Assembly: GCF_004342445.1 (NCBI RefSeq) | Contig: NZ_SLWW01000014.1 | Span: 1 to 64,000 of the forward strand | DNA length: 64,000 nucleotides | Source of the DNA: Rhodovulum euryhalinum | GTDB taxonomy: Bacteria > Pseudomonadota > Alphaproteobacteria > Rhodobacterales > Rhodobacteraceae | Direction of reading: 5' to 3' | Shown here: one piece after another, positions 1 through 64,000 of the stretch | Layout of the letters: the number at the start of each line of letters is the position of its first letter | Numbering within the stretch: the first letter of the stretch is position 1 | Program-made: the position numbers and the translations under genes | Notes under the pieces: generated by a model | What the model was told of the DNA's origin: nothing | The model's database searches: none | The model's input: the letters and a program-made list of their open reading frames with translations, nothing else

Positions 1-69
1 CGCGTCAGCGCCATGCACTTGAAACACATTCTTCGCCAGGTCGAGCCCGACCGTGATAATCTCCGACAT
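1..69 (-). CDS. IS110 family transposase, N-terminal fragment (truncated by window)
   Basis: Twenty-three codons are visible, reading MSEIITVGLDLAKNVFQVHG and onward. The G-x-D-x-(A/S)-K-x-x-F-x-V-x-G pattern is the start of the DEDD (RuvC-like) transposase domain of IS110/IS1111 enzymes; the first Asp is a catalytic residue in this family. A strong AGGAGG ribosome site lies just upstream of the ATG. The gene continues past the left edge, so it cannot be judged intact or broken. IS110 transposases are recombinases guided, in characterised members, by a structured RNA made from the element's non-coding end. Confidence 0.85.
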   Translation of the reverse strand, partial: MSEIITVGLDLAKNVFQVHGADA

Positions 70-200
70 GACCGCCCTCCTTTGTGGATCGTCGCTGACC
101 CACCTTGGCACATTGATGCCGTCGGGGGGCGGTCACATCATCAAAGCCCTTCGCAACCCAAACCTGACAATTGGCTCGTCTTTGGCGTCCCGCCCCTGAA
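1..200 (-). mobile_element. End of an IS110-type insertion sequence, cut by the left edge
   Basis: The first 69 bases encode the N-terminus of an IS110-family transposase on the minus strand. The bases up to about 200 are the non-coding segment that precedes the transposase. IS110 elements usually lack terminal inverted repeats, so I cannot place the outer boundary from one end; it lies somewhere before the entericidin gene that ends at 218. The rest of the element is outside the window. Confidence 0.55.
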
Positions 201-217
201 CCCCGCCCGTTTCGCAC

Positions 218-358
218 TCAGCGCTGCGCCTGTTGGGCTTCGGTCTCGATGGATTGACCGGCGTTCTCGATGTCCCGCCCGGCGCCTTCGATCGTCTCGC
301 AGGCGGCGAGCCCGACAAGCGCCGTCAGGGTGAGCGACAACAAAAGACCGAATTTCAT
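218..358 (-). CDS. Entericidin A/B family small lipoprotein
   Basis: The product is 46 residues. It has a hydrophobic signal peptide ending in a lipobox (LVGLAAC) and a short helical tail, GAGRDIENAGQSIETEAQ, typical of the entericidin family (EcnA/EcnB). These are small membrane lipoproteins made under stress or in stationary phase. The ATG at 358 is preceded by GGAGG; a longer upstream reading is possible but would put extra residues before the signal peptide. A perfect EcfG-type promoter (397-421) lies just upstream, which places the gene in the general stress regulon directed by the neighbouring ecfG. There is no obvious second, antidote-like gene beside it. Confidence 0.85.
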   Translation of the reverse strand: MKFGLLLSLTLTALVGLAACETIEGAGRDIENAGQSIETEAQQAQR

Positions 359-396
359 GTTCCCTCCGGGGTTTCGTGTTTCCGTTCGCCTTGTAA

Positions 397-421
397 AACG
401 CGACACGGGCCGACGGGTTCC
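397..421 (-). promoter_or_regulatory. EcfG promoter for the entericidin gene
   Basis: On the minus strand GGAAC (421-417) is followed after 16 bp by CGTT (400-397). This is the known -35/-10 consensus for the alphaproteobacterial general stress sigma factor EcfG. The start codon is 39 bp downstream of the -10 box. Confidence 0.8.
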
Positions 422-438
422 CGCCCCGCACCAGGTTT

Positions 439-2229
439 CTACCCCGCGGTGGCCGTCCGGGCGGGGGCGTCGTCTTCCGCCTCGTCCTGTGTCGGTACGG
501 ACGGGGTGAAGGTCACGTGAAGCTCGTAGCGGTCGGGCTTGCTTTCGATCTCGAGCGTGCCGTCGAGCTGGGTCGCGAAGGAGGCGATCAACTGCTGCCC
601 GAGACCGGAGCCCTCGGTCTCCTCCTCTTGGGTGTCCGCGCGCGAGTTCACCACGCTGAGACAGATCCGCCCGTCGTCGAGATGTTGCAGCGCCAATGTG
701 ATCCAGGCCGGTCCATCGGGCGGCGTGGCGCAGTATTTCACCGCGTTGAACGCCGCCTCGGCGGCCAGAAGGGACAGCGGCACCGACTGGTCGGGGCTGA
801 TCTCGACCGGATCGAACCGGGTGGCGATCCTGACGCGGCTTCCTGCGGTCTCGATGTCGCCCATCACCACCAACTGCCCGATGATGTCGTCAAGCAGCCG
901 GTCGGCGCGCACCATCGACAGCTTGCGCGCGAGATAGAGATACCGGTGGATCGCCGCCAGCGCCATCACCCGGTCCTGGACCCGGCGCAGCAGGGCGCGG
1001 GCCTCGGGGCTGCGGGCGTTGCGGATCTGCATGTTCATGATCGAGGTGATGATCTGCAGATTGTTCTTGACCCGGTGATGCACCTCTTTCAGCAGAGTGG
1101 TCTTCTCGGCAAGGTCTTCGGCCAGGGTCTGGTCCTGTTCGGCAAGCCTGCGGGTCATCGAGCGGAACGCCTCGGCCACCACCTCAAGTTCTTCGGGGGC
1201 GCGGTCAAGCTGCGCGGACTCGAAATCCATGGTGCCGCTGGCGTAGAGCCGCATCCAGGATTGCAGCCGCCGGATGTGGCGGATCACCAGGCGGTGGACC
1301 GCGAAATAGGCAACGACGATGCCCGCGCCCCACATCAGGATCGGGAAGTAAAGCGCCATCGCACGGCCGGCAGAGGGCAGCAGGCTGCTGCGCTGGGGCG
1401 CCCAGCTGCCCAGCGCAAAGACGCGCTGTTCGATCACCGGCACGACCGCGAAATCGCGGGTCTCGCCCAGCCGGTTGCGGCCGCGGAACGACTGCCGCCC
1501 CTGCCCGGCCAAATCCTCCAGGGTGCGCGCGAACGGCAGGATCGCCTCGAAATCGCCCGGTGCGTTGGCTTGGGGACGGTTTGCGGCCTCGGCGGTCAGG
1601 AACTCGCCCTCCCGGTCAAAGACCACCAGATCGACGGACTGGCCCTGGTCGTCGAGCGTGTAGTAGGCCGCCGCGTAGGGTATCGCGATCAGCACGAAGC
1701 CCCGCAAGCCGTCGGTGTCATAGACGGGCGCGCTGACCCGCACGACACGCGGACCGGGCAGATCGTGGTTCATCCGCGTTTCGACGCGCGGCTGCGGATC
1801 GCGGAGAAGCCCCAGGAAATAGGCATCCTCGGCAAGGTTCGGGTGGTCGCCGCTCGACGAACAGGTAATCGTGCCCGCGGTGTCGATGAACCCTGCGAAC
1901 GCGAAAGCGTCGGTCTCCGCGACCAGCCGTTCCAGCACCGCGTCACACGACATCTGCCCGTCCCCGAACAGCACGTTGGCGGCGGCCACGGCATGGGCGG
2001 CGCCGAAGGCCCCCTGGATCAGGGCCTGGGTCCGCGCGGCGGCGCGTTGGGTGCGGTCCATCAGCGCAACGCCCGAAAGCCTGCGCGATTCTTTCAGCAC
2101 CTGCGAGGTCTGGTAGACCGAGATCAGGCCCAGCGGCAGCATCGCCACCGTCAGGGCACCGATCAGCCAGAGCGCAAGACCGTTCTGCCAGGGGTGCTTC
2201 CGCAGCCGGTCCTTCAGGCGGTCGGTCAT
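439..2229 (-). CDS. Membrane sensor histidine kinase of the HWE/HisKA_2 class (PhyK-like)
   Basis: The protein is 596 residues. One transmembrane segment lies near residues 17-40, a periplasmic sensor region spans about 41-286, and a second transmembrane segment is near 287-311. A HAMP-like linker follows, then a HisKA_2 phosphoacceptor helix with KEVHHRVKNNLQ around His384/385. The ATPase domain has an N box near Asn495 and a G box GSGLGQQL at 540-547. This kinase class feeds PhyR-type general stress circuits in alphaproteobacteria. The ATG at 2229 overlaps the ecfG stop by four bases (ATGA), so it is translated as the last gene of nepR-ecfG-kinase. Position and family make it the likely PhyR kinase; the signal it senses cannot be read from the sequence. 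Confidence 0.88.
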   Translation of the reverse strand: MTDRLKDRLRKHPWQNGLALWLIGALTVAMLPLGLISVYQTSQVLKESRRLSGVALMDRTQRAAARTQALIQGAFGAAHAVAAANVLFGDGQMSCDAVLERLVAETDAFAFAGFIDTAGTITCSSSGDHPNLAEDAYFLGLLRDPQPRVETRMNHDLPGPRVVRVSAPVYDTDGLRGFVLIAIPYAAAYYTLDDQGQSVDLVVFDREGEFLTAEAANRPQANAPGDFEAILPFARTLEDLAGQGRQSFRGRNRLGETRDFAVVPVIEQRVFALGSWAPQRSSLLPSAGRAMALYFPILMWGAGIVVAYFAVHRLVIRHIRRLQSWMRLYASGTMDFESAQLDRAPEELEVVAEAFRSMTRRLAEQDQTLAEDLAEKTTLLKEVHHRVKNNLQIITSIMNMQIRNARSPEARALLRRVQDRVMALAAIHRYLYLARKLSMVRADRLLDDIIGQLVVMGDIETAGSRVRIATRFDPVEISPDQSVPLSLLAAEAAFNAVKYCATPPDGPAWITLALQHLDDGRICLSVVNSRADTQEEETEGSGLGQQLIASFATQLDGTLEIESKPDRYELHVTFTPSVPTQDEAEDDAPARTATAG

Positions 2230-2780
2230 GCGACGGGTCGGCCCGACAGCGCAGCAAGCGTGGCGCGATCGGAGATCAGGACATCCTCGCCCTCGTCCAG
2301 ATGCATCAGTTCGATCAGGCGGGCCCGCCCCCGGTTGACCCGGCTCTTGATGGTGCCGACCGCGCAACCGCAGGTCGCCGCGGCCTCTTCGCACGAGAAT
2401 CCCTCGGCGCCCACCAGGATCAATGCTTCGCGCTGCTCGTCACTCAACTGCTCGAAGGCCACCCGGAAATCCTCCAGCGCCAGGCGCCCGTCATGGCGCG
2501 GCCGGTCCGACAGGGTCGCCGCGTGGACGCCCTCGGGATCCTCGACCTCGCGCCGGCGCTTGCGGTGCATCGAATAGTAGGTGTTGCGCAGGATCGTGAA
2601 CAGCCAGGCCCGAAGGTTGGAGCCCGGTTCGAACTTGTCGAGATTGGCCCAGGCCTTGACGATCGCCTCCTGCACCAGATCGTCGGCGGTGGCCGGGTTG
2701 CGCGCAAGGCTCAGCGCGAAGGCACGCATCGCCGGTAGATGTCCGACAATCTCGTCGCGGGGATCGCCGCGCGCAGTCAC
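2226..2780 (-). CDS. ecfG: General stress response sigma factor EcfG
   Basis: The product is 184 residues, an ECF sigma factor. Region 2 contains DLVQEAIVKAWANLDKF and region 4 contains EQREALILVGAEGFSCEEAA followed by the GTIKSRVNRGRARL recognition helix. It directs RNA polymerase to GGAAC/CGTT promoters, six of which lie within 6 kb. The start is taken as GTG at 2780 because it overlaps the nepR stop as GTGA, the usual coupling seen in this operon. Under non-stress conditions NepR is expected to hold it inactive; phosphorylated PhyR releases it. The gene lies between its anti-sigma factor and a candidate upstream kinase. Confidence 0.93.
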   Translation of the reverse strand: MTARGDPRDEIVGHLPAMRAFALSLARNPATADDLVQEAIVKAWANLDKFEPGSNLRAWLFTILRNTYYSMHRKRRREVEDPEGVHAATLSDRPRHDGRLALEDFRVAFEQLSDEQREALILVGAEGFSCEEAAATCGCAVGTIKSRVNRGRARLIELMHLDEGEDVLISDRATLAALSGRPVA

Positions 2781-2935
2781 GATTCGGCCCCATTGCCCGG
2801 CGGCTGCTTGCGCAGTTCTTCGAGCAGCTTGAGCAACCTGTCCGGAATCTCTTCCTCGGCCGCCTGTGCGTAGACGCGGCGCAGGTTCTCGTCGATCTGC
2901 TCTTCCATGCGTGCCTTTCGATCCTTGTCCGACAT
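2777..2935 (-). CDS. nepR: Anti-sigma factor NepR
   Basis: This 52-residue gene is easily missed because of its size. The sequence from residue 19 (RRVYAQAAEEEIPDRLLKLL) matches the NepR core, two helices that clamp EcfG or, after stress, the sigma-like domain of PhyR. The N-terminus is polar and rich in K, R, D and E, as is usual. The ATG at 2935 has a GGAGG about a dozen bases upstream. It is the first gene of the nepR-ecfG-kinase operon and ends in a four-base overlap with ecfG. Transcription starts from the EcfG-type promoter at 2997-3022, giving positive autoregulation with its own inhibitor co-expressed. Confidence 0.92.
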   Translation of the reverse strand: MSDKDRKARMEEQIDENLRRVYAQAAEEEIPDRLLKLLEELRKQPPGNGAES

Positions 2936-2989
2936 CGTCCGCTGCCCGTCCTCCAAGCAAACTTTTTTCGCGCTTCACCCGCGCGCCCG

Positions 2990-3015
2990 GGAACCAAACG
3001 CCGTGTGGGCGCGTT
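2990..3015 (+). promoter_or_regulatory. EcfG promoter for phyR
   Basis: GGAAC (2990-2994) and CGTT (3012-3015) are separated by 17 bp on the plus strand. The -35 of this promoter lies just beyond the -10 of the divergent nepR promoter and vice versa, so the two form one near-palindromic 33-bp module (2990-3022). Confidence 0.82.
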
Positions 3016-3022
3016 GGGTTCC
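2997..3022 (-). promoter_or_regulatory. EcfG promoter for nepR-ecfG-kinase
   Basis: Reading the minus strand, GGAAC (3022-3018) and CGTT (3000-2997) are separated by 17 bp. The element overlaps the phyR promoter almost completely, on the opposite strand. The expected 5' leader of nepR is about 55 bases. Confidence 0.8.
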
Positions 3023-3052
3023 ATGAGCATTGCAATTTTTCAGAGGTCGCGC

Positions 3053-3871
3053 ATGACGCAATCCCCCAGAGCCGAAGAGTTGTCCCGATTGATCGGATCC
3101 GAGCTGCCCTATCTGCGCCGCTATGCGCGCGCGCTGACCGGCAGCCAGACCAGCGGCGACGCCTATGCCGCCGCCACGCTCGAGGCGATCCTGGCCAACC
3201 GGGAGGTTTTCGCCCTTGGCCTGTCGCCGAAAACGGCCCTGTTCAAGGTCTTCAACGATATCTGGGTGTCATCGGGTGCGCCCGCCGGGGCCGGCGATGG
3301 GACAAGCGGCATCGAGGCGCAAGCCCAGTTGCGCCTGGCCGGGCTGACCCGGAACACGCGCGAAGCCCTGCTGCTGCACAGCATCGAGGGTTTCGCGGCC
3401 GAGGATATCGGCGCGATCATGGGCGTCTCGGGCGCCGACGCGGCCGAACTGATCGGGATCGCGCGCGACGAGATGGCAAAGGCGATCGCGGGCCGGGTGC
3501 TGGTCATCGAAGACGAAGCGATCATCGCCGCCGACATCGCCGACATCGTGCAGGGCCTGGGTCACGTCGTGACGGGCATCGCCCGCACCCGGACCGAGGC
3601 GGTCGAGCTGGCGCGGAACGACCCGCCCGAACTGGTGCTTGCCGACATCCAGTTGGCCGACAGATCCTCGGGCGTGGATGCGGTGAACGACATCCTGTCC
3701 GAACTGGGTGACCGGCCCGTGGTGTTCATCACCGCCTTCCCGGAGCGCCTGCTGACAGGGGAACGCCCCGAACCGGCCTTCCTGATCTCGAAACCCTATA
3801 CCGAACATCAGGTGCGCTCGGCGGTCAGCCAGGCCATGTTCTTCGCCAGCACCGAAACGCTGGGGGCGTGA
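3053..3871 (+). CDS. phyR: General stress response regulator PhyR
   Basis: The protein is 272 residues with the diagnostic two-part design of PhyR. The N-terminal half is a sigma-factor-like domain (ELPYLRRYARALTGSQTSGD through the region-4-like segment with ALLLHSIEGFAAEDIGAIMG). The C-terminal half is a receiver beginning GRVLVIEDEAIIAAD with phosphoacceptor Asp198 in LADIQL and the conserved Lys in ISKPYTE. Phosphorylated PhyR acts as a sigma mimic that pulls NepR off EcfG. I chose the ATG at 3053 because alignment to the family begins at about TQSPRAEELSRLIG; a longer in-frame reading from 3005 would start inside the promoter. The gene is divergent from nepR and carries its own EcfG promoter, closing a positive loop. 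Confidence 0.94.
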   Translation: MTQSPRAEELSRLIGSELPYLRRYARALTGSQTSGDAYAAATLEAILANREVFALGLSPKTALFKVFNDIWVSSGAPAGAGDGTSGIEAQAQLRLAGLTRNTREALLLHSIEGFAAEDIGAIMGVSGADAAELIGIARDEMAKAIAGRVLVIEDEAIIAADIADIVQGLGHVVTGIARTRTEAVELARNDPPELVLADIQLADRSSGVDAVNDILSELGDRPVVFITAFPERLLTGERPEPAFLISKPYTEHQVRSAVSQAMFFASTETLGA

Positions 3872-3908
3872 ACCCGCCTGTGCGCGGACCCGAGCCCCGG
3901 AGTCGAAA

Positions 3909-3932
3909 GGCCCCGCCGTTTCCGGCGGGGCC
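3909..3932. terminator. Stem-loop between convergent phyR and DUF1328 genes
   Basis: A 10-bp GC stem (3909-3918 with 3923-3932) closes a TTTC loop. It sits in the 84-bp gap between two convergent genes and could end transcription from either side, although no clear T tract follows. Confidence 0.6.
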
Positions 3933-3955
3933 CGGTCGTTCCTGCCTGATGCCGA

Positions 3956-4126
3956 TCACGGCCGGCGGCCGCGCATCACGCCCATCACGATGGCCCCCAC
4001 GAACAGCACGAGGAAGATAAAGAACAGGATCTGCGCGATCCCAGCCGAGGCCGAGGCGATCCCGCCGAAACCGAAGACACCGGCCACGAGGGCGACGAGA
4101 AGGAAGATTAGGGCCCATTGAAGCAT
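3956..4126 (-). CDS. DUF1328 family small membrane protein (YtjA-like)
   Basis: The product is 56 residues and almost entirely hydrophobic, with two membrane segments separated by a glycine/serine-rich turn ([15 protein letters not shown]), then a basic tail RGRRP. This is the DUF1328/YtjA pattern, a family of unknown function often induced by stress. The start at 4126 is fixed by the family N-terminus [16 protein letters not shown] and a purine-rich site (AAAGGA) upstream. An EcfG promoter at 4167-4192 precedes it. Confidence 0.85.
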
Positions 4127-4166
4127 TCTTTTGATCCTTTCCATTCCATTCCGTTGGTACCTGCCC

Positions 4167-4192
4167 AACGTGGAAGGACGGCATCCGGTTCC
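4167..4192 (-). promoter_or_regulatory. EcfG promoter for the DUF1328 gene
   Basis: On the minus strand GGAAC (4192-4188) and CGTT (4170-4167) are 17 bp apart, 41 bp upstream of the start codon at 4126. Confidence 0.8.
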
Positions 4193-4239
4193 ATCGCCGC
4201 GGCAAGTCCTTCTGCTGCGTTGCCGTCGCGGGGCCTGCA

Positions 4240-4265
4240 GGAACCGAACCCGCGTGTCATGCGTT
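4240..4265 (+). promoter_or_regulatory. EcfG promoter for the DUF883-holin pair
   Basis: GGAAC (4240-4244) and CGTT (4262-4265) are 17 bp apart. The start codon at 4313 is 48 bp beyond the -10 box. This promoter and the one at 4167-4192 diverge within about 50 bp. Confidence 0.8.
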
Positions 4266-4312
4266 CCTTTCCCGCAACGACAGGTGAAACAGGGAAGAAA
4301 GGCGGCAGGACA

Positions 4313-4630
4313 ATGGCACAATCGCAGAAAAGCTCCGCGACCGATGATGATCTCGGACGTCAGATCGAGGCCTTGAAATCCGATGTCTCGGACATCTCGA
4401 AGACCCTTGCGCAGATGGGCGCCGAGCGCCGGGATGAAACGGTTGACGGTGTGCGCCGGGCCGCCTCGGGCCTGCGCGCGCGAGGCGCCGATGCCGCCGA
4501 CCAGATCAGCACCGGGGGCATGGCCCTGGGCGAGGAGGCCGCCGACGCCGTGCGCCGCAATCCGGGCTCGGCGATGGCGCTGGCGGTGGGCGCGGGCTTC
4601 ATCGTGGGGCTGATGACGGGCCGGCGCTGA
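4313..4630 (+). CDS. DUF883/ElaB-YqjD-like membrane-anchored protein
   Basis: The product is 105 residues. An N-terminal charged helix ([20 protein letters not shown]) is followed by an amphipathic stretch, [18 protein letters not shown] as a C-terminal membrane anchor, and the short tail LMTGRR. This is the layout of ElaB/YqjD/DUF883 proteins, which anchor to the inner membrane and in enterobacteria associate with ribosomes in stationary phase. The start at 4313 has an AGGA site just upstream. It is co-transcribed with the following holin-like gene from an EcfG promoter at 4240-4265. Confidence 0.8.
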
Positions 4631-4983
4631 TGCGCCTTCAGCCGATCGAGGCGGTCGAACGCCGTGCCGCCGACCTGTCGCGCCGGCTCGCCCTTGGCAC
4701 CCTGGGGGCGGTCGCCATGGGCGCGGGGTTCGGCTTTCTTACGGTGGCGGCGTGGCTTGTGCTCGATGCCTGGAAAGGGGCGCTTTTCGCGGCGGGCACG
4801 ATCGGGTCGGCCTATCTCGGGCTTGGTCTCGTCCTGCTGGCGCTGGCCTGCAAGGGAAAGTCGCGCCGCCCCGCGCGGGTGCCGGAAGAGTCGGTCGATC
4901 CCTTCGTCCGGATGGCAACAGGCTTCGCGGCGGGCCTTGAGGCGGGGCGTGCTGCGCGCGAAGGCCGGATGGACCGGCGCTAG
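4630..4983 (+). CDS. Phage-holin-like (PF07332 type) membrane protein
   Basis: The product is 117 residues. Two membrane segments lie near residues 25-50 ([20 protein letters not shown]) and 52-73 ([20 protein letters not shown]), followed by a basic, soluble tail. This matches the putative Actinobacterial holin-X/holin superfamily III proteins that commonly follow DUF883/YqjD genes (compare E. coli YqjE after YqjD). The start shares a base with the previous stop (TGATG), so the two are translationally coupled and share the EcfG promoter. Its stop codon is on a CTAG tetranucleotide also used by the convergent neighbour. A lytic role is unlikely; it is not in a prophage. Confidence 0.7.
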
Positions 4984-5354
4984 CCCTCGGCCAGCGTGTC
5001 GTGGACCATGCGCTCGGTGAAGGGCCGGGGCAACAGATGCCAGCCATGACAGGCAACCCGCTCGGCGTCCTCGCCGAGGGTCAGAACGAGGCGTGCCCCG
5101 AGGCTTGCAAGCGCCCTGGCCAGGGCGCTGTTCAGCGCGTCGTCGAACCTCATCTCGAGAAATGCCGCCTCCACCCGGCAAAGCCCGCGCAGCGCGCTTT
5201 CGGCATCCTGCGTCGACGAAAAGTGCAGAACCCGGCAAGGCCCACGGATTTCCAGCGCCTGGATCAGATCCGACGAGATCAGTGCATCCTGTTCCAGAAC
5301 CAGGAAGGTTGGCATGACGCCGGGATCCGTGTCCGGCGAGTGATGGTCGGTCAT
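4980..5354 (-). CDS. Degenerate response-regulator receiver-like protein
   Basis: From the ATG at 5354 the product is 124 residues; an ATG at 5315 and a GTG at 5474 are alternatives and none has a good ribosome site. The fold pattern resembles a stand-alone receiver: a hydrophobic strand leading into LEQDALISSDL, a central AAFLEMRFDDA, then LVLTLGED and a final LLPRPFTERM. In a normal receiver the centre would be an Asp and the last element a Lys-Pro pair. Here Glu replaces the phosphoacceptor Asp and Arg replaces Lys. It may be a non-phosphorylatable or always-on receiver. It lies among stress genes but no EcfG promoter is visible before it. Confidence 0.55.
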   Translation of the reverse strand: MTDHHSPDTDPGVMPTFLVLEQDALISSDLIQALEIRGPCRVLHFSSTQDAESALRGLCRVEAAFLEMRFDDALNSALARALASLGARLVLTLGEDAERVACHGWHLLPRPFTERMVHDTLAEG

Positions 5355-5542
5355 CTGGCGGTCCGTCAGAAGGAGCAATCCCGCTTCAGGATACGACAAG
5401 CCCAGATCGCAGCACGCAGATTCAAGCACGACATCGCGGAAATTCGCATCAGGGGGCGGCGTCCGGTAGCGCACCGCTGCACGGGTCTGCTCGACAGGGT
5501 CCCGAACGCGCGGTCGCTCCCGCGGGCTACAGAAAATAATCG

Positions 5543-5563
5543 GCCCCGCCCGATGGGGCGGGG
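5543..5563 (-). terminator. Intrinsic terminator after csbD
   Basis: An 8-bp stem (5544-5551 with 5556-5563) of only G and C closes a four-base loop. On the minus strand it is followed by a T-rich run (GATTATTTTC). It lies about 40 bases past the csbD stop. Confidence 0.75.
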
Positions 5564-5600
5564 CAGGGCAGCGAAAGTCGATGAACCCCGAACAGGGGAA

Positions 5601-5798
5601 TCAGAAACGGCTCAGGAACTCGTCCACCTCGCGTTCGGCGGCCTCGCGGGTCTTGCCATAGCGGGACTGGATCAGCCCCACCAGCTGTTCACGGTCGCCC
5701 TCGATCTGGTCGACATCGTCGTCGGTGAGAACCCCCCAGGCCTCGCGCACGCGGCCCTTGACCTGCTTCCAGCCACCTTTCAACTCGTCCATGTTCAT
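5601..5798 (-). CDS. CsbD-like stress protein
   Basis: The product is 65 residues starting MNMDELKGGWKQVKGRVREA, the CsbD/YjbJ signature, and ending with an amphipathic helix (EREVDEFLSRF). CsbD-like proteins are small, highly charged and strongly induced by general stress factors; their molecular role is unknown. The ATG at 5798 has AAAGGAGA close upstream. An EcfG promoter (5833-5857) and a terminator (5543-5563) frame it as a single-gene unit. Confidence 0.9.
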   Translation of the reverse strand: MNMDELKGGWKQVKGRVREAWGVLTDDDVDQIEGDREQLVGLIQSRYGKTREAAEREVDEFLSRF

Positions 5799-5832
5799 TT
5801 CGATCTCCTTTCCGATCGGTTTCCGGGGACTC

Positions 5833-5857
5833 AACGCATGGCAAGGAACCTGGTTCC
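5833..5857 (-). promoter_or_regulatory. EcfG promoter for csbD
   Basis: On the minus strand GGAAC (5857-5853) and CGTT (5836-5833) are separated by 16 bp, 35 bp upstream of the start codon. Confidence 0.82.
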
Positions 5858-5947
5858 CCCGGGGGCACGGAAACCCCGACGAAACCCTGAAGCCCGCCGG
5901 AGCGGCCCATGGGGCAGAGACGGGCATCTTTCGTCTTCCGGTCGCGA

Positions 5948-7798
5948 CTACAATGGCCAGATCAGGAGCAGCAGGGGCAGGCTGACGGAAACCACCAGCA
6001 CCTCGAGCGGCAGACCCAGTTTCCAATAGTCCCCAAAGCGGAACCCCCCGGACCCAAGGATCAAGGTGTTGTTCTGGTGTCCGATCGGGGTCAGGAAGGC
6101 GCAGGAGGCGCCGATTGCCACCGCCATCAGGAAACTGTCGGGATTGACCCCCAGTGTCGCCGAAATGCCCAGGGCAATGGGGCATAGAACCGCCGCGGTG
6201 GCGGCGTTGTTCATCACGTCCGACAGGAACATGGTGGTGATCAGGACCACCGCCAGGGCCGCAATGCCGTTGCCCTGCGCGATGGTGTCGACCAGAAATC
6301 GCGCCAGCAGATCCGCGGCGCCGGTGGCCTGCATCGCGCCGGCGACCGGGATCAGCGCCCCCAGCAGCACGATCACCGGCCAGTCGACGGCGGTATAGAC
6401 CTGTCGCAGCGGAACGGTGCCCAACAGCATCGAGGCCAGCACACCCAGCGCAAAGGCCGGGGCCGCGGGCAGCAGTCCCAGCACCACGATGCCGATTGAT
6501 CCCAGCATGACCGCTGCCGCGACGAGTGCCATCCGCTTGTCCGGAAGCCGCAGATCGCGCTCTCCCAATGGCACGCAACCCGTTTCGTTAATGAAATCGT
6601 TCAGAATGTCCGCCGGGCCCTGCATCAGCAGCAGATCGCCGGATTTCAGCCTGAGCGTGCGCAATCTTGCCCGCGGAGGACGCCCTTCGCGGGCGACGGC
6701 CAGCAGGTTGATCCCGTATCGGGTGCGCAGCCGCAGGCCGCTGGCCGACCGTCCGACAATGGTCGAACTGGGCAGGACCGCCAGTTCGCGCAGAACGATG
6801 GCCTCATCGGTTTCCGCGCTTTCGTCGTCGTCCTTGTCCGGGGCGCTGGTGGCTGCATCCCCCGCGTCGTTCGTGTCGCTCGCGGGGGATGCGTCCTTCT
6901 TTGTGGAAGAGGCCTGCTCTTCCAGCTTGATGTCGAACGCCGACAGAACATTTGCGAGCGATCCGACATCTGCCTCCAGCGACAGGATATCCTCGGCGTG
7001 AATGCGTCGGTTGCCATGTGGTGCGATCATCCGCACCTCGTTGCGCACAAGGCCAACGACCTGGGCGCCGCTGTCCTCGATCTCGCGTTCGAAGGCATGC
7101 AGGGTCAGGCCAACGGCCTTGCTCTTTTTCGGCACGCGCACTTCGGTCAGATACGCGCCGGTATCGAAGCCTTCGCCCACCGCGGATTTGCGGGCGGGCA
7201 CCAATCGCCAACCGATGACCGCCACAAAGATCACGCCAAGCGTCGCGACGGCCGCCCCCACCGGGGTGAAATCGAACATGGTGAAATGCCCCAGGCCCGC
7301 CTCGTCCCGGAAGCCCGAGACGATCAGGTTGGGCGGCGTGCCGATCAAAGTGGTCATGCCCCCCAGAATGGTGCCGAAGGCCAGTGGCATCAGCACCTGA
7401 CCCGGTGTCAGGTCCAGCCGCCCGGAGAGTTGCACCGCAACGGGCATCAGCAATGCCATGGCGCCGACATTGTTCATCAACCCCGACAGCGCCGCGCCCA
7501 GCCCGATCAGGGCGATCAGACTGGTCACACGGCCAGCCTCTCGGGGAAGCACGGCACGCGCCAGCCGGTCCACGGCACCCGTGTTCTGCAAACCCTGACT
7601 GAGGATCAGGACACAGGCCACCGTGATGACCGCCGGGTGACCGAAGCCCGCAAAGGCATCAGCCGCCGGAACCAGACCCAGGATCACGCAGGCCAGAAGC
7701 GCGGCAAGCGCCACGACATCATGGCGAAAGCGCCCCCAGAGAAAGAGGGCCATGGTGGCGGCCAGAACGCTGAAGGTCAGCAACTGTGGGGTAGCCAT
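5948..7798 (-). CDS. SLC13-family permease with internal TrkA-C (RCK) domains
   Basis: The product is 616 residues. The N-terminal half has membrane helices including NNVGAMALLMPVAVQ and GTILGGMTTLIGTPPNLIVSG, the SNT/NT-P helix-hairpin signature of DASS/SLC13 carriers. The middle (about 205-430) is soluble with two TrkA_C-type modules joined by a Ser/Asp/Ala-rich acidic linker. The C-terminal half repeats the carrier motifs (SDVMNNAATAAVLCPIA and FLTPIGHQNNTLI). These proteins move dicarboxylates, sulfate or similar anions with Na+ or H+; the substrate cannot be read here. The ATG at 7798 has only a weak AAGAGAAG site. The gene stands alone. Confidence 0.85.
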   Translation of the reverse strand: MATPQLLTFSVLAATMALFLWGRFRHDVVALAALLACVILGLVPAADAFAGFGHPAVITVACVLILSQGLQNTGAVDRLARAVLPREAGRVTSLIALIGLGAALSGLMNNVGAMALLMPVAVQLSGRLDLTPGQVLMPLAFGTILGGMTTLIGTPPNLIVSGFRDEAGLGHFTMFDFTPVGAAVATLGVIFVAVIGWRLVPARKSAVGEGFDTGAYLTEVRVPKKSKAVGLTLHAFEREIEDSGAQVVGLVRNEVRMIAPHGNRRIHAEDILSLEADVGSLANVLSAFDIKLEEQASSTKKDASPASDTNDAGDAATSAPDKDDDESAETDEAIVLRELAVLPSSTIVGRSASGLRLRTRYGINLLAVAREGRPPRARLRTLRLKSGDLLLMQGPADILNDFINETGCVPLGERDLRLPDKRMALVAAAVMLGSIGIVVLGLLPAAPAFALGVLASMLLGTVPLRQVYTAVDWPVIVLLGALIPVAGAMQATGAADLLARFLVDTIAQGNGIAALAVVLITTMFLSDVMNNAATAAVLCPIALGISATLGVNPDSFLMAVAIGASCAFLTPIGHQNNTLILGSGGFRFGDYWKLGLPLEVLVVSVSLPLLLLIWPL

Positions 7799-8155
7799 GA
7801 GAGCGCTTCTCTTGCCGGGTGCGATGCAAGATGAACAGACGAAGGTTACGGACTCAATGGCATGTTGCGGCCATTGGGGACGCGAGGCACCCGGATACCG
7901 ATAATGCCTCCTGTGCGCGGTCGGCCCGGGGCGGTCCTTGGCCGCGGACGGGCGTTGCCGCATCGCCGCGTGCGGTTCGCCCCATCGTGCGACGCGCAGC
8001 GAAACCGAGAGCGGAAGTCAAGCGACTGCAATGCCTTTGGGCCCCTCGAAACAGCGGTGAGACCGATTCCGCTATCCCGGCACCATGCCCGTCGCATGGG
8101 CGTTGCACACACGCTGCGGGTGCGCAGGCCAAGGCGCGACCCCGGTCGCTCGGGG
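7799..8155. other. Gene-free stretch between two minus-strand genes
   Basis: No open frame here has a start with a ribosome site or recognisable family. The left part must hold the promoter of the SLC13 gene. The right end carries a stem-loop (8133-8142 with 8159-8168) that overlaps the stop codon of the upstream Sel1-type gene and may act as its transcription end, although no T tract follows. I see nothing else. Confidence 0.5.
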
Positions 8156-9562
8156 TCAGGGTCGCGCCGGGTCGTTGGCCGGATTCAGGAAATTTCCTAT
8201 GGCCTTGCCCAGTTGCCACGAAACAGGCCCATGCCGGCACTCGGACTCGACCCCATGGCTCTTGCAGAACGCGTCAATTGCCTGGCGCGTCCCGGGGCCG
8301 ATAAGTCCGTCCGCCATGCCGGGATCGAATCCGCCTCGCGCCAGACGCGACTGCAAGGCCTGGACATAAAGCCTTTGATGCGGCCGGAGGTCGAGAAGGG
8401 CGGCGGTGTAGTCCTTCCCCTCCAACGTCTCGAGCATCGCCACGGCTTCGGCGCGCGCCGCCTGTCCCTCGATCCGCGGTGCCGTCTGGACAAGCTCGTG
8501 GCGGACAAGACGCGGCCGGTCCAGGAGTGCCCCGTATGCCTCGACGATCATGGCCGATTGCCGGGCCGCGTTCGGTGACCTTGTTGCCAACCGGTGCCAG
8601 TAGTCGAACAGGCTGCGGGCTGCCGTTTCGTCGCCGCTGGCTGCGGCTTGCCCTGCGATATCCAGGGCCGTCTTCCGCAGGTCTTCGGTCTTGCGCGCGA
8701 TGGCGCCTTTCTCTTCCCGCATGGTCACGGCGACCCGGACCATGCCGGGATCGCCCGCGGCGATGCCCTCGGCAACAAGGTCAAGACCGGCACCGGGATC
8801 GGACAGGGCACCGAATTTCCGGTAGAGATGGGCGGTGGCAAGATCGCGCCGCGCCGTCGTGACGACGTCGCCCTCGCCGGTCAGCGCCACCTTGAAATTC
8901 CGCAGCGCCTCGGCCGGGTCGGGCTGCGTGCCCTCGCCGTTCAGCAGCATCCGGGCAAGATGAAGCGCGGACCAGGCATTTCCCGCCTCTGCAGCATTCC
9001 GCATGGCAAGGAACGCGCCCTCCGGATCGACCTCGCCGCCCTCGCCGGCCCTGCGCATCCGGGCCAGGTCGGACCAGGCGTTGAATCCGGGCAGGGCCGA
9101 AGCCGCCTCGAAAATCTGGCGCGCGGCACGTATTCTGTCCGGATCGGGCTCTCGCATCAGCCCGCGGGCATAGCTCACGCCGGAAACGACGTCTCCGGCT
9201 TCCCATCCCATCCGCAGGGCTTCGAAGATTTTCCCGTCATCGGCGCCGATCTGGCGCAAGAGCCATGTCAGGCGCTGGATGGAGGGAATGTCGCCTGACG
9301 TCGCGGCGGGCCCAAGGATGTCGATCGCCGCCTGAAGATCGCCTTGTCTCTCGAACGCGCGTGAAAGGATTCCCGCGGCCGCCGCGTCGCCCGTTCCGGC
9401 AAGGTCGCGCAGTTGCGCCTCGGCGGCGTCGCGGGTGGCGGTTTCGGTCGAGAAGAGATTTTTCTGAAGCGTCGCGACGTCCGGCAGGTCCCGGCCTGCG
9501 GCAGGGAATGCTACCGGACCAAGCAGCAGGCAGGCGACAAGGAGAAGGGGAGGTCTGGGCAT
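8156..9562 (-). CDS. Exported Sel1/TPR-like repeat protein with peptidoglycan-binding-like C-terminus
   Basis: The product is 468 residues with a signal peptide (PPLLLVACLLLGPVAFPAAG). The body contains helical repeats of Sel1 type (for example WSALHLARMLLNGEGTQPDP and AGRLMREPDPD-like units). The C-terminus (about 395-450) resembles a peptidoglycan-binding type 1 module: VQALQSRLARGGFDPGMADG followed by IGPGTRQAIDAF. It is therefore likely periplasmic, perhaps a scaffold at the wall. The start at 9562 fits the signal peptide. It is a single gene; function unknown. Confidence 0.7.
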   Translation of the reverse strand: MPRPPLLLVACLLLGPVAFPAAGRDLPDVATLQKNLFSTETATRDAAEAQLRDLAGTGDAAAAGILSRAFERQGDLQAAIDILGPAATSGDIPSIQRLTWLLRQIGADDGKIFEALRMGWEAGDVVSGVSYARGLMREPDPDRIRAARQIFEAASALPGFNAWSDLARMRRAGEGGEVDPEGAFLAMRNAAEAGNAWSALHLARMLLNGEGTQPDPAEALRNFKVALTGEGDVVTTARRDLATAHLYRKFGALSDPGAGLDLVAEGIAAGDPGMVRVAVTMREEKGAIARKTEDLRKTALDIAGQAAASGDETAARSLFDYWHRLATRSPNAARQSAMIVEAYGALLDRPRLVRHELVQTAPRIEGQAARAEAVAMLETLEGKDYTAALLDLRPHQRLYVQALQSRLARGGFDPGMADGLIGPGTRQAIDAFCKSHGVESECRHGPVSWQLGKAIGNFLNPANDPARP

Positions 9563-9856
9563 TGATTCAGGTTCTGCCTCTTGCCACGTGCCGAAATGTC
9601 AGTTGATCCGCGCCACCGAAAACGCAACGGAGATGTCCGTACGCAGATCGGAAGATATATCCGCCAGTATCCGCGTTCCAGTCGAAACATGATGCCCTGC
9701 ATGACGTGTCAGGGGCGGCACGGCGCCGATGCGGGACGTTGCGCTGATCCGGTCCGGTTCTCCTTCCCCGGTGCCGTACATTCAGTCGGCGTCAGGCCCG
9801 CGCTGCCCGCCTGCCGCCCCGGAGGGGGCATCGGGATCGTCCGGCGCACGCGGACT
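9563..9856. other. Gene-free gap between the aau operon end and the Sel1-type gene
   Basis: This 294-bp gap includes an AT-richer stretch (about 9640-9690) that probably holds the promoter of the minus-strand gene starting at 9562. The aau operon, also on the minus strand, ends at its left-hand border (9857). No strong terminator or coding frame is visible. Confidence 0.4.
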
Positions 9857-10315
9857 TCAGGGCCAGGGGTAGCCTGCCACGGGCAGGCCCGCAGCGGTCA
9901 GGTCGGCCGCCACCGTTCGGCGCAGCGCCACCACGTCCCCGACGCGCTCGGCGCGCAGGGCTGTGACTTCGGCGGGCGTGAAGGGGCGATAATCCGCTGG
10001 CAGCGAGGCGCCTGCGAACCTTTCCATCACATGGTTCATCACCTCGGCGATCTGCGTATCGGTGAGCGAGGCATTGGTCACCCCGGGCACGTGCATCAGG
10101 TACCGCCGTCCCGCCTCGGAGGCCGAGAACGAGCCGACATAGCCGCGGAAATCGGGAATCCCGACATCCGCGCTGCCCGCACCGTCGGCACCGTGGCAGC
10201 CGATGCAGCGCAGGACATAGTTTGTCTCTGGGCCCCAGGCCTCGGGGCCGGCATGGGCCGGCATGGGCGCGGCCAGAGCAAGGGCCAGGGCGGCTTGATT
10301 GAGGAAACGGCTCAC
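9857..10315 (-). CDS. Monohaem c-type cytochrome, last gene of the aau operon
   Basis: The product is 152 residues with a signal peptide ending PMPAHA and one haem motif CIGCH near residue 37. A single later Met-rich segment (YLMHVPGVTNASL, VMNHVMERF) could supply the axial ligand. It is exported and should act in the periplasm. The GTG start at 10315 overlaps the previous stop as GTGA. The position after aauA suggests electron transfer from the amine dehydrogenase or a part in cofactor formation; a single CxxCH argues against it being a MauG-type dihaem enzyme. Confidence 0.82.
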   Translation of the reverse strand: MSRFLNQAALALALAAPMPAHAGPEAWGPETNYVLRCIGCHGADGAGSADVGIPDFRGYVGSFSASEAGRRYLMHVPGVTNASLTDTQIAEVMNHVMERFAGASLPADYRPFTPAEVTALRAERVGDVVALRRTVAADLTAAGLPVAGYPWP

Positions 10316-10758
10316 TGACTGCCTCCACGCAATTGCATAAGATCCTTGTGGCCCGGCGGCGCGGCGCGTACGGCGGCGATGTCGGCGGGCGTGACTTCGG
10401 CCTCGATCCCGCCCAGATTACGCAGCACATGGGTCGTGACGGCGGCCAGTTCCTCGTCGCTCAGTTGGCTTTGCGGCGGCATGACCAGGCCGTAATAGCC
10501 CATCCCCTGCGAGAAGATTGTACCCGAAAAGCCCGCGATCACCACGCCCGCGATGAAGCGCGCCGATGTCTCGGGCCCCAGCCGCGTCCACAGCGGCGGG
10601 TCCGCCAGCGGTGGCGCCACGCCCGGCGTGCCGATGCCGCCCGCATTGTGGCAGGCGGCGCAGACCCGGTCGAACACTTCGCCCCCGTCCGCGGCGGCGG
10701 CATGGGCCGGGGTGGCGAGGGCCAGAAAGGCCCCCGCCAGCAGCATCCGAAGGTTCAT
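10312..10758 (-). CDS. Monohaem c-type cytochrome downstream of aauA
   Basis: The product is 148 residues. A signal peptide (MNLRMLLAGAFLALATPAHA) is followed by the haem motif CAACH near residue 34 and by a segment GYYGLVMPPQSQLSDEELAAV, whose Met is the usual sixth ligand in class I cytochromes. It starts in an ATGA overlap with aauA and so is made with the dehydrogenase. A periplasmic electron acceptor for aromatic amine dehydrogenase is the simplest role; no azurin or amicyanin gene is present in the window. Confidence 0.84.
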   Translation of the reverse strand: MNLRMLLAGAFLALATPAHAAAADGGEVFDRVCAACHNAGGIGTPGVAPPLADPPLWTRLGPETSARFIAGVVIAGFSGTIFSQGMGYYGLVMPPQSQLSDEELAAVTTHVLRNLGGIEAEVTPADIAAVRAAPPGHKDLMQLRGGSQ

Positions 10759-11282
10759 TCCGCGATCCCCACCAGAACCGCCACCGTGCAATGGTAGCCC
10801 TGGCTGGTATTGGCCATGCACCAGTTGATGTCGTTGTGCAGGCCCATGCGGTAGCCGGGGCGCTCGCCGACGTTCTGGTTGCAGAACGGAGAGTTGTCGC
10901 AGGCCGTCCGGCCGCAGCAGTCGTTGTAGGAGACCAGATAGTCCTTGCCGTCCGAAGGGTTGCGGCACGTCCCGACCCAACTGACCTTGGACGTTTCCGA
11001 GCCCGGCGGGCATTCGGTCAGCGTACCGCCGCAACTGTTGCAGAGGTTGCCGTCCAGCGCGCAGTAACGCCAGTAGTCGCACGCGTATTCGTCCTCGCCC
11101 GTGGCCGCGAAGGCTGTGCCGAAGGTTCGGTCATAGGGCAGAACCGGCATCAGCGCAGCCCCCACGAGGCCGCCCCCCATCCGGGCGAGGAAGCTGCGCC
11201 GTCCGGTCTTGTGGGCAACGCCGCGCACGCCGGCCTCGGTCGCGCGATCCATCAGGTCGGTGATCTTTGCAAGAATGTCCAT
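10755..11282 (-). CDS. aauA: Aromatic amine dehydrogenase small (light) subunit, TTQ-bearing
   Basis: From ATG 11282 (GAGG site upstream; an ATG at 11294 overlapping aauD is the alternative) the product is 175 residues. A twin-arginine signal (TGRRSFLARMGG) directs export. The mature part has twelve Cys, as needed for six disulfides. The two Trp that form tryptophan tryptophylquinone should be Trp102 (KVSWVG) and Trp154 (INWCM), and the catalytic base Asp121 (YNDCCG). The stretch GERPGYRMGLHNDINWCM is closer, from memory, to AauA of Alcaligenes faecalis than to methylamine-type MauA. The enzyme deaminates aromatic amines such as tyramine or phenylethylamine in the periplasm. Confidence 0.9.
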   Translation of the reverse strand: MDILAKITDLMDRATEAGVRGVAHKTGRRSFLARMGGGLVGAALMPVLPYDRTFGTAFAATGEDEYACDYWRYCALDGNLCNSCGGTLTECPPGSETSKVSWVGTCRNPSDGKDYLVSYNDCCGRTACDNSPFCNQNVGERPGYRMGLHNDINWCMANTSQGYHCTVAVLVGIAE

Positions 11283-11290
11283 GGTTTCCC

Positions 11291-11893
11291 TCATGCTGTG
11301 ATGGCGGGGCGGTCGAGCCAGGACTGGATCGAGTCCACCCCCATGTCATGGGCGTTGAACAGGCTGTCGAGTTGTTCGCGAGAGTTGATGAGCCCCTTGG
11401 AGCGGATCGTGCCGTCGGCCGCGAGCAGCACCGCGAAGGGCAGCCGCGAGACCCGGTAGGCAAGGCCAAGCTCGGTCGAGTTCACGAACGGGAACTCGGT
11501 CAGGTCCGCCGTCTGGATGAAGCGGCGCAGCCGGGGTTCCTCGCCGTCCGAGGCCAGCACGATGTCAAGCCAGCCCGCCTCGCCGGTCCGTGCCGATTTC
11601 AGGATCGGCAGCAGCTTCTTGCAGACCGGGCAGGTGGGCGAGAGGAAGAACACCAGCGTCGCACGCCCCTCGCGCGGGCCGATCTCGACCGGCGCGGGCC
11701 CGGTAAGCGAGGCAAGCGTGAAACGCGGCGTGGCCTGGCCGACCCGGGGCCCGGAATCGTTCACCAGCGCGCCCATGGGCGCGATGCGTTCGAACAGGAC
11801 GCCCACCTGCCGTGCGAGCGCGAAAAGGGCCACGGTCAGCGCGATCACGATCACGAAGAGTACGGCCACAAGGAAGGTCAGTATCGTTGTCAT
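11291..11893 (-). CDS. aauD: MauD/AauD thioredoxin-like accessory protein
   Basis: The product is 200 residues with one N-terminal membrane anchor (about 5-28) and a thioredoxin-like periplasmic domain. The redox motif is CPVC in FFLSPTCPVCKKLLP. In mau and aau systems MauD/AauD is needed to oxidise or isomerise the many disulfides of the small subunit. The start lies 12 bases after the aauE stop and the end overlaps an upstream aauA ATG by four bases. Confidence 0.88.
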   Translation of the reverse strand: MTTILTFLVAVLFVIVIALTVALFALARQVGVLFERIAPMGALVNDSGPRVGQATPRFTLASLTGPAPVEIGPREGRATLVFFLSPTCPVCKKLLPILKSARTGEAGWLDIVLASDGEEPRLRRFIQTADLTEFPFVNSTELGLAYRVSRLPFAVLLAADGTIRSKGLINSREQLDSLFNAHDMGVDSIQSWLDRPAITA

Positions 11894-11905
11894 GTCTCGG
11901 GTTCC

Positions 11906-12442
11906 CTAGCTGCGCCGCGCGACGGGGTCGGCGGCGTTCGAGATGATCTGGTCGAAAAGCAGGTAGGTGATGAACAGCGCCCCACCGGCGGCAATGGCGG
12001 CCCCGGCCCCGGCAAGGCCGAGTATCCCGTCCGCTCCCGCCCCGCCGGCAAGCATCAGCGCCGCAAGTCCCGCGTTGCGGACGACGAGCGCCGGACCGAG
12101 GGGCTGAGGCGCGCCCCCGCAGCCACATTCGATGCGGGTATGGCCGCGGGCGAGGTTCGCTGCGATGGCCGCACCATAGGCCGCAACCATCACAGCCCCC
12201 GTCACCAGCCCGGGCACCCGCGCGCCCGGCACCAGCATCGCCAGCACCACCAGCGTCTCGATCAGCAGGATAGCCCCTGCCGCAGGCACCACGGCACGTG
12301 CGGGCAGCAGCCGGTAATCCGCGACGAAGCCGGTGAAGGCCCAGAAATCCCAGGCCTTGTGCCACGCCGCGCGGGCAAAGAAGATCGCCGTGAAGGTCGC
12401 GACCGCGGCCGATGCCAGGGCGGCAAGCTCGGCCCAGTTCAT
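11906..12442 (-). CDS. aauE: MauE/AauE membrane accessory protein
   Basis: The product is 178 residues with about five hydrophobic segments and the cysteine motif ECGCGG in a loop, characteristic of MauE/DoxX-like proteins. MauE works with MauD in making and folding the TTQ subunit. The ATG at 12442 overlaps the aauB stop (ATGA); an ATG four codons upstream is less likely. Confidence 0.85.
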   Translation of the reverse strand: MNWAELAALASAAVATFTAIFFARAAWHKAWDFWAFTGFVADYRLLPARAVVPAAGAILLIETLVVLAMLVPGARVPGLVTGAVMVAAYGAAIAANLARGHTRIECGCGGAPQPLGPALVVRNAGLAALMLAGGAGADGILGLAGAGAAIAAGGALFITYLLFDQIISNAADPVARRS

Positions 12443-13593
12443 TCCGTCACCCATAGCGACATGGCAAAGCCCGCTAGGCCCGTCTCGGCGGACTTGGTCA
12501 GCGCCATTCCCGCGTCGATGTCGTAGCGGATCAGCTTGCCCTCTTCCGTAGTGCCGAACAGCACGGGCGCTGCGGCCGGGGTGACCGTGATCGAGCTCAG
12601 ATGCTCGACCTTCGAGCGCGCGGCCACGGTGCCGGTGGCAAGGTCGATGGCCCAGATTTCCTCCATCCCCTTCTTGTGGCTGCCGTCGAAGGATTCGGGG
12701 TGCATCCCGACAAAAAGGACGTTCTTCGCCGCATTGGCTGCTATCAGTTCATAGCCGCCGGGCGCCCATCCGCCCTCGATTCCGGCGACGAGATCGGTCT
12801 CGGACAGCTTTTCGACAGCCGCCCCCGTGTCGGAAAGGCGTATGAGCTTGCCCGAGTAGGTCAGGAACAGAAGCGCGTCACCCACCCGTTCGTCCTCGAT
12901 GAAGATCGGGTCGGTCTCGGGGTCGAAGACCGCCGCGCTTGTGGCCTTTTCGGCACCGGTGCCGTCGGCGCTCAGGGTGTAGCTGGCGAAGGTTCCGTCG
13001 CCGCAGATCGTCGAGAACCTTGCGCCTTCGGCCGCGGGATAGATACCCCAGCAGCCGGGGGTCGGAATCTCCTGCACCACGGTCTGCGCCGTCACATCCA
13101 CCACCGTCACCGACGAGGCGGGCGTGGCGTTCTGCACCAGGACGAACCGGCCGTCGGCGCTGTGGCGCAGAAGCGGCGTGTAGCCGAGCGCCATCGCGGC
13201 CTTGGGCGGCAGGATCACCTCGGGGCCGATGGCAGCGGTTTCGACGTCGAAGCGCGTCAGCACCATTTCGTTCGGTCCGTAGGTGGTGCGCTTGAGAAAG
13301 CTCGACTGCGCCCAGGCGGTCTTGCCGTCGGCCGAAACCAGCATCTGCCCCATCGCGCCCGTCGGCAGCAGCGCCTTGAGCTTCAGCGTCGCCTGGTCGA
13401 AGATCGCGATCGAGCCCGCGCCGATCCATTGCTGCTGGTTGACGAAGACGTTGGGGCCGGGGTCGATCGTCGGCTTCACCGACAGGGTTTCGGGCACGAA
13501 ATCCTGCGCCGGGGCAGGGCCGCCGGCGAGGGTCAGCGGAACGGCCATTGCCGCGGCCAGCACCACGGGGGCCTTGAGACTTGGTCCGGTCAC
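12439..13593 (-). CDS. aauB: Aromatic amine dehydrogenase large (heavy) subunit
   Basis: From GTG 13593 the product is 384 residues. I prefer this GTG to the one at 13602 because the AGGAG ribosome site would overlap the latter. A signal peptide ends near GGPAPAQ. The rest is a seven-bladed beta-propeller of the amine dehydrogenase heavy chain family (motifs such as TPGCWGIYPAAEGARFSTIC and LFVGMHPESFDGSHKKG). It contains no cofactor itself and forms the scaffold of the alpha2beta2 enzyme. The gene order aauB-E-D-A matches the known A. faecalis aau cluster. It is the first gene of a tightly overlapped six-gene operon. Confidence 0.9.
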   Translation of the reverse strand: MTGPSLKAPVVLAAAMAVPLTLAGGPAPAQDFVPETLSVKPTIDPGPNVFVNQQQWIGAGSIAIFDQATLKLKALLPTGAMGQMLVSADGKTAWAQSSFLKRTTYGPNEMVLTRFDVETAAIGPEVILPPKAAMALGYTPLLRHSADGRFVLVQNATPASSVTVVDVTAQTVVQEIPTPGCWGIYPAAEGARFSTICGDGTFASYTLSADGTGAEKATSAAVFDPETDPIFIEDERVGDALLFLTYSGKLIRLSDTGAAVEKLSETDLVAGIEGGWAPGGYELIAANAAKNVLFVGMHPESFDGSHKKGMEEIWAIDLATGTVAARSKVEHLSSITVTPAAAPVLFGTTEEGKLIRYDIDAGMALTKSAETGLAGFAMSLWVTE

Positions 13594-13660
13594 TCGGGTC
13601 ACTCCTTTGGATCAGGTTCCGTAACCAAGCCTAGAATTGTCCCAATGAGAGCCGCTATCC

Positions 13661-13687
13661 ATTCCGGGTGGAAAGACTGCCCGGAAT
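13661..13687. promoter_or_regulatory. Inverted repeat, candidate operator between aauB and its AraC regulator
   Basis: ATTCCGGG (13661-13668) and CCCGGAAT (13680-13687) form a perfect 8-bp inverted repeat with an 11-bp gap, one helical turn apart centre to centre being about 19 bp. A further partial copy, TGCCCGAAT, occurs near 13772. The site lies in the 280-bp divergent spacer and is a plausible binding site for the adjacent regulator, but this is inference. Confidence 0.45.
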
Positions 13688-13873
13688 CCGGGCATCCTGC
13701 GAACCGGCTATCCCTCCGGCCCAAAGTCGGTCGTCCTTCGCTCCGCAGGCCGGTGCAGCCGCCCAAAATTCCACCATTGCCCGAATGGAGCCCGGGAAAG
13801 ACCACTGCAGGCTTTACCGCGCCGGGGTGTGCTTCTTCCGTTGGTAGGTGAGCAATCCGATAGGGCGGTGGAC

Positions 13874-14815
13874 ATGGAGACGAGCTGCGCCTCGCATACG
13901 CGGCAGAGCTTTTCCGACGTTTCCGAGCAGGAAAGCGCGCTTGAGGGCTGGGCGCAGCGCTATGCCCAGTCCGAACCCGGCGCCTATCATGGCTCGGTCG
14001 AACGCCTGATGTTGCCTGGCATCACCGTCTCGCGCGAGAGGATGGCGCGCGGCGTCGAGCAGAGCGTGGTGCCACCCGAGGATCGCATCGTCTTTGTCCA
14101 GGGTATGGGCGGGGCCGGACCCTGGCGGGTGAACGCCGAACCCTGCGGGCCGCGTTTCGCGGCGTTCATCCGCAGCGGCGAAGAGCATCTGGCCGACCTG
14201 CCCGCGCAAAGCGACGTGCTGCTGGTCGAGGTAGACGCCGCGCTTCTGGCCCGGACCGAGGAAATTGCCCCGGCCGCGCTTGTGCTGCGGACGGCGATGG
14301 CGGTGCTTCCGCCTGCGCCCGAGGTGGCGGTGCTGGCCGAATGGTTCGCCCATCTGCTTGCCGCGCCGGGACTCATCCCTGCCATCGTGCCCGATCTGGC
14401 GCTCTACAATCTCGGCCGGCTCTTTGGCCGGCTCGGCGTCGCCCAAGCCGCGCCCGCCGCCTCGGCGCGTTCGGGGCGGGCCGCGTATCGGCTGTTCCGA
14501 CGCGCCGAGGCGCGGCTCAGGGAGGCGGGCGGCGAGGTGGTCTCGGTGGCGGGCCTTGCGGCCGAGCTTGGCGTTCCGGTGCCAAGACTACGTCAGGCCT
14601 TCGAACAAACCGTGGGGGTGTCGCCGGCGGAATGGCTGCGCCGCCACCGGCTTGACGGGGCGCGGCGTGACCTGCTGGCTGGCACGGCGGATATGACGGT
14701 AACCGACGTGGCGATGAAGTGGGGTTTCCTGCATCTGGGGCGGTTTTCGTCGACCTATGCCGCGCAGTTCGGCGAAAGTCCCTCGACTACGCTCCGACGT
14801 TGCCGACCCGCCTGA
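13874..14815 (+). CDS. AraC-family transcriptional regulator, divergent from aau operon
   Basis: From ATG 13874 the product is 313 residues; an in-frame GTG at 13829 is an alternative and neither has a strong ribosome site. The C-terminal third carries the two helix-turn-helix units of AraC proteins: VSVAGLAAELGVPVPRLRQAF and MTVTDVAMKWGFLHLGRFSS followed by YAAQFGESPSTTLRR. The N-terminal region resembles the ligand-binding part of FeaR-like activators that respond to aromatic amines or their aldehydes. Divergent placement beside aauB suggests it activates the operon in response to the amine. Confidence 0.85.
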   Translation: METSCASHTRQSFSDVSEQESALEGWAQRYAQSEPGAYHGSVERLMLPGITVSRERMARGVEQSVVPPEDRIVFVQGMGGAGPWRVNAEPCGPRFAAFIRSGEEHLADLPAQSDVLLVEVDAALLARTEEIAPAALVLRTAMAVLPPAPEVAVLAEWFAHLLAAPGLIPAIVPDLALYNLGRLFGRLGVAQAAPAASARSGRAAYRLFRRAEARLREAGGEVVSVAGLAAELGVPVPRLRQAFEQTVGVSPAEWLRRHRLDGARRDLLAGTADMTVTDVAMKWGFLHLGRFSSTYAAQFGESPSTTLRRCRPA

Positions 14816-14917
14816 ACAAAGGTGTCGGGATGTGCTTCGCCGATCCATCTCGGGCACCTGGGGTCCCCACCGCCGGGACCGCGACAGCCTCCGTCGGGGC
14901 CCCATTGTCATCACCGG

Positions 14918-15478
14918 TCAGAATGGCAGGAGGGGTGAATCGTTCCGAAGGTAAAGCGGGTGCTTGGCCGAGCCGTCCTGGTTCCTGCCGAAGCAGAAAA
15001 GCGGCTTTCCCGTGTTCCGTATCGCCTCGACGATCGTGCCGACGACCGGTGCATAACGCGGATGAAGACGCCCATAGACCATCACGATGATCTCGGACTC
15101 GGCCGCCATCGAGAGTAGATCGGGAAGGTTTCTGTCGCTGCAGGCCAGGGCCGGATCCTGCGGCAGATCCCTGGGGTCGGTGGCCCGGTAGTCCAGCACG
15201 TTCCCCTTCAGGTACCGCGTATAGCCCAGAACCTGGGCGCGTGATGTTTCCTTCTGGCAGGTGGGATCCTGTGTTACTGCATCCGCCGTACTCGGGTTCT
15301 TGCCCAGATACATGATGGTTCGCGGTGCTTCGCCCTCGGCCGTCCAGTCGCGCTCGAGACATGTGCGGTACTTGCCACAGGGCGAGAACACGGCGCTGCC
15401 ACGCATGCCTGGCGGAAGCGGCCAGCGCACGCTGCCACCTGGGTCATGGAGTTTCGAGGGATCGTTGAAGGTGTTCAT
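14918..15478 (-). CDS. DUF1643 domain protein
   Basis: The product is 186 residues. It has the DUF1643 features: SPCGKYRTCLERDW near the start, IMYLGKNPSTADAVTQDPTC, and a C-terminal FCFGRNQDGSAKHPLYL. The family is soluble and of unknown function. The ATG at 15478 was chosen over a TTG five codons earlier; neither has a clear ribosome site. It lies 36 bases after the phosphatase gene stop on the same strand, so could be co-transcribed with it. Confidence 0.8.
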   Translation of the reverse strand: MNTFNDPSKLHDPGGSVRWPLPPGMRGSAVFSPCGKYRTCLERDWTAEGEAPRTIMYLGKNPSTADAVTQDPTCQKETSRAQVLGYTRYLKGNVLDYRATDPRDLPQDPALACSDRNLPDLLSMAAESEIIVMVYGRLHPRYAPVVGTIVEAIRNTGKPLFCFGRNQDGSAKHPLYLRNDSPLLPF

Positions 15479-15514
15479 GGGACCATCGGCCAAGGCTTGG
15501 TATTCCGGACGGGG

Positions 15515-16255
15515 TCAATCACCGGCGCGGCCCGGGGGCACCGGCATGCGTCCGCCCGGCGTCAGCAGGACCACATCGCGCCCCTCGATCACGACCGCCG
15601 AGACCGGGCCGCCATAGCCCGCGCCGGTATCCAGATCGACCCGGTTGCCGTGGTGTTCTACCCGATCGACGGGGGTATGGCCGTGGACGATCAGCGCGCC
15701 ATGGTCGCGCCGGTCGTCCAGGAACTCTCCCCGGATCCAGATCAGGTCTTGTTCGTCCTGCGCATCGAGCGGCACGCCCGGGCGTATGCCCGCATGACAG
15801 AAGAACACCTCGCCGCGATGATGGAACGGGGCAAGGGCATCGAGCAGTGCGCGCTGTGCCGCCGGGACCGCGTCGCGCGCGCGCCTGCGCAGCGCGGCCG
15901 TTCCGCCATCCGCCGCGGCTGTGATCCCGTAGGAGGCCAGCGTCTCGCGCCCGCCGAAACGGCCCGAGAGCCAGCCCGCGACATCGGCATCCGCCACGTC
16001 ACTGCCGAGAAAGTCGCGCATCACCGCGTCGTGGTTGCCCCGGAGCAGCACCCAGTTCTCGCCCGCCGCCAGACCCTGCACGAGATAGTCCAGCACGCCG
16101 CGGCTGTCGGGCCCGCGATCGACATAATCGCCCAGATGGACAAGCGGTGCCGTGTCATCGCCCACCCGCGCGCGATCCGCCGCGACCAGCGCATGCGCGG
16201 CCTGCAGGCGGGCAAGCTGGCCGTGGATATCGCCGATGGCATAGCTGCGCAGCAT
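15515..16255 (-). CDS. PPP-family metallophosphatase (serine/threonine phosphatase type)
   Basis: The product is 246 residues and contains the ordered metal-binding motifs of calcineurin-like PPP enzymes: AIGDIHGQ, HLGDYVDRGPDS, LLRGNHDAVM, a later FFCHAG and IVHGHTP. Such bacterial PPPs remove phosphate from proteins or from Ap4A-like nucleotides. The ATG at 16255 places GDIHGQ at the usual distance from the N-terminus. A strong terminator separates it from serA upstream. Confidence 0.88.
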   Translation of the reverse strand: MLRSYAIGDIHGQLARLQAAHALVAADRARVGDDTAPLVHLGDYVDRGPDSRGVLDYLVQGLAAGENWVLLRGNHDAVMRDFLGSDVADADVAGWLSGRFGGRETLASYGITAAADGGTAALRRRARDAVPAAQRALLDALAPFHHRGEVFFCHAGIRPGVPLDAQDEQDLIWIRGEFLDDRRDHGALIVHGHTPVDRVEHHGNRVDLDTGAGYGGPVSAVVIEGRDVVLLTPGGRMPVPPGRAGD

Positions 16256-16281
16256 TTGGGTGTGACCTGAGAACGGAAAAA

Positions 16282-16310
16282 GGGCCTGCCGCACATCTGG
16301 CGGCAGGCCC
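16282..16310 (-). terminator. Intrinsic terminator after serA
   Basis: A 10-bp stem (16282-16291 with 16301-16310) is followed on the minus strand by TTTTTCC. It lies 24 bases past the serA stop. Confidence 0.85.
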
Positions 16311-16333
16311 CGCGATTGTCAAACCGGCCGCTG

Positions 16334-17929
16334 TCAGGCGACCTCGAACTCCAGCGGGCGCACCTGCTGGAACAGCCCGGTCGCCTTCAGTTCGGCGACC
16401 ACCGCCTCGGGGATCGGTTGGTCGAGATAGAGGATCGCGATGGCGTTCGCCCCCGGACCGGTCCGGCCGAGGGTGAAGTTGGCGATGTTCACCCCGTGGC
16501 TGCCCATGGTCGCACCCAGCGCGCCGATGATGCCGGGCACGTCCTTGTTGGTGGTGTAGAGCATGTGCTCGCCGATCTCGGCGTCGATATTGATGCCCTT
16601 GATCTGGATGAAGCGCGGCTTGCCGTCCGAGAACACGGTGCCCGCGATCGACCGCTCGCGCTTGTCGGTCACGACCGTCAGCTTGATATAGCCGTCAAAG
16701 GCGCCCGACTTGCCCTGCGTCGTGGTCGACATCGCGATGCCGCGTTCCTTGGCGACGATCGGGGCCGAGACCATGTTGATCGCCGGATTGGCCTCTTTCA
16801 TCACGCCCGCGATCGCGGCGGCATTCAGCGCCGCGATGTTCATTTCGGCCGCCACGCCATCATGCAGGATGTTGATCGCCTTGATCGGCTCGTCGGTCAT
16901 CTGCCCGGCGAACGATCCCAGATGGCCCGCCAGCGCGATCCAGGGCCCCATGACCTTGGCCTCTTCGGCGGTGATGGACGGCATGTTGATCGCGTTGGTC
17001 ACCGCACCGGTCAGCAGGTAGTCGGCCATCTGCTCGGCCACCTGAAGCGCGACGTTTTCCTGCGCCTCGGTGGTCGAGGCGCCAAGGTGCGGGGTGCAGA
17101 CGACGTTCGGCAGGTTGAACAGCACGTTCTCCTTGGCCGGTTCCTCGGCGAAGACGTCAAAGGCCGCGCCCGCCACGTGCCCCGACTTCAGCATCTCGGC
17201 CAGCGCCGCCTCGTCCACCAGGCCGCCGCGGGCACAGTTGACGATGCGCACGCCCTTTTTGGTCTTGGCCAGGTTCTCGCGGGACAGGATGTTCGCGGTC
17301 TTTTCCGTCATCGGAACATGCAGCGTGATGAAATCGGCCCGCTTCAGCAGTTCGTCCAGTTCCACCTTGTGCACGCCCAGCTTGTCGGCACGCTCTTCGG
17401 ACAGGAACGGGTCGTAGGCCAGGACCTTCATCTTGAGCCCGATGGCGCGGTCGGCCACGATCGAGCCGATATTGCCGCAGCCGATCAGGCCCAGGGTCTT
17501 GCCGGTCAGTTCGACGCCCATGAAGCGGGACTTCTCCCACTTGCCGGCATGGGTCGATGCGTTGGCCTCGGGGATTTGCCGCGCCACCGCCATCATCATG
17601 GAGATCGCGTGTTCGGCCGTGGTGATCGAGTTGCCAAAGGGCGTGTTCATCACGATCACGCCCTTCTTGGACGCGGCGTGGATGTCCACGTTGTCCACCC
17701 CGATCCCGGCGCGGCCCACGACCTTGAGATTGGTCGCGGCCTCCAGCACCTTTTCGGTGACCTTGGTGGCCGAGCGGATCGCGAGGCCGTCATATTTGCC
17801 GATTGCGGCAATCAGCTTGTCCTTGTCCTTGCCCAGGTCGGGGTCGAAATCGACCTCGATGCCGCGGTCGCGAAAGATCTGGACGGCGGTTTCGGAAAGC
17901 GCGTCGGAGACGAGAACCTTGGGGGCCAT
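16334..17929 (-). CDS. serA: D-3-phosphoglycerate dehydrogenase
   Basis: The product is 531 residues, the long form of SerA with an intervening domain and a C-terminal ACT domain (VPGIIGALGATMGSHGVNIA). It oxidises 3-phosphoglycerate to 3-phosphohydroxypyruvate with NAD+, the first step of serine synthesis. The nucleotide-binding motif is GLIGCGNIGSIVADRA; catalytic Arg, Glu and His lie in NCARGGLVDE, VFAEEP and TPHLGAST. I chose ATG 17929 because AAGGAG is eight bases upstream, whereas the GTG at 17938 overlaps that site. It follows serC by 99 bases and ends at a strong terminator. Confidence 0.95.
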   Translation of the reverse strand: MAPKVLVSDALSETAVQIFRDRGIEVDFDPDLGKDKDKLIAAIGKYDGLAIRSATKVTEKVLEAATNLKVVGRAGIGVDNVDIHAASKKGVIVMNTPFGNSITTAEHAISMMMAVARQIPEANASTHAGKWEKSRFMGVELTGKTLGLIGCGNIGSIVADRAIGLKMKVLAYDPFLSEERADKLGVHKVELDELLKRADFITLHVPMTEKTANILSRENLAKTKKGVRIVNCARGGLVDEAALAEMLKSGHVAGAAFDVFAEEPAKENVLFNLPNVVCTPHLGASTTEAQENVALQVAEQMADYLLTGAVTNAINMPSITAEEAKVMGPWIALAGHLGSFAGQMTDEPIKAINILHDGVAAEMNIAALNAAAIAGVMKEANPAINMVSAPIVAKERGIAMSTTTQGKSGAFDGYIKLTVVTDKRERSIAGTVFSDGKPRFIQIKGINIDAEIGEHMLYTTNKDVPGIIGALGATMGSHGVNIANFTLGRTGPGANAIAILYLDQPIPEAVVAELKATGLFQQVRPLEFEVA

Positions 17930-18028
17930 CTGGGGCACTCCTTGAAAATGGGATATGTCGCGCGCCCCGGGGTGATCCGGGGTCGCGTGGTATGTGGGGA
18001 AATCCCGGCGCAGAGGCCGGGACCGGCG

Positions 18029-19186
18029 TCAGGCCGCCCTGGTCTGCGCCGCGATCTCGGCCTCGAAGGCCCACTCGATCCACGGCATCAGGGCGGCGAT
18101 ATCCGCAGTCTCGACGGTGGCGCCGCACCAGATGCGCAGACCGGCGGGTGCGTCGCGATAGGCGCCCACGTCATAGGCCACGCCCTCGGCCTCCAGCCGC
18201 TTGGCGACGGCCTTGGCGAAGCCCGCGCCATCCACGATGCGCGGATCGGTGAACTTGAGGCAGACGCTGGTGTTCGACCGCGTCGCCGGGTCCACGGCCA
18301 GGTTCTCGATCCAGTCGCGGGCATCGACGAAGTCCTGCACGGCCGCGAAATTGGCGTTCGCGCGCGCCATCAGCGCGGGCAGGCCGCCGATGGATTTTCC
18401 CCAGTCGAGCGCCACCAGGTAATCCTCGACCGCGAGCATCGAGGGCGTGTTGATCGTCTCGCCCTCGAAGATACCTTCGATCAGCTTGCCGCCCTTGGTC
18501 ATCCGGAAAAGCTTGGGCAGGGGCCATTTGGGGGCGTAGCTTTCCAGCCGCTCGACGGCGCGGGGGCTGAGGATCAGCATGCCATGCGCGGCCTCGCCGC
18601 CCATCACCTTCTGCCAGCTGAAGGTGGTCACATCCAGCTTGTCCCAGGGCAGGTCCATCGCGAAGGCGGCGCTGGTCGCGTCACAGATCGTCAGGCCCTG
18701 ACGGTCGGCCGGGATCGCGTCGCCGTTCGGCACGCGCACGCCGCTGGTGGTGCCGTTCCAGGTGAAGACCACGTCCTTGTCGAAATCGACCTGGGCGAAA
18801 TCGACGATCTCGCCATAGGCGGCCTCGCGCACGGTGGCGTCGAGTTTCAGCTGCTTGACCACGTCCGTCACCCAGCCGGCGCCGAAGCTTTCCCAGGCCA
18901 GCATCTCGACGCCGCGCGCGCCCAGCATCGTCCACATCGCCATTTCCACGGCGCCTGTGTCCGAGGCGGGCACGATGCCGATGCGGTAATCGGCGGGCAC
19001 GCCCAGAATCTCGCGCGTGGTCTCGATCGCGGCCTTCAGCTTGGCCTTGCCCACCGCGGCACGGTGCGACCGGCCGAGCGGCGCGTCGTTCAGCTTGTCG
19101 AGGGAGAAGTTCGGGATCTTGGCGCAGGGGCCAGAGGAAAAGCGCGGATTGGCCGGCCGCGCGGCCGGTTTCACGGGGTCTGTCAT
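18029..19186 (-). CDS. serC: Phosphoserine aminotransferase
   Basis: The product is 385 residues of the alphaproteobacterial SerC type. It begins [20 protein letters not shown], and the pyridoxal phosphate lysine is in [16 protein letters not shown]. It converts 3-phosphohydroxypyruvate to phosphoserine using glutamate. The ATG at 19186 has GGAAGGAT upstream. It is the first gene of serC-serA and is divergent from serB, so three serine-pathway genes share one intergenic region. A structured leader resembling the serC RNA motif precedes it. Confidence 0.95.
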
Positions 19187-19194
19187 GGTATCCT

Positions 19195-19262
19195 TCCAGA
19201 TAGTCGCCCCTCGTTGGGGAGGGGTGTCCCACCGCTGCGGTTACGCCCGTTGCGCCGACCGC
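19195..19262 (-). ncRNA. Candidate serC RNA motif in the serC leader
   Basis: Immediately upstream of serC the minus strand reads GGGCGTAACCGCAGCGG, then a hairpin CCCCTC-CCCAAC-GAGGGG, then the ribosome site and ATG. A conserved RNA element upstream of serC-serA operons in alphaproteobacteria has been described (serC motif), and position and general appearance agree. I am matching from memory and cannot confirm the covariance. Confidence 0.5.
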
Positions 19263-19464
19263 GCAAGGGGGCAAACTGCACCGTCTCGTCGCTTTCCAGG
19301 CGATTTGCGACATCGCCGTTGCCGATCGGAAACGTCGTCCTCCGCCACCACGTGAAACCCCCTGCGCGCGCGAAGGGGCGGCGCCGGCGCGGTGCCGGGG
19401 CACTGGCCCTCGGTCCCGGCCCGTGCTTAAAGACCGGCGATCGCGGATCGTAGCGGAGCACGCC

Positions 19465-20340
19465 ATGCATGTCGTCACCCTGATCGCCCCTCCGGGCCGG
19501 CTTGCCCCCGCCCTGGTCGAGTCGCTGCGCAACGCCTGGGGGGGCGGCGCGGCGGTGTGGCTTGCCCCCGATCTCGCGGCCGAATTCGCCCTCGACGCGG
19601 TGCCCGCGAATTTCTGGGAGGTCTGGGCAGAACTGCAGACCCTGGGCGTCGATCTTGTGGCCCAGCCCGCCGAGGGACGACGCAAACGCCTGCTGATCGC
19701 CGACATGGATTCCACGATGATCGGCCAGGAATGTATCGACGAACTGGCCGACGAGGCGGGTGTCGGTCCGCGCGTCGCAGAGATCACGGCACGCGCGATG
19801 AATGGCGAGCTCGATTTCGAGGGGGCGCTGCGCGAGCGGGTGGGTCTGCTGGCCGGGCTTGACGCGGGCGTGATCGACCGGGTTCTGGCCGAGCGGATCA
19901 CCTGCACGCCCGGCGGGGCCGAGTTGATCGCCACGATGAAGGCCCATGGCGGCTACTGCGTGCTGGTCTCGGGCGGGTTCACCAGTTTCGCGGCGCGGGT
20001 CGCGGCCGAACTGGGCTTCGACGAGCACCAGGCCAACACGCTGCTGATCGAGGGGGGGCGGCTGACCGGACAGGTGGCCGAGCCGATTCTCGGGCGCGAG
20101 GCCAAGGTCGCGGCGCTGCGTTCGGTCTCGGCCCGGCTGGGGATTTCGACCGGCGCGGTCATGGCCGTCGGCGACGGGGCGAACGATCTGGGCATGCTGG
20201 GGATCGCGGGGGCCGGGGTCGCGCTGCACGCCAAGCCCGCTGTAGCGGCCCAGTGCGATATCCGGATCAACCACGGCGACCTGACGGCGCTGCTGTACAT
20301 TCAGGGCTATGCACGCGCCGACTTTTCCGCCCGAGCCTAG
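19465..20340 (+). CDS. serB: Phosphoserine phosphatase
   Basis: The product is 291 residues. A short N-terminal ACT-like part is followed by the HAD phosphatase domain with the nucleophile motif ADMDSTMIGQE, then VLVSGGFTSFA, and GDGANDLGMLGIAG. It releases serine from phosphoserine. The ATG at 19465 has CGGAG upstream. It is divergent from serC and convergent with arfB; its TAG stop lies on a CTAG that also ends arfB. Confidence 0.94.
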   Translation: MHVVTLIAPPGRLAPALVESLRNAWGGGAAVWLAPDLAAEFALDAVPANFWEVWAELQTLGVDLVAQPAEGRRKRLLIADMDSTMIGQECIDELADEAGVGPRVAEITARAMNGELDFEGALRERVGLLAGLDAGVIDRVLAERITCTPGGAELIATMKAHGGYCVLVSGGFTSFAARVAAELGFDEHQANTLLIEGGRLTGQVAEPILGREAKVAALRSVSARLGISTGAVMAVGDGANDLGMLGIAGAGVALHAKPAVAAQCDIRINHGDLTALLYIQGYARADFSARA

Positions 20341-20759
20341 TCCTCGGGGTCGACCGCGCCGCGCAGCGCCTTGACCGCGCCGCGGGTTTTCTTTGCCGCA
20401 AGGCGCCGTTTCTTCGAACCCAGCGTGGGCCGGGTCGGCAGCCGGCGTTTCGGCTTTTCAAGCGCCTTCCTGACAAGTTCGACCAGCCGCTCGCGGGCGA
20501 TCTCGCGGTTGCGGGCCTGGCTTCGGGTGTCCTCGACCCGGATCAGAACCGCTCCGCCGTCTGTCCAGCGTCGCCCGGCCAACCGTTTCAGCCGCGCCTT
20601 GACCGGATCGGCCAGGTTTGGCGAGCGCTCCGCCTCGAAGCGCAGGTCGACCGCGGTCGAGACCTTGTTGACGTTCTGGCCGCCAGGCCCCGACGACCGG
20701 GAAAACACCTCGGTCAGTTCCCAGTCCTCGATCGTGATCTCGTCGGTGATGCGCAGCAT
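20337..20759 (-). CDS. arfB: Alternative ribosome-rescue factor B (peptidyl-tRNA hydrolase)
   Basis: The product is 140 residues with the GGQ catalytic motif at 26-28 (SRSSGPGGQNVNK) and a basic C-terminal tail (PKRRLPTRPTLGSKKRRLAAKK) that enters the empty mRNA channel of stalled ribosomes. This is ArfB/YaeJ/ICT1. The ATG at 20759 has no recognisable ribosome site, unusual in this window. About 35 bases upstream stands an intrinsic-terminator-like stem, preceded by a micro-ORF with an extreme Shine-Dalgarno match, so the gene may be controlled by that leader. Confidence 0.92.
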   Translation of the reverse strand: MLRITDEITIEDWELTEVFSRSSGPGGQNVNKVSTAVDLRFEAERSPNLADPVKARLKRLAGRRWTDGGAVLIRVEDTRSQARNREIARERLVELVRKALEKPKRRLPTRPTLGSKKRRLAAKKTRGAVKALRGAVDPED

Positions 20760-20794
20760 GGGGCGAGACTGGGCCAGCCTGTCGAAAATGGAAA

Positions 20795-20817
20795 GGGCCG
20801 CCCATTGCAGGCGGCCC
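20795..20817 (-). terminator. Intrinsic terminator or attenuator upstream of arfB
   Basis: GGGCCGCC (20795-20802) pairs with GGCGGCCC (20810-20817) around a seven-base loop. On the minus strand it is followed by TTTCCATTTTC. It sits between the micro-ORF at 20888-20944 and arfB. Confidence 0.7.
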
Positions 20818-20887
20818 CGAGAGCTACGGAGATGGGCCGGTTAGAGCGAAGGGCCCAATCGGGGATGTTCGGCCTTCGGGGCTGCCC

Positions 20888-20944
20888 TCAGGCCACGGCC
20901 CCCCCGACTGTTCCAACACCTGTCTCCACTATCACTCTAGACAC
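20888..20944 (-). CDS. 18-codon micro-ORF with near-complete anti-SD complementarity at its start
   Basis: The reading is MSRVIVETGVGTVGGAVA from GTG 20944 to TGA 20888. Directly upstream and running into the start codon the minus strand carries AGAAAGGAGGTGGTCCAG (20944-20961), which can pair with the whole 3' end of alphaproteobacterial 16S rRNA (CUGGAUCACCUCCUUUCU, from memory) with one G-U pair and no mismatch. The peptide has no family I recognise. It may be a leader peptide or ribosome-binding decoy rather than a functional protein. It precedes structured GC-rich sequence and a terminator, then arfB. Confidence 0.5.
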   Translation of the reverse strand: MSRVIVETGVGTVGGAVA

Positions 20945-21013
20945 TGGACCACCTCCTTTCTGCTGTTGCCGTCAGGGGTAGCGTGCCACAGATTTGGTGT
21001 ATGTCCAGTTAAA

Positions 21014-21634
21014 TTACGCAACCTGTACGGTCATGCGCCGAACAATCAGGCGGAACGGCACCAGCGCGATCAAGGCGAGGGCAAGTTTGACACCCCAGTC
21101 GGCGACCGCGAGCGACAGCCAGAGCGGCGCGGTCGGGCCGAGCCCCAGCAGGGGCAGCGACTCGTTCGCCCACGAGACGTCGTTTCCCGGCTCCAGAAAG
21201 GCCAGCGCGCCCGAGAACGCGATGGTGAAGAAGATCGCGGTATCGACCGTCGAGCCGACCAGCGTCGAGGCGAGCGGCGCGCGCCACCAGCGGCCCTGCC
21301 GCAGCCGGTCGAACACCGCCACGTCCAGAATCTGCGCCGTCAGGAAGGCAAGGCCCGAGCCCATCGCGATTCGCAGCGTGACCAGCGGTCCGAATTCGCC
21401 CTGGATCTGGGTGCCGACGAACGAGCAGATCACCCCGACGACGAAGCCGGCGAAAACCACCCGGCGCGCGGGCCCCGGCCCGTAGACACGGTTCATCACG
21501 TCGGTCACCAGAAAGGCCAGCGGATAGGTGAAGGCGCCCCAGGTCAGCCACTGGCCGAACAGGATCTGCACGAGGACGTTCGAGGCCACGACGATCGCGG
21601 CCATGGCAAGGATGCCGGGAAGAAGACGGATCAT
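21014..21634 (-). CDS. Queuosine precursor transporter (YhhQ/VUT family)
   Basis: The product is 206 residues with about six membrane segments. The motifs VTDVMNRVYGPGPARRVV, RIAMGSGLAFLTAQILDVAVFDRLR and STLVGSTVDTAIFF are those of the vitamin-uptake-like transporter family (YhhQ), which takes up preQ0/preQ1 for queuosine. It stands alone on the minus strand. Confidence 0.88.
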   Translation of the reverse strand: MIRLLPGILAMAAIVVASNVLVQILFGQWLTWGAFTYPLAFLVTDVMNRVYGPGPARRVVFAGFVVGVICSFVGTQIQGEFGPLVTLRIAMGSGLAFLTAQILDVAVFDRLRQGRWWRAPLASTLVGSTVDTAIFFTIAFSGALAFLEPGNDVSWANESLPLLGLGPTAPLWLSLAVADWGVKLALALIALVPFRLIVRRMTVQVA

Positions 21635-21700
21635 GGGGTCGGTTCCGTTTTGGCAAGGTGGCGGAGACTTGGCCCGCCGGATCGCGGCGGACGCGGTTTC

Positions 21701-22654
21701 CTAGCCGTCGCCGGGCGCGCTGACAACCCGGTATTCGACCAGTTCGTTGCGCTGCAGCGCCATGCCGTTGTCGTCGGTCACCATCGTCAGCCGGATCGCC
21801 CCCGCAGCATCGCGCCACACCGACAGCCCTTCGAGATTGCCATGCCGGCCGATCCCGGTCTCAAGCAGGATCACCTCTTCGGTGGGTCCGGCCGGTCCCA
21901 GCGCAAAGCGGCGCACCCGGCTGCGAAAGGCCAGCGGCGGGACAAAGGCGCGCTCCAGCACGTAAAGCCGCCCGTCCGGCCCGAAATCGGCACCGACAGG
22001 ATGAAAGGGGCCGCGGGCGGGCAGTGAAAGGTCGCGGTTCCAGGCGGCTTCCCGGTATCGGCCGGCCGGTCCGCCGTCCGGGCCGGTGTTGCTGGCAGGC
22101 AGGAGGTAGCGGTAGACCGGGATTCCGCTGGCCTCGACCAGCGTCTCGGGCAGGGCGTAAAGCGCACCATCCGGGCCGAGCGCCAGCGCCTCGATCCCGG
22201 AATTGCCGCCGAGCCGGGGCGCGTCTGGAAGATCGGGCAGCCGGATCGCGCGCGCGCGTATCAGGCGCCTTGCCTCGATCCGGTGATCGTCTTCGAACGA
22301 CACGAAAATCCGCCCGTCCGGGGCGATGGCAAGCCCCTCGGCATCGTGCCCGTGGCCGCGCATCGATCCGCCCTTGTCGCGCGACATCGACACCGCGGGC
22401 AGATCGACGCTCAACGCCACCGGCCCGCCTTTCTCGCGCAGGATTCGGCCGGTCACGAACCAGCCCCGGTCGGCGATCGCGACAAAGTGTGTGCCGTCCT
22501 CCGACACCTCCAGTCCGGACAGTCCCTTCAGATCCGGGCTTTCCGGCATGCCCAGAACCGCCACCTTCACGGCCTCGTCCGCCCGAACCGGCAGCGCAAG
22601 GAACAGCAACAGCGCCAGCGCGGCGCTCAGTTGGCGGCGAGGACGTTGCGGCAC
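21701..22654 (-). CDS. Exported esterase-like phytase-domain protein
   Basis: From GTG 22654 the product is 317 residues with a signal peptide (RPRRQLSAALALLLFLALPV). The rest matches the esterase-like activity of phytase family (PF13449 type), a beta-propeller with LKGLSGLEVSEDGTHFVAIADRG, GHDAEGLAIAPDG, NSGIEALALGPDGALYALPE and ERAFVP motifs. I chose this start because it gives a clean signal peptide; it overlaps the mepA end by 28 bases. Substrate unknown. Confidence 0.78.
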   Translation of the reverse strand: MPQRPRRQLSAALALLLFLALPVRADEAVKVAVLGMPESPDLKGLSGLEVSEDGTHFVAIADRGWFVTGRILREKGGPVALSVDLPAVSMSRDKGGSMRGHGHDAEGLAIAPDGRIFVSFEDDHRIEARRLIRARAIRLPDLPDAPRLGGNSGIEALALGPDGALYALPETLVEASGIPVYRYLLPASNTGPDGGPAGRYREAAWNRDLSLPARGPFHPVGADFGPDGRLYVLERAFVPPLAFRSRVRRFALGPAGPTEEVILLETGIGRHGNLEGLSVWRDAAGAIRLTMVTDDNGMALQRNELVEYRVVSAPGDG

Positions 22655-23520
22655 TGGGCGGGCAGGTCGGCCATGGTGTAGTCCCGCGGGTGGCTCTTTT
22701 TCGGCGCGGGGTCCGGTTTCTTGCCGGGCCTGGTCTTCGGCGGATCGAGATAGTCGGTGACCCACCATGTCAGCGTCTCGTCACAGCCATCGCCGCCCCC
22801 GGACAGGTCCGCGACCGTGGGGCGCTGGGTTTCGCAACTCCGCTCGCCCGGCGGACATTTCAGGCGCACGTGGAAATGGGTGTTGTGCCCGTAGAGCGGA
22901 CGGATCTTCTGCAGCCACGCCCGGTCGGCCCGGGTTGCCTGCCTGCACATCTCGATCTTGACGGGCGGGGTGACGAAGATGCGGTCCACCGACCTGTCCA
23001 TCGCCGCGGCGCGCAGGATCGCCGCATGTGACCTTGTGAAATTGCCGTTCACGCGGCGCTGGTCCTCGCTGCGGACCGAAATCGAGGAAATCGACTCGCG
23101 TTCCGCGCGCGACAGGTTCAGCCGCGCGGGTGGCAGCATCCAGATGTCGACGTCCAGGCCGATCTGGTGCGAGGCGTGACCGCTGGTCATCGGTCCGCCG
23201 CGCGGCTGGCTGATGTCGCCGACATAAAGCCCCCGCCACCCGAAGCGCGTGGCCTCGGCGCTCAGCCGCCTGATGAAGGCGATGGTTTCGGGATGGCCCC
23301 AGTTGCGGTTGCGGGACAGCCGCATCGCCTGCCAGGTGGGGCCGCTTTCGGGCAGTTGCACCAGCCCCGCCGCGCAGCCCTTGGCATAGGTGCCGATCGC
23401 CGCGGGCGGCTGGTTCGAGGCGGTCTTCTGGGCGCCGAAAAGCGCACTGGCCGGCGGTTGCGCCGCGGCCGGTACCGCCAGCGCCAGACCCAGGATCAGC
23501 CCGATCAGGATGCGTGCCAT
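22627..23520 (-). CDS. mepA: Penicillin-insensitive murein endopeptidase
   Basis: The product is 297 residues with a signal peptide (RILIGLILGLALAVPAAAQP). It has the MepA zinc-binding motifs: GHASHQIGLDVDIWML for the first His and Asp, and YGHNTHFHVRLKCP for the later His pair. It cuts D-Ala-meso-DAP cross-links in periplasmic peptidoglycan. The start overlaps the MFS gene by 16 bases and the end overlaps the phytase-like gene by 28. Confidence 0.92.
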   Translation of the reverse strand: MARILIGLILGLALAVPAAAQPPASALFGAQKTASNQPPAAIGTYAKGCAAGLVQLPESGPTWQAMRLSRNRNWGHPETIAFIRRLSAEATRFGWRGLYVGDISQPRGGPMTSGHASHQIGLDVDIWMLPPARLNLSRAERESISSISVRSEDQRRVNGNFTRSHAAILRAAAMDRSVDRIFVTPPVKIEMCRQATRADRAWLQKIRPLYGHNTHFHVRLKCPPGERSCETQRPTVADLSGGGDGCDETLTWWVTDYLDPPKTRPGKKPDPAPKKSHPRDYTMADLPAQCRNVLAAN

Positions 23521-24857
23521 CTGTCCTCCCGTTCGCCCTCGGCCCGGACGAAGACTAGCAGAGCAAGGCCGATCAGGAAAAGGACAACCAGAGGTGTAAT
23601 CCCGGCCTGCTGGGTTCCGGTGATCCCCGTCATGATTCCGATCGACAGCGGCGCCAGGAACGAGGTCGCCTTGCCCGCCAGCGCGTAAAGGCCAAAGCTC
23701 TCGGTGATCCGGGCGGGGTTGGACTGGCGCACCATCATCGTGCGGCTGGCCGTCTGCAGCGCGCCGCCCGCCGCCCCGATCGCCGCCCCCAGCACGTAGA
23801 ACGCGATGTCGGGCAGGTTCGACCCTGGCGCCACGGGCAGGCCGAACAGGCTGTCGCGCGAGACGAAGATCACCGCGACGGCGACCAGCGTCAGCAGCAC
23901 CACGTTGAACACGATCACCGGTTTCGGCCCGAAGCGGTAATCCGCCAGCCCCCCCACCCAGGAAAACAACGCGCCCGAGATCACCGCCAGGATGCCGAAG
24001 ATGCCGACATCGACCACCGACCAGCCCAGCACCCCGGCCGCGTAAATGCCGCCGAAGACATACATCCCGTTCAGCGCGTCGCGATAGAACATCGAAGAGG
24101 CGAGATAGGCGAACAGGCTCGGCGTGCGCGGCAGGCGGGCCAGCGTCGAGCGCAATTCGGGCAGGCAGGTGGCCAGCGACTCGCGCACCGTGGCGATCGG
24201 CGGCGTGGGCGGCACCCGTACCCAGGCGAAGAACGGAATCATGAAGACCAGGTACCACAGCGCGACGAAGGGGCCGACGAACCGCGTGCCCTCGCGCGTC
24301 TCGGGGTCAAGCCCCAGTGCCGGTTCGCGCCCGATCAGGGTGGTGCCAGCCTCGTTCTCGGCAAAGAACAGCAGCATGACGACCAGCGCGATCAGCCCGC
24401 CGACATAGCCAAACGCCCAGCCTCCACCCGAGATCCGGCCCAGCGCGTCGCGTGCGCCCAGGCCCGGCAGCAGCGCATTGGTGAAGATCGTCGCGAATTC
24501 CAGACCCACCAGCCCCAGGCCGAACAAGAACAGGATCAGCGGCAGGCTGAACGCTTCGGGATGGGCCAGCCACAGCCCCGATGCCCCCAGCACGTAGCAG
24601 GCCGAGAACAGCACGATCCACCGCATCCGGTGCCCGCTCTTGTCGGCCACGGCGCCGAGAATCGGCGCCAGCAGCGCGATCACGATGCCCGCCGCGCCGA
24701 CCCCGTAGCCCCAGGCCGCCTGCGCCGCGGTGCCGTCGCCGAGCAACTCCTTGACATAGGGCGCGAAAATGAAGGTCAGCAGCAGCGTCGCATAGGGCTG
24801 GGACGCCCAGTCGAAGAACCACCAGCCCCAGATGCGCCGCCTTGCCGATCCCGTCAT
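23505..24857 (-). CDS. MFS transporter of the UMF1/Atg22-like type
   Basis: From ATG 24857 the product is 450 residues with 12 predicted membrane segments. WGWWFFDWASQPYATLLLTFIFAPY is the signature opening of the UMF1 family. Substrates of bacterial members are unknown; yeast Atg22 exports amino acids from the vacuole. AGGAG lies a little far upstream. It heads an overlapping three-gene unit with mepA and the phytase-like gene. Confidence 0.82.
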   Translation of the reverse strand: MTGSARRRIWGWWFFDWASQPYATLLLTFIFAPYVKELLGDGTAAQAAWGYGVGAAGIVIALLAPILGAVADKSGHRMRWIVLFSACYVLGASGLWLAHPEAFSLPLILFLFGLGLVGLEFATIFTNALLPGLGARDALGRISGGGWAFGYVGGLIALVVMLLFFAENEAGTTLIGREPALGLDPETREGTRFVGPFVALWYLVFMIPFFAWVRVPPTPPIATVRESLATCLPELRSTLARLPRTPSLFAYLASSMFYRDALNGMYVFGGIYAAGVLGWSVVDVGIFGILAVISGALFSWVGGLADYRFGPKPVIVFNVVLLTLVAVAVIFVSRDSLFGLPVAPGSNLPDIAFYVLGAAIGAAGGALQTASRTMMVRQSNPARITESFGLYALAGKATSFLAPLSIGIMTGITGTQQAGITPLVVLFLIGLALLVFVRAEGEREDRWHAS

Positions 24858-24935
24858 GCCGCCAGTCCCGCTCCTGCAACCGCAGGCATAAGACAGGCCT
24901 TTCGCCACCCGCGCAACTGCGCAGATGACCGTTGG

Positions 24936-25469
24936 TCAGTCGGCCATCGGCGGCCAGGGCCGGTACGCCTCGGCCTCGATCCAGGCGCACACCCAGCCGG
25001 GCAAGGGAGGCGAGGCCACGTCCAGGCCCATCGCCTCCATCACCCGGGCGGGCGCCACGATGCCGTTCGCGTCCGTTACCGCCGAGCGGTAAAGCGCGTG
25101 GTTGGCGCACTCGCCCTTTCGCCACATGCCCTGCTCGATATAGATGAACCGCGCGTCCCAGCCGATGCAGCGGCTTCGCGTCTCGAACCGGTCGAACATC
25201 CGGATCCGCCGCCGGTAGCGCACCGTCACCCCCGCCATGGTAAGCCCCCAGCGCTGCGCCTTGAGCGCCGCGATCAGGCCGACCCGCTTGGCCAGGGGCA
25301 GCCGCCCGAGGTCCAGCAAGGTCAGCGTGCGCCCGTTGTTCAACTCCATCCACAGGTCCAGATCCCAGGGCCAGCAGACATGGCGCGAAACGTGCATCCC
25401 CGTCAGCGGCAGGGGGGCCGCGTTGCGGTGGACGTGGAATTCCTTGGCGAGGCGCAGGAAGGGATACAT
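24936..25469 (-). CDS. Hot-dog acyl-CoA thioesterase-like protein (THEM6 type)
   Basis: From ATG 25469 (CGGAG upstream) the product is 177 residues. WPWDLDLWMELNNGRTLTLLDLGR is the hot-dog helix and catalytic region of 4HBT-like thioesterases of the THEM6 group, and RRIRMFDRFETRSRCIGWDARFIYIEQ is the following strands. The likely substrate is an acyl-CoA; not determined. Confidence 0.78.
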   Translation of the reverse strand: MYPFLRLAKEFHVHRNAAPLPLTGMHVSRHVCWPWDLDLWMELNNGRTLTLLDLGRLPLAKRVGLIAALKAQRWGLTMAGVTVRYRRRIRMFDRFETRSRCIGWDARFIYIEQGMWRKGECANHALYRSAVTDANGIVAPARVMEAMGLDVASPPLPGWVCAWIEAEAYRPWPPMAD

Positions 25470-25608
25470 CGGCTTGCTCCGGTCGGCGGGCACTGGGTCG
25501 CGCGGGGCGCCGGGATCGTCAAGGGGAAACGCTGCGGAAAGCCGGTTGCGCCGCGCGCGTGACCGGCTTACCTGTCAGGGACCATTCCCGATCCGGAAAG
25601 TCCCCGAC

Positions 25609-25899
25609 ATGATGGCAATCTTTGGTGTGCTGGACCTTATCCTCGACGTGGTGTTCTTCATCATGATCGTCCACATCATCCTCAGCTGGCTGATCTCCTT
25701 TCAGGTGCTGAACACGCGCCAGCCGGTGGTGATGCAGATCTGGGACGGTCTGAGCCGCCTGCTCGAACCGCTCTACAGTCCGATCCGGCGGATTCTGCCC
25801 AATACGGGCGCCCTGGACCTGGCGCCGCTGGTGGTCTTCGTGATCATCATCGCGCTGCGCGACATCATCCTGCCCTCGGTGGCGATGTCCCTGTACTGA
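25609..25899 (+). CDS. YggT family membrane protein
   Basis: The product is 96 residues with two membrane segments and a linking helix containing LSRLLEPLYSPIRRILPNTGALDLAPLVVF, the YggT signature. Family members are involved in membrane or division-site processes; no precise role is known. ATG 25609 and ATG 25612 are adjacent; GGAAAG lies upstream. A strong stem-loop follows. Confidence 0.88.
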   Translation: MMAIFGVLDLILDVVFFIMIVHIILSWLISFQVLNTRQPVVMQIWDGLSRLLEPLYSPIRRILPNTGALDLAPLVVFVIIIALRDIILPSVAMSLY

Positions 25900-25901
25900 G
25901 G

Positions 25902-25950
25902 CGGTTCACCCGGTCACCCCACGCTGAAGTGGTGGGGTGACGGAGAACCG
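25902..25950 (+). terminator. Long stem-loop after yggT
   Basis: GTCACCCCAC (25913-25922) pairs with GTGGGGTGAC (25932-25941) and the outer CGGTTC (25902-25907) with GAACCG (25945-25950). There is no T tract. It lies only 30 bases before recQ and may either end yggT transcription or affect recQ. Confidence 0.6.
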
Positions 25951-25979
25951 GGCAACTCCTCCGAAAACCGATTGGGACC

Positions 25980-28022
25980 ATGGCCGGCGCCCAGGACCTT
26001 CTGTCTTCCGTCTTCGGATTCGACGCCTTCCGGCCGGGTCAGCAAGAGATCGTGGCCGCGGTGGCCGCGGGGCGGAACACGCTGGCCATCATGCCGACCG
26101 GCGGGGGCAAGTCGCTGTGCTTTCAGTTGCCCGCGCTGATGCGCGACGGCGTGACGGTGGTGATCTCGCCGCTGATCGCACTGATGCGCGACCAGGTGCG
26201 CGGGCTGGCCGAAGCGGGCGTCGCCGCGGGCGCGCTGACATCTGGCAACACCGAGGACGAGACTCGCGAAGTCTTTGCTGCGCTCGATGCGGGGGCACTG
26301 AAACTGCTCTACATGGCGCCCGAACGGCTGGCATCGGGTGCCACGCTCAGCCTGTTGCGCCGGATCGGCGTGGGGTTGATCGCGGTGGACGAGGCCCATT
26401 GCGTCAGCCAGTGGGGCCACGATTTCCGCCCAGACTACCTGCGGATCGGCGAATTGCGCCGGGCATTGAACGTACCGCTTGCCGCCTTCACCGCCACCGC
26501 CGATGCCGAAACCCGCGACGAGATCGTGGCCCGGCTGTTCGACGGGGCGGCGCCGCAGACATTCCTGAGGGGCTTCGACCGGCCCAACATCCACCTTGCC
26601 TTTTCGCCCAAGGATCAGCCCCGACGCCAGATCCTGGCCTTTGCCGCGGCGCGCCGCGGCCAGTCGGGCATCGTCTATTGCGCCACGCGCGCCAAGACCG
26701 AAAGCCTGGCCCAGGCGCTGGCCGAGGCCGGGCACAGCGCCTGCGCCTATCACGGCGGGATGGAGGCCGGGCAGCGCCGCGAGGTGGAACGCCGGTTCCA
26801 GGCCGAGGACGGGCTGATCGTGGTGGCGACGGTCGCCTTCGGCATGGGGATCGACAAGCCCGATATCCGCTGGGTGGCCCATGCCGACCTGCCGAAATCC
26901 ATCGAATCCTACTACCAGGAAATCGGCCGGGCGGGCCGTGACGGGGCGCCGGCCGAGACGCTGACGCTTTACGGCCCCGAGGACATCCGCCTGCGCCGCG
27001 CCCAGATCGACGAAAGCCCCGCCCCGCCCGAACGCCGCGCCGCGGATCACGGCCGGCTGAACGCGCTGCTGGGCCTGGCCGAGGCGCCCGGCTGCCGCCG
27101 TCAGACCCTGCTGGGCTATTTCGGCGAGACCGTGCCCGAGCCCTGCGGCCATTGCGACCTCTGCGACACCCCGCCCGAACGCTTCGACGCGACCGAAGCC
27201 GTGCAGAAGGCGCTTTCGGCGATGCTGCGCACGGGCGAGAGCTTTGGCACCGGGCATCTCGTCGACATCCTGACCGGCACCGCCACCGACAAGATCCGCG
27301 CCCGCGGCCATGACCGGCTGCCGACCTTCGGCGTGGGGCGCGAGTTCGACCGGCGGGGCTGGCAGGCGGTCTTCCGGCAGATGATGGGCCGCGACCTCGT
27401 CCGCCCCGACCCCGAGCGCCATGGCGCGCTGCGGATGATGGATGCCGCGCGCCCGATCCTGAAGGGCGAGGCGCGGATCGAACTGCGCCGCGACACCATC
27501 GCCGCCGAGAAGGCGCGCCCTGTGGTCAAGGCGCTGGTCTCGGACGAGGACGCGCCGCTGTTGTCGGCGCTGAAGGCCAAGCGGCGTGCGCTGGCCGAGG
27601 CTGCCGGTGTGCCCGCCTACATCATCTTCACCGACCGCACCCTGATCGAGATGGCCGAGAAACGCCCCGCGACGCTGGACCAGATGGCGCGGATCGGCGG
27701 CGTGGGCGCGACCAAGCTGGAACGCTATGGCGCGGCGTTTCTGGAGGTCGTCGCCGGGGTCACGGCCACGCTGCCCCACCCCGCGCGGCGCAGGCTCGCG
27801 GGCCGGGATGCGGGCGATCTCTTCGACCGGCTGATGGCGGTGCAGGCCCGGCTGTCCCGCGGCGAGGGCGGGCTCGACAAGCCATTGTCCTGTTCGGCCT
27901 CTCTGGTCGCGAAGCTGGCCGAACTGCGGCCGCGCGACATGGGCACGATGACCCGCATCCTGGGCGAGCGCCGGGCCGACCGCTTCGGCCAGGCCTTTCT
28001 GGACGTGCTGGCCGAGGACTGA
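25980..28022 (+). CDS. recQ: ATP-dependent DNA helicase RecQ
   Basis: The product is 680 residues. Walker A is TGGGKS (40-45) and the DEAH box lies at 137-140 in VDEAHCVSQWGHDFRPDY; helicase motif VI is YYQEIGRAGRDG. A zinc site (CRRQTLLGYFGE...CGHCDLC), a winged helix and an HRDC domain (about 518-595) follow, with about 80 further residues resembling a second helical module. It unwinds DNA 3' to 5' in recombination and fork repair. The start is supported by the family N-terminus; the ribosome site is weak. Confidence 0.95.
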   Translation: MAGAQDLLSSVFGFDAFRPGQQEIVAAVAAGRNTLAIMPTGGGKSLCFQLPALMRDGVTVVISPLIALMRDQVRGLAEAGVAAGALTSGNTEDETREVFAALDAGALKLLYMAPERLASGATLSLLRRIGVGLIAVDEAHCVSQWGHDFRPDYLRIGELRRALNVPLAAFTATADAETRDEIVARLFDGAAPQTFLRGFDRPNIHLAFSPKDQPRRQILAFAAARRGQSGIVYCATRAKTESLAQALAEAGHSACAYHGGMEAGQRREVERRFQAEDGLIVVATVAFGMGIDKPDIRWVAHADLPKSIESYYQEIGRAGRDGAPAETLTLYGPEDIRLRRAQIDESPAPPERRAADHGRLNALLGLAEAPGCRRQTLLGYFGETVPEPCGHCDLCDTPPERFDATEAVQKALSAMLRTGESFGTGHLVDILTGTATDKIRARGHDRLPTFGVGREFDRRGWQAVFRQMMGRDLVRPDPERHGALRMMDAARPILKGEARIELRRDTIAAEKARPVVKALVSDEDAPLLSALKAKRRALAEAAGVPAYIIFTDRTLIEMAEKRPATLDQMARIGGVGATKLERYGAAFLEVVAGVTATLPHPARRRLAGRDAGDLFDRLMAVQARLSRGEGGLDKPLSCSASLVAKLAELRPRDMGTMTRILGERRADRFGQAFLDVLAED

Positions 28023-28083
28023 GGCTGGACGGCCCCGGCCGGTCTGCTATCTGTCCGGCCGATCCATCGCACAGGGGTGCCCC

Positions 28084-28860
28084 ATGCTCGTCGTCATCTC
28101 GCCCGCGAAACGGCTGGACCTTGCGCCGGTGGACGGCATCGCCCCCACTTTGCCTGCCTTTCACGAGGATGCAGTGCATCTGGCGGGCGTCGCAGGCGCG
28201 CTGAGCCCCGCAGACCTGACGAAGCTGATGCATATCAGCGACAAGCTCGCGCGGCTGAATACCGACCGGTTCCGCGATTTCGCCGCCGCGCCCGCCCCCG
28301 AGGCGGTCAAGCCCGCGGTCCTGATGTTCGCGGGCGACACCTATGCCGGGTTCGAGGCCGCCTCGCTGGACGCCGACGATTTGCGCGTCGCCCAGGACCG
28401 GCTGCGCATCCTGTCGGGGCTCTACGGGCTGTTGCGTCCGCTCGACGCGATCCAGCCCCACCGGCTGGAAATGGGATCAAAGCTGAAGACCGAGAAGGGC
28501 GGGGACCTCTATGCCTATTGGGGCGACCGGCTGGCCCATGTGCTGAACGACGCGGCGCGGGGGGCGGGGACCGATGTCCTGGTGAATTGCGCAAGCCGGG
28601 AATATTTCGGCGCAGTCGATGCTGCGGCGCTGTCGCTCCGGGTGATCACGCCCGTCTTCCTCGAGGATCGCCCCGGCGGACCGGCGATCGTCAGCTTCTA
28701 CGCCAAGAAGGCGCGCGGCGCGATGGCGCGCTTCATCGTCGAACGGCGGCTGACAGATCCCGAAAGCCTGAGCGATTTCGACACGGGCGGCTACCGCTAC
28801 ATGCCCGAGATGTCCGAACCGGACCGGCCCGTGTTCCTGCGCGGCGAAGCCGAGGACTGA
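28084..28860 (+). CDS. yaaA: Peroxide stress protein YaaA
   Basis: The product is 258 residues starting MLVVISPAKRLDL, the YaaA/DUF328 signature. Other conserved blocks are MFAGDTYAGF, LRILSGLYGLLRPLDAIQPHRLEMG, LVNCASREYF and SFYAKKARGAMARF. In E. coli YaaA limits free iron under H2O2. It follows recQ by 61 bases on the same strand and may share its transcript. Confidence 0.93.
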   Translation: MLVVISPAKRLDLAPVDGIAPTLPAFHEDAVHLAGVAGALSPADLTKLMHISDKLARLNTDRFRDFAAAPAPEAVKPAVLMFAGDTYAGFEAASLDADDLRVAQDRLRILSGLYGLLRPLDAIQPHRLEMGSKLKTEKGGDLYAYWGDRLAHVLNDAARGAGTDVLVNCASREYFGAVDAAALSLRVITPVFLEDRPGGPAIVSFYAKKARGAMARFIVERRLTDPESLSDFDTGGYRYMPEMSEPDRPVFLRGEAED

Positions 28861-28958
28861 CGCTCGCCCGTGCGGGCCAGCCGGGTCGACCGGTGCGGGT
28901 AAAGGGTTTGCTGCGCGCCGCGGGATTGATGCGCACACATTTCCGTGCGGATCGCAAC

Positions 28959-31541
28959 CTAGATCGCGCGAAGACGCGGCTGGGCCTCGGCGTCGCCGTC
29001 AGGTGCGGCGGCCGGATCGGTCCCGGCTTCGGGCGCGTCCGGATGAAGCGGCGCACAGGTCTCGGGGTGATGCGCCTCGATCGTGCCGAGGATGTCGCTT
29101 TTCCGCAGCGGCTTGGTCAGGCAGGCGTCGAGCCCTGCCGCGAGGATCTCTTCGGCATCGCCCTGAAGCGCATGGGCGGTCAGCGCGACGATCGGCACTG
29201 GCAGATCGCCTTCCTCGGCCTCGATCCGGCGGATCGCGCCGGTGGCCTCCTTGCCGTCGCATTCGGGCATCGAGATGTCCATGAAGATGAGGTCGGGCCG
29301 TGAGTCGCGAAAGGCGGCGATCGCCTCGTTTCCGTCGGCCGCGAACCGCATGTCGACATTCAGCCCCGACACCATCTTCTGCAGGACAAGCCGGTTCGTG
29401 CGGTTGTCTTCGGCCGCCAGAACGCGCATCTGCCGCAGCGGCGGCACCGGCTTGGGCGCGATCGCCGGTGTCACGGTCGAGATCGCCTCGTAGAGCGCGC
29501 GGCGCAGCACGGGTTTCTGCAGGACAAGGTCGATTCCGGATTCCGCGTTCTCGCCGGTCCTTCCAAGGTGGGACGGGTTCGAGGTGAGCATAAGGATCGG
29601 GCCCGCATAGCCCGACCGCCGCAGCGCCCTGGCAAAGGCGTAGCCGTCCATGCCGGGCATCCGGTGGTCGGTCAGGATGAGGTCGGCGGACGCGGCGTCG
29701 CCGAGCGCGGTTTCGGCCGTGACATGGCAGGTCACATCGAGGCCGAGTTGCGAGAGCTGGCGTTCCAGGATCGTGCGGTTCACCTCCTGGTCATCGACCA
29801 CAAGCACGTGGCGGACCTCTGCGGTTTGCGGCGAGGGCAGTGCATCGCGTTCTTCGGCAACCGGCAAGGGAAGCCGGAAGCCGAAGCAGGCGCCCTCGCC
29901 CTTTTCCGATTCCAGCCAGATCTCGCCGCCCATCATCTCGATCAGGCGCTTGGTGATCGCAAGCCCCAGCCCGGTGCCCTCGAACTTGCGGTTCTGCTGG
30001 TCCTCGACCTGGTTGAACTCGCCGAAGATGTGCTCCTGCATATCCTCGGCAATGCCGATGCCGGTATCCTCGACGGTGATATGGACCTGCTGGACCGCAC
30101 CCTCTTCGACCTCGAAGCCGACGACCCGGACCAGCACGTGCCCTTGCGCGGTGAACTTCACCGCATTGCCGATCAGGTTGGTCAACACCTGGCGGACGCG
30201 GCCGCGGTCGCCGGTGAACCAGGTCGGCAGGAACATGTCATAGTCGATAAGCACATCAAGCTGCTTGTCCCGCGCAGGTGCCTGCAGCAGCATGACGATC
30301 TCGTAGATCGTGCGCTCCAGATCGAAGGGCTCGGGGTGAAGCTGCAGCTTGTCCGCCTCGATCTTGGAATAGTCGAGCACATCGTTCAGCAGGCTCAAGA
30401 GCGCCTCGCCGGATTCCTTGATGGTTTGCGAGTAGAGCCTTTGTTCCTCGTTGAGCTCGGTCTCGCACAGCAGCTCGGCCATGCCGACGACGCCGTTCAT
30501 GGGCGTTCTCAGCTCGTGGCTCATGTTGGCGAGGAAGGCGGACTTGGCGCGGTTGGCGGCTTCGGCAGCGACCCGGGCACGGTCGAGCGCCTCTTGCTGA
30601 CGCTTCTGTTCGGTGATGTCGACGCGCAGACCCACGAGGCCGCCATCGGGCGTGCGTTCCTCCAGGATGCGCAGCCAGCGGCCGTCGGCCAGCCGCTGTT
30701 CGATCATGCCTTCGGGGCTGTGGTGGCGGTTCAGCCGCTCGGACAGCCATTCCTCCTCGCGGCCCTGCGCCTCGGGATACTGACCTTTCTCGATCCCGAA
30801 CCGCAGGATGTCCTCGAAACGGTTGCCGGGCTGCATCGCGGGCGCGCTCTCGGCGTAGAAATCGCGGTAGCGGTCGTTGCACATCACCAGCCGGTCGTCG
30901 TGGTCGTACAGAACGAATCCGTCGGGGATCGCCTCGACGGCGGCCCACATGCGCATCATTTCCGTGATGTTCATCGAAAGGCACACCATGTCGCCCGAGG
31001 GCGTCCGGCGGTCGACAAGCTTGATGTAGTCTCCGCTCCACAGCCGGATGACCCGCGGCGGTACCGGCTCTTCGTGCCAGCGGGTCAGCATGTTCTCGAT
31101 CCAGCCCAACGGGTCGCGGTCGCCGATGTCGACGATCCCTTCCTCGACGGTCAGGCGGACGATCTCGTCATAGCGCACCCCGGGCATCACCGCCTCGAGC
31201 CCGTCGAACACCGACAGATAGGCGCGGTTGGCGATCACCAGCCGGTCCTGGGCATCGAACAGCGCAAAACCGTCCTTGACGGTTTCCAGCGAATCCCAAA
31301 GACGCTGCTTGGCGACATCGGCCTCTTGCGAGACCTCGGCCAGTTCCGACAGGACCAGCGAATTCTGCCCGCGCAGTTCCTCGGCGGTCTGGCGAGTCTC
31401 GATGATCTCGTCCGACAGGGTGCGCGCGTGCTGGGCGAGCCGGCGGTTCGCCTCGAACAGTTCGCGGCTTTTCTGGTCGAGAAGGCGTTCGGCGGCCAAC
31501 CGTTTTCGGCGCTCGTTCGCCAGTCTCTCGGGCATGTCCAT
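28959..31541 (-). CDS. Hybrid sensor histidine kinase with two PAS and two receiver domains
   Basis: The product is 860 residues and has no membrane segment. A coiled-coil N-terminus (1-65) leads into two PAS-like domains (about 80-190 and 195-315). The kinase core has His342 in [10 protein letters not shown], a G1 box EDTGIGI and G2 GTGLGLA. Two receivers follow, with Asp in [14 protein letters not shown] and [15 protein letters not shown]. Start ATG 31541 has GGAG upstream. It is divergent from the alpha-2-macroglobulin gene; whether it controls it is unknown. The open frame extends upstream well past the start but that part is antisense to the neighbour and not coding. Confidence 0.9.
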
Positions 31542-31682
31542 GCGCGGGTTCTCCACGTGGTTTCGAGCAATGTGACAGAAACGGGGTGAACAGCCGATTA
31601 ACGCCTGTGGAGGAATCGTTGCCAATCGCGGCGGGGGCATGCCAGCATCGCTGCGCGAGGAGAAGCGCAGAAGGAGGCCGTG

Positions 31683-34600
31683 ATGCGCCGGTTTGCCGCC
31701 CTCTTGACCCTCGTGGTCCTGACCCTTCCCGCCCTGGCGCAGCCCGTCCCGGACCCGGTGCCAGAAAAGCGCCTGGCGATCTCGCGCGATGTCGACTTCC
31801 CTGGCGGCGATCTGCGCAGCCTGTTCGACACGACCCTTGAGGCCTGCGCGCGGGCCTGCCTGAACGATCCGGCCTGCGGTGCCCTGACCTTCAATACCCG
31901 CTCGAACGCCTGTTTCCCCAAGGCGGGCGTCGCGGCGAGCGAACCCTACCAGGGCGCGCTGTCGGCGGTCGTGCTGCGGACGGATCCGGGTGTACTCGCC
32001 GCCGCGGCCCAGCGGGCGGTCGATCTGGGATTTCTGACGCCTTCCGACATCGAAGCCGCACGCGCGCAGGCCGAGGCGCTGCCACAGCGCCACCATGTGA
32101 ACGGCCAGCCGATCGACGCCTGGCTGGCGGCAGCGGCCCGCGCCCGGGCCGAAGGGCGCACCGCAGACGCGCTGGGATTTACCGGGGCCGCGGTCGTGCT
32201 GGCGGATACCGGTGCGCTCTGGGTTGAATACGCCACCCTGGCGCGGGCTCTGCCCGCGCAGAACCCCGATGAACGGCGCGCGGCGCTTGGCCGGTCGCTG
32301 TCGGCCGCGATCAACGGCTATCTGCGCAGCGTCGCCCCCGCCACCCGGGCGCAGGCACTGGTGGTGATGGCAGAATCGCTCGAGGGGTTGGGGCGCGGGC
32401 GCGAGACGGTTCCGGCGCTGCGGCTCGCGCAGGCGCTGGCCCCCCGCGACGACATCGCGCTGCGGCTGGAAGGGGCGATCGGGAAATACGGGTTCCGCGT
32501 GGTGGAAACGCAGGTCGAAAGCGATGCGCCCAGCCCCCGCATCTGCGCCCGGTTTTCCGAGCCGCTGGCCCGGGGCGCCGATTTCGCGCCCTTCGTGCAA
32601 CTGCCCGAACCGGGGCTTGCGGTCACGGCCGAGGACCGGCAGATCTGCGTCTCGGGTGTCCGCCATGGCGAACGCTACCGGCTGACCCTGCGCCCCGGCC
32701 TGCCCGCAGAAAGCGGCGAGGTGCTGACCAAGGCGGTCGAACTGACCCAATATGTGCGCGACCGCATCCCCTCGGTGCGCTTTCCGGGCCGGGCCTATGT
32801 GCTGCCCAGGGCCAGCGAGGCCGCGCTGCCCGTGGTCACGGTGAACGCCGACCGGTTGGACCTGCGGTTGTACCGGATGACCGATCGCAACCTGCTTCGC
32901 GTGATGCAGGACGGCTATTTCGGCCGCCCGATCTCGGCCTGGCAGCAGGACACGTTTTCCGGCGACATGGCCGAGGAGGTCTGGTCCGGTACCGGCGAGG
33001 TGGGCATGGATCTGAACCGCGACGTGACCACGCGGCTGCCCCTGTCCGAGGCCATCGCGGGGCTGCCCGCGGGAGTCTACGCGTTGCAGGCCGCGATCCC
33101 GGGGGCCAACCCATACGATGAACCCGCCGCGATGCAGTGGTTCGTCCTGTCCGACCTGGGACTCGCGACGATGGACGGGACGGACGGGCTGCATGTCTTC
33201 GTCCGGTCGCTGGCCACCGCCGGGCCGAAGGCGGGGGTAACGGTGTCGCTGCTGTCGCGCGCCAACCGCGTTCTGGGAACCGCTACGACCGATACCAAAG
33301 GCTATGTCCTGTTCGCTCCTGGGCTGATGCGGGGGCAGGCCGGGGCGGCGCCCGCCCTGGTGACGGTGCAGGAGGGCGAGGCGGATCTGGCCTTCCTGTC
33401 GCTGACCGATCCCGAATTCGACCTCTCGGATCGTGGCGTCGAGGGCCGCCCGCCCGCGCCGCCCATCGACGTTTTCCTGTCGACCGACCGCGGCGCGTAT
33501 CGTGCGGGCGAGACGGTGCGCGCCACCGCGTTGACCCGCGACGGTCGGGCCGAGGCGATCGAGGGCTTGCCGCTGACCGCGATCCTGATCCGGCCGGACG
33601 GGGTGGAACATGTCCGCGCGCTGTCGCCGGGTGGCGTTGCGGGCGGGCATGTCTTTGCGCTGCCGGTTGCAGGCAACGCCCCCCGTGGCACCTGGACGCT
33701 GGCTGTCCATGCCGATCCCGAGGCGCCGCCGCTCGCTGCGCAAAAGCTGCTGGTCGAGGATTTCCTGCCCGAGCGGATCGATTTCGACCTGACGCTGCCC
33801 GACGCGCCGCTGCGCCTGTCGGACCGGCCGGTGCTGGGCATCGAGGCCCGCTATCTGTTCGGTGCCACCGGGGCGGACCTGCCCATCGAGGGTGAGGTGC
33901 GGCTTTTGGCGACCGACACGCTGCCCGCCTATCCCGGGTTCCGCTTTGGCCACTATGGCGCCCGTGTCTCCCCCCGGCTGACTGTGATCGAGGGTGGCCC
34001 GCGCACCGACGATGGCGGCCGCGCCGCGGTCCCGCTTGCCTTTCCCGCGATCGAGGCCGAGGGAAAGCCGCTTGAGGCGCAGGTGATGGTACGCCTGTCC
34101 GAGGGCTCGGGCCGCCCGGTCGAGCGCCGCCTGACCCGCGCCGTGGCGCCCGAGGCGCCGCTGATCGGCATCCGGCCGCTGTTCGAGGGCGTCGTCGGCG
34201 AGGGTGCAGAGGCCGGGTTCGACCTGCTCGGCCTTGGCTCGGACGGCACCCCGCAAGAGATGCGGGTCGAATGGGCGCTGAACCGGGTCGAAACGCGCTA
34301 TCAATGGTACCAGATGGATGGCGACTGGGCATGGGAGCCGATCACCACCCGCTCGCGCGTGACCGGCGGCGAGGCGGTGCTGGCGGGTGGGCGGCTGTCG
34401 CTGACGGCCCCGGTGCAATGGGGCCGCTACGAACTGGTGGTCGAACGGCTGGATGGCCCCTATGCCGAGGCGGCGGTTGATTTCTTCGCGGGCTGGTATG
34501 CCCCGGCCGACACCACCCGCACACCCGACATGCTGGAGGTTTCTCTCGACAGGCCCGCCTATCGGCCGGGCGAGACCGCAACGCTGCGGATCGTGCCGCG

Positions 34601-37121
34601 CCACCCCGGCAAGGCGCTGGTCACGGTCATGTCGAACCGGCTGATCGACATGGTTCCGGTGGACCTGGTGGCAGGCGAGAACACCGTCACCTTGCCCGTG
34701 ACCGATGACTGGGGGGCCGGGGCCTATGTTGCGGTCACGCTGATCCGGCCGATGGACGTGGACGCGGGCCGCAACCCCGCGCGGGCGCTAGGCCTTGCCT
34801 ATGCGACGGTCGATCCCGGCCCGCACCGGCTGCGCGCCACCTTCGAGGTTCCCGCCGAGGCCGCGCCCCGGCAGCCGCTTGATGTCGTGCTGAGGGTAGA
34901 GGGCGTCCAGCCGGGCGAGACGGCGCACGCCACCATTGCCGCGGTCGACCTGGGGATTCTCAACCTCACGGGTTTCGAAAGCCCCGACCCGGATGACCAC
35001 TATTTCGGCCAGCGCCGGCTGGGGATGGGGCTGCGCGATCTCTATGGCCGCCTCATCGACGGGATGAGCGGCGACATGGGCCAGGTGCGATCGGGCGGCG
35101 ATGCGGGCGCGGGTGCGCGCATGCAGGCCCCGCCGCCCACCGAGGATCTGGTCGCCCTGTTCGCGGGGCCGGTCGAGGTCGGCCCCGATGGCCTTGCCCG
35201 CGCCCGGTTCGACCTGCCCGCCTTCAACGGCACCGTGCGGCTGATGGCGGTGGCCTGGTCGAAGACCGGTGTCGGGCAGGCCGAGGCGGAGGTGCTGGTG
35301 CGTGACCCGGTGGTTGTGACCGCCAGCCTGCCGCGCTTTCTCGGGCCCGGCGACCGAAGCCGCCTGCTGCTGGAGATCGTACATGCGACGGGCCCGGCGG
35401 GGCGGATGGGGCTTGACGTCACCGCCTCCGGCGTGGCGCTGGATGTGGCCGCGATCCCGTCGGGTCTTGACCTTGCGGCGGGGGGCAAGGCGATCGTCTC
35501 GGTCCCCTTGTCCGCAGGCGATCCGGGGCTGCACGAGATCGCCGTGACACTGACCACCCCGGACGGCAGGGTGCTGGTCAAGCGGCTTTCCCTGCCGGTA
35601 GACGTCACCGACCCCGAGGTGATGCGCACCTCGCGTTTCACGCTGGCCGACGGCGACCGGTTCACCGCCGATCAGGTCCTGTTCACGGGTTTCCTGCCGG
35701 GGACCGGTCGGGCGACGCTGGCGATCGGGCCCATCGCGCGGCTGGATGCGGCGGGGCTCCTGGCAGCACTCGACCGCTATCCCTATGGCTGCACCGAACA
35801 GGTGACTTCGCAGGCCCTGCCTCTGCTCTATCTCGACGAGATGGCCGAGGCGATGGGGCTGGGTGCGCGCGACGACTTGCGCAAGCGCGTCGACCGGGCG
35901 ATCACGGCTGTGCTTGCCAACCAGGCGCCGAACGGATCCTTTGGTCTCTGGCGGCCGGACTCGGGCGATTTCTGGCTGGACGCCTATGTCACCGATTTCC
36001 TGAGCCGCGCCCGGGCGCAGGGCCATGACGTGCCCGGCCATGCCTTCCGCTCGGCGTTGGACAACCTCAGGAATCATGTGAACTCTGCCCCCGATTTCGA
36101 CAAAGGTGGCGAGGACATTGCCTATGCATTGATGGTTCTGGCCCGCGAAGGGGCCGCCGCGATGGCCGACCTGCGCTATTATGCCGACGTCAAGGGCCGG
36201 GCCTTCGCGACCCCGCTGGCCGCAGGCCAGTTGGGCGCGGCGCTGGCCGCCTATGGCGACCCGGTGCGGGCCGACGCGATGTTCGCCCATGCCGCGGGCC
36301 GGATGGGGGTGCGGATGGTCACCGACGAACAGCCTCTCTGGCGTACCGATTACGGCACCGATCTGCGCGATGCCGCGGGGCTTCTGGCGTTGGCGGCCGA
36401 GGCGGGCAGCGCCGCGGTCAATCGCACGGCGCTTGCCGATTTCGTCGCCGCCCCGGGCCGCACCCGATCCACGCAGGAGGCGGTCTGGACGCTGCTGGCC
36501 GCCCACGCACTGATCGACCGGCCAGGCGGCGCGGGGTTTACCCTGAACGGGGCGCCCCTCGACGGCCCGCTGGTGCGGATGCTGCGCGAGGGCGACTCCC
36601 CGGCCGTGATCGCCAACGCCAGCGGGGCCGAGGAAACCCTGACGGTCACCACCTTTGGCGTGCCCGAGATGGCCGAACCCGCAGGGGGCAACGGCTTTGC
36701 CATCACCCGGCGGCATTACACGCTGGAGGGCAAGCCCGCCACGATGGACACCGTGCCTGCGGGCACGCGGCTGGTGACGGTTCTCGAAGTGACGCCCTTC
36801 GAGCCGACCGAGGCGCGACTGATGATCGCCGACCCGCTGCCCGCGGGGTTCGAGATCGACAATCCGAACCTCCTGCGGGCGGGCGATGTCCGCGCGCTGG
36901 ACTGGCTGGGGCTGACCGTCGAGGCGACCCATGCCGAGTTCCGGCAGGACCGGTTCCTGGCCGCGGTGGACCTGCGCTCGGACAACCCGTTCCGGCTGGC
37001 CTATATCCTGCGCGCGACATCTCCCGGCACCTACCGCCACCCCGCGGCCAGTGTCGAGGACATGTACCGCCCCGACCGGCGCGCCTGGACCGATGCGGGC
37101 CGGGCGACGGTCACCGAATGA
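31683..37121 (+). CDS. Bacterial alpha-2-macroglobulin with N-terminal PAN/Apple-like domain
   Basis: The product is 1812 residues. A signal peptide (RRFAALLTLVVLTLPALA) without a lipobox implies a soluble periplasmic protein. Residues about 35-95 form a PAN/Apple-like cysteine domain (ACARACLNDPACGALTFN). MG domains, bait region and the thioester domain follow, with the thioester motif YGCTEQ at Cys1370-Gln1373. It traps foreign proteases that reach the periplasm. ATG 31683 is six bases after AAGGAGG; the GTG at 31680 is too close. It overlaps pbpC by four bases, the usual pairing for this family, thought to link protease defence to wall repair. Confidence 0.93.
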   Translation: MRRFAALLTLVVLTLPALAQPVPDPVPEKRLAISRDVDFPGGDLRSLFDTTLEACARACLNDPACGALTFNTRSNACFPKAGVAASEPYQGALSAVVLRTDPGVLAAAAQRAVDLGFLTPSDIEAARAQAEALPQRHHVNGQPIDAWLAAAARARAEGRTADALGFTGAAVVLADTGALWVEYATLARALPAQNPDERRAALGRSLSAAINGYLRSVAPATRAQALVVMAESLEGLGRGRETVPALRLAQALAPRDDIALRLEGAIGKYGFRVVETQVESDAPSPRICARFSEPLARGADFAPFVQLPEPGLAVTAEDRQICVSGVRHGERYRLTLRPGLPAESGEVLTKAVELTQYVRDRIPSVRFPGRAYVLPRASEAALPVVTVNADRLDLRLYRMTDRNLLRVMQDGYFGRPISAWQQDTFSGDMAEEVWSGTGEVGMDLNRDVTTRLPLSEAIAGLPAGVYALQAAIPGANPYDEPAAMQWFVLSDLGLATMDGTDGLHVFVRSLATAGPKAGVTVSLLSRANRVLGTATTDTKGYVLFAPGLMRGQAGAAPALVTVQEGEADLAFLSLTDPEFDLSDRGVEGRPPAPPIDVFLSTDRGAYRAGETVRATALTRDGRAEAIEGLPLTAILIRPDGVEHVRALSPGGVAGGHVFALPVAGNAPRGTWTLAVHADPEAPPLAAQKLLVEDFLPERIDFDLTLPDAPLRLSDRPVLGIEARYLFGATGADLPIEGEVRLLATDTLPAYPGFRFGHYGARVSPRLTVIEGGPRTDDGGRAAVPLAFPAIEAEGKPLEAQVMVRLSEGSGRPVERRLTRAVAPEAPLIGIRPLFEGVVGEGAEAGFDLLGLGSDGTPQEMRVEWALNRVETRYQWYQMDGDWAWEPITTRSRVTGGEAVLAGGRLSLTAPVQWGRYELVVERLDGPYAEAAVDFFAGWYAPADTTRTPDMLEVSLDRPAYRPGETATLRIVPRHPGKALVTVMSNRLIDMVPVDLVAGENTVTLPVTDDWGAGAYVAVTLIRPMDVDAGRNPARALGLAYATVDPGPHRLRATFEVPAEAAPRQPLDVVLRVEGVQPGETAHATIAAVDLGILNLTGFESPDPDDHYFGQRRLGMGLRDLYGRLIDGMSGDMGQVRSGGDAGAGARMQAPPPTEDLVALFAGPVEVGPDGLARARFDLPAFNGTVRLMAVAWSKTGVGQAEAEVLVRDPVVVTASLPRFLGPGDRSRLLLEIVHATGPAGRMGLDVTASGVALDVAAIPSGLDLAAGGKAIVSVPLSAGDPGLHEIAVTLTTPDGRVLVKRLSLPVDVTDPEVMRTSRFTLADGDRFTADQVLFTGFLPGTGRATLAIGPIARLDAAGLLAALDRYPYGCTEQVTSQALPLLYLDEMAEAMGLGARDDLRKRVDRAITAVLANQAPNGSFGLWRPDSGDFWLDAYVTDFLSRARAQGHDVPGHAFRSALDNLRNHVNSAPDFDKGGEDIAYALMVLAREGAAAMADLRYYADVKGRAFATPLAAGQLGAALAAYGDPVRADAMFAHAAGRMGVRMVTDEQPLWRTDYGTDLRDAAGLLALAAEAGSAAVNRTALADFVAAPGRTRSTQEAVWTLLAAHALIDRPGGAGFTLNGAPLDGPLVRMLREGDSPAVIANASGAEETLTVTTFGVPEMAEPAGGNGFAITRRHYTLEGKPATMDTVPAGTRLVTVLEVTPFEPTEARLMIADPLPAGFEIDNPNLLRAGDVRALDWLGLTVEATHAEFRQDRFLAAVDLRSDNPFRLAYILRATSPGTYRHPAASVEDMYRPDRRAWTDAGRATVTE

Positions 37122-39157
37122 GGCGGCTGCCGCTGATACTTGTTGCCGCGCTGGGGCTTGTCGCGGCAGCACGGGACGCGGCCGACAACTGGATCGCGGC
37201 GACCGAGTTGCCGCCGCTGGTGGCGGAAGCCTCGGTCGAGGTGCTCGACCGGACCGGCGATCTGCTGCGCGCCTATACCGTGGCCGATGGGCGCTGGCGG
37301 CTTGCCATCAGTCTCGATTCGGTGGACCCGGACTACCTGGCGATGCTGATCGCCTACGAGGACCGCCGTTTCCGCCGCCACAACGGCGTTGACGCGCTGG
37401 CGCTTGCCCGGGCGGCAGGGCAGGCGGTGCGCCACGGCCGTGTGGTCTCGGGCGGCTCGACGCTGACGATGCAGGTCGCGCGGCTGCTGGAGGACAGCGG
37501 CACCGGGCACTGGGCGGGCAAGCTGCGCCAGATGCGCGTGGCGCTGGCGCTGGAACGGCGGCTGACCAAGGACCAGATCCTCGCGCTTTACCTCAACCGC
37601 GCGCCGTTCGGCGGCAACCTCGAAGGCCTGCGTGCGGGCAGCCTGTCCTGGCTCGGCAAGCCGCCCCGGCGGCTGACGCCGGCCGAGGCCGCGCTGCTGG
37701 TCGCGCTTCCGCAATCGCCAGAGGCCCGCCGCCCCGACCGCGACCCCGCCGCCGCCCGTGCCGCCCGTGACCGCGTTCTTGCGCGGATGGCCAGGGCGGG
37801 CGTTCTGGCCGCCGAAGAGGCCGAGACGGCCGTCCGAACCCCCGTGCCCACGGTCCGCCAACCCTTCCCGGCGCTCGCGCCGCACCTTGCCGACCGCACC
37901 CGCGCGGCCGACCCGCTTGCACCGCTGCACCGTCTGACCGTCGATGCCGCGCTGCAGACCCGGCTCGAGTCCCTGCTCCGGCGCACCGTTGCGCCCCTCG
38001 GAGCCCAGCTTTCCGCAGCCCTCATAGTTGCCGACCACCGCACGGGCGAGATCCTTGCCCATCTCGGCAGCCCTGATTTCACCGACACCGCGCGGGCGGG
38101 CTATGTCGACATGACCGCTGCGCTCCGCTCACCCGGCTCGACGCTGAAACCCCTGGTCTACGGCCTTGCCTTTGCCGAGGGGCTGGCCCATCCCGAAACG
38201 CTGATCGAGGACCGTCCGACCGCCTTCGGCGCCTACCGCCCGGCGAATTTCGACGGCAGTTATCGCGGCACGATTCCGGTGCGCGAGGCGCTGCAAGCCT
38301 CACGCAACATCCCCGTCGTGGCGCTGGCCGAGGCGCTGGGCCCGGCCCGTCTGATCGCTCGGCTGCAACGGGCCGGTATCCGTCCGGCGATCCCCGGCGA
38401 ACTGCCCGGTCTCGCGATCACGCTGGGCGGGCTCGGGCTCACGCTCGAAGACCTTGTCCGCCTCTATGCCGCACTCGCCAATGGCGGCCGCGCGGTCGAC
38501 CTGCACTGGCGTTCCGACGCGCCGGGCGACACCCCTGGCTCCGCCGTGCTGCCACCGGAGGCCGCCTGGCAGGTGGCCGACATCCTGCGCGGCGTGCCCG
38601 CGCCCCCGACTGCGCCGCAGCGCCGGATCGCCTTCAAGACGGGCACCTCCTACGGCTACCGCGACGCCTGGGCGGTGGGGTTCGACGGGGCCCATGTGAT
38701 CGCGGTGTGGATGGGCCGCCCCGATGGAACCCCGGTGCCAGGGGCCTTCGGGGCCGATCTCGCCGCGCCGCTCCTCTTCGAGGCCTTCGCGCGGTTGAAG
38801 TCCGCGCCCGATCCGCTGCCGCCTCCACCGCCGGGCACGCTGATCGCCGCCAATGCCGGGCTTCCGCCGCCGCTGCGCCATTTCGATCGGCGCGACGCGT
38901 CCGGGTCGGACAGGTCGGGCCCCCGTATCGGCTTTCCCCCGCACGGGGCGCGCCTGCCGCTCGATGCCGCCCGCCTGCCGGTCAGGCTCGACGGCGGCAC
39001 GCCGCCCTTCACGCTGCTGGCCGATGGAGCGCCGGTGCTGACCGGGCTGCGCCACCGCGAAACGGAACTCGCCGCGCCCGGCGCCGGGTTCCTGACGCTC
39101 TCGGTGATCGACGCCAATGGTCACGCTGCAAGAGCAGAGGTCTTCTTCGTCCCCTGA
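37118..39157 (+). CDS. pbpC: Penicillin-binding protein 1C
   Basis: The product is 679 residues. One N-terminal membrane anchor is followed by a glycosyltransferase 51 domain (EDRRFRRHNGVDALAL, GGSTLTMQVARLL), a transpeptidase domain with Ser341 in SPGSTLKP and KTGT at 507-510, and a C-terminal BiPBP_C domain (about 600-679). It makes or repairs peptidoglycan. Its ATG lies in the alpha-2-macroglobulin stop (ATGA), so the two are translated together. Confidence 0.94.
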   Translation: MRRLPLILVAALGLVAAARDAADNWIAATELPPLVAEASVEVLDRTGDLLRAYTVADGRWRLAISLDSVDPDYLAMLIAYEDRRFRRHNGVDALALARAAGQAVRHGRVVSGGSTLTMQVARLLEDSGTGHWAGKLRQMRVALALERRLTKDQILALYLNRAPFGGNLEGLRAGSLSWLGKPPRRLTPAEAALLVALPQSPEARRPDRDPAAARAARDRVLARMARAGVLAAEEAETAVRTPVPTVRQPFPALAPHLADRTRAADPLAPLHRLTVDAALQTRLESLLRRTVAPLGAQLSAALIVADHRTGEILAHLGSPDFTDTARAGYVDMTAALRSPGSTLKPLVYGLAFAEGLAHPETLIEDRPTAFGAYRPANFDGSYRGTIPVREALQASRNIPVVALAEALGPARLIARLQRAGIRPAIPGELPGLAITLGGLGLTLEDLVRLYAALANGGRAVDLHWRSDAPGDTPGSAVLPPEAAWQVADILRGVPAPPTAPQRRIAFKTGTSYGYRDAWAVGFDGAHVIAVWMGRPDGTPVPGAFGADLAAPLLFEAFARLKSAPDPLPPPPPGTLIAANAGLPPPLRHFDRRDASGSDRSGPRIGFPPHGARLPLDAARLPVRLDGGTPPFTLLADGAPVLTGLRHRETELAAPGAGFLTLSVIDANGHAARAEVFFVP

Positions 39158-39183
39158 GCTTCTTCTTGGTCGAAATACTCGAA

Positions 39184-39231
39184 CGCGCGCCGCAAGGCGC
39201 GCGCCCTGAAAGACTTGGCCCCGAAGGGGCC
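39184..39231. terminator. Paired stem-loops between convergent pbpC and thiolase genes
   Basis: CGCGCGCC/GGCGCGCG (39184-39203, GCAA tetraloop) is followed by GGCCCC-GAA-GGGGCC (39217-39231). They fill most of the 90-bp convergent gap. No T tracts are present, so termination is only likely. Confidence 0.5.
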
Positions 39232-39247
39232 TCCACTGGATAACCGT

Positions 39248-40423
39248 CTAGAGCCGCTCCAGCGCCAGCGCGATGCCCTGCCCGCCGCCAATGCACATCG
39301 TCACCAGCGCGCGCTTGCCGCCGATCCGCTCCAGTTCATAAAGCGCCTTGAGCGTGATGAGCGCCCCGGTCGCGCCGACCGGGTGGCCCAGCGCAATGGC
39401 CCCGCCATTCGGGTTCACCCGGGCGGGGTCGAGCCCCAGCGCCCGGCTGACCGCGATGGCCTGGGCCGCGAAGGCCTCGTTGCTTTCGATCACGTCGAAA
39501 TCGTCGGCCTTGAGGCCGGTCCGGGCCAGCAGCGCCTCGACCGCGGGTACCGGCCCGATCCCCATCACCTCGGGCCGCACCCCGGCATGGGCATAGCCCA
39601 GCAGCCGCGCGATGGGCTTGAGGCCCGCCGCCTCGGCCGCCGCCTCGCGCGCCAGTACCAGCGCCGCGGCGCCGTCGTTGATGCCGCTGGCGTTGCCCGC
39701 GGTCACGCTGCCGTCCTTCTGGAACACCGGCCGCAGCCCCGCGAGCGCGTCGAGGGTCGTGGCCTTGGGGTGTTCGTCCACCTTGAAGGCCACTGTCTCG
39801 CGCCGGACCGTCACCTCGACCGGGACGATCTGGGCGTCGAAGCGGCCCTCGGCGATGGCCCAGGCGGCGCGTTCCTGGCTTTGCAGCGCGAAGGCGTCCT
39901 GATCGGCGCGGGACACCCCGTGCTCGGCGGCCACGTTTTCGGCGGTGACGCCCATGTGCCCGGTGCCGAAGGGGCAGCTGAGCGCGCCCAGCATCATGTC
40001 GGCCGCGCCCGCGTCGCCCATCTTCTGGCCCCAGCGCGCGGCGGGCAGGATGTGGGGCGACCGGCTCATGTTCTCGGCGCCGCCCGCCAGCCCGAACTCG
40101 GCGTCGCCCAGCATCAGCGCCTGCGCGACCGAGACGATGGCCTGTGCCCCCGACCCGCACAGCCGGTTCACGTTCATCGCGGGCACCGTCTCGGGGATGC
40201 CGGCCTCCATGGCCGCGACGCGGCTGAGATACATGTCGCGCGGCTCGGTGTTGATCACGTGGCCGAAGGCGACGTGGCCGATCTGGGCGCCCTTGACGCC
40301 CGCGCGTTCCAGCGCGGCCCGGGCGGCGATGGCGCCCAGCGTGATGGGTGGCGTGCCCGCGAGGGCGCCGCCGAAGGTGCCGATGGCGGTGCGCGCGCCG
40401 CTCAGGATGACGATGCCGGTCAT
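39248..40423 (-). CDS. Acetyl-CoA acetyltransferase (biosynthetic-type thiolase)
   Basis: The product is 391 residues. The nucleophilic Cys is in NRLCGSGAQAI near residue 89, the His in GGAIALGHPVGATGA and the second Cys in MCIGGGQGIAL. It interconverts two acetyl-CoA (or acyl-CoA plus acetyl-CoA) and 3-ketoacyl-CoA. GGGGAGGAA precedes the ATG. No phaB or other beta-oxidation gene is beside it, so the exact pathway is open. Confidence 0.92.
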   Translation of the reverse strand: MTGIVILSGARTAIGTFGGALAGTPPITLGAIAARAALERAGVKGAQIGHVAFGHVINTEPRDMYLSRVAAMEAGIPETVPAMNVNRLCGSGAQAIVSVAQALMLGDAEFGLAGGAENMSRSPHILPAARWGQKMGDAGAADMMLGALSCPFGTGHMGVTAENVAAEHGVSRADQDAFALQSQERAAWAIAEGRFDAQIVPVEVTVRRETVAFKVDEHPKATTLDALAGLRPVFQKDGSVTAGNASGINDGAAALVLAREAAAEAAGLKPIARLLGYAHAGVRPEVMGIGPVPAVEALLARTGLKADDFDVIESNEAFAAQAIAVSRALGLDPARVNPNGGAIALGHPVGATGALITLKALYELERIGGKRALVTMCIGGGQGIALALERL

Positions 40424-40926
40424 GGGCCGATTCCTCCCCGGATGTGCCGTTGCGGCAGTCTTGCCCGGCCGGACGTCCTTGGCCAGCGCGGAATTCCGGT
40501 TTCGTGACCGCCTGCCGCAAGCGGCGATACCGTTTCCCCGGGGCGCCGGCCCGTTGGTGCCGAGGGAGAACCGCCATCAACGAGGACGCCGGGCCGTGCG
40601 GACCGCCGCAGGCCAAGGCATCGCCGGGACGGCGGCGGGAAACCGGTGGTGTCGGCGGTACCTATGCGGGACGGGGCTGGGATTGCGACGCGAACAGCGA
40701 CGGGGGCGGGGATTGCGGTGGTGGAGACTGAGCGTTTCCATCCCCGGCCTTGACCCGACATTGACGGTGGCCTGAAAACGGGGCACCGGGCGGCATCGGG
40801 CCTTGGCGCGGTTGCCGACCCCGCCCCGGCCGATCGGACGAAAAAACCGGTTGCAGCTTGACGCGGGCTGGCAGAGGTTAACAGCCGGATAGCGGACAAG
40901 AACAAGAACCGGTGTGGGAGAACGCT
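40424..40926. other. Gene-poor 0.5-kb stretch between thiolase and the monooxygenase unit
   Basis: This holds the thiolase promoter region. A plus-strand frame ending at 40731 codes a glycine-, cysteine- and aspartate-rich tail (GWDCDANSDGGGDCGGGD) like that of some small bacterial proteins, but its upstream part is basic and compositionally odd and has no ribosome site. I cannot support it as a gene. Confidence 0.4.
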
Positions 40927-41031
40927 ATGTCCAAGGGTCCCGGCCGGGGCGCGCCCCGGTGTTGTCCGTGCGTCAGCCCGACGGGGTCCATCCTGACGCC
41001 GATCGCGGGGAGGTCCGCGGATGCCCTATGA
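40927..41031 (+). CDS. Short upstream ORF overlapping the monooxygenase start
   Basis: The product would be 34 residues beginning MSKGPGRGAPRCCPC. A fair ribosome site (GGGAGAA) lies seven bases upstream, and the stop at 41031 is eleven bases inside the next gene. It may serve as a coupling leader for the monooxygenase, whose own ribosome site is weak. No family is recognised and the reading could be chance in GC-rich DNA. Confidence 0.35.
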   Translation: MSKGPGRGAPRCCPCVSPTGSILTPIAGRSADAL

Positions 41032-42571
41032 CTACAAGCCATTCCCCTATGTCGCGCCGCCCGGCCTGACGACGCCCGAGCCGCGCCACAAGGTGATCGT
41101 CGTCGGTGCGGGGCCTGTCGGGTTGGCCATGGCGCTGGATCTGGCGGCGCGCGGCGTGCCCTCGGTCCTGCTGGACGACAATGATGTGGTCTCGGTCGGG
41201 TCGCGCGCGATCTGCTGGTCCAAGCGCAGCCTCGAGCTGTTCGACCGGCTGGGGGTCGCCGACAAGGTGCTGGGCAAGGGGGCGACATGGAGCGTCGGCC
41301 GGGTCTGCCACGGTGACGACGAGATCTTCAGCTTTGACCTCGCCGCCGAGCCGGGCCACCGGATGCCGCCCTTCGTCAACCTTCAGCAATATCATGTCGA
41401 GGCGTTCCTGGCCGAGCGTGCACTCGCCGAGCCGCTGGTGGACCTGCGGTTCAGAAACCGCGTCACCGGCATCGACCAGACCGGCGACACGGTCCATGTC
41501 ACGGTCAAGACACCCGACGGACACTATGCGCTGACCGCCGATTACGTCATCGCCTGCGACGGTGCGCGTTCGACGATCCGGGCGATCCTTGACCTCGATT
41601 TCGATGGCGAACTGTTCGAGGAACGGTTCCTGATCGCGGATATCGAGATGGAGGGGGACCTGCCCTCGGAACGCTGGTTCTGGTTCGAGCCGGGGTTCCA
41701 CGACGGCCAGTCGGCGCTGTTGCACCGTCAGGCGGACAATGTCTACCGGATCGACCTGCAGCTTGGGCCGGATGCCGACCCGGAGGAAGAGAAGAAGCCC
41801 GAGAAGGTCATCCCCCGGATCGAGAAGGTGGTTGGCCCCGATTTCGAGCTGGACTGGGTCAGTATCTACAGCTTTCAGTGCCGGCGGCTGAAGGATTTTG
41901 TCCATGGAAGGGTGATCTTTGCCGGCGATAGCGCCCATCTGGTCTCGCCCTTCGGAGCGCGCGGCGGCAACGGCGGATTGCAGGATGTCGACAACCTGGG
42001 CTGGAAGCTTGCCGCGGTGCTGGACGGCCGGGCGCCCGAAAGCCTGCTGGACAGCTACAACCGCGAGCGGGTGCAGGCCGCCGACGAGAACATCGTCCAG
42101 TCCAGCCGCGCCACGCGTTTCATGACCCCCGCGAACGGCGCCGAGCGGTTGTTCCGCGACCAGGTTCTGGCGCTGGCGCGCAAGGCACCCTTTGCCCGGG
42201 GCTGGGTCAATTCCGGGCGGCTGTCCACGCCCTGCGTCTATGCCACGACCGCGCCCGATGACCCGGCCTTGCCGCCCGTGTCGCGGCCCGGTGCCGTCGC
42301 GCCCGACGCGCCGCAGGGCAATGGCTGGCTGCTGAACGCGCTGGGCCGGGATGTCGTGCTGCTGGCCGTGAATTGCGACGCGCCCGCGGGGCTGGATGTG
42401 CCCGTGCTGCGGATCGAGGTGAATGATCTGGTGGCCGAACGCTATCTCGGGGATGCCGAGCGCGCGCTTTATCTGGTGCGCCCCGACCAGGTGATCGCCG
42501 CGCGCTGGATCGAGGCCGATGCGCGGCAGGTCAGGAAGGCGCTGGCCGCGCTTTGGGAGGGGCGGCCGTGA
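41021..42571 (+). CDS. FAD-dependent aromatic-ring monooxygenase (FAD_binding_3 family)
   Basis: The product is 516 residues. The Rossmann motif VIVVGAGPVGLAMALDLAARG is at about 24-45, the NAD(P)H/FAD motif CDGARSTIR near 179, and GDSAHLVSPFGARGGNGGLQDVDNLGWKL near 304. This is the class A flavin hydroxylase family that acts on phenols or hydroxybenzoates. The ATG at 41021 has only GGGGAGGT upstream at a poor distance. A DUF2783 gene follows in a GTGA overlap, a pairing seen in other genomes. The substrate is not evident. Confidence 0.88.
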   Translation: MPYDYKPFPYVAPPGLTTPEPRHKVIVVGAGPVGLAMALDLAARGVPSVLLDDNDVVSVGSRAICWSKRSLELFDRLGVADKVLGKGATWSVGRVCHGDDEIFSFDLAAEPGHRMPPFVNLQQYHVEAFLAERALAEPLVDLRFRNRVTGIDQTGDTVHVTVKTPDGHYALTADYVIACDGARSTIRAILDLDFDGELFEERFLIADIEMEGDLPSERWFWFEPGFHDGQSALLHRQADNVYRIDLQLGPDADPEEEKKPEKVIPRIEKVVGPDFELDWVSIYSFQCRRLKDFVHGRVIFAGDSAHLVSPFGARGGNGGLQDVDNLGWKLAAVLDGRAPESLLDSYNRERVQAADENIVQSSRATRFMTPANGAERLFRDQVLALARKAPFARGWVNSGRLSTPCVYATTAPDDPALPPVSRPGAVAPDAPQGNGWLLNALGRDVVLLAVNCDAPAGLDVPVLRIEVNDLVAERYLGDAERALYLVRPDQVIAARWIEADARQVRKALAALWEGRP

Positions 42572-42756
42572 GCCTGATCGCGACGCCGAATATCGACGAC
42601 CATGACGCGTTCTATGCCGAGTTGCTGGCCGCCCATCGGGGGCTGACCGAGGCGCAGAGCCAGGCGCTGAACGCCCAGCTTGTGCTGATCCTCGCCAACC
42701 ATATCGGGGATCGCCAGATCCTGCGTGAGGCACTGGAGCTTGCCCGGGCGCGGTGA
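42568..42756 (+). CDS. DUF2783 small protein
   Basis: From GTG 42568 the product is 62 residues and mostly helical (HDAFYAELLAAHRGLTEAQS, LNAQLVLILANHIGD). It matches DUF2783, small proteins typically encoded next to FAD monooxygenases; it may be a partner subunit. It overlaps the monooxygenase stop by four bases. Confidence 0.8.
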   Translation: MSLIATPNIDDHDAFYAELLAAHRGLTEAQSQALNAQLVLILANHIGDRQILREALELARAR

Positions 42757-42774
42757 GGTTCCGGCCCGGCCGGA

Positions 42775-42957
42775 TCAGTCCAGCCTGCGCGCCTCGTCGA
42801 CCAGCATGATCGGGATGCCGCCCCGGATCGGAAAGGCAAGGCCGGCCGCCTTGGATACCAGTTCCTGCCGCTCGGCATCATAGGCCAGCGTTGCGTGGGT
42901 CACGGGGCAGACCAGCGATTCCAGCATCCTGCGGTCGGCGTGGGGGGCATCGTTCAC
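42775..42957 (-). CDS. Trm112/YcaR-like small protein
   Basis: The product is 60 residues with [17 protein letters not shown] and [18 protein letters not shown], the Trm112/YcaR (UPF0434) pattern. Only the first of the usual zinc cysteines is kept. Members act as small activators of methyltransferases or as uncharacterised proteins. GTG 42957 overlaps the stop of the LON-domain gene (GTGA). Confidence 0.85.
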
Positions 42958-43598
42958 TGCATCGTCTCCTCGTCGGTACCGCTTCTCAGTGCGAACTCGA
43001 TCAACGTCACCAGGGTTTCCCGCCGCGTCGAGAGCGAGGGTGCCTCCAGCAGCGCCTGCTTGTCCTCGGGCGAGAATGGGCACAGCATCGACAGCGAGTT
43101 GATCAGAAGCTCGTCCTCGGCCTCCTTCAGGCTGTCCCAGTCGGTGGCAAGATCGCGGCTTGCGAAGAACCGCCGCAAAAGGTTCAGGAACCGCACGCGG
43201 TCAAAGCTGGCATCGTCTTCGCCTGGACCAAGATCGCGGGCGAAGCCGTCCCAGGAGACCTCGGCCTTGAGATAGGGGGCAAAGCCCGACACCTCGCGCG
43301 TGATCCGATAGCGCGAGGCGCCCGACAGCGTGATCATGTAGCGCCCGTCCTCGGTTTCCGAGAACGCGGTCACGCGGCCGGCACAGCCGATCGCATGAAG
43401 CCTGCGCTCGCCCCCGCCGGGCACCTCGCGCGGCTGGATCATGCCGATCAGTCGATGTGGGGTTTTCAGCGCGTCATCGAACATCGCCAGATAGCGTGGT
43501 TCGAAGATGTGAAGGGGCAGCCGGGCGCGCGGCAACAGCAACGCGCCCGGAAGCGGGAAGACGGGGATCGTGTCGGGCAGGTCGGCCGATGAAATCAT
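42954..43598 (-). CDS. LON N-terminal-domain protein
   Basis: From ATG 43598 the product is 214 residues. It holds the LON substrate-binding domain alone ([34 protein letters not shown]) without ATPase or protease parts. Such proteins are common in alphaproteobacteria next to a thioredoxin of CnoX type and a Trm112-like gene, as here. The function is not established; peptide or misfolded-protein binding is likely. Confidence 0.88.
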
Positions 43599-43625
43599 AT
43601 CCGGCAAGCTAGGCCGCGATCCCCG

Positions 43626-44537
43626 TCAGGCAAATATCATCGACGACAGTTTTCTGCGGCCTTTCAGCACGATCGGATCCTGCGGCTTGAGCGCGTCGAA
43701 GATGGTGAACAACTGGGCCTTTGCCGCGCCGTCGTTCCACTCGCGGTCGCGGCGGAACAGGTCCAGCAATTCGTCCACCGCCTCCTCGACCTTGCCAGAG
43801 GCGTGCAGCGCCTTGGCAAGGTCGAACCGCGCCTGATGGTCGTCGGGATCGTGGTCGACCGCGGCGCGCAGTTCGGCCACGGGGCCCGCCTCGGCGGCCT
43901 GGCGGGCAAGGGCGATCTGGGCGCGGGCGGCCTCGATCTCGGGCGCCTTGGCGACCTCGGTCGGGACCGAGGCCAGAAGCCCCTCGGCCTGGTCGATCTC
44001 TCCCAGGGCAAGGTGCGCGCGGATCAGCCCGCCATAGGCGCCCGCGTGGGTCGGATCCTCGCCCAGAACCGCGGCAAAGGTCTGCGCAGCATCGACCACG
44101 GCGCCCTCGGCCAGCATCTGCTCGGCCGCCTCGACCGCCTCGCCAAGCCCGCCATCGCCTGCCGCGGCGGCCACGCGCTCGACAAAGGCGCGGATCTCGG
44201 ATTGCGGCAAGGCACCCTGAAAGCCGTCCAGTGGCTGGCCCTCGAAGAAGGCATACACCGTCGGGATCGACTGGATGCGCAACTGGGCGGCGACCTGATG
44301 ATTCTCGTCCACGTTGATCTTGACCATGCGGACCTTGCCGCCGGCTTCGGTCACCGCCTGTTCCAGCATCGGACCCAAGGTCTTGCACGGCCCGCACCAG
44401 GGCGCCCAGAAATCGACGATCACAGGCACCTCTTTCGAGACGTCGATCACGTCCTCCATGAAGGTCGCTTCCGAGATTTCCTTGATCAGGTCGCCCTGCG
44501 GCTGGGCCGTCTTCGAAGAGCCGCCAAGTTCCAGCAT
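43626..44537 (-). CDS. CnoX-type thioredoxin/TPR co-chaperone
   Basis: The product is 303 residues. An N-terminal thioredoxin domain with the active site WAPWCGPCK (about 44-53) is followed by TPR-like helices (from about 125). This is the layout of CnoX (YbbN), a holdase that protects proteins from over-oxidation and hands them to GroEL. E. coli CnoX lacks the CxxC active site, whereas this one keeps CGPC, as in Caulobacter. It heads the minus-strand unit with the LON and Trm112-like genes. Confidence 0.9.
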   Translation of the reverse strand: MLELGGSSKTAQPQGDLIKEISEATFMEDVIDVSKEVPVIVDFWAPWCGPCKTLGPMLEQAVTEAGGKVRMVKINVDENHQVAAQLRIQSIPTVYAFFEGQPLDGFQGALPQSEIRAFVERVAAAAGDGGLGEAVEAAEQMLAEGAVVDAAQTFAAVLGEDPTHAGAYGGLIRAHLALGEIDQAEGLLASVPTEVAKAPEIEAARAQIALARQAAEAGPVAELRAAVDHDPDDHQARFDLAKALHASGKVEEAVDELLDLFRRDREWNDGAAKAQLFTIFDALKPQDPIVLKGRRKLSSMIFA

Positions 44538-44609
44538 GTCACCGTCTCCGTGTTTCAGAGATTTTGCGCCTTATATGAGGTTTGCGAGGCAAAACCCAAG
44601 GCCGAAGTC

Positions 44610-45398
44610 CTAGAGATCGAAACAGGCGAAGACCGGCGCATGATCCGAAGGCTGGTCCCAGCCACGGGCGGCGCGCAAGATGCGGCTGCCATGGGCGGCC
44701 AGAGCGATATCGGGCGAGGCCCAGACATGGTCGAGCCTGCGCCCCTTGTCGGCGGCGTCCCAGTCGCGCGCGCGGTAGGACCACCAGGAGTAGAGCTTGC
44801 CCTCGGGGATGTCGGCGCGGGTGACGTCGACCCAACCGCCGGCCTCCTGCGCCTCGGCCAGATGCTCGACCTCGATCGGCGTATGGCTGACCACCTTGAG
44901 AAGCTGCTTGTGGCTCCAGACGTCATCTTCGCGCGGGGCGATGTTGAGATCCCCCACGAGGATTGCCCTTTCCGGCCTGTTTTCACGGAAGAAGTCGCGC
45001 ATTTCGCGTACATAATCGAGCTTCTGGCCGAACTTTTCGTTTACCGCGCGGTCGGGTATGTCCCCGCCTGCGGGCACGTAGAAATTGTGGATCGTCACCC
45101 CGCTTTCCAGCCGCGCGGCCACGTGCCGGGCATGTCCCAGCCCGGCGAAATCCAGATCGCCCGCGTCCTCCACCGGCAGTTTCGACAGGATCGCGACGCC
45201 GTTGTAGCCCTTCTGCCCGCGGGCCACGACATGCCCGTAGCCCAATCCCCGGAACGTCTCGAGCGGCATCTTCTCGACCGGGCTCTTGCATTCCTGCAGA
45301 CACAGGATGTCGGGCGCCTCCTCGGTCAAGAGGCGTTTGACCAGCGTCTCGCGCAGGCGGATCGAGTTGATGTTCCAGGTGGCAAGCGTGACGGGCAT
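44610..45398 (-). CDS. xthA: Exodeoxyribonuclease III
   Basis: The product is 262 residues with the endonuclease/exonuclease/phosphatase fold: LATWNINSIRLR, LCLQECKSP, ILVGDLNIAP, RLDHVWASPDI and SDHAPVFA. It cuts at abasic sites and degrades 3' ends in base excision repair. It is monocistronic on the minus strand, convergent with nothing. Confidence 0.94.
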   Translation of the reverse strand: MPVTLATWNINSIRLRETLVKRLLTEEAPDILCLQECKSPVEKMPLETFRGLGYGHVVARGQKGYNGVAILSKLPVEDAGDLDFAGLGHARHVAARLESGVTIHNFYVPAGGDIPDRAVNEKFGQKLDYVREMRDFFRENRPERAILVGDLNIAPREDDVWSHKQLLKVVSHTPIEVEHLAEAQEAGGWVDVTRADIPEGKLYSWWSYRARDWDAADKGRRLDHVWASPDIALAAHGSRILRAARGWDQPSDHAPVFACFDL

Positions 45399-45561
45399 GG
45401 GGGTCTCCGGTCCGGGGCAACCGGGCGCAGGCTAGTGGCCTTGTTGCCGGGTCTCAAGGGGCCGCCGGCCGGTGTCCCGGCGCAGGTGCAGATCATCGGG
45501 CATTAACGTCTGAGAAAGTCTCTGGTGGGACAAAGGGGGCGCCCGAAGGATGGAACGTGCC

Positions 45562-46965
45562 ATGCCCCTTGATCCCGGCTTTGACCGGCGCGAGAATGAA
45601 GCTTACCTGGATGCGCTGGTTTGCACCGGCGAGGTGCTCGGCCGCGACATCGTCGAGGTCGCAGCGTTTCTGGACGACCTCGAAAGCGCAGCGGAAGCGC
45701 AACTCAGCCATATCAAGGCCGCACACGAGGCCGCGTCTTCGGTTGCCGCCGCGAACGACCGTGTCCAGGGCGCCGTCGACCAGGTTGCGGGCGCCGTCGA
45801 CGAGACGATGGAGGCGGTCTCCGGCTCGGCCGAGCTGCTGCGCGATACCGGGCGGCGCAGCCAGAGTCTGGCGGCCTGGGTGCAATCTGTCGACTCCCGG
45901 ATGGCCGATGTCGTCGGCACACTCAGTTCGGTGCACGACTCGAATGCCGAGATCGTGAGCATTTCCAAACAGGTGAACATCCTCGCCATCAATGCCAAGA
46001 TCGAGGCGGTGCGGGCAGGCGACGCGGGCCGCGGCTTTGCCGTGGTGGCCGAGGCGATCAACCAGCTTTCGCACCAGACCGCTACCGCGGCAGACAAGAT
46101 TTCCCGGGCGATCTCGGGATTGAGGGAAACGATCGTCACGCTGAAGACCGAGGCGGGCAAGGCGTCCGGCGATGCCGGGGCGGTGCTATCGGCCGCCACC
46201 GAGACCGACCAGATGCTGGGACGGATGACCGGCTCGGTCGAGATGACGCGGGCCGCCGCGCTGGACATCGCGGGACGCGCCCAGGAGGTGCGTGCTGCCA
46301 ATGACAGTTTCGCGCCTTATTTCCACGAGCTGGTCGGGACCACGCGCCGGACCGCCGAAGGGGTCAAGGAGGCGCGGGCCCGCGTCGACGGCCTTGTGAC
46401 GATGGGTGAAACGGTGGTGCAGAACTCGGTCCTTGCCGGGGCATCCCATGCCGACGCCACGCTGATCGACTTCGTGCGCCAGACCGCCGCGCAGATCGGC
46501 CAGATCTTCGAGGCGGCCGTCGACAGCGGCAAGATTGGCGCGGGCGCCCTGTTCGACCAGCGCTACGCGCCGATCCCCAACACCGATCCGCAACAGGTCA
46601 TGGCGCCCTATACCGCACTGACCGACGCCCTGCTGCCGTCGGTCCAGGAACCCGCGCTGGACCTCGACCCCCGGATCGTGTTCTGCGCGGCGGTCGACCG
46701 CAACGGCTATCTGCCTACCCACAACCGGAAATATTCCAGGCCGCAGGGCGACGACCCCGTGTGGAACACCGCGAACTGCCGCAACCGCCGGATCTTCGGC
46801 GACCGTGTGGGGTTGCGGGCCGGACGGTCGCAGGATCCGTTCCTGATCCAGATCTACCGCCGCGACATGGGCGGGGGCGACTTCGTGCTGATGAAGGACC
46901 TGTCCGCGCCGATCGCGGTCAAGGGACGACACTGGGGCGGGTTGCGGCTGGCCTACCGGTTCTGA
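45562..46965 (+). CDS. Soluble methyl-accepting chemotaxis-type transducer
   Basis: From ATG 45562 the product is 467 residues; an ATG at 45550 would overlap the AAGGA site and is less likely. There is no membrane segment. A long coiled coil leads to the signalling tip ([20 protein letters not shown]), after which the helix returns. The C-terminal 140 residues form a conserved domain ([45 protein letters not shown]) seen behind MCP domains in many alphaproteobacteria, perhaps a sensor. No che genes are nearby. Confidence 0.85.
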
Positions 46966-47052
46966 TCTGGACGGTGCAGCCGTTCGCCCGCCAGACGCAG
47001 CCACATGGCGGCCTTGCCCGCCATGCGGCCGCCCAACCGCGTCCGCGGCGCC

Positions 47053-47739
47053 TCAGGCCACCAGCCGGTAGCCGCCCGACTCGGTGACCAGCAGCCGCGC
47101 GTTCGACGGATCGGGCTCGATCTTCTGGCGCAGCCGGTAGATATGGGTTTCCAGCGTGTGGGTCGTGACCCCCGCGTTGTAGCCCCAGACCTCGTGCAGC
47201 AGGACGTCGCGGGCGACCACGCCCTCGGAGGCGCGGTAGAGGAATTTCAGGATGTTGGTCTCCTTCTCGGTCAGGCGGATCTTGCGCTCGTCCTCGGTGA
47301 TCAGCATCTTCATCGCCGGTTTGAACGTGTACGGCCCCAACTGGAACACCGCGTCCTCGGACTGTTCGTGCTGGCGCAACTGGGCGCGGATACGCGCCAG
47401 CAGGACGGGGAACTTGAACGGCTTGGTGACGTAGTCGTTGGCGCCTGCGTCCAGCCCCAGGATCGTGTCGGCATCGCTGTCATGGCCCGTGAGCATCAGG
47501 ATCGGGCACTTGACGTTCTGCTTGCGCATCCGCCGACACAGTTCGCGCCCGTCGGTGTCGGGCAGGCCGACGTCCAGGATCACCAGATCGTAGATCGCGG
47601 CCTTGGCCTTTTCCATCGCCTCGGCGCCGTTGCCGGCTTCGAACACGTCGAAATCCTCGGTCATCACCAGTTGCTCGCTGAGCGCCTCGCGCAGGTCGTC
47701 GTCGTCATCGACCAGCAGGATTTTCTTCAGGTTGCTCAT
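47053..47739 (-). CDS. OmpR-type response regulator, CenR-like
   Basis: The product is 228 residues. A receiver (ILLVDDDDDLREALSEQLVM, phosphoacceptor Asp in VILDVGLPDTDGREL, Lys in VTKPFKF) is joined to a winged-helix DNA-binding domain (TEKETNILKFLYRASEGVVA, THTLETHIYRLRQKIEP). The sequence resembles CenR, an essential regulator of envelope genes in Rhodobacter and Brucella, from memory. No kinase gene is adjacent. ATG 47739 has GGAGGGAGAA upstream. Confidence 0.85.
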   Translation of the reverse strand: MSNLKKILLVDDDDDLREALSEQLVMTEDFDVFEAGNGAEAMEKAKAAIYDLVILDVGLPDTDGRELCRRMRKQNVKCPILMLTGHDSDADTILGLDAGANDYVTKPFKFPVLLARIRAQLRQHEQSEDAVFQLGPYTFKPAMKMLITEDERKIRLTEKETNILKFLYRASEGVVARDVLLHEVWGYNAGVTTHTLETHIYRLRQKIEPDPSNARLLVTESGGYRLVA

Positions 47740-47897
47740 GCTTCTCCCTCCTGTCACGTCCCCGCGACCAGATGTGCACGGGGGCAGGCCGCACAAGTTT
47801 TGCAACAGGCTTTTCACGCAAGCGTGTGGCGGGGAAGAGTTTTGTTTCATATCTGTCGGATTTGGCGCTACACCCGGCCCCACGGAAAGGACCACCC

Positions 47898-48974
47898 ATG
47901 CCCCTTGGCCCCGACAGCACCGAAAGGATCGCGCGCGCGCGTGGCGACCTGCGCATGGGCGTTCCCGTGGTGGTTGACGGGCTTCTGGTGGCGGCGGCCG
48001 AGACGCTGACGCCAGCGCGGCTTTCGGCGCTGCGCGAGCTTGGTCCTGCCGTGCTGGCGATCACGGCGCGGCGCGCGGTGACATTGAAGGCACGGCCCTA
48101 TGACGGCGACATCGCCCGGCTGCGGTTGCCTGCGGATGTCGGCCCGGACTGGGTGCGTTCCGTGGCCGAGCCCGCGGATGACCTGAGCCACCCGCTTCTC
48201 GGCCCCTTCGTCACGCTGCGCGAGGGCGACGCAGCGGCGCATCGCGCGGCGATCGGGCTGGTGAAATCCGCCCGGCTTCTGCCCGCGGTGCTGGCGGTCG
48301 AGGTTCCGGGGGCCGTCGCATTCGCCATGGCCCATGGGCTTACCCGCGTCACTCTGGCCGAGGCCGCAGCGGCGCTGGCCGACGCAACGACGCTTTCCGA
48401 GGTGGTCTCGGCGCGGGTACCGCTTGCGGTGTCACGCGCCACGCGGCTGCATGTCTTTCGCCCCGCCGATGGCAGCGAGGAACATTACGTGGTCGAGATC
48501 GGCAGCCCCCCGCGGGCCGAGCCGGTGCTGGCGCGGCTGCACTCGGCCTGTTTCACCGGCGACCTTCTGGGCAGTCTGAAGTGCGATTGCGGCGCGCAAC
48601 TGAACGCCGCGCTGGCCCAGATGGGGGCCGAGGGCGCGGGCGTGTTGCTTTATCTCAACCAGGAAGGCCGCGGGATCGGGCTGGCCAACAAGATGCGGGC
48701 CTATTCCCTTCAGGATCAGGGCTTTGACACGGTCGAGGCCAATCACCGGCTCGGCTTCGAGGATGACGAGCGCGATTTCCGCATCGGCGCGGCGATCCTG
48801 CGCGAGATGGGGTTTTTGGCCGTCCGGCTGATGACCAACAACCCCGCCAAGATCGAGATGATGCGCGCAAACGGCATCGAGGTGACTGGCCGCGTGCCGC
48901 TCAAGGTCGGGCACACGGCCGAAAACGCCCGCTACCTCGCCACCAAGGCCGAGAAGTCCGGGCACCTTCTGTAG
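47898..48974 (+). CDS. ribA: GTP cyclohydrolase II
   Basis: The product is 358 residues. The C-terminal half (about 190-358) has the RibA zinc site (SLKCDCGAQLNAAL preceded by HSACFTGDLLG) and the catalytic loop YLNQEGRGIGLANKMRAYSLQD. The N-terminal 180 residues are a degenerate extra domain seen in related alphaproteobacterial RibA proteins, probably a decayed DHBP synthase half. It opens GTP to start riboflavin synthesis. ATG 47898 has GGAAAGGA upstream. No FMN riboswitch is visible. Confidence 0.93.
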   Translation: MPLGPDSTERIARARGDLRMGVPVVVDGLLVAAAETLTPARLSALRELGPAVLAITARRAVTLKARPYDGDIARLRLPADVGPDWVRSVAEPADDLSHPLLGPFVTLREGDAAAHRAAIGLVKSARLLPAVLAVEVPGAVAFAMAHGLTRVTLAEAAAALADATTLSEVVSARVPLAVSRATRLHVFRPADGSEEHYVVEIGSPPRAEPVLARLHSACFTGDLLGSLKCDCGAQLNAALAQMGAEGAGVLLYLNQEGRGIGLANKMRAYSLQDQGFDTVEANHRLGFEDDERDFRIGAAILREMGFLAVRLMTNNPAKIEMMRANGIEVTGRVPLKVGHTAENARYLATKAEKSGHLL

Positions 48975-48981
48975 GGCCGGA

Positions 48982-49164
48982 TCAACCCTGGTGCGGCGGT
49001 CGCATCTGGCGAATCGCCGCCTCGATCGCGCGCCAGGTCTCTGCGTCGCCGGTTTCGCCGGCCGCCTCATGCGCGGCGGCCTTCTGCGCGGCCTCTGCCT
49101 GCGCCTTGTCGCCATGGGCTGCCAGGAGCGAGCGGGCGTAGTCCATCACCTTGGCCGTTTCCAT
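48982..49164 (-). CDS. Small conserved-looking alanine-rich protein, unknown
   Basis: The product is 60 residues and helical, METAKVMDYARSLLAAHG followed by an alanine/glutamate-rich helix (KAQAEAAQKAAAHEAAG) and the tail AIRQMRPPHQG. A near-ideal AAAGGAGGT ribosome site seven bases before ATG 49164 supports translation. It is convergent with ribA (8-bp gap). I do not recognise a named family. Confidence 0.7.
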   Translation of the reverse strand: METAKVMDYARSLLAAHGDKAQAEAAQKAAAHEAAGETGDAETWRAIEAAIRQMRPPHQG

Positions 49165-49302
49165 CTCGAACCTCCTTTCGTCATGTTCATGCAGGCCGCA
49201 GTGCCTGCCCGAAGCCAAGCCTAGCACGTTGGTACCGGTTGTGCGCTTGATCGACCTCAAGCCCCCTTCCTCTTGCCGGGGAGCTGGGGCAATTTGCCTA
49301 TC

Positions 49303-49797
49303 ATGCGTGCAACCGACCTGGTTCTGACCCCGACTCTCCTGCGTTTTGCCGGACGCAGCTTTCCCCGGTCCATCGGGCGCGGTGGTGTGACGGATGACAA
49401 GCGCGAGGGCGACGGCGCGACGCCGCGGGGCGTCCACCGCATCGTGGGCATGCTCTATCGCCCCGACAGGATGGCGCGGCCGGCGCCCTGGGCCGTTCCG
49501 ATCGGACCCATGGATCTCTGGTCCGACGACCCGGGACACGCGGACTATAACCACATGGTGCGCGCGCCCTATCCTCACAGCCATGAACGGCTGCGCCGGG
49601 CCGATCCCCTCTATGACCTGGTGCTGGTCACCGATTGGAACTGGCCTTGCGCCGAACCGGGGCGCGGGTCGGCGATCTTCGTCCACCGCTGGCGCAAGCC
49701 GCGCCATCCGACCGAGGGCTGCATCGCGCTTGCCCCCGATCACCTGCGCTGGATTGTGGAAAGGCTGATGCCGGAGAGCAGGTTGATCATCCGCTGA
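49303..49797 (+). CDS. L,D-transpeptidase catalytic-domain protein (YkuD fold, no signal peptide)
   Basis: The product is 164 residues. RVHRIVGMLYRPDRM-like strands lead to the catalytic motif FVHRWRKPRHPTEGCIAL, where His and Cys form the L,D-transpeptidase site, followed by a PDHLRWIVERL helix. There is no signal peptide, as in other cytoplasm-annotated members such as YafK/YbiS relatives. ATG 49303 was preferred to a TTG ten codons upstream. Confidence 0.8.
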   Translation: MRATDLVLTPTLLRFAGRSFPRSIGRGGVTDDKREGDGATPRGVHRIVGMLYRPDRMARPAPWAVPIGPMDLWSDDPGHADYNHMVRAPYPHSHERLRRADPLYDLVLVTDWNWPCAEPGRGSAIFVHRWRKPRHPTEGCIALAPDHLRWIVERLMPESRLIIR

Positions 49798-49815
49798 CCG
49801 CGCAGCGCCGCCGCC

Positions 49816-50469
49816 TCAGCCGTAGGCGCGGGCCCCGAAGATCGCCGAGCCGACCCGCACATGGGTCGCGCCCAGCGCGATCGCCTCTTCGAAATCGTCG
49901 CTCATACCCATCGAGAGGCCGGTCAGACCGTTCCGTGCGGCGATCTGCGCAAGCAGCGCGAAATGCGGCGTCGGTGGTTCGTCCACCGGCGGGATGCACA
50001 TTAGCCCCCGGACGGGCAAGTCGAGCGCGCGACATTCGGCCACGAAGGCATCCGCCTCGCCCGGCAGGACGCCAGCCTTCTGCGGCTCCTCGCCCGTGTT
50101 CACCTGGATGAACAGGTCGGGACACGCCCCCCGCTCCTGCGCGTGGTCGGCCAGACGGTGGGCCAGTTTGATCCGGTCGACGGAATGGATGGCGTCGAAC
50201 AGGTCGACCGCCTGGCGGGTCTTGTTGCTCTGCAACGGGCCGATCAGGTGCAACTCGACCCCCGGATAGCGCTCCATCAACGCCGGCCACTTGCCCGCTG
50301 CCTCCTGCACGCGGTTCTCGCCAAAGATCCGGTGGCCGGTCTCCAGCACCGCCTCGACCCGCTCGATCGGCTGCACCTTCGACACCGCGATCAGAATGAC
50401 CGAGCCGGGCGCCCGCCCTGCCTTGGTCTCGGCCGCCGCCAACCGTTCACGAATCTCTTTCAGGCCCAT
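49816..50469 (-). CDS. YggS-type pyridoxal-phosphate homeostasis protein
   Basis: The product is 217 residues. The alanine-racemase-like barrel has the PLP lysine in ILIAVSKVQP and IFGENRVQEAAGKW, LIGPLQSNKTRQA, LFIQVNTGEEPQKAG and GLSMGMSDDFEEAI. It buffers free PLP and affects amino-acid pools. It starts 10 bases after the stop of the sulfotransferase gene and is probably co-transcribed. Confidence 0.92.
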   Translation of the reverse strand: MGLKEIRERLAAAETKAGRAPGSVILIAVSKVQPIERVEAVLETGHRIFGENRVQEAAGKWPALMERYPGVELHLIGPLQSNKTRQAVDLFDAIHSVDRIKLAHRLADHAQERGACPDLFIQVNTGEEPQKAGVLPGEADAFVAECRALDLPVRGLMCIPPVDEPPTPHFALLAQIAARNGLTGLSMGMSDDFEEAIALGATHVRVGSAIFGARAYG

Positions 50470-50479
50470 CCTGTCCCCC

Positions 50480-52441
50480 TCAGTCTATTGCATCGCCCAG
50501 CGCCTCGATCAGCGGGGCCAGTTCGTCCGCGTGCCGTTCCCACGCCTTCATCGACGTGGCATAGATCGGCTGGCGCACCTGGTGCAGGCTGAGCGTCGCC
50601 ACCCGGCGTTCGGTCTTGTGGAAGTCGAGGCAGCCATCCTCCCATGCCAGCCCGCCGGCGGCCACCAGTGCGCGCGCCTGGGGTTCGGGGTCGGCGATCA
50701 GGTTCTCGTAGCGAATCTCGTGAAAGCCATCCGGCAGACGCGCGCGCCAGAAGTCGATCACCTCGACGAACATCCGGTAGTAAAGCCCCAGGTCGCGCAG
50801 GTCGTAGGCGTAGCGGTGCGTGCCCTCGGCGAAGATGTTCTTGTAGATCGACAGGCAGGTGTCGCGCGGGTCGCGATGCACGACGACGATCCGCGCGTTG
50901 GGCAATGCCAGCCGCACCAGCCCCGCCACCATGTAGGTCTGGATCGACTTGTCGGTGACGATGTCCGAACCGGGCAGCCGCATCCGCAGATGCGCCTCGA
51001 CCGCATGGCCGAACTCCGCGATTTCCCGGTCGCCCAGGCCGGACAGCGGCCGCAGCCCGCCCGCACCGTCGGACATCAGCCGCATTGCTTCGCCCGCGAC
51101 GAATCCCAGCTCGCCCCCGCCGGTGACGCGGGAATGGCTGGCGAGGATCTGCTCGACCAGCGTGGTGCCCGAGCGCGGCATGCCGGTGACGAAGATCGGC
51201 GCGTAGTCCGTCACCCCGGCCACCCGGCGCGCTGTGAAATCGGTGTCCGCCACGGCGGCCTTCAGCGCGTCGATCTCGGCCCGGCGCTCGGCGATGTCAT
51301 AGGGGTAAAGCTTGCGCATCAGCGCGTTGGCCGGGTGCAGATAGGCAAAGATGCGGTCGGGCTGCCCGGCATCCTCCATCGCCTTGGCCAGCGCAAAGCC
51401 GAGGTTCATCCGGCTGTGGTCGCTCAGGTCCGGCCGGTCCCACAGCGCCGCCATCTCGGCCACCAGGGGATCGTCGGCGCCGATCCGGCGGCCCTTGACC
51501 AGAAGCCGGAACGGCTCGCCGTTTGTCGGGTCCAGGTCGATCGACCGGCGGAATCCGGCCTCGGCCTCCTGGAACCGGCCCATCTGCTGCAACAGGATCG
51601 CGCGGCGGCCGTGAACCTCGGGGCGGTCGGGGGCGGCGGCCACGGCGCGGTCATGGGCGGCAAGCGCGTCCTCGGGGCGCCCGGCCCGTTCCAGCGCGCG
51701 GGCAAGCGCCTCGAAGGTCTGGGGCCGTGTTTGGCCAAGGGCGATAGCGCGCGAGAACGCGTCGGCCGCGGCGGCATAGTCCCGCGCCGCCAGATGCGCC
51801 TCGCCCAGATGCAGCGCCGCCTCGACCAGTTCCGGGGCCAGGCGCAGCGCCTCGGCAAAGGCGGCGCGCGCCGCGTCGGGGCGGCCCAGCCGGTTCAGGA
51901 CGGTGCCGTGAATGTCGGCCAGCACGGCGGAATCGGCATGGCGGGCGCGCAACGCGGCGGCGCGGGGCTCGGCCGCGTCCAGCCGGCCGGAATTGACCAA
52001 TGCCAGCAGCGCGTCGATCTCGGCCGGGGGGGCCGATCCCAGAACGCCGGGGCCCGGAATTCCGGGGCGGGTGCCGCGGGCGAGTACCGCCTGGATGCGG
52101 GCCTGCACGTCGGGCGGCAGCCGTGCGGCCCTGGTCTTGGCGGCAAAGCCGCGGAGGCGGGCCTTGTCGCCCAGCGCGGCCAGTGCCTCGGCCCAGGCCA
52201 GCCAGATCGCGGGTTCGCCCGGTTTCGCCTGCGCCGCCTTTTCGAACTGCTGGACGGCGCGTTTGGGGGCGCCGCGGGCCATCGCGATCCGGCCCAGTTG
52301 GAACAGCGCCTCGGGCTGGCGGGGGCGGGCGGCCAGCACCTGTTTCAGCAGCGCCTCGGCGCCATCCAGATCGCCAGCGGCCTGCCGGTCGACGCCCTGT
52401 TGGTAAAGACGGGCGATCTGTGCGGGGCTTGGGGGTTGCAT
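50480..52441 (-). CDS. TPR-repeat sulfotransferase
   Basis: From ATG 52441 the product is 653 residues. The N-terminal 350 hold eight or so TPR units (YQQGVDRQAAGDLDGAEALL, and so on). The C-terminal part is a Sulfotransferase_3 domain with the PAPS-binding loop FVTGMPRSGTTLVEQIL and the 3'-phosphate motif VVHRDPRDTCLSIY. Its target could be a protein or sugar. It is cytoplasmic. A terminator of the porin gene lies just upstream. Confidence 0.88.
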   Translation of the reverse strand: MQPPSPAQIARLYQQGVDRQAAGDLDGAEALLKQVLAARPRQPEALFQLGRIAMARGAPKRAVQQFEKAAQAKPGEPAIWLAWAEALAALGDKARLRGFAAKTRAARLPPDVQARIQAVLARGTRPGIPGPGVLGSAPPAEIDALLALVNSGRLDAAEPRAAALRARHADSAVLADIHGTVLNRLGRPDAARAAFAEALRLAPELVEAALHLGEAHLAARDYAAAADAFSRAIALGQTRPQTFEALARALERAGRPEDALAAHDRAVAAAPDRPEVHGRRAILLQQMGRFQEAEAGFRRSIDLDPTNGEPFRLLVKGRRIGADDPLVAEMAALWDRPDLSDHSRMNLGFALAKAMEDAGQPDRIFAYLHPANALMRKLYPYDIAERRAEIDALKAAVADTDFTARRVAGVTDYAPIFVTGMPRSGTTLVEQILASHSRVTGGGELGFVAGEAMRLMSDGAGGLRPLSGLGDREIAEFGHAVEAHLRMRLPGSDIVTDKSIQTYMVAGLVRLALPNARIVVVHRDPRDTCLSIYKNIFAEGTHRYAYDLRDLGLYYRMFVEVIDFWRARLPDGFHEIRYENLIADPEPQARALVAAGGLAWEDGCLDFHKTERRVATLSLHQVRQPIYATSMKAWERHADELAPLIEALGDAID

Positions 52442-52518
52442 GGGCACCGGTTCCGGATCCTCGGGCCGGGGCTTAGCACGGGCCGGGCCGGTTGTCGATT
52501 TGCCCGCCCGCAAAAGAA

Positions 52519-52543
52519 AAGAGCGGGCGCAAGGCCCGCTCTT
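52519..52543 (-). terminator. Intrinsic terminator of the porin gene
   Basis: AAGAGCGGGC (52519-52528) pairs with GCCCGCTCTT (52534-52543). On the minus strand it is followed by TTCTTTTGC. It lies about 20 bases after the porin stop. Confidence 0.88.
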
Positions 52544-52564
52544 CCAGTCCGAAAGTCTTGCGAC

Positions 52565-53572
52565 TTAGAACTTCATAGCCAAGCCGAGCGACCAGGTTTC
52601 GAAGTCGCCGGCAGTGTTGTCGATGTCCGAGTCGCCGTAGCCCGCGTGCACCGAGGCGCCACCGCCGAGGTCATACGCGACGACAAGGCCGTAGCCGCTG
52701 GCATCGTTGCTGACGTCCCAGTCATACTCGCCATAGTTGGCGTGGAACGACCAAGCGTTGATCTCGTAGCCCATCGAGATGCTCCAGTGGTCGGCATCGT
52801 CATTGCCGGTGAAGTCGTAGGACGTGTAGGTCAGCCCACCGACGAAGCCATTCTGGAAGTCGGCAGTCAGCGAGAGGCCCCAGAGGTCCATGTCACCAGC
52901 GGCCGCCGCGTAGCCGTAGTCATCCAGGTAACCCGGAGCCCAAACTCCATTGAGCTCAGCTTCCTGATAGGCAAGCCCGAGGCCCAGATCGACGCCGGTC
53001 ATCTGGGTGTTGTAGTTGACGCCAACAGCGAAACCATCGTCACGCGCGCCGGAATCGTCAAGTTCGGTCGAAACCGAGAACCCGAAATCGCCGAAGTTAT
53101 AGTCGTAGCGCAGGATCTGGTTGTCGTAGGCGGCGTCGCCATAGCCGAAGTTGAACCCGGCATGGATCGTTTCGTCGTCACCGATCGTGCCCGGGTTGCC
53201 CGAGTTTTCGGTCAGGCGGTAGTCCGCCGCGCCGTCGATCTCGCCCATGGTCAGGGTGCCGAAGCTGCCCGAGATGAACATCGCGGTATTGTCAGCTCCG
53301 AAGTTGCCGTTGGCTTCACCTTCGGCTTTCTGAATCTCGGTGCTGACACCGACGGTGACGCCCATGTCGGTCTCGGTCGAGGCCGAGAATTTCAGCATCA
53401 GATCGTTGTGGAACTGGGTTGTGGCATTGTTAGCGCCTTCTTGGGCGAAGCCGATGCTGTCGTCACCGCCGCCGACGACGCCCATCTCGGCGTAGCCGGA
53501 GAAGGTGATTTCGGCCGCTGCGATGCCGGCCGTGGCAACCAGCGCGGTGGTCGCGAAGAGAACCTTTTTCAT
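52565..53572 (-). CDS. Outer-membrane porin
   Basis: The product is 335 residues. A signal peptide (KKVLFATTALVATAGIAAAE) is followed by ITFSGYAEMGVVGG, the opening strand of Rhodobacter-type general porins. The body is a sixteen-strand-like barrel with alternating polar and aromatic residues, acidic overall, and it ends in the aromatic-terminal strand (LGLAMKF) used for outer-membrane insertion. Codon use is less GC-biased than its neighbours, as is usual for highly expressed porins. Confidence 0.93.
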   Translation of the reverse strand: MKKVLFATTALVATAGIAAAEITFSGYAEMGVVGGGDDSIGFAQEGANNATTQFHNDLMLKFSASTETDMGVTVGVSTEIQKAEGEANGNFGADNTAMFISGSFGTLTMGEIDGAADYRLTENSGNPGTIGDDETIHAGFNFGYGDAAYDNQILRYDYNFGDFGFSVSTELDDSGARDDGFAVGVNYNTQMTGVDLGLGLAYQEAELNGVWAPGYLDDYGYAAAAGDMDLWGLSLTADFQNGFVGGLTYTSYDFTGNDDADHWSISMGYEINAWSFHANYGEYDWDVSNDASGYGLVVAYDLGGGASVHAGYGDSDIDNTAGDFETWSLGLAMKF

Positions 53573-53815
53573 GGTTTTCCCTCATTCGTTAAAGATGCAC
53601 CTCAGGCCGGAGCATCCGATCTGAGTATGCTCTGGGTTTCGCTCTTGCCCCCCTCAAATGCAAGGAACACCACCCGCCCCCCTGAACGGCGCCCCCGATT
53701 GATGCAGCAAAGCCACACCGCCCCCGCGCCCAAGCGGACGTGCCGCAAGGGAAAAACCTTGTCCGCCTTGGCCGGCTCGGCTAAGCACAGCCCAAGGACA
53801 AAGAGGGCGCAGGTC

Positions 53816-54373
53816 ATGACCTTTCACCGCATCGCTCGCGGGGCATTGATCGGGATGCTGGCTGTCGGCCTTTCCGGCTGCGGCGACAGCGGGCTGTTCG
53901 GCCGCGACCGGCAGCCGCGGGTTCTGACCCCCGAGGAAGGCGCCGCGCTGGAACAGTCGCGCGAGGCCAACATCGCCCGGCAGTACGAAAACACGCCGAT
54001 GGCCGAGATCGATCGGGACCGGCAGTCGAAATCGACGATCTGGGACCTGTTCACCAATTCCGACGACCCGAACACCACGGTCGAGGTGAACAAGTATCTC
54101 TGGCAGGCCTCGCTCGATGTGCTGAACTTCCTGCCGATTCGGTCGGTCGATCCGTTTTCCGGCGTCATCGTAACGGGTTACGGCACGCCCCCCGGCGGCG
54201 GACGGGCCTATCGCGCGACCGTCTATGTGCAGGACCCGGCGCTGGATGCGCGGTCACTGAAGGTCGCGCTGCACAGCCAGTCGGGCGCGGTCGACTCGGC
54301 CACCGTACGCGCGGTCGAGGACGCGATCATGACCCGCGCCCGCCAGATCCGGATCCGCGACAGCAAGCTTTGA
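53816..54373 (+). CDS. DUF3576 lipoprotein
   Basis: The product is 185 residues with a signal peptide and lipobox (VGLSGC). Conserved blocks include KSTIWDLFTNSDDPNTTVEVNKYLWQASLDVLNFLP and VIVTGYGTPPGG, the DUF3576 signature. It is found in alphaproteobacteria in front of leuS, as here; probably an envelope protein of unknown role. AGAGGGCGCAGG precedes ATG 53816. Confidence 0.9.
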   Translation: MTFHRIARGALIGMLAVGLSGCGDSGLFGRDRQPRVLTPEEGAALEQSREANIARQYENTPMAEIDRDRQSKSTIWDLFTNSDDPNTTVEVNKYLWQASLDVLNFLPIRSVDPFSGVIVTGYGTPPGGGRAYRATVYVQDPALDARSLKVALHSQSGAVDSATVRAVEDAIMTRARQIRIRDSKL

Positions 54374-54454
54374 GCGGCCACTGGACGCCCCGCGCGTCGC
54401 CGATTATGCACGACGCCGGGCCATGCGCCCGGCGTTTGACTGAGGATTGCTGAC

Positions 54455-57190
54455 ATGGCGCGCTACATCCCGGCCGAGATCGAGCGGAAATGGCAGGACG
54501 AATGGGAGGCGGACGCGACGTTCCGCGCCTGTCACGACCCGGCGCGTCCGAAATACTACGTGCTGGAGATGTTCCCCTATCCGTCGGGCCGCATCCACAT
54601 GGGGCATGTGCGCAACTACACCATGGGCGATGTGGTGGCGCGGTTCAAATCCTCTTGCGGATTCAGCGTGTTGCACCCGATGGGGTGGGATGCGTTCGGG
54701 ATGCCCGCGGAAAACGCGGCGATGGAACGCGGCGGCCACCCCAAGGACTGGACCTACGGCAACATCGCGGACATGCGCGCGCAGATGAAGCCGCTGGGCT
54801 TGTCGATCGACTGGTCGCGCGAATTCGCCACCTGCGATCCGGAATATTACGGCCAGCAGCAGGCGATGTTCATCGACTTCCTTGAGGCGGGGTTGGTCTA
54901 TCGCAAGAACGCCGTGGTCAACTGGGACCCGGTGGACATGACGGTTCTGGCCAACGAGCAGGTGATCGAGGGCAAGGGCTGGCGGTCGGGCGCGCCGGTG
55001 GAACGGCGGGAACTCACGCAGTGGTTCTTCAAGATTTCCGATTTCGCCGAGGAACTGCTGGACGCGCTCGACGGGCTGGAAAACTGGCCCGAGAAGGTCA
55101 AGCTGATGCAGCGCAACTGGATCGGCAAGAGCCGCGGGTTGCAGATGGCGTTCGGGCTGGCGGACGGGCCCGAGGGGTTTGACCGGATCGAGGTCTACAC
55201 GACGCGCCCCGACACGCTGATGGGGGCGAGTTTCCTCGGCATTTCGCCCGACCACCCGCTGGCGAAGGCGCTGGAGGACGGCAACCCCGAGGTGGCCGCC
55301 TTCTGCGCCGAATGTCGCCGGATGGGGACCAGCGAGGAAGAGCTGGAAACAGCCGAGAAGAAGGGTTTCGACACCGGACTGAGGGTGCGCCATCCGTTTG
55401 ATCCGGAATGGGAATTGCCGGTCTACATCGCCAATTTCATCCTGATGGACTATGGCACGGGGGCAATCTTCGGCTGCCCGGCGCACGACCAGCGCGACCT
55501 GGATTTCGCGCGGAAATACGGGTTGGACGTGATCGACACCTTCGTCGCGCTTGAGAACGGTCAGCCGGTCGGAGCCGAGGCGTTCGTGCCGCCCAAGACC
55601 GAAAAGGTCCGCTGGACGAAGCCCTTCGCCTGGGACGAGGTCGCCAGCGGCGAAGAGGCCATCGACGCCGCGATTCGCCATTGCGAGGCGCAGGGCATCG
55701 GCGAAGGCGTGACCAAGTTCCGCCTGCGCGACTGGGGCCTGTCGCGGCAACGCTATTGGGGCTGTCCGATTCCGGTGGTGCATTGCGACGCCTGCGGCGT
55801 GGTGCCCGAGAAGAAGGAAAACCTGCCGATCGAGCTGCCCTATGACGAGGGTGGAAAGCCGATCGACTTCTCAATTCCCGGCAACCCGCTCGACCGCCAC
55901 CCGACATGGCGCGACTGTGCCTGCCCGTCCTGCGGCAAGCCCGCGAAACGCGAAACCGACACGATGGACACCTTCGTGGATTCGTCGTGGTACTACGCCC
56001 GCTTCACCGCGCCCCATGCGGCCACGCCGACCGACAGGGCCGAGGCCGAATACTGGATGAATGTCGACCAGTACATCGGCGGGATCGAGCACGCGATCCT
56101 GCACCTTCTGTATTCCCGGTTCTTCGCCCGCGCGATGCAGATCACCGGCCACCTGCCCTCGAAGGCCATCGAGCCCTTCGATGCGCTGTTCACGCAGGGC
56201 ATGGTGACGCACGAGATCTACGAAAGCAAAGGCCTCAGAAAAAGCCGCGCTAAAGACGGCTCGGAGGTCGAGATAGCCTTTGATCAGTACTACTTGCCGG
56301 AAGACGTCGTGATTGCTGAATTTGGCGGCGAACGGTCGGCAGTGCTTCGATCGGAAATGGTTGCTGACGGCCTCGACCCCTCGAATCCACAGCACGTCAA
56401 GGACTACCTTGACGTTCTGGATCGCAGCCAAATCAAGATCACTCCCTCGGCCAAGATGTCGAAATCCAAAAAGAACGTGGTCGATCCGGTCAGCATCATA
56501 GAATCCTTTGGCGCCGATACCGCGCGCTGGTTCGTGCTGTCCGACAGCCCGCCTGAGCGTGACGTGGAGTGGACCTCGGCGGGCGCCGAGGCGGCGCACC
56601 GGCACCTGGGCCGGGTCTGGCGTATCGCCAACGGCATTGCCGAAGAGATGGGGCAGGGGGGCGGGGTCGCCGCCTACGAATCCGAAGGCGAGGGCGCGGC
56701 CTCAACGGGCGGAGACGATCTGACCCTCCGCCGCGCCCTGCACAAGACGATCCACGACGTGACGATGGGGATCGAAAGCTTCGGCTTCAATACCTCGGTC
56801 GCGAAACTCTACGCCTTCACCAACGTGCTGGCGAAATCGACCGCCTCGCTGCCCGCGCGCCGCGAGGCCGCGATGGTCATGGCGCAGCTCATGGCGCCGA
56901 TGACCCCGCACCTGGCCGAGGAAATCTGGGACATGCTGGGGGGGGCAGGTCTGATCGCCCGCGCGCCCTGGCCCAAGGCGGACCCGGCGTTGCTGGTCGA
57001 GGATACCGTCACGCTGCCGATCCAGATCAACGGCAAGCGGCGGTCGGAACTCCGGGTGCCGAAGGACATGTCTGCCGAAGAGGTTGAAAAGCTGGTGCTG
57101 GCCGACGATGCTGTGGCCAAGGCGCTGGATGGCGGCGCCCCGAAAAAGCTGATCGTCGTGCCGGGCCGCATCGTCAATGTCGTCGTCTGA
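54455..57190 (+). CDS. leuS: Leucyl-tRNA synthetase
   Basis: The product is 911 residues, somewhat longer than the usual 850-870. The class I signature is [11 protein letters not shown], the editing domain has [12 protein letters not shown], and the signature loop is KMSKSKKN at 667-674. Between [10 protein letters not shown] and the KMSKS loop there is an extended segment (residues about 590-660). The DNA covering residues about 588-687 is near 53% GC against over 65% on both sides, counted by eye, and uses codons rare elsewhere. The overlap with lptE is 14 bases. Confidence 0.94.
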
Positions 57191-57671
57191 CCGCCGCACC
57201 TTCCTTGCCGTTCTTTCCGGGCTGGCGCTTGCCGGCTGCGGCTTCCGGCCGGCCTATGGTCCGGGCGGCGTGGCCGAAGGACTGCGTGGCCGGATCGCGG
57301 TCGACCCGCCCGACACGCGCAACGCCTTTGCGCTGGTCGAGCGGCTGGAAGAGCGGCTGGGCCGTGCCGAGGCGCCGCTTTACCGGTTGAGCTATCGTCT
57401 CTCGACCATCCGCGAAGGGCTTGGGATCAGCGAAGCGCAGGAGACCACGCGCTATACCCTGCGGGGTGAATTGCCGTTCCAGCTTGTCGACCTGTCGACC
57501 GGCACCACCGTGCAATCGGGCACCATCAAGGCCTTTTCCGCCTATTCTGCCACTGGCAGCACCGTTGCCACCCTGGCTGCCGAACGCGATGCGGAACGGC
57601 GGTTGATGGTGATGCTGGCCGACCAGCTTGTGACCCGTCTGGTCGCCACGGCGGGCGACCGCGCGCGATGA
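57177..57671 (+). CDS. lptE: LPS-assembly lipoprotein LptE
   Basis: The product is 164 residues with a signal peptide and lipobox ([13 protein letters not shown]). The C-terminal part ([40 protein letters not shown]) is the LptE fold. It helps LptD insert LPS at the outer membrane. It overlaps leuS by 14 and holA by four bases; leuS-lptE-holA is a common alphaproteobacterial order. Confidence 0.92.
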
Positions 57672-58690
57672 AACTTTCGCCCCGCGAGGCGGCGCGCTAT
57701 TTCGCCCGGCCCGATCCCGACCGGGCGGGGCTTCTGCTCTACGGCCCCGACCCGATGCGCGTGGCGCTGAAGCGCCAGGAGGTGATCGCAACGCTGCTTG
57801 GTCCCGGGGCCGAAGAGGAAATGCGGCTGACGCGGATGATGGCGGGCGACCTGCGCGCCGACCCCGCCGCTCTTTTGGACGCGATCAAGGCGCGCGGATT
57901 CTTCCCGGGCCCCCGCGTCGTATTCCTGGAGGACGCGTCCGACACCCAGGCCGACACCGTTGTGTCCGTGCTGGAGGACTGGCAGCCGGGCGATGCGCAA
58001 CTGGTGGTGACGGCCCGGCAGCTTACGCCGCGTTCGGGACTGCGCAAGGCGTTCGAAGCCCACCGGAACGCCTATGCGGTCGCGATCTACGACGACCCGC
58101 CGGGCCGCGACGAGATCGAGGCGATGCTGGCGCGGGCGGGGCTGTCGGGGCTCGACCGGTCGGCGATGGGCGCGCTGGCGGATCTTGCCACGGCGCTCGA
58201 CCCCGGCGATTTTCGCCAGACGGTCGAGAAGCTTGCGCTTTACAAGCTGGGCGATGCCGCGCCCGTCACGCCGGACGAAGTGGCGGTCTGCGCGCCCCGC
58301 TCGACCGAGGCGGATGCCGACGACCTGATCCATATCGTCGCCGAGGCGAACACCGCCGCGATCGGCCCGCTCTTGCGGCGGCTCGAGGCGCAGGGGGTCA
58401 CGCCGGTCACCCTGTGCATTGCCGCGACGCGCCATTTCCGCGCGCTGCATGCCGCGACGGCCGATCCGGGCGGACCTGCGCAGGGAATCGCGCGCCTGCG
58501 CCCGCCGGTGCATTTCAAGGCGCGCGACCGGATGGTGCGGCAGGCGCAGGCCTGGGGCTTGCGCCGTCTGGAACAGGCGCTGGGCCTGTTGATCGATACT
58601 GACCTTGTGCTGCGGTCCTCACAGCGTGCGCCGCAAATGGCGGTGATGGAGCGCAGCCTGATCCGGCTGGCCCGGCTGGCGAAGGCCTAG
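57668..58690 (+). CDS. holA: DNA polymerase III delta subunit
   Basis: The product is 340 residues of the HolA family: LLYGPDPMRVALKRQEVIATLLG near the N-terminus, FFPGPRVVFLEDASD, and an AAA-like body with a helical C-terminal collar domain (RRLEQALGLLIDTDLVLRS). It is part of the clamp loader. Its ATG overlaps the lptE stop (ATGA). Confidence 0.93.
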   Translation: MKLSPREAARYFARPDPDRAGLLLYGPDPMRVALKRQEVIATLLGPGAEEEMRLTRMMAGDLRADPAALLDAIKARGFFPGPRVVFLEDASDTQADTVVSVLEDWQPGDAQLVVTARQLTPRSGLRKAFEAHRNAYAVAIYDDPPGRDEIEAMLARAGLSGLDRSAMGALADLATALDPGDFRQTVEKLALYKLGDAAPVTPDEVAVCAPRSTEADADDLIHIVAEANTAAIGPLLRRLEAQGVTPVTLCIAATRHFRALHAATADPGGPAQGIARLRPPVHFKARDRMVRQAQAWGLRRLEQALGLLIDTDLVLRSSQRAPQMAVMERSLIRLARLAKA

Positions 58691-58968
58691 ACCGGCTCTG
58701 CATCCACGTTGTCCGGTGGCGGGCGGAAACGCGGTCAACCAAACCCATGACGCTTGGGGGTGTCCCTTCGCCGCACAGGGCGATGTGCCAGACGCGTCGG
58801 ATTCGGAGACAGGTATTCCTGACCTTGCGGTTTCTGGTGTCGCGGTCGTGATGAAGAAGCGACCTTGATGCCTGTGCGGGGCGACCTCGAGCGGCGAATT
58901 GCGCCGGGTGGGGCTTGATCTTGCGCAATCAAGTTGAGAACCCTTTCGGGAAAACCGGGGGACGTGAC

Positions 58969-59556
58969 ATGTATCGCGTGATCGGCAGCGGCAACAGCCG
59001 CGCAAGGCGGGTGCTCTGGATGCTGGAGGAGCTTGGCCTCCCTTACGAGCATTTGCCGGCCCTGCCGCGCTCGGAGGACGTTGTCGCCCTGAATCCGGCC
59101 GGCAAGGTACCGGTGCTGATCGCCGATGGTGTGCCGATCCCCGATTCGACCGCGATCCTGACCTTCCTTGCCGACCGCCATGGGCGGCTGACCTATCCTG
59201 CCGGCACCATCGACCGCGCCCGGCAGGACAGCCTGACCCAGTTCCTGCTGGACGAGTTCGATTCGGCGCTGTGGATGGCGGCGCGGCACAGCAGCGTGCT
59301 GCCAGAGGCACTGCGGCAATCGGCGATCAAGGACAGCCTCAAATGGGAATTCGTCCGCAGCCAGAAGGTGCTTGTGGGGCGGATGGGCGAAGGACCGTTC
59401 CTGATGGGCGCGGCGATGACCGTACCCGATATCATCCTCACCCACTGTGGCGACTGGGCCGAGACCGCGTGCTTTCCGATCACCGAGCCGGTTCTGTCGG
59501 ACTACCTGTCCCGGATGCGGGCGCGCCCGGCCTACATGCGCGCGCAGGACGCCTGA
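58969..59556 (+). CDS. Glutathione S-transferase family protein
   Basis: The product is 195 residues. The thioredoxin-like N-terminal domain (IGSGNSRARRVLWMLEELGL, NPAGKVPVLIADG, DSTAILTFLADRHG) has a Ser at the usual active-site position near residue 9. An all-helical C-terminal domain follows, with LMGAAMTVPDIILTHCGDWA. Substrate unknown. It stands alone, its 3' end overlapping the convergent flavoprotein gene by 25 bases. Confidence 0.88.
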   Translation: MYRVIGSGNSRARRVLWMLEELGLPYEHLPALPRSEDVVALNPAGKVPVLIADGVPIPDSTAILTFLADRHGRLTYPAGTIDRARQDSLTQFLLDEFDSALWMAARHSSVLPEALRQSAIKDSLKWEFVRSQKVLVGRMGEGPFLMGAAMTVPDIILTHCGDWAETACFPITEPVLSDYLSRMRARPAYMRAQDA

Positions 59557-60731
59557 AGCCGCCGCGCCGCAGCCGCGCCCGCCCAGCGCCCGGTGGCAAG
59601 GCAGGCGGTGAGGAGATAGCCGCCCGTGGGGGCCTCCCAATCCAGCATTTCGCCGGCCAGCCAGGTGCCGGGCCGGGCGGTCAGCATCAGGTCGCCATCC
59701 ACCGCCTGCCAGCACACGCCCCCCGCCGTCGAGATCGCCTCGTCCAGCGGGCGCGGGCCTGCGTGGCGGATCGGCAGGGCCTTGGCGAGTGTGGCAAGCG
59801 GCGCGCCCTCGGGCAGACGGCGGGCGAATTCCATCAACAGCGCCAGCCGTGCGGGGTCGAGCCCCAATGCCTTGCGCAGGTGGTTGGAAAGGCTCGCCTT
59901 GCCCCGCGGCCGGGCGAGGCGGTCAGCGACCTTTTCAGGTGTCCAGTCCGGCAGCAGGTCGGCGACCAGCGGCGCGCCCTCGCGCAAGGACCGCGACAGC
60001 GCGTAGATGCCGCCACCTTCAAGCCCGCGGGCCGAGATCACGAACTCGCCCCGGTGCCAGGGCCCGTTTCCCGCGCGTAGGGCAACGCCCTTGACCGGCT
60101 GGCCGAAATGGCGGGCCATCGGTGGCGACCAGTCCACCCGCAGCCCGACATTGGCCGGCGCAAAGGGTGCCAGCGGCACGCCCTGCGCGGCGACTGCATC
60201 GGCCCAGCGGCCATCCGAGCCCAGCCTCGCCCAACTTGCCCCGCCGAGGGCAAGAATCGTGACGCCGGCCAGAACCGCGCGCGGCCCCTCCGGCGTCGCG
60301 AACCGGACCGTGTCGCCGTCGAACCCCGTCCAGTGCCAGCGGGCTCTCAGCGTCGTGCCTTGGCGATCGAGCCGCCTCAGCCATGCGCGCAGCAGCGGCG
60401 ATGCCTTCATTGCCCTTGGGAACACCCGCCCCGTGCTGCCGGTGAAGACCGGTTGGCCCAGCCCTTCGGCCCAGGCGCAGACCTGATCGGGGCCAAAGGC
60501 CTCAAGCATCGGGCGCAGGTTCGGCGCGGCCTCGGCATAGGCGGTTAGAAACGCGTCGAAGGGTTCGGCCCGGGTCAGGTTCAACCCGGACTTGCCCGCC
60601 ATCAGGAACTTGCGCGCGGGTGCCGCCTTGGCCTCGGCGATCACCGCCGGAATTCCTGCGGCACCCAGCGCCTCGGCGGCCATCAGCCCCGCGGGCCCCG
60701 CCCCGATCACCAGCGCCCCGATCCGCTCCAT
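59532..60731 (-). CDS. HI0933-family flavoprotein (TIGR03862 type oxidoreductase)
   Basis: The product is 399 residues. The dinucleotide-binding motif ALVIGAGPAGLMAAEAL begins at residue 6, followed by KFLMAGKSGLNLT, TGSTGRVFPRAMKASPLLR and, near the C-terminus, STAGGVCWQAVDGDLM and GYLLTACLATGRWAG. It binds FAD; related enzymes reduce rRNA-linked or unknown substrates. ATG 60731 has AGGGGA upstream. It is divergent from the HNH gene with a 43-bp gap. Confidence 0.88.
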   Translation of the reverse strand: MERIGALVIGAGPAGLMAAEALGAAGIPAVIAEAKAAPARKFLMAGKSGLNLTRAEPFDAFLTAYAEAAPNLRPMLEAFGPDQVCAWAEGLGQPVFTGSTGRVFPRAMKASPLLRAWLRRLDRQGTTLRARWHWTGFDGDTVRFATPEGPRAVLAGVTILALGGASWARLGSDGRWADAVAAQGVPLAPFAPANVGLRVDWSPPMARHFGQPVKGVALRAGNGPWHRGEFVISARGLEGGGIYALSRSLREGAPLVADLLPDWTPEKVADRLARPRGKASLSNHLRKALGLDPARLALLMEFARRLPEGAPLATLAKALPIRHAGPRPLDEAISTAGGVCWQAVDGDLMLTARPGTWLAGEMLDWEAPTGGYLLTACLATGRWAGAAAARRLQASCARM

Positions 60732-60774
60732 CGTCCCCTTGCCCGGGCGCCCGACGCGCCCCATTCTTGCGCCC

Positions 60775-61071
60775 ATGACCAACGCGCCGATCTGCCCGCT
60801 CTGCGGCCGCCCGATCCCTTTGGAGGCGAAACAGAGCCTGCACCATCTGACCCCGAAGCTGCGCGGAGGCAAGGGCGGGCCCACGGTCCGACTGCATCAG
60901 ATCTGCCACAACGAGATCCATGCCACGCTGACCGAGGCCGAACTGGCCCGAGACTATAACTCGATCGAGGCGTTGAGGGCACACCCGAGGTTGGCAAAAT
61001 TCATCGCTTGGGTGGAACGGCGCCCACCTTCGTTTCATTCAAGGACGCCGGGTGTACGCCGACGGCGTTAG
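60775..61071 (+). CDS. Small HNH-type nuclease-domain protein
   Basis: The product is 98 residues. A zinc pair (CPLCGRPI) leads to SLHHLTPKLRGGKGG and ICHNEIHATLTEAEL, an HNH motif with both His present. Stand-alone HNH proteins of this size are common in alphaproteobacteria; their targets are unknown. No ribosome site is evident before ATG 60775, so translation may be leaderless. Confidence 0.82.
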   Translation: MTNAPICPLCGRPIPLEAKQSLHHLTPKLRGGKGGPTVRLHQICHNEIHATLTEAELARDYNSIEALRAHPRLAKFIAWVERRPPSFHSRTPGVRRRR

Positions 61072-61119
61072 AACCGTGCCGGGGAGCGACGGTTTCCTGT
61101 TGCCGTTCGGGGCGAGGGG

Positions 61120-61452
61120 TTAGCGATCGAAGAAATCCTCTTCGACTTCGCTGGGATTGATGCCGATGGCTTCGAGGCCCGCTTCGAGATAGTCGGCAAA
61201 CAGCGGCATGCTGGCGAGATAGTTCTCGGTGGGCGTCGTCGCCTCGGTCTTGGCGGTTTCGATCGCCTCTGCCAGGTCATCGGCGTCGAACGTCTCGCGC
61301 CCGATCCAGGTCAGCGCCACCAGGCTTGCCTTCTCGTCTTCGTTCATCGCCGCGATGAAGGCGCGCAGCTCGGCCTCGGCCATGCGCTTTTCGCGGGCAT
61401 AGAATATCACCTGCACCACCTTGCGCGGGCTGATCTCGAGCAGATCTTCCAT
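61120..61452 (-). CDS. DUF3775 protein
   Basis: The product is 110 residues, helical and acidic: MEDLLEISPRKVVQVIFYAREK, EDEKASLVALTWIGRETFDAD, ATTPTENYLASMPLFADYLEAGLEAIG. This is the DUF3775 family, of unknown function. ATG 61452 follows the SDR gene on the same strand by 67 bases and could be the last gene of that operon. Confidence 0.82.
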   Translation of the reverse strand: MEDLLEISPRKVVQVIFYAREKRMAEAELRAFIAAMNEDEKASLVALTWIGRETFDADDLAEAIETAKTEATTPTENYLASMPLFADYLEAGLEAIGINPSEVEEDFFDR

Positions 61453-61519
61453 CTTTTCGCGGTCTCCTCCGAAGTCGGTGCCAGTTTCGCCCGCCCCTGC
61501 CGGATGCACAAGCCTTGGC

Positions 61520-62260
61520 TCAGCGTCGAGGCGCGAAAATCCGGTAATAGGCCCATTCGGGCAGGAATTGCGACAGGCGGAACAGCCAGGCGAAGGGCGT
61601 GGGGAAGCTGCGCGAGAAGTTGTCGGTCATCATGTGCTCGACCACTTCGCGAGCCGCGGGCTCGGGGTCCATGATGAAGGGCATGGCGAATTTGTTCTTG
61701 TCGGTCAGCCGGGTGCGGATGAAACCCGGGTTCACGACCTGTACCCTGACGCCCGTGCCGCGAAGGTCGGCATGCATGCTTTCGGCCAGCGACATCACCC
61801 CGGCCTTGGACGCGCAATAGCCGATCGCGCCGGGCAGGCCGCGGAACCCCGACAGGCTGCCGGTCAGCACGATATGGCCGCTGTCCCGGGCGACGAAATC
61901 GGGCACGACCTGGCCCAGCACGCGGGCGGCGCCGGTGAAGTTGATGTCGCACATCGCCTCGACCTCGTCGGCGTTCCAGTCCTGTGCCGCTTGCGGCCAG
62001 TAGACGCCGGCCAGGAAAACCAGCCCGTCAATCCTGCCGACCCGGGTGAACGCCTCCTTGACCGACACGCGGTCCGACACGTCGATGGTCACCACCTCGG
62101 CCCTTGCGGGCAGCGATGCGGCCAGATCCTCCAGCCGCTCGGCCGTGCGGGCGCTGAGGACGAGTTCAACACCCAGCGCACTCAGCCGTTCCGCGAGAGC
62201 GCGGCCCAGGCCCTCGCTTGCGCCGACGATCCAGTAGCGTTTGCCGATCCAGTCGTTCAC
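61520..62260 (-). CDS. Short-chain dehydrogenase/reductase
   Basis: The product is 246 residues. The NAD(P) motif IVGASEGLGRALAERL is near the N-terminus; the catalytic Ser and Tyr-x-x-x-Lys lie in TGSLSG and GYCASKAG. The C-terminus is hydrophobic and basic. GTG 62260 (GGAGG upstream) overlaps the DUF3833 stop. The order MFS-DUF3833-SDR matches, from memory, the end of the rsp1091-1087 operon of Rhodobacter sphaeroides, induced by singlet oxygen. Confidence 0.9.
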   Translation of the reverse strand: MNDWIGKRYWIVGASEGLGRALAERLSALGVELVLSARTAERLEDLAASLPARAEVVTIDVSDRVSVKEAFTRVGRIDGLVFLAGVYWPQAAQDWNADEVEAMCDINFTGAARVLGQVVPDFVARDSGHIVLTGSLSGFRGLPGAIGYCASKAGVMSLAESMHADLRGTGVRVQVVNPGFIRTRLTDKNKFAMPFIMDPEPAAREVVEHMMTDNFSRSFPTPFAWLFRLSQFLPEWAYYRIFAPRR

Positions 62261-62820
62261 GAGGCCTCCTTGGGACGCAGGGTCGCGACCAGTTCGGCGA
62301 CGGGGATGCCGAACTTGCGGAACTGGCTGCGGTTCATGATCGTCCCGTTTTCCAACAGATACATCCAGTCGATCGCGTCCAGCACATGCCCCCCCGATTC
62401 CTCGGGCAGGCGGATTCGGTAGCGCAGATGGACGCCGCTTCCCTTCTGCCATCCCTCGCCGCTGCCCACAACATCGGGTGCCTCGGCGCGGATGCAACCA
62501 TCGTTACCCAGCGTGAAATTCCAGCAGCGACTTTGCGTCGCGCCGCTGTCATAGCGGAATTCCTCGGCCATCGTGCCGGTGTTGCCGTCCCAGCGCGCCT
62601 CGATGTCGGCCACGAAGCGCGACGCCACGCGGCCCGTGGGGCCGTAGATCACGCCTTCGCACAGAATCGGGCCGTTCAGATGCCTGCGGATGTCGAACGC
62701 GGGGCCCTTGCCCGCGTAGTCCCCGGGCTTCTGGGCGGGAAAGGTCAGGGTCCGCGCGCGAAGGACCAGCAGCGCAAGCATTGCCAGCGCACCAAAGAGG
62801 AACGCAAGAAAAACGCTCAT
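62257..62820 (-). CDS. DUF3833 protein
   Basis: The product is 187 residues with one N-terminal membrane segment (VFLAFLFGALAMLALLVL) and then the lipocalin-like DUF3833 core: GPILCEGVIYGPTGRVASRF, TMAEEFRYDSG, VHLRYRIRLPEESGGHVLDAIDWMYLLENGTIMNRSQFRKFG. It overlaps the MFS stop by four bases. Membrane-lipid involvement is inferred only from the operon type. Confidence 0.88.
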   Translation of the reverse strand: MSVFLAFLFGALAMLALLVLRARTLTFPAQKPGDYAGKGPAFDIRRHLNGPILCEGVIYGPTGRVASRFVADIEARWDGNTGTMAEEFRYDSGATQSRCWNFTLGNDGCIRAEAPDVVGSGEGWQKGSGVHLRYRIRLPEESGGHVLDAIDWMYLLENGTIMNRSQFRKFGIPVAELVATLRPKEAS

Positions 62821-64000
62821 CGGATCGCCTCCCGTGTCAGTGGCGTCGCGGCGAGAAGCGCGATCGCGATCAGTTTCAGGGCGCAGGGGACCAGCGCATA
62901 TAGAACCCCCAGCATCGCCAGCGCCTCGGGCGGGTTGTCGGCCCCGGCGGTGAACCCCGCGCGGTCAAGCAGCGGCAGCAGCGTCACCGCGGCAAAGGCC
63001 AGGGTGAATTTCGACACGAACGACCAAAGCCCGAAGGCCTGGCCCGCATTCGGCGCCACATGGGCCATGCGGCCCGCGAAGATCGCGGGCAACAGGGTCA
63101 TGTCGGCGCCCAGCGCCGCGCCCGAGGCGATGCAGATCAGGGCAAAGGGCAGGGTGTCCCCGGCCCCCAGGACCGCGGCATAGCCGAAGGCGAGGATCGA
63201 CAGCACCATGCCCGCGATCAGCATGCGCTTTTCCCCGAAGGCGCGCGCAGCCCGCCCCCAGGCCGGTGCCGAGGCTGCGGCTGACAGGAAGAACAGCAGC
63301 AAAAGCGGCCCCTCCCAGCCCGGTGCGGCAAGGCGGCTTTCGACGAAGAACAGGAACAGCGTCGAGGTGATCGCCACGGGCGCGGCGTTGACCAGGGCGA
63401 TCAGCAGCAGCCGCCGCGCGATCGGGTCGGCCAGCACCTCGCGAAAGCCGCTGTCCTCGGGCGCGATGGGCAGCCGCCATTCCCGGCGCATCGCAAGCGC
63501 GGCGACCAGCCCGAGCACGGCGAAACCAGCGGCGAACAGCGCAAAGGGCGCGTCCGAGGACATCAACAGCGTCGGCGCCACGGCCGCTGCACTGACGCCC
63601 AGAAGCGCCCCTGTCTCGCGCCAGGCGGCGATGCGCACATGCCCGCCGGGGCCAAGCCGCCCGGCACGGGCCACGCCCTGCGCGTAGAACGTGATGGTCA
63701 GAAAGCTGAACGCGGTGAACAGCCCCGTCAGGGTCAGTCCGAACCACAAGAGCGGCGCCACGGGCGGCGTCACGGCGAAAAGCGCAAGCATCGAGCCCGC
63801 CAGCAGAGCCACGCCCAGCGCCACCGCCAGCCCCCGCGCCCGGTGCAACCGTTCCGACAGCCAGCCAAGCACCGGGTCCTGCACCACGTCGAACAGCCTC
63901 AGTCCGAACAGCACCGCGCCCAGCGCGGCGAGGCTGACGCCGTATTCGTCGACGTAGAACTTGGGCGCGTGGATATAGATCGGCAGCCCCGCCGACGCCA
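62817..64000 (-). CDS. MFS/GPH-type transporter, truncated by the right edge
   Basis: About 394 codons are visible; the frame runs open through 64000, where residues such as GLPIYIHAPKFYVDEYGVSL precede the visible VLFGLRLFDVVQDPVLGWLS. This is the first-to-second helix part of sodium:sugar-symporter-like (GPH/MFS_2) carriers. Ten or so membrane segments follow. A GTG within the frame at 63914 is not the start; the true start lies beyond the window. It leads the DUF3833-SDR operon. Confidence 0.88.
   Translation of the reverse strand, partial: ASAGLPIYIHAPKFYVDEYGVSLAALGAVLFGLRLFDVVQDPVLGWLSERLHRARGLAVALGVALLAGSMLALFAVTPPVAPLLWFGLTLTGLFTAFSFLTITFYAQGVARAGRLGPGGHVRIAAWRETGALLGVSAAAVAPTLLMSSDAPFALFAAGFAVLGLVAALAMRREWRLPIAPEDSGFREVLADPIARRLLLIALVNAAPVAITSTLFLFFVESRLAAPGWEGPLLLLFFLSAAASAPAWGRAARAFGEKRMLIAGMVLSILAFGYAAVLGAGDTLPFALICIASGAALGADMTLLPAIFAGRMAHVAPNAGQAFGLWSFVSKFTLAFAAVTLLPLLDRAGFTAGADNPPEALAMLGVLYALVPCALKLIAIALLAATPLTREAIR

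Follow-up and report, generated by a model that had tools for sequence, protein, structure and literature searches.

CC2171 (RF01867) is said to come from Landt et al. 2008 and is, of the RNAs described so far, the one most like the element presented here. Rfam gives it the type Gene; sRNA. MH_s33 of Mesorhizobium huakuii belongs to RF01867 and is listed in PMC5596092 with a sequenced product of 215 nt. Two earlier Caulobacter ncRNAs are actually translated, according to PMC4117421, and CC2171 may be one of these two. An open reading frame in a CC2171-type RNA, its pairing with 16S rRNA or a fold-back onto its Shine-Dalgarno (SD) sequence was not found described in the accessible parts of the literature. 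The RF01867 model, with the consensus cAAcaAucGAAAGGAGGUGAUCCAGUGUCUCAU and onward, matches the present locus over its full length and has a helix that runs from the first codons to the region ahead of a terminator-like hairpin; the locus lies below the Rfam cut-off.

6S RNA imitates the substrate of RNA polymerase and is opened by the polymerase's own reaction. The proposed likeness is that the present RNA, too, would mimic what a central machine works on and be opened when that machine acts. The target of 6S RNA, however, is RNA polymerase, whereas trapping of 30S subunits by the RNA discussed here is only a proposal by analogy.

The trpL / rnTrpL and other leader-peptide attenuators share with the present element a short translated frame and a free small RNA (for rnTrpL, PMC10117765). 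Unlike them, the element has no antiterminator in the folds computed and no constant downstream gene, and rnTrpL is described in the same text as leaderless, whereas the RNA here has an extreme SD sequence.

In a Staphylococcus aureus 70S complex the SD duplex is extended toward the start codon by two pairs (PMC13009471). The lengthening of SD pairing toward the start codon is common to both cases, but in S. aureus it amounts to two extra pairs in many mRNAs, and here the pairing can reach 18 bases, mostly with a single such RNA in each genome.

An sRNA of Actinobacteria, Ms_IGR-5 (RF02471), has a consensus that starts with ACACAaGGAAGGAgGugGuCcGag, which largely complements the 3′ end of 16S rRNA. 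The match is below the cut-off (16.5 bits, E-value = 0.084) and this consensus, unlike the element, has no start codon right after the motif. A search with RF02471 found nothing in the organism's own genome or in 14 controls, and the actinobacterial relative thus stays a lead. Judged by its sequence, Ms_IGR-5 is perhaps a second, independent (convergent) RNA of such a kind.

Elements, sets and alignment

The window is the whole stretch of DNA that was analyzed, 64,000 nucleotides from Rhodovulum euryhalinum. The principal features of the locus are as follows.

20337..20759, minus strand: arfB (RF-1 domain, PF00472), downstream neighbor and possible read-through target
20784..20818, minus strand: intrinsic terminator, stem-loop 20818-20794 with 11 pairs (8 G-C) and a U-rich tail
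20888..20944, minus strand: micro open reading frame (micro-ORF) VSRVIVETGVGTVGGAVA, GTG at 20944-20942, 18 codons, TGA at 20890-20888
20944..20961, minus strand: extended SD sequence and complement of the 16S 3′ end, AGAAAGGAGGTGGTCCAG, 18/18 pairs, −32.0 kcal/mol
21014..21634, minus strand: yhhQ-like Vut_1 transporter gene, upstream neighbor

A set of 192 elements underlies most counts. These were found by motif patterns, by the surrounding DNA or by RF01867, and the motif was then required within two substitutions; conservation of the motif in the 192 is thus partly forced, and frame length, terminator and helix are unforced. Loci L001-L006, four rDNA loci and loci without such a motif were left out, as were loci with fewer than 60 nt upstream or 260 nt downstream and four near-duplicates (196 reduced to 192). 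The term Rhodobacteraceae-type (69 elements, including that of the window) refers to a sequence string near the start and not to taxonomy, so that some members of the family are among the 123 others. The 178 elements with a terminator score of 25 or more were grouped into 64 clusters, and relatedness was reduced only in the helix permutation and P1-probability tests, where these clusters were used. Alignment A1 contains 44 of the 49 family elements (L024, L033, L042, L048 and L050 are not included).

A sequence complementary to the 3′ end of 16S rRNA

The 16S partner of the motif is CUGGAUCACCUCCUUUCU, and all 18 bases are paired with a duplex energy of −32.0 kcal/mol. The first-pass annotation, which reported near-complete complementarity to the 16S 3′ end, was right in this and understated the element. 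The same duplex scoring applied to the upstream regions of the 187 open reading frames of the window gives a median of −7.0 and a best value of −20.3. Among the 127,964 18-mers of the window the motif is the strongest 16S-pairing site; the one 18-mer with a better value, −32.2, is this site displaced by a single base. A search of the whole genome (a 44-contig assembly) with up to one mismatch found the motif nowhere else. The organism's own 16S gene was also unmatched in this search, thus rDNA seems to be absent from the assembly.

The segment GAAAGGAGGTG is invariant in 44 aligned relatives, which had themselves been collected by way of this motif or of the DNA around it. In 183 of the 192 elements the start codon is preceded by a purine, which can pair with a 16S U. 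Twelve extra loci were fetched, 11 of them from genomes that the search with one mismatch or fewer had missed. GGAGGTG is kept in 11 of the 12, and the motif was not found in L234, a weak RF01867 match among them. Of these 11, just four have GAAA before GGAGGTG; four have GAAAA, and GTAAA, GCAAA and GAACA occur once each. The GATCC part is altered, with weakened pairing, in three of the 11. This variation in the GAAA and GATCC parts indicates that full 16S complementarity is strong and not absolute.

The micro open reading frame

A GTG at the last G of the motif had been said to open an 18-codon frame, and this is confirmed, with TGA at 20890-20888. The frame has 18 codons in 47 of the 49 family elements and 20 codons in the other two. 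The first in-frame stop falls at 14-31 codons in 190 of the 192 elements (exactly 18 codons in 98), the two exceptions having 36 and 59 codons. Closure at 14-31 codons is seen in 37/192 and 40/192 elements for the other two frames and for 20.5% of 1115 random RTG starts. The start codon is GTG in 127 elements and ATG in 65. Frames of 20-27 codons were present in all 20 of the further class matches listed from a phylum-wide draw, and L236, one of the 12 later fetched loci, has a micro-frame of 12 codons. Comparison of these sequences argues that the start, stop and length of the micro-ORF are under selection.

Terminator and upstream signals

The terminator proposed to lie before arfB is present at 20818-20794, with 11 pairs, eight of them G-C. 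A terminator score of 25 or more is reached by 178/192 elements versus 24/192 reversed sequences, and a terminator string follows the element in 47 of the 49 family elements. The predicted transcript in the window is about 190 nt.

20978..21007, minus strand: promoter-like block TGGACA/TTGACA ... GGCACGCTACC, conserved columns of A1 by column information, putative function

This block is placed between the yhhQ stop codon and the RNA. No match to the sigma-70 consensus was found in the window. None of the 69 Rhodobacteraceae-type elements, the type of the window, has a TATAAT-like hexamer at a distance of 24-28 nt upstream of the motif (30 of these have a scoring hexamer), whereas 37/123 of the others do (55 with a scoring hexamer). 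Other hexamers cluster 53-59 nt upstream of the motif, in eight elements of the other types and 15 of the Rhodobacteraceae type. This distribution suggests a promoter of the element's own outside the type of the window; within the type a promoter is only inferred.

An exact copy of the DnaA box (TTATCCACA/TGTGGATAA) is located in the promoter region, 60 nt or less upstream of the motif, in L010, L011, L015, L055 and L102. These are 5/69 Rhodobacteraceae-type elements, versus 0.045 in shuffled sequences, and 0/123 others have it. A link of the element to replication in the Rhodobacteraceae-type lineage is possible.

Predicted folding

The helices that were analyzed in A1 are listed below.

20936..20940, minus strand: P1a 5′ arm CTAGA, codons 2-3, pairs with 20822-20818; 79.5% of cells paired
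20818..20822, minus strand: P1a 3′ arm TCTCG, abuts the terminator
20913..20927, minus strand: P1b 5′ arm GGAGACAGGTGTTGG, codons 6-11, pairs with 20840-20828; 83.5-97.7% of cells paired
20828..20840, minus strand: P1b 3′ arm CCGGCCCATCTCC, includes the anti-SD mimic CATCTCC at 20834-20828
20902..20910, minus strand: P2 5′ arm CAGTCGGGG, within the open reading frame; compensatory changes, 25/44 rows at the best pair
20856..20864, minus strand: P2 3′ arm CCCCGATTG, from the same helix analysis
20878..20887, minus strand: small post-stop hairpin GGGCAGCCCC, two pairs tested, 97.7% paired

P1a has one internal U x C mismatch in most rows. Strings like GAG-CAGC-CTC were seen by eye in members of the Hyphomicrobiales. 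Taken together, P1, P2 and the post-stop hairpin have 90.5% of cells paired, as against 84.9% in shuffled and 34-55% in slid comparisons, and 68 doubly changed cells versus 18.9 (A1, 44 rows). Covariation is clearest in P2. Within the family there is little variation in P1a and P1b, and P1 is supported mainly by a permutation test across the class. Here the first 33 nt of the frame were paired with the 34 nt before the terminator in 64 clusters. The energies of own pairs sum to −1566.6 versus a permuted mean of −1172.6 (sd 28.0), a value reached by 0 of 5000 permutations; 13.9% of single cross-pairs between clusters match the own pair in strength. Thermodynamic prediction gives a mean P1 probability above 0.3 in just 42 of 64 representatives.

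The anti-SD mimic CATCTCC can alternatively pair with the SD sequence GGAGGTG. All seven SD pairs with the mimic are possible in 40/44 rows of A1. A string of the type C[AG][CT]CTCC is found in 65/69 Rhodobacteraceae-type elements versus 5.6 shuffled and is scarce elsewhere (14/123 other elements, shuffled 5.9). In the minimum free energy (MFE) fold predicted for the window RNA, 20956-20949 and 20828-20835 form 8 pairs (z −2.36). An RNAalifold consensus of A1 pairs the SD sequence with the terminator tail and not with the P1 3′ arm; this fold was set aside, since there is hardly any variation in its SD-terminator pairs.

Distribution and relation to RF01867

The first-pass annotation had made its reading depend on conservation in relatives, and motif, frame and terminator all recur across many genomes. 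Allowing a single mismatch, 199/295 genomes of the family contain the motif, a tally that includes some rDNA since four of 30 loci among the matches listed were 16S rDNA. A DNA search with the region gave matches in 28/61 genomes: the organism's own, 15/15 others of the genus, 10/21 from the rest of the family and 2/24 from other families. A looser pattern is present in 77/100 family genomes versus 18/100 in the reversed control, and by eye the typical continuation of the element was counted in 69 of the 77 matches.

In a phylum-wide draw with one mismatch or fewer, the pattern occurs in 66/111 alphaproteobacterial genomes, mostly as a single copy (hand-counted, 17/23 genomes of the same family and 49/88 of other alphaproteobacterial families). 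It occurs in 2/238 genomes of other classes, both with a mismatch, which is chance level; the reversed control gives 9/349 genomes, five of these among the 238. A pattern scan of genome contigs yielded at least 119 stretches, and the titles of 80 of them name alphaproteobacteria in 76 cases, Proteobacteria only in three and Gemmatimonadota in one. The orders represented in the scan are, by our assignment, Rhodobacterales, Sphingomonadales, Hyphomicrobiales, Caulobacterales, Rhodospirillales and Acetobacterales.

The locus in the Gemmatimonadota-titled MAG (L124:5050-5230) is situated between gcvH and a mechanosensitive-channel gene and resembles the element, with an extended SD sequence, a 21-codon frame, a strong terminator and a possible P1. 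It may represent transfer, misassignment or convergence. In Inquilinus limosus a Whalefall-1 RNA (RF01762; L165:7753-7804, plus strand) is found about 6 kb from the element.

The first-pass annotation knew of no named RNA family for the element. A family does exist, RF01867, and what stands of the earlier statement is that the window match is sub-threshold, at 35.4 bits where the gathering score is 75. The alignment covers positions 1-159 of the 159 of the model (E-value = 3.8e-6 for 301 bases, 1.1e-5 genome-wide). The 5′ block of the model, CAACA..GAAAGGAGGUGRUCCAGUGUCU, is present in the window alignment. The helix by which the model joins the first codons to the region before the terminator is skipped there; the permutation test and A1 support a helix of different sequence at this position. 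The 3′ hairpin of the model is laid from the post-stop CCCCGAA to the 5′ strand of the terminator, not on the terminator of the window. In the class, 61/289 genomes have a match at an E-value of 0.001 or less and nine are above the cut-off; among loci from other clades just 2 of 18 reach the Rfam cut-off. RF01867 is the known part of a wider alphaproteobacterial sRNA family.

A proposed ribosome-gated switch

The element of the window looks like a stand-alone small RNA gene and not merely a leader of arfB. That it might be a separate small RNA had been offered as one of two possibilities, and it is well supported by the element's own terminator, its persistence beside unrelated genes and, outside the type of the window, the TATAAT-like hexamer in 37/123 elements. 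From the sequence comparisons we give an about even chance to the explanation that the element is an RNA switch gated by ribosomes, with selection acting on its being translated and not on the peptide.

The RNA would alternate between two states. When free, it would fold back, its 3′ arm masking the first codons (in the Rhodobacteraceae type, the SD sequence as well). A 30S subunit would enter at the 5′ end of the motif, pair through the 16S tail and displace the 3′ arm. The length of the 16S complement is proposed to exist because the 30S subunit must outcompete the fold-back arm. Translation of the short frame would then hold the 5′ arm open, and the RNA would close again after termination. 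The state of the RNA, its stability or the exposure of its 3′ arm would in this way track ribosome availability, with the peptide as a by-product. The suggestion of the first-pass annotation that the element could report ribosome supply would suit such an anatomy, where strong pairing to 16S competes with pairing inside the RNA. The two-pair extension in S. aureus indicates that an SD extension near the start codon is physically possible on the ribosome. In the Rhodobacteraceae, read-through of the terminator could additionally feed arfB.

Gene neighborhood and control of arfB

A second explanation is that the element is an arfB leader in which the behavior of the ribosome on the micro-ORF leads either to termination or to read-through, and disturbed translation would raise the level of the rescue factor. 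An upstream open reading frame and a terminator do stand before arfB. The gene lies downstream on the same strand in 53/64 Rhodobacteraceae-type loci with enough sequence, and its start is less than 100 nt from the terminator in 45 of 55 measured loci of this type, which leaves little room for a separate promoter. The arfB start had been described as lacking a ribosome site: a GGAGG-like core is indeed missing upstream of it, but the 20 bases before it have a duplex energy of −9.3, no weaker than the median of the window (−7.0).

Against this explanation, arfB is missing at 11/64 Rhodobacteraceae-type loci, so the linkage is not constant. At the loci scanned outside the Rhodobacterales the neighbors are unrelated and include RNB-domain (RNase R-like), bicarbonate-transporter and aminotransferase genes; in L152, of the Hyphomonadaceae, an arfB-like gene is upstream on the opposite strand. 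No common theme was found among 30 neighbors (Pfam, E-value of 1e-6 or less), nine of which had no family. An antiterminator was not seen in the RNAalifold consensus, the A1 helices or the MFE fold of the window, and the stop codon of the micro-ORF is about 70 nt upstream of the terminator stem. An exclusive arfB leader was rejected as the general role of the element because of the unrelated neighbors elsewhere and the 11/64 loci without arfB. Of the attenuator reading in the first-pass annotation there is left a possible control of arfB by read-through in the Rhodobacterales (53/64 linked), and as an account of the element we consider the leader unlikely.

A class-wide gene neighborhood was also sought by an all-against-all comparison of flanking open reading frames, many of them shadow ORFs, and rejected, the clusters being mostly of a single order. 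One cluster joins Hyphomicrobiales and Roseococcus-type loci.

Several observations on genes near elements are recorded here. The element of Bosea psychrotolerans has an RNase R-like gene with RNB, CSD2 and S1 domains downstream of it, both on one strand (L118:4162-6477, plus strand). Fragments like the C-terminus of ArfB are repeated downstream of arfB in L059 (519-806). The window itself has a serC leader (RF00517, 19183-19234, minus strand; 72.8 bits, above cut-off) before a serC-like gene, which adjoins serA-like and SerB-like HAD genes; the names serA and serC are our assignments from the sequences.

Other explanations

An extension of the ribosome-gated switch by analogy with 6S RNA is unlikely. 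The RNA, mostly a single one in each alphaproteobacterial genome that has it, would be the translational counterpart of 6S RNA: it would mimic a perfect ribosome-binding site, trap free 30S subunits on the whole 16S tail and be freed from them only once complete initiation can occur, with a throw-away peptide. The arm, which in the Rhodobacteraceae type is an anti-SD copy, would set the threshold. Where non-SD mRNAs are abundant in a lineage, such an RNA could shift the balance between SD-led and other mRNAs, and in the Rhodobacterales it could signal to arfB.

The locus could also be a plain small-protein gene, with the micro-peptide as product and the RNA structure tuning its output. The strong SD sequence and a start and stop kept in 190/192 elements are what such a gene would have, and the N-terminal half of the family peptide is recognizable as VSRVxLExGVGTV. 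In the Rhodobacteraceae type the synonymous share of single-base codon differences is 0.417 in frame versus 0.27 and 0.24 in the other frames, an excess that makes peptide selection there possible, if doubtful. However, an excess of variability at codon position 3 was found in none of six groups tested, and the codon-position entropies are 0.90, 0.95 and 0.94 in 74 distinct Rhodobacteraceae-type open reading frames. In four of the five other groups in-frame codon differences are less often synonymous than in both other frames. Across orders the peptides have little in common beyond (M/V)S, and the conserved codons of the micro-ORF fall within the P1 and P2 arms. Outside the Rhodobacteraceae type no selection on the peptide is seen. 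The sequence data thus disfavor the peptide as the conserved product, and a small-protein gene is improbable.

We regard as equally improbable a regulatory sRNA that pairs with mRNAs through its G-rich 5′ segment or its exposed 3′ arm and is bound by ribosomes incidentally. The element is an intergenic RNA that ends with a terminator, its SD and start regions are partly unpaired in predicted folds and CC2171 is classed as an sRNA by Rfam. On the other hand, the complement fits the 16S tail specifically, as far as the last base ahead of the start codon, and closure of the frame is conserved; a pairing sRNA needs neither a closed frame nor a 16S match.

Chance or a 16S rDNA fragment or echo on the other strand has a negligible probability: the motif differs at one base only from the reverse complement of the 16S 3′ end, and 4/30 loci among the matches listed were rDNA, but the likeness ends at CCAG (rDNA continues with CCGC, the element with TGTCT) and the element has its own conserved frame, helix and terminator.

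Significance

CC2171 was already known as a little-studied Caulobacter RNA. To this the sequence comparisons add its presence in many alphaproteobacteria, the potential for pairing with 16S rRNA, the closed micro-ORF and a predicted fold-back. The frame seems to be kept for being translated and not for its peptide, and this matters to the annotation of small proteins. If the ribosome-gated switch is true, the unexplained Rfam family CC2171 becomes a testable system. Much of a class, with the Rhodobacterales, Caulobacterales, rhizobia and sphingomonads among the lineages concerned, would then carry a dedicated RNA that tracks ribosome availability, a form of global control over translation that would be new.
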